Position numbers and translations under genes: made by a program | Shown: one piece after another, positions 1-49,307 of the stretch | Layout of the letters: each line of letters begins with the position of its first letter | How positions within the stretch are numbered: position 1 is the first letter of the stretch | Source: Anaerolineae bacterium | GTDB lineage: Bacteria; Chloroflexota; Anaerolineae; Aggregatilineales; Phototrophicaceae | Direction: 5' to 3' | Length of the DNA stretch: 49,307 nucleotides | Assembly (NCBI GenBank): GCA_026645945.1 | Contig: JAPKMO010000021.1 | Location: 1-49,307 of the forward strand | The notes under the pieces: model-generated | What the model saw: only the letters and a program-made list of their open reading frames with translations | Database searches by the model: none | Told to the model about the DNA's origin: nothing

Positions 1-1
1 G

Positions 2-856
2 GTTTTGCTGTTTACGCGGGCGGTGCCGGGCTTCGTGCGCGACTCTGCCGATGTTCGCAAGCAGACCGGCTTCATCCCGATAGAGCGACAGTTAATGCTT
101 TCGGATTACGCGCGCCTGGATGACAAAATGGCCTTTTTAGAGGTGCGCGCGCTGGGCAGCGGGCGGGTGATGTTAAACGGGCGCAGCGTGGATGATTGGG
201 ACGGCACTTTACCCCGCGCGCTGTTTTTTTATCTGGTTGACCGGGGTATGACGACCCGCAGCCAGATTTTTGAAACCTTCTGGCCGAACCTCAGCACGCG
301 AGAAGCCACTAACGTTTTTCATGTCACCAAGCGTAAAATCAGCGAAGTGCTGGGCGTGGATTTGACAACCTACTGGTCTGGTTTCTACCGCATCGCCTCC
401 AATATTGACCTGCATTACGATGTCTTTTCGTTCACCGAGATGGTACAGAACAGCGCCGTCGCCGAGCCGGAGGAAGCCGCGCGGCTGCTGTCTTATGCGC
501 TGTCGCTGTACCAGGGCAAATTTTTAAGATCGGTGGAGACGGATTGGGTCAAACGCCGCCGCCAGGAGATGGAGCATCTGTACAGCGAGGCGTTGATCGG
601 TCTGGGCAAATTGATGGAGCAGGCTGAAAAACCGCGCGAGGCGCTGGGTTTGTATGTGCGGGCTTCTGCCGCCAACCGCCACCGCGAAGACTTGGCGCGC
701 AGCATCATGCTGCTGTACCGGCAGCTGGGCTGGCATGAAGATGCTATCGCCACCTACCGGCGGCTGGAATCCGAACTTGAGAACGCCCTGGGGGTATCGC
801 CCGCGCCCACGCTTCAGGAACTTCTGGGGGAAATCCAGGCGGAGCGCGTCCATTAA
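2..856 (+). CDS. BTAD/SARP-type transcriptional regulator, C-terminal part (cut by window edge)
   Basis: The reading frame is open to the left edge, so the N-terminus is missing; the TTG at 5 is probably internal. The visible part has a winged-helix-like DNA-binding region (about residues 45-120 counted from the TTG) containing LFFYLVDRGMTTRSQIFETF and a basic VTKRKISEVLG segment. An all-helical bacterial transcriptional activator domain follows (about 130-280), with tetratricopeptide-like helices such as ALSLYQGKFL and EDAIATYRRLESEL. This order is typical of SARP regulators and of large LuxR/MalT-like ATPase regulators in Chloroflexota and Actinobacteria. The missing part could carry an NTPase domain; that cannot be seen. 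The gene converges on gyrA with a 20-bp gap holding a hairpin. Its target is unknown. Confidence 0.75.
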   Translation, partial: VLLFTRAVPGFVRDSADVRKQTGFIPIERQLMLSDYARLDDKMAFLEVRALGSGRVMLNGRSVDDWDGTLPRALFFYLVDRGMTTRSQIFETFWPNLSTREATNVFHVTKRKISEVLGVDLTTYWSGFYRIASNIDLHYDVFSFTEMVQNSAVAEPEEAARLLSYALSLYQGKFLRSVETDWVKRRRQEMEHLYSEALIGLGKLMEQAEKPREALGLYVRASAANRHREDLARSIMLLYRQLGWHEDAIATYRRLESELENALGVSPAPTLQELLGEIQAERVH

Positions 857-877
857 ATGCCGCTTTTATCGCGGCAT
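857..877. terminator. Hairpin between convergent genes
   Basis: A perfect 7-bp stem (ATGCCGC / GCGGCAT) with a 7-nt TTTTATC loop fills the gap between the stop of the BTAD gene and the stop of gyrA. It lacks a clear T tract on either side, so it is only a possible bidirectional terminator. Confidence 0.4.
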
Positions 878-3336
878 CAGGTCGCGCTTTCCGTTTCGGT
901 TATACGCGGCTGGTAGCTGACCACCGCCGCCACACGCTCTTTTGACCGCAGCGAGATCACGATGTCGCCGCCGGGTTTACCGCGCCCCACCTGCGGCGCG
1001 CGCCCCAGCCGCATATACAGCGGTTTGTTTCGGTTGGTCAAAACGATGATGTTGTCGTCCTGGCGACCGATGGCTACTGCGGCGATTTCCAGGCTGTCTT
1101 TGGGCAGGCGCATGGCGATCACGCCGCTGCCCGCCCGCCCCTGAGACGGATATTCCGCTGCCGGCGAAATTTTCGCTACGCCATCGTCAGTGATCGTCCA
1201 CACGTACTGGTTGTCAACCGCCACCATCGCGCCGACCACGCGGTCGCGCTGGCCGGATAGTTTAATACCGCGCATCCCGCCTGCCGGTAGGGTGGTTGGG
1301 CGCACGTCGTTTTCGCTGAAGCGAATGGCCTGGGCCTGAGCCGTAACCAGGATGATTTCGTTTTCGCCGGAGGTCATCAGCACCCAACCGAGGCGGTCGT
1401 CCTGCTCCACGTCCATCACGGTGAAGGCGTTGGCGCTCAGGCCGGGCAGGTCTTCCAGCCGCAGGCGTTTGACTTCCCCGGCGTCGGTCGCCATCAGCAG
1501 GAAGCCGGTTTCCAGGCCGTTGGGCAGGCTGAGCATGGCCGTGACCTGCTGGCCGCTGTTGAGCGGACACAGGCTGCTGAACGGTGTCCCTTCGGCGGGA
1601 TCGTTGACCTGCGGAAGCTGGTGGACGGGGATGGTCGCGCACTGGCCGTCGGCGGTGAACAGGTACAGCACGTGAGTGGTATTGCTTGCCAGCATGAAAC
1701 GCGGCGGCTCGGCTACGTCGGCAGTGACTTTGGGCGGTACGTTTTCGAAACTGCGCCCCAGTTTGCCTTCGACCGTCAGCGTTACCCAGGTATCATCGGC
1801 GGGCATCAGGAATTCGGTAACGTTGGCAGCCGAAGCTGTGCCGTCCACGATGATGGTGCGCCGGGGGTCGTTATAGGCGTTTTTGATGAGGCCCAACTCC
1901 TCAGCGATGACATCCCGCATTTTCTGCGGACTTTTGAGCAGCCCTTCTAGGTACTTGATGAGCTTGATTTTTTCTTTGTATTCTTCTTCGATTTTTTTAC
2001 GTTCCAGCGCGGCCAGCCGGCGAAGCTGCATGTCCAGGATGGCTTGTGCCTGAATATCGTCTATGTGCAGCAGTTTTTTGAGGTTATTACGGGCGGTTTC
2101 GACGGTTTGTGACTTGCGGATGGTCGCAATCACATCGTCGAGCGCGTCCATCGCTTTGAGCAGCCCTTCCAGAATATGGGCGCGATCCCTGGCGCGTTTG
2201 AGTTCGTATTCGCTGCGCCGCCGCACGACTTCCAGCCGGTGATCGAGATAAACCTTAAGCGCCTGTTTGAGCGTCAGCAGGCGCGGTTCGTTATCCACCA
2301 GCGCCAGCATGATGATGCTGAAGGTTTCCTGGAGCGGCGTAAGCTGGAACAGCCGCGCCAGGATAGGCGCGGCCTCCGCCCCGCGCTGGAGTTCGATCAC
2401 CAGGCGCAGGCCCTGCCGGTCGGATTCGTCACGCAGGTCGGCAATACCTTCCAGTTTTCCGTCCCGCGCCAGCGCCGCCACCCGCTCGATCAACGCCGCT
2501 TTGTTGGTCTGGTAGGGCAGTTCGCTGACGATAATGCGCGATTTGCCGCGCCCCATATCTTCGACGTGGACTTTGGCGCGCACCGTGATTTTGCCGCGCC
2601 CAGTGGCATAAGCCGCCGCCAGCGTATCTTCGCCATTTTCCTGTCCATCAATGTGTCGGTAAACCAGGCCGCCGGTGGGGAAATCCGGCCCTTTGATAAA
2701 CCGCATCAGGTCTTCTACGCCGATGTCATCCAGTTTGTTCCAGTTGTTCAGCATATACACCAGCGCGTCACACACCTCGCCCAGATTATGCGGTGGAACG
2801 TTGGTGGACATGCCGACAGCGATGCCGGATGAACCGTTGACCAGCAGATTGGGGAAGCTGGCCGGCAGCAGAAGGGGTTCTTTCAGGCTGCCATCGAAAT
2901 TTTCGACAAAATCTACGGTGTTTTTGTCTATATCTACCAGCAGCTCTTCGCCGATCTGCTCCATGCGCGCCTCGGTGTAACGCATAGCTGCCGGGCCGTC
3001 GCCGTCAATGCTGCCGAAGTTGCCCTGGCCGTCAATCAAGCCATAACGCATGGAAAAATCCTGTGCCAGCCGCACCATCGCTTCGTATACGGCGGCGTCG
3101 CCGTGCGGGTGATACTTGCCCAGCACCTCGCCGACAATACGGGCGCTCTTTTTGTAGGGTGTGTCGGCGCGAATCCCCATATCATACATGGCGTATAAAA
3201 TGCGGCGGTGAACGGGTTTAAGGCCGTCGCGGGCGTCGGGCAGCGCGCGCGCCACGATAACGCTCATCGCATAATCCAGGTAAGCATCGCGCATTTCCTG
3301 GCCGATGTTCACCTGGCGTACTGTGCCGTTGGTCAT
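877..3336 (-). CDS. gyrA: DNA gyrase / type IIA topoisomerase subunit A
   Basis: This is the breakage-reunion subunit of a type IIA topoisomerase, which cuts and rejoins DNA with the ATPase subunit GyrB. It has 819 residues. The N-terminal winged-helix region contains the [10 protein letters not shown] loop and the catalytic tyrosine in [10 protein letters not shown] (Tyr120, E. coli Tyr122). The tower and coiled-coil gate follow, then a six-bladed C-terminal domain from about residue 500. I chose the ATG at 3336 over the upstream ATG at 3378: it has an AAGGA site 7 nt upstream and makes the numbering match E. coli to within two. The positions equal to Ser83 and Asp87 are Ala81 and Glu85. No QRRGGKG-like GyrA box is visible in the C-terminal domain, so a ParC-like activity is possible. 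The gene has a near-consensus promoter upstream; gyrB is not in the window. Confidence 0.93.
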
Positions 3337-3393
3337 GGGAAGTTCCTTAGAAGTACCATTTGATTTATGATTGACCATGAGTTCACGCTGCTC

Positions 3394-3422
3394 ATTCTAG
3401 GGGCAGGCGGCCTGCCTGTCAA
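3394..3422 (-). promoter_or_regulatory. Sigma-70 promoter of gyrA with a palindromic spacer
   Basis: On the minus strand there is TTGACA (3417-3422), a 17-bp spacer and TAGAAT (3394-3399), nearly the full consensus. The spacer is almost entirely a palindrome with 7-bp arms, GGCAGGC and GCCTGCC (3402-3416), around a single base. The predicted start lies about 50 nt upstream of the chosen ATG. Confidence 0.75.
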
Positions 3423-3530
3423 ACTTTGAACTTTTGTTCTATTTTACCACAGGATTGTAACCTACGCTTGACCGACTTTTAGCCGTTTTTTCATGGCTTG
3501 AAGCGAGAGCGTGTGGTAGTATGCTTCTCT

Positions 3531-5003
3531 ATGATAAACTCGATACGACCAACTCTGTTTATTACCCTTCTGGCTGTTCTGCTGGCGGCCTGTTTGCCAC
3601 AAGCGCCTATTTATATCTATATCACGCCGACGCCTGAGCCGGGGACACCTGTTCCAACCGTCGAGGTGGCCGAAGCCGTGACGGCGGCGACCGTGACTGT
3701 GACCGATCATACACCGACGCCTACACCCACACCCAGTCTGTCCCCTACCCCTGGCAGCCCGACGCCGACCGTCCTGGGAGCGGTGCTGGCGCCGGGTTAT
3801 ACACTGCCGCCGACCAGCCCGCCGCGCGCGACTGCCACGCCATCCGCCACCAGCACGCCGACAACCGGCCCCAGCGCCACGCCGCGCGGCCCGACGGCCA
3901 CGCCGCTGCCCGGCCTTGACCCGAACCCGATAGGCATCCAGCTTGACCCAACGCTGAATCAGGATGACTGGAATCTGGCGATGCAGGACATCCGCCGCCT
4001 GGAGGTTAAATGGCTGAAAGTCCAGGTGGCGTGGGCGATGCTGCAACCCAACGGCCCGGACGAGATCAGCGAGGACTTTCGACGGCTGGAAATTTATCTG
4101 GAGACGGCCAGCAATGACGGCCTGAACATCCTGGTGAGTGTGGCGAAAGCCCCGCCCTGGGCGCGCGATACACAGACTGAGGACGGCCCGCCGCGCGACC
4201 CGAATGCGCTGGCGGCCTTCATCAGCCTGATGCTGCGTGAATTCGGCCCGGCGGTGGATGCGGTGGAAGTGTGGAACGAGCCGAATCTTGAGCGCGAATG
4301 GCAGGGCAGGCCGATCAACGGCGGCGAGTATATGGCTTTATTCCGCCCGGCTTATGAGGCTGTCCGGCAGTATTCGGCGGACATCGCCATCATCACCGCC
4401 GGCCTGGCGCCGACTGGGGACAATCCCGGTTCGGTGGATGATCGCGCCTATTTGCAGCAGATGTATAATGCAGGACTGGCAAACTATAAGGATGTAGCCG
4501 TTGGCATACACCCTTACGGCTGGGGCAACCCGCCGGACGCGCGCTGCTGCGATTTTGACCCCGAACCTGGCTGGGACGACGACCCGCATTTTTTCTTCCT
4601 GGATAATCTGGAAGATTACCGCGAGATTATGGTTAACAACGGCCATGCCGACGCCCAGCTATGGGCAACCGAGTTCGGTTGGGCGACCTGGGCCGATTTA
4701 CCGGGCAGCGCGCCCGAACCCTGGATGGACTATGTAAATGAATGCCAGCAGGGCGATTATATCATCCGGGCGTTTGAGATCGGCCAGGAGCGGGATTACA
4801 TCGGGCCGATGATTCTGTGGAACCTGAACTTTGGCGTGCTGGGCAATCTGGTCGAAAACGGAGACGAACGCGCCGCCTACAGCCTGATTATCCCGCGCGG
4901 CATCCGTGAACGCGCCGCCTACTGGATGCTTTATGACGCGATCAAAACGGACATCCCACAGTTGGAGTCGTATGCTGTCTGCCCCGGTTCGGGCGGCGGG
5001 TGA
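3531..5003 (+). CDS. Secreted lipoprotein with clan GH-A glycoside-hydrolase-like domain
   Basis: The 490-residue product starts with a lipoprotein signal peptide (hydrophobic LFITLLAVLLAAC with the lipobox cysteine). A long Thr/Pro-rich linker follows (about residues 30-125, many PTP repeats), as expected for a surface-tethered enzyme. The remainder resembles the (beta/alpha)8 fold of clan GH-A hydrolases (GH5/GH39-like). VEVWNEPN has the likely acid/base Glu250 and ATEFGW the likely nucleophile Glu381; GIHPYGW is also typical. The ATG at 3531 is preferred over the in-frame TTG at 3498 because it begins the signal peptide. The substrate cannot be read from sequence; a beta-xylosidase-like or endoglucanase-like role is possible. 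It is divergent from gyrA and I see no convincing promoter of its own. Confidence 0.8.
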   Translation: MINSIRPTLFITLLAVLLAACLPQAPIYIYITPTPEPGTPVPTVEVAEAVTAATVTVTDHTPTPTPTPSLSPTPGSPTPTVLGAVLAPGYTLPPTSPPRATATPSATSTPTTGPSATPRGPTATPLPGLDPNPIGIQLDPTLNQDDWNLAMQDIRRLEVKWLKVQVAWAMLQPNGPDEISEDFRRLEIYLETASNDGLNILVSVAKAPPWARDTQTEDGPPRDPNALAAFISLMLREFGPAVDAVEVWNEPNLEREWQGRPINGGEYMALFRPAYEAVRQYSADIAIITAGLAPTGDNPGSVDDRAYLQQMYNAGLANYKDVAVGIHPYGWGNPPDARCCDFDPEPGWDDDPHFFFLDNLEDYREIMVNNGHADAQLWATEFGWATWADLPGSAPEPWMDYVNECQQGDYIIRAFEIGQERDYIGPMILWNLNFGVLGNLVENGDERAAYSLIIPRGIRERAAYWMLYDAIKTDIPQLESYAVCPGSGGG

Positions 5004-5013
5004 GCCGAATTTG

Positions 5014-5050
5014 CGTTTTAAAACGAAAAGGGCGGGTAAAATACCCGCCC
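5014..5050 (-). terminator. Intrinsic terminator of rpoC
   Basis: A perfect 9-bp stem (GGGCGGGTA / TACCCGCCC, 5030-5050, 3-nt loop) is followed on the minus strand by TTTTCGTTTT. That second element is part of a 12-bp palindrome at 5014-5025. The structure lies 30 bp past the rpoC stop and may also serve the converging lipoprotein gene. Confidence 0.8.
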
Positions 5051-5079
5051 CAATCATTTGCCCCGCCTGAAGGCCGCGT

Positions 5080-9657
<4,578 letters not shown>

Positions 9658-9957
9658 AGCGTGTCCTCCTCTGCGCTGACAAGCTATTCAAAATGTGGGC
9701 GGTTTGACTTCCAAAAAGCTGAAAGCGGAGTTTGTAAAAGCCCACCAACGATGAAACAGCGAATGGAAGGTAATCTCCACCGCTGTCGTGGGTTCGTGAT
9801 GAGCCTGTTCGTAATCATTTGTAGGGGAAATTATAGGCGTCTTCCCCCATACTGTCAAGTGGCAAGTTCGCAAATTAACCCAGCTTAATAGAATACCATA
9901 ATTCGAGATTCTTATCAAGAGGGGCGGAAACGATTTCCCACCTCTCCGGGTTTCGGG
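9658..9957 (-). other. rpoC leader and promoter region
   Basis: This 300-bp gap holds the rpoC promoter and a leader of about 165 nt. Within the leader a GTGGGC/GCCCAC pair separated by roughly 46 nt could close a large stem. I see no known riboswitch, leader peptide or terminator in it. Confidence 0.5.
9830..9858 (-). promoter_or_regulatory. Full-consensus sigma-70 promoter of rpoC
   Basis: The minus strand has TTGACA (9853-9858), exactly 17 bp, then TATAAT (9830-9835). Both hexamers are perfect. The predicted transcription start is near 9823. Confidence 0.85.
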
Positions 9958-10983
9958 TTATATGCGGATCACCGTGCCACAGTAGGGACATTCGACCTCG
10001 GTCTGCCCGGCTACCAGACGGGGAAGCTGGCCGTTACAGACGTGGCAGGCCGTCGGCGCGCTGCGGAGTTTTTCGAGCATTTCTGGGTCGGGCTGGCTGG
10101 CGCGTTCGTTTTTAGTTTCGCCGCTCAGCATTCGTTTAAGCTCCCGCGCCCAGTATTTACAGTCCACGCCGCCTTTAACTTCGATCGTGATTTTGGGATA
10201 AGGCGCGCCGCGTCCAAGCGTAAAATGCAGCATATCCTTGCCGCCCAGGAAACCCTTGTTTTCTGGCGACACGTCCTCAACCGCGCTCAGCGGCACTTCC
10301 CACTTCATTTCCTGGACGCTTTCGCCGCGTTTAAACAGGCCGCCGCCGACCGTTTCTTTTTGCTCGAACACCAGGCGCTGGTCGGTGAGGAACAGAATGC
10401 CATCGGGGTCCTGTTTGCCTTTGCCGGTGGCGACCCATTCGGCTTTTGCCGCCAGGAAAAGCGCCTCGGCGGGATAGAAGCTAAAACTGGCCTCTTCCTT
10501 TTGCTGCATGAACCATTTGGCCTCTTCGATCTGCGCTTGGGTGGTCTGCAATTCGCGCTCAATCGGCTCAAACAGGCTGCGGATGCGGCTTTCGGCAGCT
10601 TCCACTTTTTGTTGGATGACGTTCAGCGTGCTTTCCAGGCCGGTGATAGCCGGTAGGGTGGGGCGCAGATCAAGCTGCCGGACGGCTGCCTCGGCGTGTT
10701 TCATCTGCTGGCGAAGGTCTTCTACTTCCCGATTGATCGTGTCATGGATGCGTTCCTGGGTTTGCGACCACTGCTCGGCCATCACTGACGCTTTTTTCTC
10801 CAGGAAGGCGCGGTAAACATAACCCCGGCTGCGGATTTCCTCAATCATACCCGGCAGCCGGCTGAGATCGGTCGTTACCGTGCTGATCCGGCTGGTGATG
10901 CCGGACAGATTGGCGCGGTTGACGAATTCCTCGTAGCGCCGTTTGAGTTGTGTGACTTTTTCGCCCAGGTTTTCGGTACTCAC
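9958..10983 (-). CDS. Coiled-coil, PH/GRAM-like and zinc-ribbon protein of unknown function
   Basis: I do not recognise this 341-residue protein as a named family. Three parts are visible. The N-terminal half (about 1-165) is charged and helical, probably coiled coil. The middle (about 170-290) resembles a bacterial PH/GRAM-like fold, with the hallmark strand pair GILFLTDQRLVFEQKE and a following KGFLGGKDMLHFTLGRG segment. The C-terminus is a zinc ribbon with two CxxC pairs (CHVC and CPYC). It has no signal peptide or membrane helix. It starts at a GTG with AAGGAG about 8 nt upstream. It sits between prfB (34-bp gap) and rpoC, so it is probably co-transcribed with ftsY-prfB. PH-like folds often bind lipids or partner proteins; no role can be assigned here. 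Confidence 0.7.
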   Translation of the reverse strand: MSTENLGEKVTQLKRRYEEFVNRANLSGITSRISTVTTDLSRLPGMIEEIRSRGYVYRAFLEKKASVMAEQWSQTQERIHDTINREVEDLRQQMKHAEAAVRQLDLRPTLPAITGLESTLNVIQQKVEAAESRIRSLFEPIERELQTTQAQIEEAKWFMQQKEEASFSFYPAEALFLAAKAEWVATGKGKQDPDGILFLTDQRLVFEQKETVGGGLFKRGESVQEMKWEVPLSAVEDVSPENKGFLGGKDMLHFTLGRGAPYPKITIEVKGGVDCKYWARELKRMLSGETKNERASQPDPEMLEKLRSAPTACHVCNGQLPRLVAGQTEVECPYCGTVIRI

Positions 10984-11017
10984 AAAGTGCTCCTTAAAGG
11001 TAATATCGGCAAAAGTA

Positions 11018-12115
11018 TTAAGTGGCTGATTTGAGCGCGACTTTGGCGCGAAGGTAAGAGTCCATGAGGTCGTTCAGGCGGCCATCCAGAACGGCACTGG
11101 TATTGCCGACTTCGTAATCGGTGCGATGGTCTTTGACAAGCTGGTAAGGGTGCAGCACGTAGGAACGAATCTGGTTGCCCCATTCGGCGTTGATGTTTTC
11201 GCCCTTAAGCGCCGCCAACTGCGCCTCCTGTTTTTTGCGCTCCATCTCAAACAGCCGCGCCTTGAGGATTTGCAAGGCGCGCTCGCGGTTCTGCATCTGG
11301 CTGCGCTGGTTCTGGCACTGGACGACAATGCCTGTAGGAATATGGGTGATCCGCACGGCGGTATCGTTCTTTTGCACGTGCTGGCCGCCCGCGCCGCCCG
11401 CCCGGTAGGTGTCTATTCGTAGGTCTTTTTCGTTAATTTCGATATCGAGCTGGCCTTGAATATCCGGCCAGAGTTCGACTTTGGCAAATGACGTATGGCG
11501 GCGGTTGGAGGCATCGAACGGGCTGAGGCGCACCAGCCGGTGAACGCCCTGCTCGCTTTGCAAATAACCGTAGGCATATTCGCCTTTCACGCTCATCATC
11601 ACGCTTTTAATGCCGGCTTCTTCGCCCTCGCTGCGTTCCAGAATTTCGACCTTATAGCCGTTTTCCTCTGCCCAGCGCAGGTACATACGTTCCAGCATTT
11701 GCGCCCAGTCCTGCGAGTCCGTGCCGCCCGCCCCGGCATGAATGGCGAGGATGGCGTTATCGCGGTCGTAGGGGCCGGAAAGCAGGGCCTGTAAGGCCAT
11801 TCGATCTACGATTTCGGTGAGGGCGTTCACTTCGTTGGTGAGGTCGTCCAGCAGGCTGCGGTCATCAAACTGCGCCAGTTCCAGGGCATCGTTAATGCGC
11901 TGAGTAAGGCCGTTCCAACGCCCGACTTCTTCTTTTAACCGGGAGATTTCCTGCATAATTTTCTGCGCGGATTCGGGGTCATTCCAGAAATCGGCTGCGC
12001 CGGACCGTTCTTCGAGCTGGTGAATGCGCTGGATTTTGCCGGTGATGTCCAACTGCGCCGTCAGCCCATCAATACGGTTTTTAAGAGTAGTCAACAGGCT
12101 GATTAAACTTTCCAT
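11018..12115 (-). CDS. prfB: Peptide chain release factor 2
   Basis: RF2 recognises UGA and UAA stop codons and triggers peptide release on the ribosome. With the ATG at 12115 it has 365 residues, the same length as E. coli RF2. The stop-codon-reading tripeptide SPF is at 198-200 and the catalytic GGQ at 243-245 within AGGAGGQHVQKND. Many prfB genes carry a programmed +1 frameshift with an in-frame UGA near codon 26. Here the equivalent Leu22-Asp23 is read straight through as TTG GAC, so that autoregulation is absent. A GGAGG lies about 15 nt upstream of the ATG, which is long. The frame is open to a GTG at 12172, so a slightly longer protein is possible. It is probably the second gene of the ftsY operon. 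Confidence 0.95.
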   Translation of the reverse strand: MESLISLLTTLKNRIDGLTAQLDITGKIQRIHQLEERSGAADFWNDPESAQKIMQEISRLKEEVGRWNGLTQRINDALELAQFDDRSLLDDLTNEVNALTEIVDRMALQALLSGPYDRDNAILAIHAGAGGTDSQDWAQMLERMYLRWAEENGYKVEILERSEGEEAGIKSVMMSVKGEYAYGYLQSEQGVHRLVRLSPFDASNRRHTSFAKVELWPDIQGQLDIEINEKDLRIDTYRAGGAGGQHVQKNDTAVRITHIPTGIVVQCQNQRSQMQNRERALQILKARLFEMERKKQEAQLAALKGENINAEWGNQIRSYVLHPYQLVKDHRTDYEVGNTSAVLDGRLNDLMDSYLRAKVALKSAT

Positions 12116-12180
12116 CGAATTTGTACGGATTCCTCCAGGTTTAATCGTGATAGAGGCGGGTTCGAGACCCACCCCACGAA

Positions 12181-13083
12181 TTAATTCTCATCGAACAGGC
12201 TGTTCACAAAATTTTCCGGGCTGAACAGTACCAGGTCGTTCACCCCTTCGCCCAGGCCGATGTAGTGTACCGGCAGGTGAAGGTCGTTAAAGACCGAAAA
12301 CACCATGCCGCCTTTGGCCGTGCCATCCAGTTTGGTGACGATGACGCCTGTCACCTCGACCATTTCGCGGAACTTTTGCGCCTGCTGCAAGGCGTTCTGG
12401 CCGGTCGTGCCGTCCAGCACCAGCAGGACTTCGTGCGGCGCGTCTGGCACCACTTTGCCGGAGACGGATTTGATCTTGGCAAGTTCTTCCATCAGGTTAT
12501 AGTTAGTGTGCAGCCGCCCGGCGGTGTCTACGATCAGGATGTCATGCCCGCGCGAGTGAGCGGCGGCGGTCGCGTCATAAACAACGGCGGCGGGGTCGGA
12601 GCCAGGCTGCCCGGCGATGACCGGCACGCCTACCCGTTTGCCCCAGGTTTGCAGCTGCTCAATTGCCGCCGCGCGAAACGTGTCGCCGGCGGCCAGCATG
12701 ACCTTACGACCGGCGCGATTCAGCCGGTTGGCGAGTTTGGCGATAGAGGTGGTTTTGCCGCTGCCGTTGACGCCGACGACCAGGATGATCGAAAGCGGGC
12801 GACCGCTGACGTTCATCGGCGGTGGGGTGGTGAGCAGGCCGCGCAGCGTTTCTTTCAGCGCGACGTTTAGCTGGTCGGCGCGGGTGATGCCGTCGCGTTT
12901 AACCCGCGCTTTCAGGTCTTCCATAATACGCTGGGTGGCTGCTACCCCGACATCGGCCTGAATAAGTACGGCTTCGATATCGTCCCAGGTGTCATCATCA
13001 AGGTCTGTATTGCCGAGCAACTGCGAGATGCGTCCAAAAAACGACTGCCGCGTCTTTGCCAGACCGCTGCGAAAGATGCCCAA
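12181..13083 (-). CDS. ftsY: Signal recognition particle receptor FtsY
   Basis: FtsY is the membrane-associated GTPase that docks SRP-ribosome complexes at the translocon. The 300-residue product is a bare NG domain without the long acidic A domain of E. coli. GTPase motifs are [10 protein letters not shown] (G1), DTAGRL (G3) and [10 protein letters not shown] (G4); DTFRAAA is the insertion-box motif. I chose a TTG at 13083, which begins the typical [12 protein letters not shown] and has GGAG 9 nt upstream. The frame extends to a TTG at 13152, but the predicted promoter lies inside that extension, which argues against the longer form. prfB follows on the same strand. Confidence 0.95.
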
Positions 13084-13128
13084 AGATGTTTTCTCCGATT
13101 GCGATTCAATGTTTATGAAATTGTTTGC

Positions 13129-13157
13129 AGTATACACGGGGCAGGGGTGCAAAACAA
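13129..13157 (-). promoter_or_regulatory. Promoter of the ftsY-prfB operon
   Basis: On the minus strand there is TTGTTT (13152-13157), 17 bp, then TATACT (13129-13134). The predicted start is near 13122, about 40 nt before the ftsY TTG. Confidence 0.6.
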
Positions 13158-13171
13158 GCCTGCCCCTCGGC

Positions 13172-13177
13172 TATAAT
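13172..13177 (+). promoter_or_regulatory. -10 element upstream of moaC
   Basis: There is a perfect TATAAT about 35 nt before the moaC start. The -35 region is poor (TGCAAA-like). It faces away from the ftsY promoter, so the gap is a divergent promoter region. Confidence 0.5.
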
Positions 13178-13211
13178 GGAGAGATGTCACTGACCAGTGA
13201 GGGACGAAACA

Positions 13212-13694
13212 GTGGACGAACGTTTGACACACCTGGACGAAAGCGGCGCGGCGCGTCTGGTAGATGTAGGCGCGAAGCCGGATACCGAACGTGTTGCAGT
13301 GGCGGCGGGGTCGGTCTACATGCAGCCAGAAACGCTGCGGTTGATTCGAGAGGGCGCGCTGAAAAAGGGCGATGTCATCATGGTGGCGCGGCTGGCAGGC
13401 ATCATGGCGGCCAAAAAAACCGCCGACCTGATCCCTTTGTGTCACCCGTTGACTCTGACTCATATTGATGTCGAACTGGCGCTGGACGCCGAAAAAAGCG
13501 CCGTACAGATCACGGCGACGGCGCGCACGGTGGGCAAGACGGGTGTTGAGATGGAGGCCCTCACTGCCGTAACGGTTGCCGCGCTGACGGTTTATGATAT
13601 GGCGAAAGCCGTTGATCGGGGAATGCGCCTGAGCGAAATACGGCTGCTGGAAAAACGCGGCGGCCAGCGGGGCGATTATACAGCGGAGGCCTGA
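13212..13694 (+). CDS. moaC: Cyclic pyranopterin monophosphate synthase
   Basis: MoaC converts the MoaA product 3',8-cyclo-7,8-dihydro-GTP to cyclic pyranopterin monophosphate in molybdenum cofactor synthesis. The 160-residue length matches the family. Catalytic-site segments are intact: [10 protein letters not shown] with the active-site His, GVEMEALT with the conserved glutamates, and YDMAKAVD with the conserved Asp and Lys. The start is the GTG at 13212, with AGGGA 8 nt upstream; the GTG at 13197 is less likely. The gene overlaps the MoaD-MoaE gene by one base (TGATG), so the two are translationally coupled. moaA is not in the window. Confidence 0.95.
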
Positions 13695-14401
13695 TGCGCG
13701 TTGAAGTTCTGTTGTTCGCAACTTTGAAAGATGCAGCCGGCCAGAACCGGCTGTCCGTGACACTGCCGGATGGCGCGACGGTTGGGGATGTCAAACGCGC
13801 TGTGATGGCGCTGTACCCGGTTATAGAGGCGCACATTGAGGCAGCGATTGCGGCGGTTAACCAGGAGTACGCTTTCGCCTCGGATGCGGTTCATGATGGC
13901 GACGAAGTGGCTTTTTTCCCGCCGGTCAGCGGCGGCAGCTACCCGGAAATTCTGCGCCTGGCAGATGAACCTTTCAGCGCCGATGAATTGATCGCCGCCA
14001 TCACCATCCCGGCGACGGGCGCGGTTTGCGTTTTCAGCGGCATGGTGCGGGGCGAAACGGCACGGGCGGGCGAGCAGCTTCAGACCGAACACCTGGAGTA
14101 TGAAGCCTACGAGCCGATGGCGCTGGCGAAGATGCGCCAGGTTGCGGCGGAAATTCGTGAACGCTGGCCGCTGGTGCAGGGCATCGCCATCGTGCAGCGG
14201 GTGGGCCGGCTGGAAGTCGGGCAAAACACGATCCTGATCGCTTGTTCATCCGGCCACCGCGATCAGGGCTGCTTTGAGGCGGCGCGCTATGGCATTGACC
14301 GATTGAAAGAGATTGTGCCGGTGTGGAAAAAAGAGGTGCGCCCGGATGGCGCGGCCTGGGTGGAAGGAGTTTATCACCCCACGCCGCGAGACCGCCGCTG
14401 A
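13694..14401 (+). CDS. Fused molybdopterin synthase (MoaD-MoaE)
   Basis: Molybdopterin synthase inserts the two dithiolene sulfurs into cyclic pyranopterin monophosphate. It normally consists of a small ubiquitin-like subunit (MoaD) and a large one (MoaE). Here both lie in one 235-residue chain. Residues 1-81 are a MoaD domain ending in PPVSGG (Gly80-Gly81). Residues 82-235 are MoaE, with the active-site lysine segment VWKKEVRPDG. In free MoaD the Gly-Gly must be the C-terminus to carry a thiocarboxylate, so this chain presumably has to be cut after Gly81. Such processing is established for the mycobacterial MoaX fusion. It is coupled to moaC. Confidence 0.92.
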   Translation: MRVEVLLFATLKDAAGQNRLSVTLPDGATVGDVKRAVMALYPVIEAHIEAAIAAVNQEYAFASDAVHDGDEVAFFPPVSGGSYPEILRLADEPFSADELIAAITIPATGAVCVFSGMVRGETARAGEQLQTEHLEYEAYEPMALAKMRQVAAEIRERWPLVQGIAIVQRVGRLEVGQNTILIACSSGHRDQGCFEAARYGIDRLKEIVPVWKKEVRPDGAAWVEGVYHPTPRDRR

Positions 14402-14447
14402 AGATTGGCGAATGCCAGAAGCCTGTGTTAAAAACGGGTTTACAAAC

Positions 14448-14465
14448 GGCGCGCATCGGTGCGCC
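14448..14465 (+). terminator. Hairpin between moaDE and fabF
   Basis: A 7-bp stem with one G-T pair (GGCGCGC / GTGCGCC) and a 4-nt loop lies 47 nt past the MoaD-MoaE stop. It is followed by TTGTACA rather than a T run, so any termination is probably partial. Confidence 0.35.
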
Positions 14466-14507
14466 TTGTACACATGAAGCTATTTTTCATGAATGATGGG
14501 AGCTTAC

Positions 14508-15749
14508 ATGACGAGACGAGTGGTCGTAACCGGCCTGGGGATTGTCTCGCCTCTGGGGCATACGGTTGCTGAAACCTGGGAAGCCATCAAAGCGGGTAAA
14601 AGCGGCATCGGGCCGATTACGCGCTTTGATACCTCGAATCATCAGGTAAAAATCGCGGCGGAGGTGAAAAACTGGAACCCGGCAGATTATATGCCGGCTA
14701 AAGAAGTACGCCGCCGCGACCGTTACCAGCATTTTGTGGTAGCGGCGACGGCGGAGGCAGTTCGCAGCGCGGGTTTTGAAGTGACGGACGCCAATCGCCA
14801 CCGCACCGGCGTGATTATCGGTTCGGCGGTTGGGGGCGTGGAAAGTTATTTTGAGTACGCCAACGATTATTATCGCACCGGCGACCCGCGCCGTATCACG
14901 CCGTTCGGCATCCCGATGCTGATCGTAAATGGTGGCAGCAACCTGGTGAGCCTTGAAATCGGCGCTATGGGGCCGACCGCTACGCCGATTTCGGCCTGCG
15001 CGACCGGGGCTGAGTGCATCGGCCACGCTTTTGATCTTATCCGTTTTGGGCGGATTGACCAGGCTCTGGCGGGCGGCGGCGAAGCGCCGATTTTCCCGCT
15101 CGGCATCGCGGCCTTTGATCGGGTGGGGGCCTGTTCGCGTTTAAACGATGACCCGGAACATGCTTCTCGACCGTTCGACAAAAATCGCGCCGGGCTGGTC
15201 TTCAGTGAGGGAGCGGCGGTGCTGGTGATGGAGGAACTGGAACACGCCAGGGCGCGGGGCGCGTCCATCTTGGCGGAGCTGATCGGTTATGGCTCGACTT
15301 CCGATGCGTTCCACATTACCGCGCCCGACCCGGAAGCCAGAGGCGCGGCAGCGGCGATCCGCGCGGCGCTGGAGGATGCGTGTTTAAACCTGACCGATGT
15401 GCATTATATCAACGCGCACGGGACGGCCACCTCGCTGAATGACGTGATGGAAACGAAGGCCATGAAGATGGTTTTTGGCGAGCAGGCCTATCGCGTGCCG
15501 ATGAGTTCCACCAAGAGTATGACCGGACACGGTATGGGCGCGACCGCCGCAATGGAGGCCGCTTTTTCTGTGCTGGCGATTCGTGACCAGATCGCGCCGC
15601 CGACCATCAATCTGGACGAGCCAGACCCGGAATGCGACCTGGATTACGTGCCAAATACAGCGCGCGAGATGCCGATAAAGACTGTGATGAGTAACTCGTT
15701 CGGTTTTGGGGGGCATAACGTGTCGCTCATTTTTAAGGCGTTTAATTAG
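14508..15749 (+). CDS. fabF: Beta-ketoacyl-ACP synthase II
   Basis: FabF elongates acyl-ACP with malonyl-ACP in type II fatty acid synthesis. The 413 residues match E. coli FabF exactly in length. The catalytic triad is Cys164 (SACATGAEC), His304 (NAHGTAT) and His341 (TGHGMGA), each one higher than in E. coli; the STKSM lysine is present. The ATG at 14508 is preferred to the upstream in-frame codon at 14493 because of a GGAG 5 nt upstream and the standard MTRRVVVTGLG start. rnc follows after 18 bp. In many bacteria the order is acpP-fabF-rnc; here acpP is not present and moa genes precede fabF. Confidence 0.97.
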   Translation: MTRRVVVTGLGIVSPLGHTVAETWEAIKAGKSGIGPITRFDTSNHQVKIAAEVKNWNPADYMPAKEVRRRDRYQHFVVAATAEAVRSAGFEVTDANRHRTGVIIGSAVGGVESYFEYANDYYRTGDPRRITPFGIPMLIVNGGSNLVSLEIGAMGPTATPISACATGAECIGHAFDLIRFGRIDQALAGGGEAPIFPLGIAAFDRVGACSRLNDDPEHASRPFDKNRAGLVFSEGAAVLVMEELEHARARGASILAELIGYGSTSDAFHITAPDPEARGAAAAIRAALEDACLNLTDVHYINAHGTATSLNDVMETKAMKMVFGEQAYRVPMSSTKSMTGHGMGATAAMEAAFSVLAIRDQIAPPTINLDEPDPECDLDYVPNTAREMPIKTVMSNSFGFGGHNVSLIFKAFN

Positions 15750-15767
15750 CAGTTAGCAGTTGGATTG

Positions 15768-16469
15768 ATGACCGATACAGATGATCTTCAAGAGCAAATC
15801 GGCGTTCAATTTCAGAATGACCGTTTGCTTTGGCAAGCCCTGACACACCGTTCGTACATCAACGAACATGGTGAAGGCGAGGGCGATAACGAGCGGCTGG
15901 AGTTCCTGGGCGACGCGGTGCTGGATTTTCTGGTGGGTGATATGCTGTTTCAGCGTTTCCCGGATATGCCGGAGGGCCAGCTTACGCGGTTACGCAGCGC
16001 GCTGGTACGCACCGAGTCGCTGGCATTTCTGGCGGCGGAGGCTGGATTAGGCACTCATTTGCGAATGGGCAAAGGAGAAGAAGCCGGCGGTGGGCGCGAG
16101 CGGCCAAGCAATCTGTGCGCGGCCTTCGAGGCTGTAACCGGGGCGCTGTACCTCGATCAAGGGCTTGAAGCGGTGCGGGCGTTCATTCTGCCGCGCCTGG
16201 AATCGTTGATCGGCCAGGTATTGGAAGAAGCGATAGACAAAGACGCCCGCAGCCGCTTGCAGGAGTGGAGCCAGGCCGAACTGAACAAAACGCCGGTTTA
16301 TCGCACCGTTTCCGCCACCGGGCCAGACCACCTGAAAGAGTTTGTGGTCGAAGTGCTGATTGGCGAGCGGGTTGTCGGGCGCGGTACAGGGCGCAGCAAA
16401 CAGATCGCCGCGCAGGCCGCCGCCCGTGAGGCGCTGCGGTCGGTCGAGCGCGGGGAAGAGGTGGTGTGA
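15768..16469 (+). CDS. rnc: Ribonuclease III
   Basis: RNase III cleaves double-stranded RNA in rRNA processing and mRNA turnover. The 233-residue product has the signature NERLEFLGDAVLD (41-53), with Glu42, Glu45 and Asp49, and a C-terminal double-stranded RNA-binding domain (about 160-230, with KEFVVEV and AAQAAAREAL). The second metal-ligand segment reads LCAAFEAVTGALYLD. Its Glu121 is kept, but Ala118 sits where most homologues have the catalytic Asp (E. coli Asp114). The start is the ATG at 15768 (or the TTG just before it); the ribosome-binding site is weak, so coupling to fabF is likely. Confidence 0.93.
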   Translation: MTDTDDLQEQIGVQFQNDRLLWQALTHRSYINEHGEGEGDNERLEFLGDAVLDFLVGDMLFQRFPDMPEGQLTRLRSALVRTESLAFLAAEAGLGTHLRMGKGEEAGGGRERPSNLCAAFEAVTGALYLDQGLEAVRAFILPRLESLIGQVLEEAIDKDARSRLQEWSQAELNKTPVYRTVSATGPDHLKEFVVEVLIGERVVGRGTGRSKQIAAQAAAREALRSVERGEEVV

Positions 16470-16488
16470 CAGGCTGATTCGCCGGTTC

Positions 16489-16513
16489 GGGGCGGGTAGG
16501 TTTTATCCGCCCC
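16489..16513. terminator. Hairpin between convergent rnc and membrane EEP gene
   Basis: A 7-bp GC stem (GGGGCGG / CCGCCCC) with an 11-nt loop overlaps the stop of the minus-strand gene and lies just past the rnc stop. No T tract is seen, so it is a possible bidirectional stop. Confidence 0.4.
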
Positions 16514-18593
16514 GGCTGATCTGCACCTCGATGACCGCCATACGATGATCGGACGCGCTGCTGTCCATCACCACCGCGCCCAGTGCCAGCATCGAACGCA
16601 CCCACAGATAATCCAGACGCACGCGCGGCAGCCCGGTGCGCCACAGTGTTGCCGTCAGTTCCTGCGGCAGCCCGGCGAACGGGTCGCTAAAGCCGGCGGC
16701 GCGCATCTGGCCGATCAGCGGCGAATCGGCCACGTTGTTAAATGTGCCGCCGATAATCATGCGTCCCAGGTTGCCGTCCGGGTGCTGCGCGCTGATGATA
16801 GCGAAGGCTTCGTTTAACTGGCGCTGCTGGTCTTGCTCCTGCTGCTCGATGCTGCGGCCATCGCCGGTTTCCAGCAAAAACGCCAGCCAGGTGTTGTACA
16901 GGGTAATCACGCCGGCGTCGGGGCGAATCTGCGCCCGCTGAAGCCCGGTTTGCGGGCTGCCGGTGCTGGTCAGCAGCGCGCCGTCATCGTAGACGATTTC
17001 GACGTTCGAGAGGATGGCGAGTCCCTGCAAGCCTTCGTTGGTGGGGAAAAAGCGCGCCGGCATCAGCAGCCGCCGCGCCAGCCATAACGGTTGATCCACG
17101 CCGAAACTGGTCAGCCGCCCGGCTTCTACCTGCTGAAGCAGGACGGCGTTCGCGCCGCTTTGCTGGATCGTGCGAGCAATGGCTTCGAGGTCGAAATGAT
17201 AAAACTCGTTAAAGCCGCCGTGTATGTTGTACGTGCCGACACGAATGCTGCTTAGGGGGCTTTGCGGGGTGTCGCGCACGGCTGCAATGGCCGGCGGTCG
17301 CACCATGTAGGCGATGCCCCCGGCGAAGCCAGCCACCACCAGCAGCGCCAGCAGGGATTGAAGCGGCGAGCCGCCTTCCCAGGGGATGCGGCGCGGCGTC
17401 TGCGCCATCGGCAGGGCGGCGAAAAAGACGCCCAGCAGCAGCAGTCCCAGCCCCATGCCTCGAAAACCGCGCAAAAACGGCGGGATGATGTCGTTCAGGA
17501 AGGCCAGTTCCGGCGCGAGGCTGCGGACGTAGGCATATTCGTAGGTGAAGTTATCGCCGGCCACCAGCAGGAAAAACATCACCATGCCCACGATAATCCA
17601 CAAGCCGCCGAAGCTGCGCTCTTTTTCGGCCTGAGGGCGTGCCAGCCACCACCACATCATACCGGCGGTGAAGGCAGCGATGACCAGCGCCGCGCCGGCG
17701 ACCAATCCCTGAAAGCGCGTCCCGACCATCACCAGCAGCGCCGTGAACAGCATCCACAGCCAGCCGCGCACGCCGCCGTCAAAAGTGGCGATGAAGTTCC
17801 GCGCCTGCCGGCGCACCCAGGGGATAAGCGGCAAAAGCGTCCCCAGCGCCACGAAGGGCGCAAACGAGGTATAGTCCACATCCGCGCGCCCGGCGATGGC
17901 ATTGGGCAGGCTGAGGAGTGACAGCTCCAGGAATAACAACCCGCCGAAGCCGATGCCGCCCCAGAAGGGCATCAGTCCGCGATCAGGTGAAACGGCGGTT
18001 TCGTCGCGCCGGGATATTCGCCGCTGGCCGAGAACGCTGAGGACACTGAACGCAGCGGCCAGCAGTGACAGTACGAGCTGAATTTGAAGGTAGCGCGGCG
18101 ACCAGGACGGGTCGAGCGTGTTGCCCAGTGCGCGAAAAACCTGGTCAATCCCCAGTGCGAGGACGAACATATAGGGCAGGATAGATGCCCGGTGACGAAC
18201 GAGCATGGCCGTATAAAACAGCCCGCCCCCGACGGCCAGCGCCGCGCCCATCGTCGGCGTAAACGGCAGGTCGGTCAGCATCAGCACGCGCCCCGCCGCC
18301 GTCAGCGCCGCCGCCAGGATGAACAAACCGCGCGCGCGTCCGAACAGCGCGGCCAGCAGGGGCAGGGCGAGCATGTAAACCAGGAACGAAATTTCGCCGG
18401 TGACAACTGCCGGGTCAACAACGCCAGGCGTGCCGGGGGGCAGCGCCGCCGGGTCGAGGACGGTGACAACCGAGAGGCTGCCGATGCGGCTGTAAACCAT
18501 GCCGATCAAAAATCGAAGCGCCTGGACGAAAAAAACGCCGATTAAGACGGCTTCGAGGAAATAGACATATTGCAGGCGTAAGCGGTTGCGCAT
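16503..18593 (-). CDS. Polytopic membrane protein with C-terminal endonuclease/exonuclease/phosphatase domain
   Basis: The first roughly 430 of 696 residues are a series of about a dozen hydrophobic helices. After them comes an endonuclease/exonuclease/phosphatase-fold domain (about 455-696). It begins IRVGTYNIHGGF (conserved Asn) and ends with ASDHRMAVIEV, the terminal Asp-His pair. The VLLQQVE strand holds a Glu-like metal ligand position. Such fusions are seen as uncharacterised membrane proteins in Chloroflexota; the domain could act on a phosphodiester, a lipid or a nucleic acid outside the membrane. The start is the ATG at 18593, with GGGAG about 6 nt upstream; an in-frame start at 18626 is less likely. 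It is divergent from the amidohydrolase gene. Confidence 0.8.
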   Translation of the reverse strand: MRNRLRLQYVYFLEAVLIGVFFVQALRFLIGMVYSRIGSLSVVTVLDPAALPPGTPGVVDPAVVTGEISFLVYMLALPLLAALFGRARGLFILAAALTAAGRVLMLTDLPFTPTMGAALAVGGGLFYTAMLVRHRASILPYMFVLALGIDQVFRALGNTLDPSWSPRYLQIQLVLSLLAAAFSVLSVLGQRRISRRDETAVSPDRGLMPFWGGIGFGGLLFLELSLLSLPNAIAGRADVDYTSFAPFVALGTLLPLIPWVRRQARNFIATFDGGVRGWLWMLFTALLVMVGTRFQGLVAGAALVIAAFTAGMMWWWLARPQAEKERSFGGLWIIVGMVMFFLLVAGDNFTYEYAYVRSLAPELAFLNDIIPPFLRGFRGMGLGLLLLGVFFAALPMAQTPRRIPWEGGSPLQSLLALLVVAGFAGGIAYMVRPPAIAAVRDTPQSPLSSIRVGTYNIHGGFNEFYHFDLEAIARTIQQSGANAVLLQQVEAGRLTSFGVDQPLWLARRLLMPARFFPTNEGLQGLAILSNVEIVYDDGALLTSTGSPQTGLQRAQIRPDAGVITLYNTWLAFLLETGDGRSIEQQEQDQQRQLNEAFAIISAQHPDGNLGRMIIGGTFNNVADSPLIGQMRAAGFSDPFAGLPQELTATLWRTGLPRVRLDYLWVRSMLALGAVVMDSSASDHRMAVIEVQISRGG

Positions 18594-18619
18594 AACAACT
18601 CCCGCGTGGGATGGGTCTA

Positions 18620-18647
18620 TGGACAAAGTTTACAACAGGGTTATAAT
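18620..18647 (+). promoter_or_regulatory. Promoter of the amidohydrolase-CYTH gene
   Basis: TGGACA (18620-18625), a 16-bp spacer and a perfect TATAAT (18642-18647) lie about 40 bp before the GTG start. Confidence 0.7.
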
Positions 18648-18688
18648 CCCGCCAATTTTACCTAGTTTACGTTTACGAGGAGGCGAGC

Positions 18689-20668
18689 GTGGAACGGGTG
18701 GAGATTATTCTGGCCGGCGGCACGGTTGTCGCTATGAACGATGGGTTTGACGTGATACCGGACGGCGCGGTAGCAATCCGCGATACTAAAATCGTCGCCG
18801 TCGGCACGCGCGCAGAAGTCGCCGCCGCCTATGAGGCGGATACGGTGGTGGACTGTGCCGGCCAATACATCATGCCGGGGCTGGTGAACGCACATACCCA
18901 TGTGCCGATGACCTTGCTGCGCGGGCTGGCCGATGACCTGCGCCTGGATGTGTGGTTGATGGGGTATATGATGCCCACCGAGCGGGAGTTCGTCAACCCG
19001 GAGTTCTGCCGGGTGGGGACAGGGCTGGCCTGCGCGGAGATGATCCGCAGCGGAATTACCTGTTTTGCCGATATGTATTATTACGAAGCGGAGGTGGCGG
19101 CGGCGACGGCGGAAGCCGGGTTGCGCGGCGTGCTGGGGCAGACGATCCTCAAGTTCCCTTCGCCCGATGCCGAGACATATGAATTCAGCCTGGATTATGC
19201 AGCGCAGTTCATCGAAAAGTGGCGCGGCCACCCCTTGATTACCCCGGCGGTTGCGCCGCACGCGCCCTATTCCACGACCGATGATATTCTACGGGAGTGC
19301 GCTCAACTGGCGAAAGCCTATGATGTGCCGATTCTCATTCATATCGCCGAAACGAAGCTGGAAGTGGAAGATAATGTCGAACTGCATGGCATGACAGTCG
19401 TTCCCTGGGTGCAGTCGGTGGGGCTGCTGGACGCGAAAGTGCTGGCGGCACACTGTGTTCATATCAACGGCGGTGAGATGCGAATTTTGCACGATCACCA
19501 TACCACCATTGCCCACTGCCCAACCAGCAACCTTAAACTGGCCGCCGGAATCGCACCGGTGGCGCAGATGCTTGAGCATGATTTAACCGTCGGCATTGGC
19601 ACGGACGGCACGGCCAGCAACAACGATCTGGATATGTTTGAGGAAGTGCGCCTGGCGGCCATCCTGGCAAAAACTGCCGCCAACGACCCAACGGCGCTGC
19701 CGGCGCGACAGGCGCTGTTGATGGCGACCCGCATGGGGGCGGAAGCCCTGTTTATGGGCGATGTCACCGGCAGCCTGGAGGTGGGCAAGCTGGCCGACGT
19801 GATTACGGTGGAGGCAAACCCGGTTCATAATGTGCCGCAGTTCAGCCGCGACCCAAACGCGGTTTATTCGCGGATCGTTTATGCAGGAAAAAGCGGCGAC
19901 GTGCGCCACGTAATCTGTAATGGGCGCTGGCTGATGCGCGACCGCCAACTGCTGACGATAGACGAAAAGACGCTGCTCGAACAGGCGGAGGCTTACGCCG
20001 TGAAAATTGACCGTTTTCTCGCGGCGCGGGAGGAGGACATCCTCAGCAAGCTGCTGGCGATTGGCGGGTTGGAGCAGAGCGAAAGTTTTGAAGTGCAGGT
20101 GAAAGCCAGCATCCCGGATGGCGAAGTCGTGCAAAAGCTGCTGAATCATCCCAACGTGCAGGTGTTGGCGCAGCATCACTACCGGCAGTACGACACTTAT
20201 TTTTTGTTCCAGGACGATGCCAAAGGGCGCGTGCGCTACCGGGAAGATGACCGGATAGACGAACGCGGTGAGGTTGTTTCGGTACGCACCCGCCTGACGT
20301 ACACCCTGCCGACCAAAGAACGCGAGTTTAGCCAGGCGATTTTGCTGTCGCATTCGCGGTTTATTGCCGAGGCGGACAGGCCGCTGCGGTTCTTCCGCGA
20401 ATATTTCCAGCCGGAGACCGAACGCGAGCTTCAGAAAGATCGGCGGCGCTGGCACATTCACTATCAGGGCGTGCTGTTTTACGTCAATGTTGACCGCATA
20501 TTGTCGCCCGCGCTGCCGCAGATTTTTATCGAACTGAAAAGCCGCACCTGGTCAAAATCGGATGCGGAAAATAAAGCCGACCGGATTCAGGAAATGTTGG
20601 GCATACTGGGCGTCGCACAGGCCGACATCATCCGTGAAGAGTACCTGGAGATGCAGGCGTCGCCTTAA
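18689..20668 (+). CDS. MTA/SAH-deaminase-like amidohydrolase fused to a CYTH domain
   Basis: Residues 1-445 are an amidohydrolase of the 5-methylthioadenosine / S-adenosylhomocysteine deaminase type. The metal site has His69 and His71 (NAHTH), His218 with Glu221 (HIAET) and Asp306 (GTDGTASNND); HAPYS and AHCPTSN are also typical. Family members usually end near residue 440. The added 200 residues (about 465-655) look like a CYTH domain, the triphosphate tunnel fold of class IV adenylyl cyclases and thiamine triphosphatases. They contain FEVQVKA in place of ExExK, QYDTYF, RVRYRED, basic KDRRRWHIHY and IFIELKSRTW. The start is a GTG with GAGGAGG 5 nt upstream. The substrate is not proven; other purine or guanidine deaminases share these motifs. 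Confidence 0.88.
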   Translation: MERVEIILAGGTVVAMNDGFDVIPDGAVAIRDTKIVAVGTRAEVAAAYEADTVVDCAGQYIMPGLVNAHTHVPMTLLRGLADDLRLDVWLMGYMMPTEREFVNPEFCRVGTGLACAEMIRSGITCFADMYYYEAEVAAATAEAGLRGVLGQTILKFPSPDAETYEFSLDYAAQFIEKWRGHPLITPAVAPHAPYSTTDDILRECAQLAKAYDVPILIHIAETKLEVEDNVELHGMTVVPWVQSVGLLDAKVLAAHCVHINGGEMRILHDHHTTIAHCPTSNLKLAAGIAPVAQMLEHDLTVGIGTDGTASNNDLDMFEEVRLAAILAKTAANDPTALPARQALLMATRMGAEALFMGDVTGSLEVGKLADVITVEANPVHNVPQFSRDPNAVYSRIVYAGKSGDVRHVICNGRWLMRDRQLLTIDEKTLLEQAEAYAVKIDRFLAAREEDILSKLLAIGGLEQSESFEVQVKASIPDGEVVQKLLNHPNVQVLAQHHYRQYDTYFLFQDDAKGRVRYREDDRIDERGEVVSVRTRLTYTLPTKEREFSQAILLSHSRFIAEADRPLRFFREYFQPETERELQKDRRRWHIHYQGVLFYVNVDRILSPALPQIFIELKSRTWSKSDAENKADRIQEMLGILGVAQADIIREEYLEMQASP

Positions 20669-20705
20669 GCTGATCCGGTCGCAATCCATCCCGCCGGATT
20701 GGTAC

Positions 20706-20734
20706 TTTACGCTGTCAGCGCCGATTGCTACGAT
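20706..20734 (+). promoter_or_regulatory. Possible promoter of the ABC exporter operon
   Basis: TTTACG (20706-20711), 17 bp, then TACGAT (20729-20734) lie in the 98-bp gap before the first exporter gene. Each hexamer matches four of six consensus bases. Confidence 0.35.
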
Positions 20735-20766
20735 AGAAAATCCTGTCGGTTGTCCGGGGGTTTAAC

Positions 20767-22536
20767 ATGGCAGCGGCGGAAATCGAATATCCGCAGGCGA
20801 ACATGCGGTGGCTGCTGGGGTACATCCTGGGGCATCGCGGCGCGGCGCTGGGGGCGCTGCTGTCCGGCATGGTGGCGGGCGTCAGCTCGGCGGCAGCGCC
20901 GTATCTGATGGGCGTGATTGTGGATCATATCCGTCAGCAGGCGCCGATTGAACAGATCGGCAGGGACGCGCTGACGCTGATTGGGCTGTCTGCCGTGACG
21001 GTGACGGCTTTTTTCGGCCAGCGGTACTTCAGCGGCCAGGTGGCCTATGCGGTTAACTTCGACATCCGGCGCGCTCTGTTCGATAACCTGCTGACGCTCG
21101 ACCAGGATTTTTACCAGCACTACCCGACCGGCGATCTGATTTCCCGAATGCACGCCGATACCGAGATGATCTGGCGTTTGCTGGCAATCGGGTTTACGCG
21201 CTTCGGCAGCGCGGCCTTCACCGTGATCGCCGCCTTCGTGCTGCTGGGGACGATCAACCTGCCGCTGACCGTGTTGGTATTTATCGTCCTGAGCATTTCG
21301 ACGACTCTACAACTTCGTGCCGGGCGGGTGCTGGCGCCGGTTTTTGAGACGGTTCAGGCGCAGGCGGGTACGCTGGCGGCGCTGGTGCAGGATTCGGCCA
21401 GCGGTATCCAGACGATCAAAACCTTTGGCAAAGAAGCCGGCGCGGCGGCCAAATATCGGGAAGAAAACCTGGAATACCGCCGGCGCTGGTTATATTTCCG
21501 CCGGCGCAACGAGCCGGTGGGGATGCTGCCGAATATGATTAGCGAATTGACCGCCGCCGGGGTGGTGCTGATCGGCGGGGTGATGGCGCTGAACGGGATG
21601 CTGACGCTTGGTAATTTCGTGCAATTTCTGATTTACCTGTCGGTGATTGGGACGGTGCTGCTGCAGCTTGGCACGATTTACCAGCGTTACCAGCAGACGC
21701 GCGGCGCGTTGTTCCGGCTGACGCCGCTGCTCCAGCCGCCGCAGATTCACAGCAGCAATGACGCTGTAAGGCTTTCCGCGCCGCGCGGCGAAATCACCTT
21801 CGAGAATGTGGGACTCAAAACCGGTGATACCTGGCTGCTGCGGAATGTGTCGCTGCGTATCCCCGCCGGGGCAGTAGTGGCAGTGGTCGGCCCGACCGGC
21901 TGCGGTAAAACGCTGCTGGTGAACCTGCTGGCGCGCGTGTTCGACCCCAGCGAGGGGCGCGTGCTGGTTGACGGCGTGGATGTGCGGGCGCTGGCGCTGG
22001 ATGACCTGCGCCGGGCGATTGTTTACGTGCCGCAGTCCACGTTTTTGTTCAGCCAGCCGCTGCATCAGAACGTCCGCATGGGCATGAATAACATCCGCGA
22101 CGAGGATTTTAACCAGGCCATTCATATCTCGCGGGTGAGCAATGACCTGCCACAACTTCCGCAAGGGTTGGATACACTGGTGGGCGAAAAAGGCGTCATG
22201 CTCTCCGGCGGGCAAAAACAGCGCGTTGCCATCGCACGGGCAATCGTGCGCGACCCGGCTGTCCTGGTGCTGGACGATGCGCTGTCCAGCGTGGATACAC
22301 AGACCGCCGCCGACATCCTGGGCGATCTGCGCGGCGTTCTTCGTTCTCGCACCAGCTTAATCATCGCCCATCGTATTGCTACTGTTAAGGATGCCGATTT
22401 GATCGTGGTGATGTCCGACGGGCGGATTGTGGAGCAGGGCGCGCACGCCGAGCTGATTGAACGGGATGGCCTGTACGCGCATATGGTCGAGCGCGAGCTG
22501 CGAGAAGACAGGGAAAGCGCCGATGCCGAAGGATAA
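20767..22536 (+). CDS. ABC exporter half-transporter, degenerate-site subunit
   Basis: This 589-residue protein has an N-terminal six-helix transmembrane domain (about 10-320) and a C-terminal nucleotide-binding domain. The Walker A is GPTGCGKTLL, the signature is the canonical LSGGQKQR, and the Walker B ends in VLVLDDALSSVD. The normal catalytic Glu after Walker B is Asp, which marks the degenerate-site partner in heterodimeric exporters of the TM287/288 and BmrCD type. Its start (ATG, preceded by GGGGG) is clear and its end overlaps the next gene by 14 bp. The pair probably exports lipids, drugs or another amphipathic compound; the substrate cannot be read. Confidence 0.9.
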   Translation: MAAAEIEYPQANMRWLLGYILGHRGAALGALLSGMVAGVSSAAAPYLMGVIVDHIRQQAPIEQIGRDALTLIGLSAVTVTAFFGQRYFSGQVAYAVNFDIRRALFDNLLTLDQDFYQHYPTGDLISRMHADTEMIWRLLAIGFTRFGSAAFTVIAAFVLLGTINLPLTVLVFIVLSISTTLQLRAGRVLAPVFETVQAQAGTLAALVQDSASGIQTIKTFGKEAGAAAKYREENLEYRRRWLYFRRRNEPVGMLPNMISELTAAGVVLIGGVMALNGMLTLGNFVQFLIYLSVIGTVLLQLGTIYQRYQQTRGALFRLTPLLQPPQIHSSNDAVRLSAPRGEITFENVGLKTGDTWLLRNVSLRIPAGAVVAVVGPTGCGKTLLVNLLARVFDPSEGRVLVDGVDVRALALDDLRRAIVYVPQSTFLFSQPLHQNVRMGMNNIRDEDFNQAIHISRVSNDLPQLPQGLDTLVGEKGVMLSGGQKQRVAIARAIVRDPAVLVLDDALSSVDTQTAADILGDLRGVLRSRTSLIIAHRIATVKDADLIVVMSDGRIVEQGAHAELIERDGLYAHMVERELREDRESADAEG

Positions 22537-24424
22537 GCCGCAGCCTCAAAACGATAAAGATGACAGCGTTGGGACACACAGCCGCGCGCCCTTGCGAACG
22601 CGGCAAACGCTTCAGAGCGAAGCCGACCTGCGGCAGGATAAATTCAGCGACCGTTATCTGATTCGGATGCTGGGGCGGTTTGTCGCCCCATACTGGCGAG
22701 AACTGCTGCTGGTATTTGCCATGCTGGCGGGGGTTACGGCGCTTTCGCTGCTGCCGCCGTATCTTATCCAGCGGGCGGTAGATGGGCCGATCAGCGAAGG
22801 CAGCCTGGACGGCCTCATCCCATATGGCCTGGTTTATTTTGGGTCGGTGATCGCCCTGTTTGTGCTGCGTTTCGCCCATACCTACCTGCTGCAAACGGTC
22901 GGCCAGAACGCGCTGGTGGGACTGCGCCAGACATTGTTTGAGCATATTCTGAAGCAGGATATGCGCTTTTTTAATACCACGCCGGTCGGTCAGTTGGTTT
23001 CGCGCCTCTCGAACGATATTGATGCGCTCACCGAACTGCTTTCGACCAGCATCGTGGTGGTGGTCAGCAATCTGGTGACGCTGTTCGGTATCATCGCCGT
23101 GATGTTCGCGCTCAACTGGCGGATGGCGCTGCTGGGTTTGTGTCTGATGCCGGTGATGACGGTGCTGACGGTTTACTTCCGGCGCAAGATTCGCACCTGG
23201 TCAAGCCGTTTTCACAAGCTGGTGGCCGAATATCTGGCCTTCATCAACGAACAGTTTAACGGGATTCTGGTAGTGCAGTTGTTCGGGCGGCAGAACCTCA
23301 GCCGCGCCGAGTTTGACGCCATCAACCAGCAGTACCGGGATATTCATTCGCACCTGCGCGACGTATACACCATTTATGCGTCGGTGCTGCAACTGCTGAC
23401 GACGGTGGGGCTGGCAGTTGTTCTGTACGGCGGCGGCCAGGGGGTGCTGGCGGGTTGGGCGACACTGGGCATGTTGATCTCGTTTATCGAATACACCCGC
23501 CGCAGCTTCGAGCCGATCCTGCAACTGACCGAACAGTTTGCGCAGATTCAGACGGCGCTTTCGGCGGGCGAACGCATCGCTAAAATGCTGAAGGTTGAGC
23601 CGCAGATTGTTGACCCGGCTGTCTCGAAACGACTGGCGAACTTTAAGGGTTCGGTTGCGCTGGAGCATGTAGACTTCAGTTATGAGGCAGATGCGCCGGT
23701 GCTGCGCGATGTTAACATTGACATTCCTGCCGGGCAGCGGGTGGCGATAGTGGGCGCGACCGGCGCGGGCAAAACGTCGCTGGCGGGGCTGCTGGCGCGT
23801 TTTTACGACGTGGACAGCGGGCGCGTATTGATTGATGGGGTGGATGTGCGTGAACTTCGCCTGGCCGACTTGCGGGGTTATGTGACGGTTGTGCCGCAGA
23901 ATCCCTACTGTTTTAACGGTACGATAGCCGATAATCTGCGCCTGTTCGACGAGCGCGTGACTGATGAGCAGATGATCGCGGCGGCGCAGGCAGCGCGGGC
24001 GGCGGCTTTCATCGAACGGCTGCCGGGGGCTTACGATTACGAACTGCTGCCGGGTGCGGCTAATCTTTCGCAGGGGCAGCGGCAGCTTTTGGCGCTGGCG
24101 CGGGCTTTGATTCACAGCCCGAACAGCATCCTGGTGCTGGACGAAGCTACCAGCAGCATTGATACCGAAACCGAGGCGCTCATCCAAGAGGGGTTGGCGC
24201 GCGTGCTTCAGAATCGAACCAGTCTCATCATCGCGCATCGTTTAAGCACCGTGCGCGATGCCGACCGCATCCTGGTGATGCAGCGCGGGCGAGTGGTCGA
24301 GGACGGCACGCATGAGCAGTTGTTGGCGCAGAACGGCGTTTACGCGCAGCTTTATCGCCGCCAGTTCGAGGAATTACACGCTCATCATGATCGCCTCGAT
24401 GGCCGAAAACAAAAGGTTTCGTAA
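22523..24424 (+). CDS. ABC exporter half-transporter, catalytic-site subunit
   Basis: This is the partner of the preceding half-transporter, 633 residues. It has a polar N-terminal extension of about 45 residues, a transmembrane domain and a nucleotide-binding domain with Walker A GATGAGKTS and Walker B ILVLDEATSSID, which keeps the catalytic Glu. Its own signature motif is LSQGQRQ instead of LSGGQ. In a head-to-tail dimer this gives one good ATP site (Walker A/B from this subunit, LSGGQ from the other) and one poor site (Asp plus LSQGQ). The start is the ATG at 22523 inside the end of the first gene, after AGGGA; the in-frame upstream codon at 22457 gives an unnatural leader. Confidence 0.9.
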   Translation: MPKDKPQPQNDKDDSVGTHSRAPLRTRQTLQSEADLRQDKFSDRYLIRMLGRFVAPYWRELLLVFAMLAGVTALSLLPPYLIQRAVDGPISEGSLDGLIPYGLVYFGSVIALFVLRFAHTYLLQTVGQNALVGLRQTLFEHILKQDMRFFNTTPVGQLVSRLSNDIDALTELLSTSIVVVVSNLVTLFGIIAVMFALNWRMALLGLCLMPVMTVLTVYFRRKIRTWSSRFHKLVAEYLAFINEQFNGILVVQLFGRQNLSRAEFDAINQQYRDIHSHLRDVYTIYASVLQLLTTVGLAVVLYGGGQGVLAGWATLGMLISFIEYTRRSFEPILQLTEQFAQIQTALSAGERIAKMLKVEPQIVDPAVSKRLANFKGSVALEHVDFSYEADAPVLRDVNIDIPAGQRVAIVGATGAGKTSLAGLLARFYDVDSGRVLIDGVDVRELRLADLRGYVTVVPQNPYCFNGTIADNLRLFDERVTDEQMIAAAQAARAAAFIERLPGAYDYELLPGAANLSQGQRQLLALARALIHSPNSILVLDEATSSIDTETEALIQEGLARVLQNRTSLIIAHRLSTVRDADRILVMQRGRVVEDGTHEQLLAQNGVYAQLYRRQFEELHAHHDRLDGRKQKVS

Positions 24425-26405
24425 CGGCCTGGCCGGGCTGCTGGCGCTGGCGGCGGTTGGTTTGATGTCCGCTGCCGCCGAAACATTCCGGCAGTTCGAC
24501 CGCCCGGCGCTGGATGGTTTTGTGTTTATGCTGGCGGGCGGCGCGGTTTTGGCGGCGGCGCTGCGGGTACAGCCGCGAAACGAACCTTCCGCCGTCGAGT
24601 TAACCCCTTTCTTTCCCTTGGAGGATACGCACCGCTGGCTGGCGGGTGTGGGGGCGGCGCTGCTTTTGCTGCTGGCGGTCGTTAATGCTGCGCCGCCCGA
24701 CCTATCCGCCCTGCATTTTGTGACGACTCATGCGCAGTTTGCGATGTTGTGCGCCGGAGCCGCGCTGGTAGCGTCTGGTTTGGGCGGGTTTAAGCTGTCG
24801 CGCCCGGCGGCGCTCGATCGGCGCGAACTGCTGGTCGTCGGGGCGATTACGGCGCTGGCCCTGGCTTTACGCTTCTGGCAGTTGGATGCGGTGCGGGTGC
24901 TGGTGGATGAGCTGAACTTCGTCACCGCTATCCAGTATGTCCGAGCCGCCCCTTATGTCAAACTGCTTGAACCGTTCAGCAGTATCACGGCCTTTCCCTA
25001 TCTGTTCCCTTACTGGCAGGCGATGGCGGTAGATATATTCGGACGCAGTTTCATCGGCTTGCGCGCCGCCAGCGCCATCCTGGGCGCGCTGACCGTTCCG
25101 GCGGTGTATGCGCTTGGGCGGGCGCTGTTCGACCGGCGGGCGGCGCTGGTTGCAACGCTGCTGTTGGCGGCCTTTCCGCCGCATCTGAACTTCAGCCGCA
25201 TCGGCATCAACAATATTGCCGATCCGTTGTTTGGTACGCTGGCGCTGGCTTTTCTGGGGCGGGGGATGCTGTCCGGGCGGCGCGGTGATTATGCCCTGGG
25301 CGGCGTAATGCTGGGGCTGACACAGTATTTTTATGAAGGTGGGCGGCTGCTGTTCCCGGCCCTGGCCGTCGTATGGCTGGCGGCCTGCTGGTTGTTCGGG
25401 CGGCGTCATATCCGGCTGGAAATGCGCCGGGTTGGGGTGGCGGTTTTGGCCGCCGGGCTGGTGGCCTTTCCGGTTTATCTTACGCTGGCTGCGTCCGGCG
25501 CATCGGTGGCGGCTCGCCTGAACACACGCTATGTGCTGCCGGATGCCGATTACTGGCGGGCCCTGCTGCTGCCCGGCGGGCTTCAAACGCATGTTGAGAG
25601 TCGCGTGCTGCCGGCCTTTTTATTCTACGTGCGGCTGCCGGATACGTCCCTGTTTTACGGCGGGAGCGATGCGCTGCTGCTGCCTGCGCTGGCGGCAGCC
25701 TTTTTGCTGGGGTTGTTTTACGCGCTGTGGCGGGCGCGCCATCCGGGTTTTTTGCTGCTGCTGTTGTGGATAGGATGTGTCTGGCTGGCGAACAGCCTGC
25801 TGCTGGACAGCACGCAGTCGCCGCGTTACGTGGTGGTTTTCCCGGCGGCGGCGCTGCTGGCGGCGGTGGGTATTACGCGCCTGGCGGCCATGATCGTGCC
25901 GGGACGGAAACTACAGGCGGCGCTGATCGCGCCGCTGGCGATCCTGCTGGCGTTCATGCAGGCGAACTATTATTTCAATGACCATCTGCCGTTTTATAAC
26001 CGCCAGTTCCGGCAGATTTTAGGCTACCGGGATGGGCAGGACGCCGTGTTACGTTCGCTGGATTTTCTGCCCGGCACGCATATTCATATCATCAGCGATG
26101 ACATTTTGCCGGGCGACTACATCGGCGGCCTGCTGCGCTTTATGGATGGCGATCTGCAGCTGGAGTTCCTGCTTTCGGGCGACCTGACGCCGGCGGTTCT
26201 GCGGCAGATGCCCACCGGCGTTGACCACGCTTTTTACGTTGCGCCGGACGATATGCGCGTCATCGGTCTGCTGCACGAATATTTTTTCCTGCGCCCGCCG
26301 GAATTCAGCCCCTATGGGCTGCTGATGTCTGAACAGTTCGCGCTGTATTACGCACCGTATGTGCCGGGTTTATCGGAAGAACGGTTACAGCGCGGTGGGC
26401 CGTAA
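24387..26405 (+). CDS. Membrane glycosyltransferase of the GT39/ArnT-like type
   Basis: The 672-residue product is a polytopic membrane protein with about 13 hydrophobic helices. Its first large external loop begins after RFWQLDAVRVLVDELNF; an Asp-Glu pair there is the usual catalytic feature of GT-C enzymes that use lipid-phosphate sugars (GT39, GT83 and relatives). A C-terminal soluble region (about 565-672) follows the last helix. The coding frame starts inside the end of the second ABC gene, with ATGs at 24387 and 24399; I took the first, and both depend on coupling. Co-location with an ABC exporter suggests a role in envelope glycan or glycolipid assembly, but this is only inference. Confidence 0.78.
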   Translation: MIASMAENKRFRNGLAGLLALAAVGLMSAAAETFRQFDRPALDGFVFMLAGGAVLAAALRVQPRNEPSAVELTPFFPLEDTHRWLAGVGAALLLLLAVVNAAPPDLSALHFVTTHAQFAMLCAGAALVASGLGGFKLSRPAALDRRELLVVGAITALALALRFWQLDAVRVLVDELNFVTAIQYVRAAPYVKLLEPFSSITAFPYLFPYWQAMAVDIFGRSFIGLRAASAILGALTVPAVYALGRALFDRRAALVATLLLAAFPPHLNFSRIGINNIADPLFGTLALAFLGRGMLSGRRGDYALGGVMLGLTQYFYEGGRLLFPALAVVWLAACWLFGRRHIRLEMRRVGVAVLAAGLVAFPVYLTLAASGASVAARLNTRYVLPDADYWRALLLPGGLQTHVESRVLPAFLFYVRLPDTSLFYGGSDALLLPALAAAFLLGLFYALWRARHPGFLLLLLWIGCVWLANSLLLDSTQSPRYVVVFPAAALLAAVGITRLAAMIVPGRKLQAALIAPLAILLAFMQANYYFNDHLPFYNRQFRQILGYRDGQDAVLRSLDFLPGTHIHIISDDILPGDYIGGLLRFMDGDLQLEFLLSGDLTPAVLRQMPTGVDHAFYVAPDDMRVIGLLHEYFFLRPPEFSPYGLLMSEQFALYYAPYVPGLSEERLQRGGP

Positions 26406-26438
26406 GTTTTCCTGTAGTCATGATAAAATAACACAGAC

Positions 26439-27290
26439 TCAATAAAGTTCTTCTTCCTCATGAATGGCATCCGCCAGTATATCAGCCTGCTGATCGTGAA
26501 ACCCGCGCAGTTCATGTTCCAAACGTTCAAGTTCATCCCCGCCGGACATCAGGTGAATCATCTTTTCGCGCGGCAGCTCCCTTTTGGTAAAGGTACCAAG
26601 CGTGCGCCCACGTTTGAGGATGGTGAACTTATCACCAATAGGGTAGGCGTGGTGCGGATTGTGGGTAATGAAAATGACGGCGATTCCCCGCGCCCGCGCC
26701 TGCGCGATGTACCGCAGGACAACCCCCGCCTGTTTGACCCCCAGAGCTGAGGTTGGCTCGTCCAGAATCAAGACTTTCGCGCCGAAATAAACTGCCCGCG
26801 CAATAGCGACAGACTGCCGCTCGCCGCCGGAAAGCGTTCCGACCGGCTGGTCGGGGTCACGGATGTCAATGCCCATCTTGGATAGTTCCTCGCGCACGAT
26901 TTCGCGTGCGCGCTGGACATTAAAACGTTTAAAGATACTCCGACCTACTGTTGGTTCCGAACCCAGGAAAAAGTTCCGGGTAACGCTCATTAAAGGGATC
27001 ATAGCCAGGTCTTGATAGACGGTAGCGATGCCATGATCGAGCGCCTCACGGGGCGAATCGAAGCTTACCGGCCTGCCGTCCACCAAGTATTCACCCGCAT
27101 CCGGCTTATGCACGCCAGAGAGCGTTTTAATGAGCGTAGATTTGCCCGCGCCATTATCCCCCAACAGGCACATCACCTCGCCAGGCAGCAGCCGCATGGA
27201 AACGCCGCTGAGGGCGATCACGCTGCCGAAATACTTTGAGATTTCACGAACCTCCAGGGCAGGTGTGTTTGAATGGTGGTTCATAGTCAT
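26439..27290 (-). CDS. Sugar (probable inositol) ABC importer ATPase
   Basis: This is the ATP-hydrolysing subunit of a carbohydrate importer of the CUT2 class. Motifs are Walker [12 protein letters not shown], signature [10 protein letters not shown] and Walker [13 protein letters not shown]. Most CUT2 ATPases (RbsA, XylG) have two fused nucleotide-binding domains. This one has only one (283 residues), as in FrcA-type systems, so it should act as a homodimer. The start ATG overlaps the permease stop by four bases (ATGA). It is the last gene of the leftward arm iolG-like / binding protein / permease / ATPase. Its last 30 residues are acidic. Inositol as substrate is inferred from context. Confidence 0.9.
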
Positions 27291-28363
27291 TTTGCTTCCG
27301 CTGCGTGTTTACGGATGTAGTTATTCACCAGCACGGCCACAATGAGCATTGCGCCCAGGAAAACCATAAACCAGTCGGAGTCGATGCCGGTAAAAACAAT
27401 ACCCTGCTGCACCATGCCCACGATCAATGCGCCGAACACCGCCCCAATTGCCGAACCATAACCGCCGGTAAGCAGTGTGCCGCCGATGACAACGGCAATG
27501 ATGGCATAAAACTCGCGCTGTTCGCCGCGCAGTGTATCGGCCCCGCCGGTTGCCAGAACCTGGGTTGTCGCCACAAGCCAGGCTGCTGCTGCCGTCAGCA
27601 TGAACAAAATAACCTTCATTCGATCTACCGGCACGCCTACGTTCCGCGCGGCATCCTCGTCACCCCCAATGCCAAAAATCCAATTGCCAGGACGGGTTCG
27701 CAGCAGGACATAAGTCGCTACAGCCGCAATAAGCAGCCACCAGAAAATCGAAATTGGAAAATCTGCCGAAAGCCCACGTGGTGATGCCGGGTCAACAATC
27801 TGTATCCCACTGGTGAACAGTGCCGAGGCCGAGTCGTAGCCTACAGCACCCTTGATGCCGCCGACCTGAGTACGCCCGGTAATCAGGCGCGTTAGGCCGA
27901 TAGTCGCACCCCGGATGACGAACAGACTGCCAAGCGTGATGATAAACGAAGGGAGTTTGGTGCGGATGACCAGGATGCCGTTGATCGCCCCAACAATCAG
28001 CGCAAAAAAGAGGGAAACCACGATCGCAGCCCAGATATTCCAGCCGAAATGCACGCTGAGAATTGCGATAATCATCCCCGTTGCGCCGATCATCGAACCG
28101 ACGGACAGATCGAACTCCCCGCCGATCATAAGCAGGGCAACGGCCACCGCCAGGATGCCCAGCTCTGAAGCCACTTCGAGATAATTGGCCGCGCCGCGCA
28201 GGCTCAAAAAACCGCGATTGCCCGCGACCACCGCGAAAAAAAACCATACCAAAACAGCGCCGCCAACTGCACCAAGCTCCGGGCGGCGCAGCCAGCGTTT
28301 TAAGAAGCTTTCTCTTAAGAGGCGCTCGTCGCCTTTGCCTTTGTCAATTGCCTGACCGGACAT
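27287..28363 (-). CDS. Sugar (probable inositol) ABC importer permease
   Basis: This is a RbsC/FrcC-like permease of 358 residues with about nine or ten hydrophobic helices. Family segments include [14 protein letters not shown] and [21 protein letters not shown], and [12 protein letters not shown] is the cytoplasmic loop that contacts the ATPase. The C-terminal [21 protein letters not shown] is also typical. The start ATG has GGAAGG 6 nt upstream. It overlaps the ATPase gene by 4 bp and is 105 bp from the binding protein gene, a gap that contains a strong stem-loop. Confidence 0.92.
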
Positions 28364-28417
28364 AAGCTGCCTTCCAGAAGAAGTTTTTTGTTTTTATCAA
28401 ACATCGAACCGATTTTG

Positions 28418-28443
28418 CAGGGGCGCAATGTGCTGCGCCCCTG
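28418..28443 (-). other. Intercistronic stem-loop between binding-protein and permease genes
   Basis: A perfect 10-bp stem (CAGGGGCGCA / TGCGCCCCTG) with a 6-nt loop lies 25 bp past the binding-protein stop. There is no T tract downstream on the minus strand. Such hairpins in ABC importer operons often protect the upstream mRNA so that more binding protein than permease is made; that role is inferred here. Confidence 0.6.
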
Positions 28444-28468
28444 ATTGAGGATAAAGTCCCGATCTAAT

Positions 28469-29431
28469 CTAGCGCGTACCGGCTTCGCTAAGCGCGATAA
28501 CCTGCGCCGCCGTTTCCTGCGTGACAAAACCCGGGCCGGTAGGAATGAGGATACTGCCGGGGGTATTCAGGTTTTCGAGGAACAGTGTCAAATAAACAAT
28601 CGGCAGGTAGCCCTGGGTATACTGCTGCTGGTCAATGGCGAACAGCATGTTGCCATCGCGCACGGCTTCCAGCACTTCCGGCGAAAGGTCAAAAGTCGCC
28701 AGCAGCACTTCGCCGAGCAGCCCTTCCTGTTCCAGAGCCAGTAGCGTCGGAGAAGCGCCGGTCGGCCCAAGCGTGAGGATAGCATCAATGCTCTCATCAG
28801 CAGAGAGCGCCGCTGCCACGCGGTTGGTCGTGCCGGTGGGATCGGCCAGGTCAACCGCCAGCACTTCGACCGTGCCGCCCGCCTCGGCCATTGCGTCTGT
28901 AAAACCCTGGCAGCGCAGATCGAGGCCGATATTGCCGACTTCCTGGTTGACGCACAGGGCTTTAGTCGCGCCGGCTGCTGCCATACGTTTGCCGCCGCCG
29001 TACCCGGCTTCGTATTCGGTCTGGCCGATATGCGCCAGCACGCCGAATTCCTCGGCAACGTCGCTGCCGGAGTTAATCGAAATCACCGGGATTCCCGCTG
29101 CCACAGCCGCTTGGATAGACGGTCCAAGCGCATCCGGGTCAGGGATGGATACCACCAGACCGTCGGGGTCGGTAGCGACTGCTGCATCAATAAGCTGCGA
29201 CATGGCGACCATATCGAATGTGGACGGCGCCTGATATTCAACGGTCACACGCATATCGGCGGCGGCCTGATCCACGCCGCGTTTGACGACCGACCAGAAC
29301 GGGTCGGAAGCCTGGCCGTGTGTAATCACTACGATACGATAAGGCCGCATCTCACCCTGCGCGGACACCAGCGAGCCGACGGAAAGGACGACCACCAGCA
29401 TAACAAAGAGAACTTTCGAAAACCGTGACAT
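28469..29431 (-). CDS. Sugar (probable inositol) ABC importer substrate-binding protein
   Basis: This is a secreted type-I periplasmic binding protein of the ribose/inositol group, 320 residues. Residues 1-25 are a signal peptide (basic start, hydrophobic [15 protein letters not shown], cleavage near VSA-QG) without a lipobox cysteine. The mature part has the two-lobe pattern: [20 protein letters not shown] at the start, [13 protein letters not shown], and the hinge VISINSGSD. The start is the ATG at 29431, with AAGGAG 7 nt upstream; the in-frame codon at 29479 has no such site. It follows the iolG-like gene after 185 bp and precedes the permease. Inositol as ligand is inferred from the cluster. 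Confidence 0.9.
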
Positions 29432-29616
29432 TGGAGTACTCCTTCCTCGAAAAATATAAAAAACACCACAATTCAACACTTTGCAGGAAACAATTACATC
29501 ATTAGCGCCTTTAGCCCCCTTTCTCTACAGTCCTTCACTGTCTTCTTAACACGCGCTGCCTGTCGGTTCTTGCCTGGGCAGGTTTCGCGGCGCGCCATTA
29601 AGCGAGAAAGATGGAT

Positions 29617-30633
29617 TTACGTAACTTCGCTGACGTAAACAATACGCCCTTCTTGATGCGAAAGCGTTGCTGCTAGGCTGGCCTGAAGCGCGGCGCGAGC
29701 ATCCGCCGCCGTCACGATCGGCATCCGGTCGTTGAGCAGGCAATCAATGAAGTGTTCGATCTGCGTGGTATAGGCTTTACCGAACCGTTCCGGGAAGTGC
29801 GGCACGACATCGTGATGAACACCATCTTTGTTGAGCAGCAGCACAGGCGTTTCACGTAGGTAGCCGATTTGTATAGTCCCCTTAGCGCCGACCACCTCAC
29901 ACTGAATATCGTAACCGTAGATGGCCGTCCGGCTGACTTCAACGTTACCCAGCCCGCCGCGTTGGAAACGAACGTTAATCATGGCGTTATCTACGTCGTT
30001 CACATCCAGCAGCTCAGGGTAAACCAGCGACGCGGTTTCAGTATACACCCGCTGGATGTCATCGTCCATCAACCAGCGAATCACGTCAAAATCATGGATC
30101 GCCATATCCACAACCAGGCCGCCGCTGACCGCCGGGTTGGCAAATTCCAGGCTGGTGCGGTGCGGGTCGCGCCCGATGGAGCGAATCGTCACCGGCTGCC
30201 CGATCTGGCCGTTATCGAGTTTTCGTTTTGCTTCGGCATAGGCCCGGTCGAAACGGCGCATGAACCCGACCTGGAACAGTACCCCGGCGCCTTCAACGGC
30301 GGCGATCATCTCGTCGGTCGCCGCCAGGGTAAGGGCAGTCGGCTTTTCGCAGAAGATGGCTTTACCGGCTTCCGCCGCTGCGATCACTACGTCGCGGTGC
30401 GTGCTGGTGGGTGAGGCGACGATGACGCCCTCGACAGCCGGGTTAAGCAGAAGATCGTGATAATCGGCATAAACCTGAACGTCGGATACCTGAGAGGCGA
30501 AATAACTAGTGGCTTCGATACGAGGGTCTGCAACAGCGATTAAAGCAGCGCCATCAATCTGGCGGGCGGTGTGGTAGGCGTAAACCTGTCCCATACGTCC
30601 CAGACCGATGACACCGATACCGATCTCAGACAT
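29617..30633 (-). CDS. Inositol 2-dehydrogenase-like oxidoreductase (Gfo/Idh/MocA)
   Basis: This is an NAD(P)-dependent oxidoreductase of 338 residues. The Rossmann motif is GVIGLGRMG, the catalytic lysine is in CEKPTAL and the substrate-site segment is DMAIHDFDVIRW. The family covers myo- and scyllo-inositol dehydrogenases. A second IolG-like protein is encoded at the other end of the cluster, so the two may split substrates (for example myo- versus scyllo-inositol). It is the first gene of the leftward arm, with a strong promoter and TGGAG 5 nt before the ATG. The exact substrate is not certain. Confidence 0.88.
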   Translation of the reverse strand: MSEIGIGVIGLGRMGQVYAYHTARQIDGAALIAVADPRIEATSYFASQVSDVQVYADYHDLLLNPAVEGVIVASPTSTHRDVVIAAAEAGKAIFCEKPTALTLAATDEMIAAVEGAGVLFQVGFMRRFDRAYAEAKRKLDNGQIGQPVTIRSIGRDPHRTSLEFANPAVSGGLVVDMAIHDFDVIRWLMDDDIQRVYTETASLVYPELLDVNDVDNAMINVRFQRGGLGNVEVSRTAIYGYDIQCEVVGAKGTIQIGYLRETPVLLLNKDGVHHDVVPHFPERFGKAYTTQIEHFIDCLLNDRMPIVTAADARAALQASLAATLSHQEGRIVYVSEVT

Positions 30634-30705
30634 ATAAACTCCATTTTTAGAAAAATTTTGATGTGCCTAGTTCAAGAGCAATGACTTGCCAAAAATCGTA
30701 AAATC

Positions 30706-30734
30706 ATAGTACACTGAATATGCTGTATTGTCAA
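30706..30734 (-). promoter_or_regulatory. Promoter of the leftward inositol arm
   Basis: On the minus strand there is a perfect TTGACA (30729-30734), 17 bp, then TACTAT (30706-30711). The start would be near 30699, about 65 nt before the iolG-like gene. Confidence 0.7.
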
Positions 30735-30773
30735 CAAAATGGAGTAAAACGCAAAATACGAGAAGTTTTGTTG
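30732..30773. promoter_or_regulatory. Inverted repeat, candidate IclR operator
   Basis: Perfect 8-bp arms CAACAAAA (30732-30739) and TTTTGTTG (30766-30773) are separated by 26 bp. They are about three helical turns apart, in the AT-rich divergent gap. The left arm overlaps the -35 box of the leftward promoter and forms TTGTCAACAA with the bases before it. This is a plausible site for the adjacent regulator. Confidence 0.5.
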
Positions 30774-30807
30774 CATATAACGCAATATTTAATGCGGTGA
30801 CTTTTTT

Positions 30808-31599
30808 ATGGCCGAAATGCAATCTCTGGCACGGGGGCTGCGAATTCTGGATCTAATCGCCGATGCAGATCGGGCAATGACGATCACAGAACTGGCGAAA
30901 ATTCTGGAAGTCGACAAAAGCAGCGCCTCGCGGCTGGTCAAAACGCTGGTGAAGTACGGGTATTTGCAGCCAGACCCTAACTCGCGCGGGTATGTGTTGG
31001 GCAAACGCGCGCAGCAGATAAGCTGGCATCTGCTGAACAAGATGCCCGTGCGTGAAAAGGCCAAACCGTATCTGTACCGGCTGATGGTGCAGACCGGCGA
31101 GTGTTCGCACACGGCGGTTTATTCTGAAGGCAAAGCCCTGATGATTGACGACGTGGAAGCGGAAGCCTCGCTGCGGGTAGTCGGCGGCATCGGGCGCATG
31201 ATTCCGCTGCATTGTACGGCGGTTGGAAAAGTGCTGCTGGCTTTTTCCGATCTGCCGCAGCCAGGGCAGCTTGAATCGAAAACCATCCGGACGATCACGG
31301 ATTGGGCCGCCCTCCACGAACATCTGGAGCAGGTGCGGGCGCAGGGTTACGCCCTGGATGACGAGGAACACCAGGAAGGCGTGCGCTGTATCGCCGCGCC
31401 GGTGTATGACTCGATGGGACGGGCGATTGCCGCTATTGGCATTTCTGGGCCGACGGTGCGTGTTACCGATGACCGTATCAACCAACTGGCCGAAAGCGTT
31501 AAACAGGCCGCCCGCGAACTCTCCACCGACCTGGGTTATCAACCCCGGCTGAACGGGCGCAAAACACGAGCGAAGGCAGCGGTTAATGAAAACCTATGA
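30808..31599 (+). CDS. IclR-family transcriptional regulator of the inositol cluster
   Basis: The 263-residue product has an N-terminal winged helix-turn-helix (about 5-65, with MTITELAKILEVDKSSASRLVKTL) and a C-terminal IclR effector domain (about 80-250). The latter includes HCTAVGKVLLAF and the EEHQEGVRCIAAPV segment. IclR proteins bind small catabolites. Inositol clusters are more often governed by IolR (DeoR- or RpiR-type), so IclR here is a variant. The start is the ATG at 30808, after GGTGA. The gene overlaps iolC by 14 bp and is divergent from the leftward arm, so it probably controls both. Confidence 0.92.
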   Translation: MAEMQSLARGLRILDLIADADRAMTITELAKILEVDKSSASRLVKTLVKYGYLQPDPNSRGYVLGKRAQQISWHLLNKMPVREKAKPYLYRLMVQTGECSHTAVYSEGKALMIDDVEAEASLRVVGGIGRMIPLHCTAVGKVLLAFSDLPQPGQLESKTIRTITDWAALHEHLEQVRAQGYALDDEEHQEGVRCIAAPVYDSMGRAIAAIGISGPTVRVTDDRINQLAESVKQAARELSTDLGYQPRLNGRKTRAKAAVNENL

Positions 31600-32596
31600 T
31601 CTGCTAAATATGGGGCGCAGTTCGATTGATCTGTATGCCAATGATGTTGGCGCGCCGTTCGTGCAAATTAAAAGTTTTGCCGCTTATGTCGGCGGGTCGC
31701 CGACCAATATCAGCGTTGGCGCGCGGCGGCTGGGGTTAAAAACCGCCCTTCTAACGGCGGTTGGTCAGGACCCGGTGGGCGATTTTATCCTGCACTTCCT
31801 CAAAAACGAAGGCGTTGAAACGGCATTTATCCCTCGCAAAACGCAGCACCGCAGCAGCGCCGTCGTGCTGGGCATCGAACCGCCGGCCAAATTCCCGCTG
31901 GTTTATTACCGCGACAACTGCGCCGACATCAACCTGACGATTGACGATGTTCTGGCCGCCCCTGTCGGCGACTGCCAGGTGTTCCAGTTCGCCGGGACGA
32001 ACCTGAGCAAAGAACCCAGCCGCAGCGCCACGCTTTTTGCCGCCGAGGTGGCGAAACAAGCCGGCGCGAAAATCGTCCTGGATGTGGATTTTCGTCCTGA
32101 CCAGTGGCACGACGTTCGCGCTTTTGGCGTGGTCGTGCGTTCGACGCTGCGCCTGGTGGATGTGGTTATCGGCACGGCTGATGAAATCAATGCAGCCATG
32201 CTTACCGATCCCTCCCGAATGAAGCTCACGCATTCACAGGTGTCCGATACGCGCGTTGAAGGCAATACGGCGCAGGCAGTCCGGGTTTTGCTGGAGCATA
32301 ATCTGGAAGCGGTGGTGGAAAAAGTGGGCGCGCAGGGGGCGCGCGTGCATCTGCCGGACGGCGGGGTGATTCATGCGCCTGGGTTTCCGGTGGAAGTTTA
32401 CAATATCCTGGGCGCGGGCGATGCCTTTGGGGCGGGTTTCCTGTATGGTTATGTAAACGGGTGGGACTGGTACCGGTCGGCGCGTTTGGGCAACGCTTGC
32501 GGTGCGATTGTAGTTACGAAACACGGCTGCGCCAATTTTATGCCGACAATGGATGAAGTGATGGCATTCGTCGCCGGGTACGGCGGCCTGGAATAA
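31586..32596 (+). CDS. iolC: 5-dehydro-2-deoxygluconokinase
   Basis: IolC phosphorylates 5-dehydro-2-deoxy-D-gluconate in myo-inositol breakdown. The 336-residue PfkB-family protein has the N-terminal AAYVGGSPTNISVGARRLG and the C-terminal ATP/anion-hole motif NILGAGDAFGAGFLYG with the catalytic Asp. Some organisms fuse IolC to the aldolase IolJ; this one is a stand-alone kinase of normal length. It is translationally coupled to the IclR gene and followed by iolB after 21 bp. Confidence 0.93.
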   Translation: MKTYDLLNMGRSSIDLYANDVGAPFVQIKSFAAYVGGSPTNISVGARRLGLKTALLTAVGQDPVGDFILHFLKNEGVETAFIPRKTQHRSSAVVLGIEPPAKFPLVYYRDNCADINLTIDDVLAAPVGDCQVFQFAGTNLSKEPSRSATLFAAEVAKQAGAKIVLDVDFRPDQWHDVRAFGVVVRSTLRLVDVVIGTADEINAAMLTDPSRMKLTHSQVSDTRVEGNTAQAVRVLLEHNLEAVVEKVGAQGARVHLPDGGVIHAPGFPVEVYNILGAGDAFGAGFLYGYVNGWDWYRSARLGNACGAIVVTKHGCANFMPTMDEVMAFVAGYGGLE

Positions 32597-32617
32597 CCTT
32601 TATACAGAGGGGCATTT

Positions 32618-33502
32618 ATGGACTACACGGCTGAAAACCTGTTGGTGAAATCGCAAGATCGGGGCGAACCGGGCCTGTTCGCGCGGGTGCGGGCGGCAGA
32701 TGTCGGTTGGGACTACCTGAACATGGCGGCGCTGCGCTTGCCGCTGGGCGAACGTTATGGCGATACCACTGGCGAGCATGAAAATGTGATGGTCATCTTG
32801 GGCGGGCGCTGCCATATTCGCACCGGCAAAGGCGATTATCTGAACCTGGGGCGCCGCCCGAACGTTTTTAGCGGGATGCCCTGGGCGCTGTACCTGCCGC
32901 GTCAAACGTCGTTCGAGATTGAAGCCCTGACGGATACCCTGGAAATTGTGTCGTGCTGGGTGCCAACTGATGAAGATCATCCGGCGCGGCTGATTACCCC
33001 GGCGGACAGCGCCATCGAAATTCGCGGCGGTGGCAATGCCACCCGCCAGATCAACAGCATCATCCCACCGGGCTTCGACTGTCACCGACTGGTATGCGTG
33101 GAGGTATTCACGCCGCCCGGCAACTGGTCGAGCTACCCGCCGCACAAACACGATGTTCACCGTGTAGACGCTGCCGGTAACGTGCTGGAAGCCGACCTGG
33201 AAGAAATCTACTTTTACAAGTTAAACCCGCCGGATGGTTATGCTTACCAGCGCGTGTATACCGACGACCGGCACATAGACGCGCTGATGCTGGCGCAGAA
33301 CCATGACGCCGTACTCGTGCCGGAGGGGTATCATCCGGTGGTCAGCGCGCATGGTTACACGACGTATTACATCAATTTTCTAGCCGGTTCGGCGCAGTCG
33401 CTGGCGAACAGTGACGACCCGGCCTATGCCTGGGTGAAAAACACCTGGACGGAGCAGGACCCGCGCCTGCCGGTTGTGCATCACGGCATGGAGCAGGATT
33501 AA
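32618..33502 (+). CDS. iolB: 5-deoxy-glucuronate isomerase
   Basis: IolB isomerises 5-deoxy-D-glucuronate to 5-dehydro-2-deoxy-D-gluconate. The 294-residue bicupin has the family segments TPPGNWSSYPPHKHD (metal-binding histidines), EEIYFYK and VPEGYHPV. The start ATG has GAGG about 8 nt upstream. It lies between iolC and, after a 225-bp gap with repeats, iolD. Confidence 0.95.
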   Translation: MDYTAENLLVKSQDRGEPGLFARVRAADVGWDYLNMAALRLPLGERYGDTTGEHENVMVILGGRCHIRTGKGDYLNLGRRPNVFSGMPWALYLPRQTSFEIEALTDTLEIVSCWVPTDEDHPARLITPADSAIEIRGGGNATRQINSIIPPGFDCHRLVCVEVFTPPGNWSSYPPHKHDVHRVDAAGNVLEADLEEIYFYKLNPPDGYAYQRVYTDDRHIDALMLAQNHDAVLVPEGYHPVVSAHGYTTYYINFLAGSAQSLANSDDPAYAWVKNTWTEQDPRLPVVHHGMEQD

Positions 33503-33632
33503 ACGCCGCGTCAAAGTTAAAGCACGCCCGGCATGTTTATTTTAGGACTGTCAGCCTGTGTGACCACTGAATATCTCGCACATAGACCAGCGTAATCCGC
33601 ATACTGGCAGTGGGTAGTTGTCTACTGATGAC

Positions 33633-33671
33633 GACAGTGGGCTTAGAGACAGTGGGCTTAAGCCCACTGTC
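33633..33671. repeat. Short direct repeat and perfect palindrome between iolB and iolD
   Basis: The 13-bp word GACAGTGGGCTTA occurs at 33633-33645 and again at 33648-33660. The second copy continues into its own complement to make a perfect 24-bp palindrome (33648-33671; half-site GACAGTGGGCTT). A related GGCAGTGGG lies at 33607-33615. There is no T tract, so it is more likely an extragenic palindromic repeat, an operator or an mRNA-processing stem than a terminator. Confidence 0.7.
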
Positions 33672-33727
33672 AGAGGCATTCTCATCTTGTTGATGTACTA
33701 GATTTATTTTAGAAAGCGAGTTCAGGT

Positions 33728-35611
33728 ATGACCGATCAATTTCCCCGTACTACCCGGCGGCTGACGATGGCGCAGGCGCTTGTCCTCTATCTGGCCCGGC
33801 AGTATGTGGCCCGCGATGGCCTGGAAAACCCCTTTTTTGCCGGGGTATGGGGCATCTTCGGGCATGGGGTGGTGGCCGGTCTCGGCCAGGCACTTCAGCA
33901 GTACAGCCACGAAATCCGCTACTACCAGTCCCGCAACGAGCAGGCGCAGGTTCATGCGGCGGTGGCCTACGCCAAACATAAAAACCGCCTGCAAACTTTC
34001 GCCTGTACGTCCTCCATTGGCCCCGGCGCGACCAACATGATTACCGGCGCGGCGGTGGCGACCGTGAACCGCATTCCGGTTTTGCTGCTGCCGGGAGATA
34101 TCTTCGCTGAACGGGTGCAGGCCCCGGTGCTTCAGCAGCTCGAATTGCCGTATACGCAGGACATCGGCGTGAACGACTGCTTCAAACCGGTGTCGCGTTA
34201 TTGGGATCGGTTGTATCGGCCAGAGCAGCTCATCACCGCGCTGCCGGAGGCAATGCGGGTGCTGACATCTCCGGCAGAAACCGGCGCGGTGACACTGGCG
34301 CTGCCCCAGGATGTGCAGACCTTCGCTTACGATTACCCGACGGAGATGTTTGAAAAGCGCGTCTGGGTGATTCCGCGCCCCCGACCGGATACGACTCTGC
34401 TGCAAAAAGCGGTTGCCTGGATTCGGGAAAGCCAGCAGCCGCTCATCATTGCCGGCGGAGGTGTGCATTACAGCGAGGCCAACGCGGCGCTGCGGTCGTT
34501 TGTCGAAAAAACCGGCATCCCGGTCGGTGAAACGCAGGCCGGCAAAGGCTCGCTGAACTACGATCATCCATTTAACCTGGGCGCGGTCGGCACGACCGGC
34601 ACCGAAGGCGCGAACATCCTGGCGCGGGAAGCCGATCTGATTATCGGCATCGGCACGCGCTACAGCGATTTTACAACGGCTTCCAACACCGCCTTCCAGA
34701 ACCCGGATGTGCGTTTTATCAATATTAATGCGGCAGAGTTCGATGCCTACAAACGCGGGGCCGTGCCGCTGGTCGGCGATGCGAAAGTGACGCTGGAAGA
34801 ACTGCTGGCCGCCGTTGGCGATTACCGGACACCGGAGGCTTACCAGGAGCGCGCCCGCCGGTACAACCTGGCGTGGGATGCGGAAGTGCATCGCATTTAC
34901 AACTTGGAACACGAACCGCTGTTGAGCCAGGGCGAAGTTATCGGCATGGTGAACACCTTTAGCGGCCCGCGCGATGTGCTGTTGTGCGCGGCGGGCAGCC
35001 TGCCGGGCGATTTGCATAAACTGTGGCGCACCCGCGACCCGCGTGGTTATCACCTGGAGTATGGCTATTCCTGCATGGGTTACGAAATCGCCGGCGGCCT
35101 GGGCGTTAAAATGGCCGACCCGGAGCGCGAAGTTTATGTCATGGTCGGCGACGGGTCGTACCTGATGCTGAACAGCGAAATCGTCACGATGGTTCAGGAA
35201 GGTATCAAGGTGGTGATTATTGTGCTGGATAATCACGGCTTCGCCAGCATCGGCGGGCTTTCCAAAAGCGTCGGCAGCGATGGTTTCGGCACCAAGTATC
35301 GCTACCGCACCGAAAGCGGCCAACTGGACGGCGAAACCCTGCCGGTGGACTTCGCTCAGAACTGCGAAAGTTTGGGAGCGCACGTTTTTCGAGCCAACAC
35401 GCGGGAGGATTTTATAGCGGCGCTGCAAGCGGCCAAATCCATCCAGAACCGCCCGGTGTGCATCGTGACTGAGGTAGACCGCCATCAGCGCGTCCCCGGT
35501 TATGAGTCGTGGTGGGATGTGGCCGTGCCGGAAGTGTCCGACGACCCGGCGGTGCAGCAGGCGCGCCGGGAATACGAGCAGGCGAAGAAAAAACAGCGCC
35601 ACTATCTATAA
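33728..35611 (+). CDS. iolD: 3D-(3,5/4)-trihydroxycyclohexane-1,2-dione acylhydrolase
   Basis: IolD is the thiamine-diphosphate enzyme that opens the ring in inositol breakdown and gives 5-deoxy-glucuronate. The 627 residues match the family. The N-terminal domain has the cofactor-activating Glu region (YYQSRNEQAQVHAAVAYA) and CTSSIGPGATNM. The C-terminal domain has the ThDP/Mg motif GDGSYLMLNSEI with a downstream Asn (LDNHGFASIGG). The start ATG has a weak ribosome-binding site. A hairpin and iolE follow. Confidence 0.95.
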   Translation: MTDQFPRTTRRLTMAQALVLYLARQYVARDGLENPFFAGVWGIFGHGVVAGLGQALQQYSHEIRYYQSRNEQAQVHAAVAYAKHKNRLQTFACTSSIGPGATNMITGAAVATVNRIPVLLLPGDIFAERVQAPVLQQLELPYTQDIGVNDCFKPVSRYWDRLYRPEQLITALPEAMRVLTSPAETGAVTLALPQDVQTFAYDYPTEMFEKRVWVIPRPRPDTTLLQKAVAWIRESQQPLIIAGGGVHYSEANAALRSFVEKTGIPVGETQAGKGSLNYDHPFNLGAVGTTGTEGANILAREADLIIGIGTRYSDFTTASNTAFQNPDVRFININAAEFDAYKRGAVPLVGDAKVTLEELLAAVGDYRTPEAYQERARRYNLAWDAEVHRIYNLEHEPLLSQGEVIGMVNTFSGPRDVLLCAAGSLPGDLHKLWRTRDPRGYHLEYGYSCMGYEIAGGLGVKMADPEREVYVMVGDGSYLMLNSEIVTMVQEGIKVVIIVLDNHGFASIGGLSKSVGSDGFGTKYRYRTESGQLDGETLPVDFAQNCESLGAHVFRANTREDFIAALQAAKSIQNRPVCIVTEVDRHQRVPGYESWWDVAVPEVSDDPAVQQARREYEQAKKKQRHYL

Positions 35612-35621
35612 AGGCTGATCC

Positions 35622-35644
35622 GGGGCAGGGTAAACCCTGTCCCC
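35622..35644 (+). terminator. Hairpin between iolD and iolE
   Basis: GGGGCAGGGT pairs with ACCCTGTCCCC, with one bulged base and a short A-rich loop, followed by TTTC. It is probably an attenuator, since the next gene is in the same pathway. Confidence 0.45.
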
Positions 35645-35691
35645 TTTCATAAACGAGCGGGATCAATTCACGCGAAAAGGAAAAACTATTT

Positions 35692-36588
35692 ATGACCATC
35701 AAAATTGCCAGCGCCCCGGTTTCCTGGGGCATCTATGAATTTGAGGGCATCGAGCCAAAGTTTGCGTATACGCAGGTTTTGGACGAAATCGCTGAAACCG
35801 GCTATACCGGCACAGAACTGGGGCCGTATGGTTATCTGCCGACCGACCCGGAGGCCCTGCGTGCCGAGCTGGAAAAACGCGGCTTGCAGCTTCTTTCGGC
35901 TTTTGTGCCGGTGCGGCTGGTAGACGCAAGCGCGCACGAAGCCGGCGCGGCAGAGGCGCTTAAAGTCGGTAAACTGCTGGCCGCACTGGGCGCGCGGTAC
36001 GTGGTGCTGGCCGACGATAACGGCAAAGTAGACGAACTGGTAAAAAGCGCCGGACAGCGTTCGGGGTCGAAGCTGTCACCGGCAGAATGGGATGTATTCG
36101 CTGCCGGGGTGAATCTCGTCGCGCGGCGGATCCATGACGAGCTTGGGTTGAGCGTGGTGTTTCATCATCACTGCGCCGGTTATGTAGAAACCCCAGACGA
36201 AACACGCGAACTGCTGGCGCGCACGGACGCGGCGCTGGTTGGCCTGTGCCTGGATACCGGCCATTGGCACTATGCGGGTGGGGACGCAGTGGCCTGCGTG
36301 CGGGAATTTGGTGAGCGCGTGCGTTATCTGCATCTAAAGGATTGCAGCGCGTCTATCGCCGCCGAGTGCCGAGCGCAGCACAAAGATTATTTCCAGGCGG
36401 TCGCTGCTGGCGTATTCTGTCCATTGGGGGAAGGCGAGGTGGATTTTGGCGGCGTCATCCGGGAGATGCAGGCGCTCGGTTATGACGGCTGGGCGATTGT
36501 CGAGCAGGATATTCTGACGGATGACCCCGGTCTGCCGAAACGATATTCCCAGGCCAACCGGGATTATCTGAAAAGCCTGGGATTGTAG
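35692..36588 (+). CDS. iolE: Myo-inosose-2 dehydratase
   Basis: IolE dehydrates 2-keto-myo-inositol to the trihydroxycyclohexanedione that IolD cleaves. The 298-residue TIM-barrel protein has the typical start APVSWGIYEF and GYTGTELGPYGYLPTD. Metal-ligand segments VVFHHHCAGYVE, LCLDTGHWHYAGG and YLHLKDC are present. An AAGGA lies about 12 nt before the ATG. The second iolG follows after 9 bp. Confidence 0.93.
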   Translation: MTIKIASAPVSWGIYEFEGIEPKFAYTQVLDEIAETGYTGTELGPYGYLPTDPEALRAELEKRGLQLLSAFVPVRLVDASAHEAGAAEALKVGKLLAALGARYVVLADDNGKVDELVKSAGQRSGSKLSPAEWDVFAAGVNLVARRIHDELGLSVVFHHHCAGYVETPDETRELLARTDAALVGLCLDTGHWHYAGGDAVACVREFGERVRYLHLKDCSASIAAECRAQHKDYFQAVAAGVFCPLGEGEVDFGGVIREMQALGYDGWAIVEQDILTDDPGLPKRYSQANRDYLKSLGL

Positions 36589-36597
36589 GGGGACAGT

Positions 36598-37608
36598 ATG
36601 TCAAAGAAAGTACGTTTAGGATTGGTCGGGACGGGGCGCATCGGGCAGATTCACGCCCGGACGCTTACACAAAGCGTACCCAGCGCGGAACTGGTCGCCG
36701 TCACCGATGTGAACCTGGACTCGGCGCGGGCTTGCGCGGCGGCTTATAGTATCGGTCAGGTGGCGGACGATTACCGGCTGCTGCTGGATGACAAAACCAT
36801 TGAGGCGATTGTGATCTGTTCCAGCACCGATACCCATGCGCCGTTCATCACCCAGGCGGCAGAAGCGGGCAAACACATCTTTTGCGAAAAGCCGATTGCC
36901 GCCGACCTGAACACCATTGATTCGGCGCTGGCCGCTGTTGAGCGGGCGGGTGTGAAACTGATGCTCGGTTTTAACCGCCGGTTTGACGCCAACCACCGGC
37001 GTATTAAACGGGCAATTGAGGACGGCGAAATCGGCACACCGCACCTGCTGCACATCATCAGCCGTGACCCTTCGCCGCCGCCGGTCGAATACGTTCGTGT
37101 TTCCGGCGGCATGTTTTTCGATATGACCATCCACGATTTTGATATGGCGCGTTTTTTGCTGGGCGAGGTGGATGAGGTTTACGCGGCGGCGGGCGTGATG
37201 GTTGACCCGCGCATCGGCGAGGCGGGCGATATTGATACCGCCGTCGTGACACTGAAGTTCAAAAACGGCGCTGTCGGCACGATTGACAACAGCCGTCAGG
37301 CGGTTTACGGCTACGACCAGCGCGTGGAAGTTTTTGGCAGCAAGGGTTCGGCCAGGAGCGAAAACCTGTATCCCAATGCCGTTACCTTCAGTACGGCGCA
37401 GATGGTTTCGCGCGATCTGCCGCTGAACTTTTTCCTGGAACGTTACCTGCCGTCCTACCAGGCCGAAATGGAAGCGTTCGTCCGCGCCCTGCTGGATGAT
37501 AAGCCGATGCCCGTCGGCGGGCCGGATGGCCGCGCGCCGGTGGTGATCGCTATGGCGGCGCTGCGATCTTACCGGGAAAACCGTCCGGTGAAAATCGGCG
37601 AGGTTTAA
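36598..37608 (+). CDS. iolG: Inositol 2-dehydrogenase
   Basis: This is the NAD-dependent first enzyme of myo-inositol oxidation, a 336-residue Gfo/Idh/MocA protein. It has the Rossmann motif GLVGTGRIGQIHA, the catalytic lysine in CEKPIAADL, and FDMTIHDFDMARFLLG in the substrate pocket. It resembles canonical IolG more closely than the leftward paralogue does, especially in LMLGFNRRFDANHRRIK. The start ATG follows GGGGGAC. The next element downstream is the broken iolA remnant. Confidence 0.9.
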   Translation: MSKKVRLGLVGTGRIGQIHARTLTQSVPSAELVAVTDVNLDSARACAAAYSIGQVADDYRLLLDDKTIEAIVICSSTDTHAPFITQAAEAGKHIFCEKPIAADLNTIDSALAAVERAGVKLMLGFNRRFDANHRRIKRAIEDGEIGTPHLLHIISRDPSPPPVEYVRVSGGMFFDMTIHDFDMARFLLGEVDEVYAAAGVMVDPRIGEAGDIDTAVVTLKFKNGAVGTIDNSRQAVYGYDQRVEVFGSKGSARSENLYPNAVTFSTAQMVSRDLPLNFFLERYLPSYQAEMEAFVRALLDDKPMPVGGPDGRAPVVIAMAALRSYRENRPVKIGEV

Positions 37609-37623
37609 GCGTTCGAGAAGGGT

Positions 37624-37833
37624 GTGGTGGTCGAAAAAAACTGGATTATATTAATGGGCAGTGGGTGGACTAATATCGGCGTGGCTGCGCCGATGGCGTT
37701 TTTCCCGTTCAGCGGGTGGAACGAAAGTTTCTTTGGTGATTTACACGGCCAGGGGTGGCACGGCGTTGAGTTTTACACCCAGACGAAAATTGTCATCGAA
37801 CGCTGGCCGAAAACCTGGAGCCGCCAGTTGTAG
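37624..37833 (+). pseudogene. iolA: Remnant of methylmalonate/malonate-semialdehyde dehydrogenase (internal deletion)
   Basis: Full-length IolA/MmsA has about 490 residues. Here only the two ends remain. Near the start, in one frame, the bases at 37647-37670 encode YINGQWVD, the usual N-terminal strand of these dehydrogenases; a TAA follows at once. From 37672, in another frame, the C-terminal end is intact: [23 protein letters not shown] and GVEFYTQTK, up to the TAG at 37833. The middle, with the catalytic Cys and NAD site, is missing. The first part becomes continuous with a GTG start at 37624 if one base is added to the run of seven A (37634-37640). The gene is therefore an internal deletion of about 1.3 kb plus a homopolymer slip, or an assembly collapse. 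It stands where the last iol gene would be expected. Confidence 0.8.
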
Positions 37834-37845
37834 TCAAAATAAATC

Positions 37846-37872
37846 GGGCGCGGGGATATTTCGCCCGCGCCC
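37846..37872. terminator. Terminator between the iol arm and the sulfur operon
   Basis: A perfect 9-bp stem (GGGCGCGGG / CCCGCGCCC) with a 9-nt loop is followed on the minus strand by ATTTATTTTG. It probably ends the minus-strand sulfur operon and may stop the plus-strand arm too. Confidence 0.65.
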
Positions 37873-37914
37873 GGTCGTTTCGCCGACACACGGTCAGCAC
37901 TTTTTACCGCCCCC

Positions 37915-38112
37915 TCAAAGACTGACCCCGGAGGATACCGGCAGCGACGAGGCGCTGCTGCCTCCGCTGCCTTTGACGGCGATGGTTGGCAGGCGTTTTT
38001 TGACGTGCCGGTTGCCGCAGAGGGGGCAAACAACCGACTCAACTTCGCTGAATTTTACGCGCTTGTCGAACGTCCGCCCGCAGCCGGGGCAGTCGAATTC
38101 ATAAATCGGCAT
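37915..38112 (-). CDS. FmdB-type zinc-ribbon protein
   Basis: This is a 65-residue protein with two CxxC pairs (CPGC and CPLC) in the pattern MPIYEFDCPGC of the FmdB putative regulatory family. The tail is Ser/Gly-rich (GSGGSSASS). The start ATG is 9 bp past the DUF302 stop, with AAGGAG about 12 nt upstream, so it is the last gene of the sulfur operon. Its role is unknown; a metal- or RNA-binding function is possible. Confidence 0.85.
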   Translation of the reverse strand: MPIYEFDCPGCGRTFDKRVKFSEVESVVCPLCGNRHVKKRLPTIAVKGSGGSSASSLPVSSGVSL

Positions 38113-38121
38113 GGTTCAGGT

Positions 38122-38529
38122 TTACTCCTTGAGTTTAGCGATCACTCGTTCCAGCCCTTGCCGGGCTTCAGCCGCCACCGCGTCCAATTCCGGGTGAGAC
38201 AGCACGCTTGCCATCATCATCGGGTCAATGATGCCCACTTCAATCGTTTCATCATCCACCTGCGAGACGGTGACGTTGCACGGCAGCAGCAGCCCGATCT
38301 GCGGCACGGCGCTTAAGGCGCGGTGAGCCAGCGGCGGGTTGCACGCGCCGAGGATTTTGTAGGGGCGGAAGTCCACATCGAGTTTTTTCTTCATCGTGTC
38401 TTTCACGTCAATTTCGGTCAGCACGCCGAAACCTTCGCTTTTAAGGGCGTCCGCCACCCGTGCCAGTGCAGTATCAAAGTCGGCCTTGAGGTGAACGCTC
38501 AGGCCGAGGGTTGGGGTAGTGTTTTCCAT
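38122..38529 (-). CDS. DUF302 protein
   Basis: The 135-residue protein matches the DUF302 pattern: FDTALARVADALKSEGFGVLTEIDV, FRPYKILGACNPPLAHRAL and LLPCNVTV. Two cysteines (in GACNPP and LLPCNV) are conserved in the family and could bind a metal or thiol. It starts with AAGGA 8 nt before the ATG and lies 14 bp after the CstB-like gene. DUF302 proteins are often found near sulfur and heavy-metal genes; the function is not established. Confidence 0.88.
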   Translation of the reverse strand: MENTTPTLGLSVHLKADFDTALARVADALKSEGFGVLTEIDVKDTMKKKLDVDFRPYKILGACNPPLAHRALSAVPQIGLLLPCNVTVSQVDDETIEVGIIDPMMMASVLSHPELDAVAAEARQGLERVIAKLKE

Positions 38530-38543
38530 GATCGAAATCCTTA

Positions 38544-39935
38544 TCAGCGTTCCAGGGGCAGGCCGCTCTGCATCCAGCCGAGCGTGCCGCCCAGGATGTT
38601 ATAAATGGTCTCGAAGCCTTTTTGCCCCAGCAGCGCCGCCGCCGACTGGCTGCGCGAACCCGTCGCGCAGATGACGGCTGTTGGTGTAGCCGGGTCAAGT
38701 TCATCCACCCGGCGGCTGAGATCGCCCAGCGGAATAAGCAGCGCGCCGGGAACATGCCCCTGGGCGTATTCCCAGGTTTCGCGCACGTCAATCACGACCG
38801 GGCGGCTGCCGTTGCCGTTCTGAAGCAGATCGTTGAGTTCCAGCGGCTCGATGTCGCGCACGTCGCCGGCGGTCACCGGCAGGCCCATCGCCTTCCAGGT
38901 TGCCAGCCCATCGGCCAGATAGCCGGCGATATTGTCATAGCCAACGCGGGCCAGGGCATACACCACGCGGCGGTAGTCGGCCACGTCGGCCAGCATCAGC
39001 ACGACCGGCAGATCGGGCGGCAGCACAAAACCGACGCGGTTGCTCAACTGGTCGTCGGCCTCCAGATGCACCGAGCCGGGGATATGTTCGGCCTTGTAAT
39101 CGGCTTTCGAGCGCGTGTCCAGCAGCGCCGCGCCCTGGCGAAAGTGCCGGACGGCTTCCTGCACTGTCAGCGGGCGCGGCGAGATGTCGCCAAGCGGACG
39201 GGGGCCGCGTCGGTTAATCTGTTTGATGCGTTTGTGGTTGCCGGGCTGCTCCGGCAGGTCGCTGGTGGCGTATTCGACGAACGCTTCCCGTTCGCGCGGG
39301 GTCAGCGCCGGGTTATTCAGCCGCTCGAAGCCGATGGTCGAGGCGCGCACCGAGCCGATGGATTTGCCGCACAGCGACCCCGCGCCATGCCCCGGATAAA
39401 CCAGGATGCCGTCATTAAGGGGCAGCAGTTGATGATGGATGGTGTCGTGCATGTGTCCCGCCAGTTCTCGCGCGGCTTCGATGCCCACCAGATCAGGCCG
39501 TCCCACGTCGCCGACGAACAGCGTGTCGCCGGTCAGCGCCATCCAGGGGTCTTCCGAGCGGGTGGTGTCGGCCACCAGCAGGGTGATGCTTTCCGGCGTG
39601 TGGCCGGGGGTATGGCGCACGTGCAGGCGCACGTTCCCCAGGGCGATCACGTCGCCGTCTTTCATAGTCTGGTGTTCAAATTCCGCGCCGGCGGCTTCGT
39701 GCAGGTAGATAGCCGCGCCGGTGCGCTGCGCCAGATCGGTATTGCCGGACACATGGTCAGCGTGCAGGTGCGTTTCGATGATGTGTGTGATGGTCAGGCC
39801 GCGTTCTGATGCGGCGTCTAGGTATTTTTGTGTATCGCGGTCAGGGTCTACAACGGCGGCTACGCCGGCACTTTCGCAGCCAACCAGATACGAAGCACAG
39901 CCCAGGCCATCAATGAAAAACTGTTGGATATACAT
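38544..39935 (-). CDS. CstB-like persulfide dioxygenase with pseudo-rhodanese and rhodanese domains
   Basis: The 463-residue protein has three domains. Residues 1-240 are a metallo-beta-lactamase fold of the ETHE1 type, with THLHADH (His56, His58, Asp60, His61), His112 and Asp137 (GDTLFVGDVGRPDL) around a mononuclear iron. Residues about 255-355 are a rhodanese fold without the active cysteine (VVLMLADVADYRR). Residues about 365-463 are a full rhodanese with Cys423 in CATGSRSQ. This is the order of staphylococcal CstB, which oxidises low-molecular-weight persulfides to thiosulfate. The start ATG has GAGGTGA 6 nt upstream. It lies 14 bp from both neighbours. I infer sulfide/persulfide detoxification. 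Confidence 0.9.
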   Translation of the reverse strand: MYIQQFFIDGLGCASYLVGCESAGVAAVVDPDRDTQKYLDAASERGLTITHIIETHLHADHVSGNTDLAQRTGAAIYLHEAAGAEFEHQTMKDGDVIALGNVRLHVRHTPGHTPESITLLVADTTRSEDPWMALTGDTLFVGDVGRPDLVGIEAARELAGHMHDTIHHQLLPLNDGILVYPGHGAGSLCGKSIGSVRASTIGFERLNNPALTPREREAFVEYATSDLPEQPGNHKRIKQINRRGPRPLGDISPRPLTVQEAVRHFRQGAALLDTRSKADYKAEHIPGSVHLEADDQLSNRVGFVLPPDLPVVLMLADVADYRRVVYALARVGYDNIAGYLADGLATWKAMGLPVTAGDVRDIEPLELNDLLQNGNGSRPVVIDVRETWEYAQGHVPGALLIPLGDLSRRVDELDPATPTAVICATGSRSQSAAALLGQKGFETIYNILGGTLGWMQSGLPLER

Positions 39936-39949
39936 CGTTCGTCACCTCA

Positions 39950-40711
39950 CTACACCAGCTTGGGTAAATTATCATACAGCAGGAAAATTGCCAGCGCGAT
40001 CACAAAGACGGCGAAAGCGCGGCGCAGATGACCAGGGTGCAAGCGTTTCGCCAGCCGCGCCCCGGCGAACGTCCCGGCCAGGCCGGCCAGGACAAAAATG
40101 GCGATGATCCTCATATCCAGCGGCGCGCCGCTGAGGTGGCCGAGGAAGCCAGCTAGGCTGTTCATGGCGATAACCACCAGCGACGTGCCGACCGCCTGAT
40201 GAAACGGCAGGCCAACCAGCATCACCAGCGCCGGGACGATCAAAAAGCCGCCGCCAACCCCCAGGATTCCCGTCAGCAGGCCAACCCCCACGCCGCTCAA
40301 AACCACTTTCCAGACGGCCAGTTCAACCGTCGCGCGAGCGGCCTGCTCCGGCGAGCGGCGAACGATCAACAGCCCGCCGACGGCCAGCATCAGGGCGGCG
40401 AAAGCCACCAGCAGTAGGGTAGGCGAAAACAGCTTTGACAGTCCGGCGGACAGGTACGAAAAAACCATGCCCACCCCGCCAAACACCAGTGCCACCCGCC
40501 AGTTCAGGCTGCCCTGCATCCGGTGGAAAAATGCCCCCAGCAGGCTGTTCGCGCCGACAATCGCCAGCGAAGTGGTGATGGCCGCCTGCGGGCTTTGCCC
40601 GACCAGATAAACCAGCGCTGGAACGGTCAGGATCGAACCGCCACCGCCGAGCAAACCGAGCGACGCGCCGATGCCGAAGCCCAGTCCCAGGTTAAGCAGC
40701 AGCGCCTCCAT
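39950..40711 (-). CDS. TauE/SafE-family sulfite or sulfur-compound exporter
   Basis: The 253-residue membrane protein has about eight hydrophobic helices in two repeats. Each repeat carries a glycine-rich motif ([15 protein letters not shown] and [15 protein letters not shown]), the hallmark of the family. Its place between rhodanese and CstB-like genes suggests export of sulfite, thiosulfate or a related product. I chose the ATG at 40711, with AAGG 6 nt upstream; a TTG two codons earlier is possible. It begins 2 bp after the rhodanese stop. Confidence 0.9.
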
Positions 40712-40713
40712 TT

Positions 40714-41058
40714 TCAACCTTTCTTGACCGCATAACCGGCCTGCTGCCAGGCGATCATGCCGCCGCGCACGTTGAGCGCGTTAAACCCGGCATTCTGCAA
40801 CTGGCGGGCTGCCGCACCGCTGCGCGCCCCTGACCGGCAGATGCAGAGAATTTCGCGGTCTTTGGGCAGTTCGTTCATGCGGGCAGGCAGTTCGTGCAGG
40901 GGGATGAGTTTCGCACCGGGGATATAACCGGCCTTAAATTCCTGCGGCTGACGCACATCCAGCAAAAACACCGGCTGGCCGCTGTCCAATCGCGTTCTGG
41001 CTTCGGCGGTGCTGATGGCGGTGGTGGATGTCCTGAACAACGTTTTAAACAGACTCAT
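40714..41058 (-). CDS. Single-domain rhodanese
   Basis: The 114-residue protein is a sulfurtransferase with the active-site loop CRSGARS (Cys74) and the CH2A-like VFLLDVRQPQEF strand. It would carry sulfane sulfur as a cysteine persulfide. It is the first gene of the sulfur operon and may pass persulfide to the CstB-like enzyme. In staphylococcal cst loci CstA holds this place with extra TusA-like parts; those are not present here. Confidence 0.92.
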   Translation of the reverse strand: MSLFKTLFRTSTTAISTAEARTRLDSGQPVFLLDVRQPQEFKAGYIPGAKLIPLHELPARMNELPKDREILCICRSGARSGAAARQLQNAGFNALNVRGGMIAWQQAGYAVKKG

Positions 41059-41131
41059 CGTGGGTAGTCCTCAGTGGTTTTGTTCCCTCGCACTATAGCT
41101 GAAGTCTGCCCTGTGCGGTTAGATGCAATCC

Positions 41132-41149
41132 CTTATAATATGACATAAG
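41132..41149. promoter_or_regulatory. Candidate LysR site over a -10 element
   Basis: A perfect 5-bp inverted repeat CTTAT-N8-ATAAG has the layout of a LysR-type box. It contains a perfect TATAAT (41134-41139) directed at the lysR gene, so binding would block its own promoter. It also lies about 75 bp from the divergent sulfur operon. Confidence 0.45.
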
Positions 41150-41179
41150 ATGCAGCTAATGTCTTGGCGAGATGGGATC

Positions 41180-42139
41180 ATGCTCGATTTATACAAACTC
41201 CAGATTTTTCTTGCGGTGGTGCAGGAAGGCAGCTTTAGCGCGGCGGGGGAGCGCCTGTACATCACCCAGTCGGCGGTCAGCCAGCACATCAAAGACCTGG
41301 AGGCCGGCCTGGGCAGGCCGCTTTTCGAGCGCGGGTGGCGGGGTGTTTCGTTAACGCCAGAAGGCGAAATTTTGTATCGTTACGCCCGCCAGATTTTCGC
41401 CTTGGTGGCCGAGGCCGAAAATGCCCTGACCGATGTCGAGCGCGTAAGCGGCGGGCGGGTCAGCATTGGCGCGACCCCCGGCGCTGCCGTTTACCTGGCG
41501 CCGGACTGGGTGCAGCGTTTCCGCGCCCGCTACCCGCAGCTTACGGTCGCCCTGCAAACGGGCGTAACGGCCCAGATCGTCGCCGAAGTGCTGTCCAACC
41601 GGCTTGACGTGGGGTTCATCGAAGGCGAACTGGAGTCGTTCCGCCAGCCGCGCCTGGAGTCGTTGGCGCTGCAAGAAATCGAACAGGTGGTGGTGGTTGG
41701 CTTTAAACATCCCTGGTGGGAGCGGTCGTCGGCTGCCATCGAGGATTTACACCGCCAGTCGTTTATCGTCCGCCCGCCCAACAGCCAATCACGGGCCTGG
41801 CTGGAGGAAACCCTGCGCGTAAGAGGTATCGAGCCGGTCATCGGCGCGGAGTTTGATAATCTGGAGTCGATTAAGCGCGCCGTCATCGCGGGGATGTGCC
41901 TGGCCGTTCTGCCGCCTTACGTGGTGCAGGATGAGGTGAGCCAGGGGCTGCTGCATGTGGTTGCGCTTGAAGGGCAGCCCCTTCGACGGACGTTAAGGTT
42001 AATCTGGGATCGAGACATCCATTTCGCGCCGGTCACACGCGCTTTTATCGAATCATTGAGCGGCGATTATCCCGCTCTAAAAACTATTCGTGATGATCTA
42101 CCGGATTTTCAAGGCGGAAGCCGTGTCCCCGAACGGTGA
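41180..42139 (+). CDS. LysR-family transcriptional regulator
   Basis: The 319-residue product has an N-terminal winged helix-turn-helix (LYKLQIFLAVVQEGSFSAAGERLYITQSAVSQHIKDLE, about 3-60) and a type-2 periplasmic-binding-like effector domain (about 90-300). LysR proteins such as CysB, Cbl and CbbR respond to sulfur or carbon metabolites. The gene is divergent from the sulfur operon and the two share a 121-bp gap, so it is its likely regulator. The ATG at 41180 is preferred because it starts the family-typical MLDLYKL; the frame extends to 41150. Its end overlaps the converging FHA gene by 56 bp. Confidence 0.92.
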   Translation: MLDLYKLQIFLAVVQEGSFSAAGERLYITQSAVSQHIKDLEAGLGRPLFERGWRGVSLTPEGEILYRYARQIFALVAEAENALTDVERVSGGRVSIGATPGAAVYLAPDWVQRFRARYPQLTVALQTGVTAQIVAEVLSNRLDVGFIEGELESFRQPRLESLALQEIEQVVVVGFKHPWWERSSAAIEDLHRQSFIVRPPNSQSRAWLEETLRVRGIEPVIGAEFDNLESIKRAVIAGMCLAVLPPYVVQDEVSQGLLHVVALEGQPLRRTLRLIWDRDIHFAPVTRAFIESLSGDYPALKTIRDDLPDFQGGSRVPER

Positions 42140-42755
42140 TGATGTACTGCTGGTCGGGGTCGAGTTCGGCCAGGCGGTCGCGCAGGCGGCGAACCAGCGC
42201 GTCAATAGCCTGCTCGCTTACACCTTCGCCCATCGCTTCCGGCCAGACGGTTTCGATCACCATGTCGCGGGTGCAAATGCTGCCGAGGTTGTTATAAAGA
42301 AGTTCCAGCAGCCGGTATTGGGGCAGGCTTAAGGGTGGGTCAAGTTCCCGGTCGCCGATGAATACGCGCCGCGATTCGTGTTCCAGCCGCAGTCGGGCAT
42401 TGGCGAACACCGGCACTTCGGAGGTCAGCGGCGCGGTTGAGCCGATGCCGACAAACCGGATGCGGGTCGTTAACGCGAGCTGGATTTCGTCGCCGTCGTG
42501 CAGTTCGGTGGAGCCTTTTAGCGGCTGGCCGTTAACCCAGGTGCCGTTTTTGCTGTCGAGGTCCTGCACGTAAAAACGATCATTTTGCCGGTAAATGCGG
42601 ATATGCTGCCGCGAAATCTGGCGTTCCGGCAGAGGCACGTCGCAGGATTCGTCTCGCCCCACGATGATTTCATCCTGGCTGATCGGCACCTGCTGCGTGG
42701 GTTGATTTTCCCGCCGGATCATAAGAATTGGACGTTCGGTTTCGAGTTTGGGCAT
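42084..42755 (-). CDS. FHA domain / winged-helix transcriptional regulator
   Basis: The 223-residue protein joins an N-terminal FHA domain (about 10-105) to a C-terminal OmpR/PhoB-type winged helix (about 120-220). The FHA part has the phosphothreonine-binding core GRDESCDV, ISRQHIRI and DLDSKNGTWVNG. The winged helix has LSLPQYRLLELLYNN, the recognition helix EQAIDALVRRLRDRL and the wing YIITVRGHGFRLE. No receiver domain is present, so it may read a Ser/Thr kinase signal rather than a His-Asp relay. The ATG at 42755 has GAGG 5 nt upstream; the in-frame codon at 42788 is less likely. A TATAAT at 42797-42802 (minus strand) may be its -10. The tail overlaps lysR. Confidence 0.9.
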   Translation of the reverse strand: MPKLETERPILMIRRENQPTQQVPISQDEIIVGRDESCDVPLPERQISRQHIRIYRQNDRFYVQDLDSKNGTWVNGQPLKGSTELHDGDEIQLALTTRIRFVGIGSTAPLTSEVPVFANARLRLEHESRRVFIGDRELDPPLSLPQYRLLELLYNNLGSICTRDMVIETVWPEAMGEGVSEQAIDALVRRLRDRLAELDPDQQYIITVRGHGFRLENPVDHHE

Positions 42756-42804
42756 TGCTACCTCTTTTGATGATGATCTGGCCTCCACACCATCTCATTA
42801 TATA

Positions 42805-43488
42805 TCACGTACCGGCTGTGAGTGGAATCGGCGCGGGGTCGGACTCGGTGATGCCAACCCATAACCCCTGGTCGTTATAAATCGGCGTCGCCTGTGGGTC
42901 GCTCTGCCGGGCAGCCCCGCGCGAGGTATTACGGTAGTAAGCTTTGACGATGGCATTGCCGGTAGCGATATTCGGCGCGGGAAGCTGCGTCATACGAAAT
43001 TCTTCTTTGTGGATGCAGCTTTGGCGCGGGCCGAGCAGCCGAATGTCGCTTTCGGGGTAGGGGGTGTTCCCCTGCGCGATGCCAGCGGGCTGCGTGCCGG
43101 TGGCGTTAAAAACCAGCCCTAACCCGCTGGTTACACCGTCGTCGCCGATACGTACCTGGTCTTCGTTATAATAAATGGCGACCGTGCCGATGGAGGTGTT
43201 GGTGACGGTGATCGTGATGGTAATCACACCATCAAGCGTATTGGGTACGGGGGAGGAGCGCACGCGCAGGGCAATCGGGCTGGATGCCGCGCGACCGATT
43301 AAGGATTGGTGCTGGTCGCGGCTGAAACCCTGACGCAGCCAGGCGCAGGGGATACTTTCGTCCACATTCGGCACGACCGACGAAATCAGGCGCGGCAGCG
43401 TGCCGGGGCCGGCGAATACGGCCAGCATCACCAGCAGGAAGATGCCCACCAGCACGTTTCGATTGCCTGCGCGGCGAAAGATTGACAC
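42805..43488 (-). CDS. Membrane-anchored or secreted protein of unknown function
   Basis: I do not recognise this 227-residue protein. Residues 10-30 are one hydrophobic segment after a basic start (signal anchor or uncleaved signal). The rest is extracytoplasmic and beta-rich, with Ser/Thr-rich ITITITVTNTSIGTVAIYYN that resembles an immunoglobulin-like strand pattern. Two cysteines (in PCAW and QSCIHKEEF) might form a disulfide. The start is a GTG 4 bp after the miaA stop, with AGGG 8 nt upstream, so it is translationally coupled to miaA. Confidence 0.65.
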   Translation of the reverse strand: MSIFRRAGNRNVLVGIFLLVMLAVFAGPGTLPRLISSVVPNVDESIPCAWLRQGFSRDQHQSLIGRAASSPIALRVRSSPVPNTLDGVITITITVTNTSIGTVAIYYNEDQVRIGDDGVTSGLGLVFNATGTQPAGIAQGNTPYPESDIRLLGPRQSCIHKEEFRMTQLPAPNIATGNAIVKAYYRNTSRGAARQSDPQATPIYNDQGLWVGITESDPAPIPLTAGT

Positions 43489-43492
43489 AGCA

Positions 43493-44437
43493 TTAACCCT
43501 GTTCCCGCAGCCATTGGTAGATGTTTTCGATCAGTAATGCTGCGTTGATCTTTTTTATATTGTGCCACAAAATACCCGTATCGTGGCCTCGAAACCAGGT
43601 ATACTGCCGCCGGATGAAATCGTGCGTGGCGTGTTTGGTCGTGGCGATGGCTTCTTCCAGCGGCACGCCGTCCAGCACATGCGCCGCCAACTGCCGGTAG
43701 CCCAGGCCGCTCATGGAAGGCAGCGAGCGGCTGTAACCACTGGCAAGCAGATTTTTAACTTCAGCCAGGAAACCCACCGCCATCATCTCATCTACCCGCC
43801 GGTCGGCCCTGGCGTAAAGTTCGGCGCGGTCTAACGTCAGCCCATACTGGAGCATGGCGTAGGGCGGCGGATTCTTGTGCTGAAGCGCGCTGATCGGCTG
43901 CCCTGCCTCGATACATACTTCCAGAGCGCGGATGACCCGGCGTACATTGCGATGGTGGATGGCGGCGGCAGCAGCCGGGTCTAGCAGTTTTAGGCGTTGG
44001 TGCAGGGTTTCCGACCCCTGTTCGGCGGCGAAGGTTTCCAGTTCGGCGCGCAGCGCCGGGTTGGGCGGCACTTCCGGCACCGTCCAACCTTCGATGACGG
44101 CGGTAAGATACTGTCCCGTGCCGCCGACCAGCAGGGGCAGGTTTCCCCGCCGGTGAACGGCATCAATCGCGGCGTAGGCGGCCTGCTGGTACTGCGCCAG
44201 CGCCAGATCGCCGTCCGGGTCAACCATATCCAGCAGGTGGTGGGGGGCGCGCGCCCGCTGCTCCGACGTCGGTTTGGCCGTGCCGATGTCCATGTAACGA
44301 TAAATCTGGCGGCTGTCGGCGCCGACGATTTCGCCGCCGATGGCCTGGGCGATTTCAATCGCCAGGCCGGTTTTGCCGACGGCGGTCGGGCCGAGGATGA
44401 CCAGAAGCGGTTTACCAGCCAAGCGCGTCCTCGGCAT
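43493..44437 (-). CDS. miaA: tRNA dimethylallyltransferase
   Basis: MiaA adds a dimethylallyl group to N6 of adenosine 37 in tRNAs that read codons starting with U. The 314-residue product has the P-loop GPTAVGKT near its start, DSRQIYRYMDIGTAKP, and VGGTGQYLTAV with the prenyl-binding region. The C-terminal HATHDFIRRQYTWFR is typical. I chose the ATG at 44437; the frame is open to 44626, but the extra part is antisense-like noise inside yraN. The ribosome-binding site is weak and the start lies within the end of yraN (26-bp overlap), so coupling is likely. Confidence 0.94.
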   Translation of the reverse strand: MPRTRLAGKPLLVILGPTAVGKTGLAIEIAQAIGGEIVGADSRQIYRYMDIGTAKPTSEQRARAPHHLLDMVDPDGDLALAQYQQAAYAAIDAVHRRGNLPLLVGGTGQYLTAVIEGWTVPEVPPNPALRAELETFAAEQGSETLHQRLKLLDPAAAAAIHHRNVRRVIRALEVCIEAGQPISALQHKNPPPYAMLQYGLTLDRAELYARADRRVDEMMAVGFLAEVKNLLASGYSRSLPSMSGLGYRQLAAHVLDGVPLEEAIATTKHATHDFIRRQYTWFRGHDTGILWHNIKKINAALLIENIYQWLREQG

Positions 44438-44783
44438 GTTCAATGATGGGTTCGCCCGATGGGGGTATCGCAATCGCAATAACATCCACGCGCCAGGCAG
44501 TCTGTTCCAGCTGGTGCTTTGCCAGGTAGCTCTGGGCTGCGCGTGCCAGGCGCTGCTGTTTATGCGGGCCGATGCTCTCGAAGGCGGCTTCGGTTCGTTC
44601 GGCGTGGCGCGCGCGCACTTCGACAAATACCAGCATGTGGTTCTGGCGGGCGATGATGTCTATTTCGCCGTACTGGCAGCGCCAGTTGGTGGCGATGATG
44701 GTATAACCCTGCCGCTCCAGATAACTGACGGCCAGCCGTTCGCCCTGCTGTCCGAATGGGCGTGTAGACCGGGGCGCGTTCAT
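44412..44783 (-). CDS. YraN / UPF0102 family protein
   Basis: The 123-residue protein has the UPF0102 pattern GQQGERLAVSYLERQGYTIIATNWRCQ, followed by YGEIDIIARQ and LVFVEVRAR. The Glu/Asp and Glu-Val-Arg motif is like the active site of Holliday-junction-resolvase-fold endonucleases, but activity is not established for most members. It lies 8 bp after ppa and overlaps miaA. Confidence 0.9.
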   Translation of the reverse strand: MNAPRSTRPFGQQGERLAVSYLERQGYTIIATNWRCQYGEIDIIARQNHMLVFVEVRARHAERTEAAFESIGPHKQQRLARAAQSYLAKHQLEQTAWRVDVIAIAIPPSGEPIIEHAEDALGW

Positions 44784-44791
44784 CTTTAAAT

Positions 44792-45337
44792 TCAGATGCG
44801 CTGCGGCGGAAACGTATCCCGGTAAAGCTGCATGGACTTCATCACCGCCTCTTTGGCTTCCTTAACGCCGACCCAGCCCTGACTGATGACCTCTGCGCCC
44901 TGGAGATGTTTGTAGGTGATGAAAAAATGCTCGACGGCACGCGGGAAATGTTTGGGCAGGTCATCAAGATCGAGATATTCCTCGTAGTGCGGGTCGGTGG
45001 AGGGGACGGCCAGGATTTTGTCGTCGTTTTGGCCTCTGTCCAGCAGGCACAGCATCCCAATCGGGCGCGCTTCGATCACGCATCCGGGGAAGGTCGGCTC
45101 TTCCATCATCACCAGCACATCGAGTGGGTCGCCATCGCCATAGTAGGACTGCGGGATGAAGCCGTAATCGCCGGGGTAGTGGAGCGGGCTGTACAGCACG
45201 CGGTCGAGTTTGATGACACCGGCGCTTTTGCTGTACTCGTATTTGTTCTGGCTGCCTTTAGGTACTTCCACCACCGCATAAATGATGTCCGGCGCTTTGG
45301 GGCCGGATGATAAATTGTGCCAAAGATGTAGCGCCAT
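44792..45337 (-). CDS. ppa: Soluble inorganic pyrophosphatase (family I)
   Basis: Ppa hydrolyses pyrophosphate in the cytoplasm and so drives biosynthetic reactions. The 181-residue protein has the family I signature DGDPLDVLV with its three metal-binding aspartates, plus YPGDYGFIPQSYYG. The start ATG follows GGGA by 4 nt. It heads the operon ppa-yraN-miaA-unknown. It sits 167 bp from a gene for a membrane-bound pyrophosphatase, so the cell encodes both a heat-losing and an energy-conserving way to split pyrophosphate. Confidence 0.96.
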   Translation of the reverse strand: MALHLWHNLSSGPKAPDIIYAVVEVPKGSQNKYEYSKSAGVIKLDRVLYSPLHYPGDYGFIPQSYYGDGDPLDVLVMMEEPTFPGCVIEARPIGMLCLLDRGQNDDKILAVPSTDPHYEEYLDLDDLPKHFPRAVEHFFITYKHLQGAEVISQGWVGVKEAKEAVMKSMQLYRDTFPPQRI

Positions 45338-45374
45338 ACAATCCCCGTCTCAGTGATTGCGGATTTTGTAGTTA

Positions 45375-45380
45375 AGTATA
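45375..45380 (-). promoter_or_regulatory. Possible -10 element of the ppa operon
   Basis: TATACT on the minus strand lies about 38 nt before the ppa ATG. No good -35 hexamer is seen at the usual distance. Confidence 0.3.
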
Positions 45381-45416
45381 ATCGAAATTTTCCCGTTCCC
45401 ATAGATGGATGTAGGC

Positions 45417-45475
45417 GAGCGCCGCTTATAGAACGGCGCTCAATAAAAAGGGCGAACCATTTGCGGTTCGCCCTT
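45417..45475 (-). terminator. Tandem terminator hairpins after hppA
   Basis: A perfect stem of at least 9 bp (GGGCGAACC / GGTTCGCCC, 45450-45473) is followed on the minus strand by TTTTTATT, a strong intrinsic terminator. Beyond it is a second perfect 8-bp stem (GAGCGCCG / CGGCGCTC, 45417-45441). Confidence 0.85.
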
Positions 45476-45504
45476 GATTGCGAAGTTTGAAAAAGCGCGC
45501 GGCG

Positions 45505-48153
45505 TTACGATTTAACCGCTTGGACAGGCGGCTGGACGCCCTCGGCCTCCTCATCACGGTCGCTGCGGCGCACCGACCAGATAATCAGCACAATGCCGAT
45601 GATGATGGTGATGAGTACCGGTACGGTGGCTTCCGGCGTTTGCGTCTGCACGATGATGGGAGCCATGATGAGTGAAACCAGGTTCATAACCTTAATCATC
45701 GGGTTGAGCGCCGGGCCGGCGGTATCCTTGAAGGGATCCCCAACCGTATCGCCGACGACACTGGCTTTATGATTGTCTGTGCCTTTGCCGCCGAAGTTAC
45801 CATCCTCGATGTATTTCTTGGCGTTGTCCCATGCACCGCCGGAGTTCGCCATAAACACGGCCTGAAGCTGGCCGGACAGAATGACGCCCGCCAGGAAGCC
45901 ACCGAGCGCCTGTTCCTTGAGCAGCAGGCCAACCACGATGGGCGACAGGATGGCGATTAAACCGAGTGGGATGAGCTCCGCCTGCGCCGAGCGGGTGGAG
46001 ATGGTCACGCACTGGGCGTAATCGGGCGGGCGCTGGCCGCTCTGGATTTCGGGGATACGAAGCTGGCGGCGAACTTCCGCCATGATGTACCCAGCAGCGC
46101 GGTTAACGGCTTTAATCAGCAGGCCGCCGAACAGCAGCGGCAGCGCGCCGCCGATGAGCAGGCCGATGAACACGGTCGGGTCGGCCAAGTTGATAGAACG
46201 GTTGTAGTCCTCCAGCCGTTCGACCGGCATCACGCGCTCGATGTCAATGAAAAACGAGCCAAACAGCGAGAGCGCCGCAATTACCGCCGAGCCGATGGCG
46301 ATGCCTTTGGTGATGGCTTTGGTGGTATTGCCGGCGGCGTCCAGGTCGGCCATGATCTGGCGCGCTTCGGGCGAAAAATCTTCTTCGCCGGCCAGTTCGG
46401 CGATGCCGTTGGCATTGTCGGAAATCGGGCCGAAGGTGTCCATCGAAACGTTGTTGCCCGTGTGCGAGAGCATCCCGACGCCGATCAGCGATACGCCGAA
46501 CAGGGTGTACACGAAGCGGTCAGCCGCCGGAATTTCACGCATACTGATGAGGAACAGCGCCGCGACCATAATCCACAGCGCCTGGAAGATGCCGCCGACC
46601 ACATCCTTCCTGGTGTAACCGCGCACGATTGCTGCCAGCGCCAGCACAACGCCGATCAGGAAAACGGGCAGGTAAAGGTCTGCCGGGAAGGTGACGCTGT
46701 AAACCAGGATGGACGCGCCCACGCTGGCGACGATCACCAGCACCGACCATACGCTGGACAGATAACCCAGCGAAATACCTTCCAGGATGACCAGCGCCGG
46801 GCCAAACACCGTCGCTTTGGCGATGTTGTGGACGCGCTTGCTTTTAGCAGACGTGGCATACGCCGTCAGTGGGTTGAAGGTAACGGCCAGCGCCACGCCG
46901 ACCGCTACCAGCGCGCCGAGCGACAGGTGCGACAGCAGATCGCCGCTGGCCTCCTGATTACCTGCATAAAAGACCGACAGCAGGAAGGTGGAGATAATGG
47001 TGATGGCGCTCGAAATCTCGTAGCTCTTGTACATGGCTTCTTCGGCATCATCCACTTTCCATACCGATACCATGTACGTGCCGACGATAGAACTGATGAC
47101 GCCGATACCGCGCACCAGCAGCGGCAGCACAATCCAGAACAGCTGGCCGGTGAGCGAAGTCAGCGCCAGACCGAGGATTAGGCTGGAGACGATGGTAACT
47201 TCGTAGCTCTCGAAGATGTCCGCCGCCATACCGGCGCAGTCGCCCACGTTATCGCCCACCAGGTCGGCCACAACGGCGGCGTTGCGCGGGTCGTCTTCTT
47301 CCATGCCGGCTTCGACTTTACCTACCAGGTCGGCACCGACATCAGCCGCTTTGGTGTAGATGCCGCCGCCCACGCGCATGAACAGCGCCAGCAGCGTACC
47401 GCCGAAGCCAAAACCGAGCAGTACATCCGGCGCGGCTTTGCCGAAAATGATAAAAATCAGCGTGCCGCCCAGCAGGCCGAGGCCATCGGTCAACATACCG
47501 GTGATCGTGCCGGAACGGTAGGCAATGGTCAGCGCGCGTTTAAAGCTGTGGCGCGCGGCAGCCGCCACGCGCACGTTGCCCTGCACGGCCATGTTCATAC
47601 CGATGAAACCAACCATTGCGGAGAACGATGCGCCCATAGCGAAGGCCAGCGCGCGCCCGATGGCGACGCCCGTCACGGCGGGCGAACACTCCACCACTGC
47701 CGAAACGCGCTCCGGGTTGAAGTCCGGGTAGCCGTTGGCGATGGCAATTTGTTTAGCCGTTTGCGTGCGGGCTTCCAGGACAGCCATAATTTCTTCAGCC
47801 GTTGCGCCGGTGGTCGCGTTAGCGGCGATTTCTTCGGCGAAGGCTTCCTCGACCTGTACTGGACAGAACAATTCGTTGGCTTCGCCGGTGGGCCGGACGA
47901 GCGCCACGCTAAGGAACATGGCGACCGTCAGGACGATGATGAGAATAGCAATCGTCCGCAGCTGAGTACGCAAATAAGCGTTGGCGCCATCCCGGATGAA
48001 CCCCCAGACGCGCTGCATAGCCTCGCTGCCTTTTTCGGCAGCAAACGTCTGGCGGGCCAACCAGTAAGCGTAAATCAGCGCAACGAATGCGGTTGCAAGT
48101 ACGATCAGAATCATGACTTGCTCGAACGGTTGGATCCCTTGCATTGCCTGCAT
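45505..48153 (-). CDS. hppA: Membrane-bound proton-translocating pyrophosphatase (K+-independent type)
   Basis: This integral membrane enzyme couples pyrophosphate hydrolysis to ion pumping. The 882 residues form about 16 helices. Substrate-site segments are GGGIYTKAADVGADLVGKVE, DDPRNAAVVADLVGDNVGDCAGMAAD and, near the C-terminus, GGAWDNAKKYIE and HKASVVGDTVGDPFKDT. In GNTTKAITKG, Lys612 and Thr615 are at the positions that in known enzymes mark K+-independent H+ pumps. It is longer than the usual 650-770 residues. An insert of about 75 residues after the second helix (about 87-165) holds two cysteines (ELFCP and VECSP), and the C-terminus has an acidic tail. The start ATG has AAGGA 8 nt upstream. 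Confidence 0.95.
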   Translation of the reverse strand: MQAMQGIQPFEQVMILIVLATAFVALIYAYWLARQTFAAEKGSEAMQRVWGFIRDGANAYLRTQLRTIAILIIVLTVAMFLSVALVRPTGEANELFCPVQVEEAFAEEIAANATTGATAEEIMAVLEARTQTAKQIAIANGYPDFNPERVSAVVECSPAVTGVAIGRALAFAMGASFSAMVGFIGMNMAVQGNVRVAAAARHSFKRALTIAYRSGTITGMLTDGLGLLGGTLIFIIFGKAAPDVLLGFGFGGTLLALFMRVGGGIYTKAADVGADLVGKVEAGMEEDDPRNAAVVADLVGDNVGDCAGMAADIFESYEVTIVSSLILGLALTSLTGQLFWIVLPLLVRGIGVISSIVGTYMVSVWKVDDAEEAMYKSYEISSAITIISTFLLSVFYAGNQEASGDLLSHLSLGALVAVGVALAVTFNPLTAYATSAKSKRVHNIAKATVFGPALVILEGISLGYLSSVWSVLVIVASVGASILVYSVTFPADLYLPVFLIGVVLALAAIVRGYTRKDVVGGIFQALWIMVAALFLISMREIPAADRFVYTLFGVSLIGVGMLSHTGNNVSMDTFGPISDNANGIAELAGEEDFSPEARQIMADLDAAGNTTKAITKGIAIGSAVIAALSLFGSFFIDIERVMPVERLEDYNRSINLADPTVFIGLLIGGALPLLFGGLLIKAVNRAAGYIMAEVRRQLRIPEIQSGQRPPDYAQCVTISTRSAQAELIPLGLIAILSPIVVGLLLKEQALGGFLAGVILSGQLQAVFMANSGGAWDNAKKYIEDGNFGGKGTDNHKASVVGDTVGDPFKDTAGPALNPMIKVMNLVSLIMAPIIVQTQTPEATVPVLITIIIGIVLIIWSVRRSDRDEEAEGVQPPVQAVKS

Positions 48154-48498
48154 GATGCTAATCCTTAACTATGCCGTACTAAAAAAGCACTCCCCTGTGT
48201 CCTGTTCGGGCATGGGTGTTATGTAGGGCCAGGTTGTTTACGCGCGCCAGGACGGCAGGCGAGTGGTGCATTAGTTCCATTGGCTATTTTATTGTAGGCG
48301 GCTGATCCTCGCCAGTGGAATTACATATAGCATATAAAATTCAGGCAAATGGCAGTATCTTGAGCCAGTCTTGATAAAAATCGATGGATTTTGGCTCAAA
48401 GAATTAATCAAATTCTTCCTATGAAATGAAATATTTTGTTGTTATCTTTAGCGGCTTGGCCGTTTTCTACAGAATTAGAAGAGTTCAGGAGCGTGTGT
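48154..48498. other. 345-bp divergent region between two membrane pyrophosphatase genes
   Basis: The region is AT-rich toward the right and has no plausible gene. It holds a promoter for the minus-strand hppA, a leader of about 160 nt, and a nested stem-loop at 48360-48399: outer arms TTGAGCC / GGCTCAA, inner arms AAAATC / GATTTT, GATG loop, with a bulge of about 10 nt on one side. A small GAATT/AATTC repeat follows it. I found no convincing promoter for the plus-strand gene. Confidence 0.5.
48320..48348 (-). promoter_or_regulatory. Promoter of hppA
   Basis: On the minus strand there is TTGCCT (48343-48348), 17 bp, then TGTAAT (48320-48325). The predicted start is near 48313, which gives a leader of about 160 nt. 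Confidence 0.55.
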
Positions 48499-49307
48499 AT
48501 GGAATTTCTTCGTGACAATGCTAACGTTATTGCGCTGGCTGCCGGCATCCTGGGGCTGCTGTTTGCGCTGTACCGGCTGCGATGGGTTTTAGCCCAGGAT
48601 GCCGGTGACGAACGGATGCAAAAAATCGCCGGGGCGATTCAGAAGGGCGCGCAGGCTTTTATGCGGCGCGAGTATCGCGCAGTTTCCATTCTGGTTGTCG
48701 CGGTCAGCGTTATCCTGGTGGCTTTAAGTTTTATCCCCGGCTCGCGGATGAGCGCCTGGACGGCGGTTTCGTTTGTCGCCGGGGCAGTAGCTTCGGGCGT
48801 AGCCGGTTATGTGGGTATGTATACTGCCGTGCGCGCTAACGTGCGTACCGCGCAGGCGGCATCAAAAAGCCTGAACGGCGGCCTGCGGGTGGCCTTTACC
48901 AGCGGAACGGTGATGGGAACCATCGTGGTTTCGCTGGCGCTGCTGGGGGTTAGCGGCCTGTTTATTCTGTTTAGCAACCTGCTGCCGCCGCTGGAGGCGG
49001 TCAGCGCGCTGGCCGGTTTTGGCTTTGGCGGCACGTCTATCGCCATTTTCGCCCGTGTCGGCGGCGGCATTTACACCAAAGCTGCGGACGTGGGGGCCGA
49101 CCTGGTCGGCAAAACCGAAGCTGGCATCCCAGAAGATGACCCGCGCAATCCGGCGACAATTGCCGACAACGTGGGCGACAACGTGGGGGACGTGGCCGGG
49201 ATGGGTTCCGACCTGTTCGAAAGTTATGCTAGTTCGATCATCGCCGCGATCACCCTGGCTGCGCTGGGTTCTGGCATCGCGCCGGACAAAACGCTGGTTG
49301 GGCAGGT
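48499..49307 (+). CDS. Second membrane-bound pyrophosphatase (cut by window edge)
   Basis: The first 269 codons of another membrane pyrophosphatase are present. The start ATG has AGGAG 7 nt upstream. Visible are the first helices, GAIQKGAQAFMRREYRAV after helix 1, and the substrate-site segments GGGIYTKAADVGADLVGKTE and DDPRNPATIADNVGDNVGD. It continues VAGMGSDLFESY where the neighbour has CAGMAADIFESY. It also lacks the neighbour's 75-residue insert, so the two are distant paralogues rather than a recent duplication. The residue pair that predicts K+ dependence lies beyond the window. The VAGMGSD form suggests a different ion class, which is only inference. Confidence 0.95.
   Translation, partial: MEFLRDNANVIALAAGILGLLFALYRLRWVLAQDAGDERMQKIAGAIQKGAQAFMRREYRAVSILVVAVSVILVALSFIPGSRMSAWTAVSFVAGAVASGVAGYVGMYTAVRANVRTAQAASKSLNGGLRVAFTSGTVMGTIVVSLALLGVSGLFILFSNLLPPLEAVSALAGFGFGGTSIAIFARVGGGIYTKAADVGADLVGKTEAGIPEDDPRNPATIADNVGDNVGDVAGMGSDLFESYASSIIAAITLAALGSGIAPDKTLVGQ

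Follow-up and report, generated by a model that had tools for sequence, protein, structure and literature searches.

Fusion of a probable 5'-substituted-adenosine deaminase with a predicted CYTH/TTM tunnel of altered motifs in Chloroflexota

The window analysed here is a 49,307-nucleotide stretch of DNA from an Anaerolineae bacterium (contig JAPKMO010000021.1, positions 1 to 49,307 of the forward strand). Positions 18689-20668 (+) hold a gene with a GTG start that consists of one uninterrupted open frame of 659 codons plus stop, as a preliminary description of the sequence had stated. A Shine-Dalgarno-like GAGGAGG, recognized by eye, lies 5 nt 5' of the GTG (18677-18683, +), and a sigma-70-like promoter, TGGACA-16-TATAAT, with 11 of 12 consensus matches is located at 18620-18647 (+). 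Five such sites were found in the scanned region against a mean of 1.1 in shuffled sequence, each being a consensus match and not proof of a promoter. The encoded protein is made up of an amidohydrolase of the Trz/Atz, MTA/adenosine deaminase type (residues 1-440; 18689-20008, +; delimited by Pfam, PDB comparison and an alignment of 93 fusion sequences), an interdomain segment whose length is nearly fixed in that alignment (residues 441-462; 20009-20074, +), and a domain with a predicted CYTH/TTM fold (residues 463-659; 20075-20665, +; Pfam, AlphaFold and Foldseek).

Upstream of the fused gene and divergent from it lies a gene of the endonuclease/exonuclease/phosphatase family (16503-18626, -; Pfam). 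Its product of 707 aa carries the Exo_endo_phos domain at residues 464-694, and its N-terminal 460 residues have no Pfam match over the cut-off. An ABC transporter gene starts at 20767, 98 bases downstream of the fused gene. Elsewhere in the window, 13694-14398 (+) encodes a fused molybdopterin synthase, with MoaD/ThiS (PF02597, residues 5-81) followed by MoaE (PF02391, residues 90-206). The gene neighbourhood was surveyed in those 66 of the 93 aligned loci that span at least 5 kb; since many of these are cut, the numbers obtained are minimum values. At least 27 of the 66 loci retain the divergent Exo_endo_phos gene, at least 22 RNase III and at least 19 FabF. Across the 66 loci, neighbours are kept only within lineages, and the conserved gene order gave no operon logic and no functional support. 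At six loci outside the window's class (L148, L152, L157, L158, L161 and L164), the same-strand downstream gene looks, by eye, like a dephospho-CoA kinase.

The N-terminal domain is a complete amidohydrolase, as had been proposed. Residues 60-414 match Amidohydro_1 (PF01979) with an E-value of 2.8e-73 and 247.6 bits against a cut-off of 25, and the HxH, H, (E), H and D active site of the family is present. The four residues named in the preliminary description (H69, H71, H218 and D306) stand at the positions given there; E221 and H255 can be added, and all six are invariant in the 93 aligned fusion sequences. The metal-binding and catalytic residues are the same as in the five best PDB chains. 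In the AlphaFold model of the whole chain (pLDDT 92.2, pTM 0.86) the best structural neighbours according to Foldseek are adenosine and MTA deaminases, for example 3lnp, 4f0r and 4gbd. The likeness to deaminases of the Trz/Atz group (4f0r, 4gbd, 3lnp and TM0936, 1p1m) extends over the whole N-terminal domain, with target-normalized TM-scores of 0.93-0.97 and identities of 32-42%; unlike the fusion, these chains comprise 404-441 residues and have no tunnel domain.

The narrower label of MTA/SAH deaminase is plausible, and the profile scores fall short of confirming it: the NCBIfam models for MTA/SAH deaminase (NF012037) and 5'-deoxyadenosine deaminase (NF005557) score 303.3 bits against an equivalog cut-off of 779 and 358.1 bits against one of 522, respectively, and no equivalog cut-off was reached among the 25 best models shown. 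Because the metal-binding and catalytic residues match those of the PDB chains and are invariant, the domain is predicted to act on a 5'-substituted adenosine. From its sequence, it is probably a metal-dependent deaminase of such compounds, be it MTA, 5'-deoxyadenosine, SAH or adenosine.

The C-terminal part had been described as a CYTH domain, and this assignment holds, being weak by sequence (E 2.1e-4) and clear by predicted fold. The motifs on which it was based are in place: FEVQVKA at residues 467-473, QYDTYF at 500-505, RVRYRED at 514-520 and IFIELKSRTW at 612-621. A profile search does return CYTH (PF01928) for residues 468-644 of the window's protein, at 21.6 bits and thus just under the Pfam gathering cut-off of 23.2; across scans the score ranged from 20.7 to 22.5 bits. 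Scanned singly, 61 of the 93 homologous C-terminal domains reach E<=0.1 against PF01928, the lowest value being 1.9e-8, and several fused orthologues pass the cut-off in a whole-genome search, such as that of genome G013 with 32.4 bits. Sequence searches of the PDB with the C-terminal domain alone yielded no CYTH chain; these came only from the fold search. The AlphaFold model of the domain, built from the 93-sequence alignment (pLDDT 94.0, pTM 0.89), has strands and helices ordered as in TTM proteins and, together with the Foldseek matches, points to an eight-stranded tunnel with a C-terminal plug helix. Its first Foldseek match is SaTTM (7nsf; E 2.4e-8, 15% identity, TM-score 0.58 by query and 0.67 by target), and the next nine include PH1819, class IV cyclases, kinase-TTM1 and mouse ThTPase. 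The prediction thus clearly points to a CYTH/TTM fold.

In order to establish how widely the two domains occur together, we searched the genome of origin and 60 relatives as well as an even sample of 400 Chloroflexota genomes. Among the 61 genomes, 53 contain the fused gene with 578 or more residues of the query matched, and none of the 53 matches has an internal stop; two of the remaining genomes hold fragments (G009 and G060) and six only more distant amidohydrolases or nothing. In the larger sample the C-terminal domain was found in 89 of the 400 genomes, comprising 50 of the 55 from the window's class and 39 from other classes. A close amidohydrolase (E<=1e-100, a limit set by us) occurs in 88 genomes, all of them within the same 89. 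The five other genomes of the window's class have neither domain at these limits, and more distant amidohydrolases without a tunnel coexist in the same genomes as the fusion. Frames of at least 657 aa enclose 88 of the 90 C-terminal matches, and the other two lie at contig ends: G446 has just the C-terminal part, located where a contig of 4249 bases ends, and in G202 the halves are on two contigs with the C-terminal half at a contig end. Genome G363 carries the gene twice, as a fusion in both cases. Three matches (G368, G434 and G072) were scored with a single internal TAG each; for the two of them that were fetched (L163 and L164) the frame reaches query residue 655, and the TAG is the gene's own end, beyond which the search had continued. 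Within the 400-genome sample the orthologous pair of domains is therefore present or absent as one unit, together in 88 of 89 genomes.

The possibility that two separate genes were joined by a sequencing or gene-finding error, which the preliminary description had raised in the form of a missed stop, is negligible in view of these data. Many assemblies contribute to the 93 aligned sequences, all of which show the same fused frame, and the stretch that connects the domains (residues 425-467) measures 43 aa in 80 of them and 44 aa in the other 13. Such an error is refuted by the intact frames in 53 of 61 genomes together with the co-occurrence in the 400-genome sample. Distances between sequences, calculated for each domain, correlate over the 93 sequences with r = 0.77, the largest of 500 label shuffles giving 0.18, as joint descent would produce. 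The fusion is old and strictly kept, and is not an oddity of one contig.

In public contigs, the best 80 of 576 relatives are nearly all labelled Anaerolineae, Anaerolineales, Aggregatilineales, Ardenticatenia, Thermoflexus/Thermoflexia, Anaerolinea or Chloroflexi. Two contigs labelled as a cyanobacterium and as Pleurocapsa minor (L048 and L054) contain versions of the Chloroflexota fusion that are 69% and 66% identical, respectively, and are probably mislabelled bins. The C-terminal domain had no match in 72,556 plasmid records, and 80% coverage of the whole query was reached in none of the 1129 plasmid records with a match and in none of 15 phage records.

Enzymes of the TTM type hold two metals by the Glu residues of ExExK in strand 1 and of ExE in strand 8, the second Glu of ExE serving metal 2; in SaTTM the ions of the two-calcium form are held by PPPi, E5, E7 and E137, and in the Mg form metal 1 is bound with E7 and E135 (PMC8233210, in the portions used here). 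For ygiF, site 2 has been described as Glu4, Glu6 and Glu162 and may serve catalysis, and the site-1 Glu (Glu160 in ygiF, Glu169 in AtTTM3) was invariant in the TTMs characterised to that date (PMC4641920, in the excerpts available). The fused domain departs from this pattern at two positions. In all 93 aligned fusion sequences the strand-1 motif is ExQxK in place of ExExK (EVQVK, residues 468-472; 20090-20104, +), as had been noticed in the window's protein, and the strand-8 motif is ExK in place of ExE (ELK, residues 615-617; 20531-20539, +). Both Glu-bearing motifs are invariant in 28 of 28 stand-alone CYTH proteins from related genomes. These proteins were aligned with the fused domains by hhalign (probability 79.5%, E 1.5e-5) and MAFFT, which agree that E468 and Q470 correspond to the first and second Glu of ExExK, and E615 and K617 to the site-1 Glu and the second Glu of ExE.

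The basic side of the tunnel is largely maintained. MAFFT and the motif itself pair R516 and R518 of RYR (residues 516-518; 20234-20242, +; 93 of 93) with the phosphate-binding RxR of the stand-alone set, which hhalign leaves unaligned. K583, R585 and R587 of strand 6 (KDRRR, residues 583-587; 20435-20449, +) are each present in every sequence, in an ambiguous register in which hhalign pairs K583/R585, and MAFFT R587/H589, with K112/R114 of the stand-alone proteins. Altogether E468, Q470, K472, R516, R518, K583, R585, R587, D602, E615 and K617 are each found in 93 of 93 sequences. At residue 539, the counterpart of the strand-4 Lys (K70) of the stand-alone proteins, the fusions have T in 57, I in 17, L in 8, M in 6, V in 4 and S in 1 of the 93 sequences. 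MAFFT places the strand-5 Glu residues of the stand-alone proteins opposite R557 and I559, a register that is uncertain and differs in hhalign. The fused domain thus has the order of strands and C-terminal helix, RxR, the site-1 Glu and the strand-7 Asp in common with SaTTM, AtTTM3, ygiF and ThTPase, and differs from them by ExQxK, ExK, the lack of the strand-4 Lys and the deaminase in front. On these residue equivalences the tunnel keeps the putative metal-1 Glu and most of the predicted phosphate-binding basic residues, and two ligands of the catalytic metal-2 site are gone.

The preliminary description had suggested that ExQxK may change catalysis, and published mutants make such an effect likely. 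Substitutions equivalent to Q470, Glu-4 to Asp or Ala in AtTTM3 and Glu-6 to Ala in ygiF, left triphosphatase activity strongly reduced or impaired (PMC4641920, as far as excerpted). The mutations described in those excerpts are to Asp or Ala, whereas the natural changes here are to Gln and Lys.

Two activities known from the fold are contradicted by conserved residues. Class IV cyclases are marked by HFxxxxExExK, a small residue for the first Arg of RxR and Ala at the second position of strand 8 (PMC8233210, in the portions consulted). A cAMP-making role, which the preliminary description mentioned for CYTH domains in general, does not agree with these marks: HFxxxxExExK is missing, residues 462-463 being EQ, and R516 as the first Arg of RxR and K617 in the place of the cyclase Ala occur in 93 of 93 sequences. 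A thiamine triphosphatase role is contradicted by the absence of W/YxRxR; position 514 is R in 87 of the 93 sequences, Q in three, and I, W and V in one each.

Action as a canonical triphosphatase, the other role associated with CYTH domains, is likewise not supported, less firmly so. The strand-8 ExE of TTM/ThTPase enzymes is E615-x-K617, with Lys in the position of the metal-2 Glu, in all 93 sequences. PPPi is an intermediate of the SAM synthetase reaction, and an inorganic triphosphatase that tolerates Gln and Lys could clear it beside the deaminase, using the phosphate-binding residues, most of which are kept along with R516, the equivalent of Arg-52 in AtTTM3. We consider such an ordinary triphosphatase very unlikely. 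All 93 sequences have other residues in place of two Glu that surround the metals, and the changes equivalent to Q470 lower the activity of both AtTTM3 and ygiF in the work excerpted above. A stand-alone CYTH frame is moreover encoded in each of 41 genomes (the genome of origin and 40 relatives, that of G010 being partial); the 28 that were aligned retain both motifs, and PPPi could thus be hydrolysed without the fused domain. The stand-alone CYTH protein of the genome of origin (L174:4679-5275, -) scores 53.5 bits against the cyaB cyclase model (cut-off 57.95); it has a strand-8 Glu where cyclases have Ala and is therefore more likely a triphosphatase.

The main rival to a non-hydrolytic tunnel is a phosphotransferase or other active role, in which an altered, one-metal tunnel would work as a Vtc4p-like phosphotransferase or polyphosphate polymerase, or as a triphosphatase for an unusual substrate, and would make the protein a bifunctional enzyme. 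Vtc4p has metal site 1 only, and is nonetheless an active polymerase, and has four basic residues at the acidic patch of AtTTM3 (PMC4641920, in the excerpts available), where the fused domain has one Gln and one Lys. Both tunnels hence combine a site-1 Glu with the lack of an intact site 2 and a basic residue at one acidic-patch position. K629 in the C-terminal helix (residues 623-640) is also basic throughout (K in 88 and R in 5 of the 93 sequences), and the site-1 Glu and R516 are retained; the first Arg of RxR, Arg-52 in AtTTM3, has been proposed as a proton donor (PMC4641920, same excerpts). The fused tunnel differs from Vtc4p in that E468, the equivalent of the AtTTM3 Glu-2, is acidic in 93 of 93 sequences, and in that the 23 Pfam families to which one or more of the 93 domains show a match at E<=0.1 include no VTC model. 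Vtc4p is also absent from the 50 Foldseek matches shown of 65 at E<=0.001. We regard an active altered tunnel as rather unlikely, while giving it more weight than the other alternatives.

Mediator-complex chains, including Med18/20 entries, are among the Foldseek matches, so the fold occurs within protein assemblies, and the tunnel might be a structural scaffold for oligomerisation or partner binding that holds no small ligand. Of the 23 invariant columns of the domain, however, 17 are R, K, E, D, Q or N (five R, four E, three K, three D, one Q and one N) and include the residues of the tunnel motifs, a degree of conservation that one would hardly expect of a pure scaffold. We therefore deem this explanation improbable.

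According to our analysis, the fusion may best be read as a 5'-substituted-adenosine deaminase with a non-hydrolytic, regulatory triphosphate-binding tunnel, a reading to which we give a little less than an even chance. The fusion, its conservation, the fold and the substituted residues are computed; ligand binding, lost hydrolysis, allosteric coupling and the substrate are what we infer from them. The preliminary description's suggestion of a signalling or nucleotide-salvage link is possible, and we would frame it as sensing in place of hydrolysis. The tunnel would bind a (poly)phosphate ligand with one metal through Glu615, K472, R516, R518, K583 and R585. The changes of Glu to Gln470 and of Glu to Lys617 would remove two ligands of the second metal, the bound compound would most likely be left unhydrolysed, and the level of PPPi, ATP or another triphosphate would be reported to the deaminase via the connection of fixed length. 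Binding without hydrolysis is favoured since neither the site-1 Glu nor the basic side that would hold phosphate varies and two of the metal-2 ligands are gone. The activity of Vtc4p without site 2 counts against it, as does the retained R516, which fits an active enzyme and thus lowers our estimate for the non-hydrolytic tunnel and raises that for the active one.

A more specific proposal, that the tunnel is a sensor in which bound PPPi or ATP determines how fast MTA, 5'-deoxyadenosine or SAH is deaminated, seems possible and on balance doubtful. SAM yields MTA, SAH and 5'-deoxyadenosine, and a PPPi or ATP sensor on their deaminase would tie supply to salvage. On a connection between tripolyphosphate, adenosylmethionine and CYTH, the open-licence papers searched gave a single one, which deals with RNA triphosphatase inhibitors. 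The idea should be testable with purified protein, as cultured Chloroflexota presumably carry orthologues.

The deaminase is unlikely to be the sole outlet for SAH or MTA, given the other enzymes in these genomes. A protein of the SAH hydrolase family is encoded in 386 of the 400 genomes, among them the genome of origin and every fusion-bearing genome except G377 (88 of 89). MTA phosphorylase passes its family cut-off in 26 of 26 genomes (the genome of origin and 25 others); that of the genome of origin carries TDYDSW, which we take to be typical of the adenine-specific form. MTA/SAH nucleosidase reaches the cut-off in one of the 26. The widespread SAH hydrolase and MTA phosphorylase weaken the view of the deaminase as a replacement for missing SAH or MTA disposal. 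A fair candidate for its substrate is 5'-deoxyadenosine from radical-SAM enzymes. Pseudomonas aeruginosa has been described as having a deamination route for MTA, and a 5'-deoxyadenosine deaminase is on record for Methanocaldococcus (PMC6302742, in the part used here).

Both domains are of known kinds; what is new is their combination and the paired motif changes. We found no report of a CYTH-amidohydrolase or CYTH-methylthioadenosine-deaminase pairing in the open-licence papers searched, and domain databases may list the architecture. A TTM joined to another domain is also seen in CYTH-CHAD proteins (ygiF) and in kinase-TTM fusions (plant TTM1, 7z67), the partner there being CHAD or a kinase. 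For proteins like the one described here, cyclase or triphosphatase names taken from the domain name alone are unsafe. The fusion suggests that the level of triphosphate and the salvage of adenosine compounds are connected by regulation, and offers a concrete example of a TTM fold that may hold its ligand and leave it uncleaved. If the sensor proposal is true, a TTM pseudoenzyme would serve as an allosteric domain and would tie the triphosphate released during the synthesis of SAM and adenosylcobalamin to the fate of SAM-derived nucleosides.
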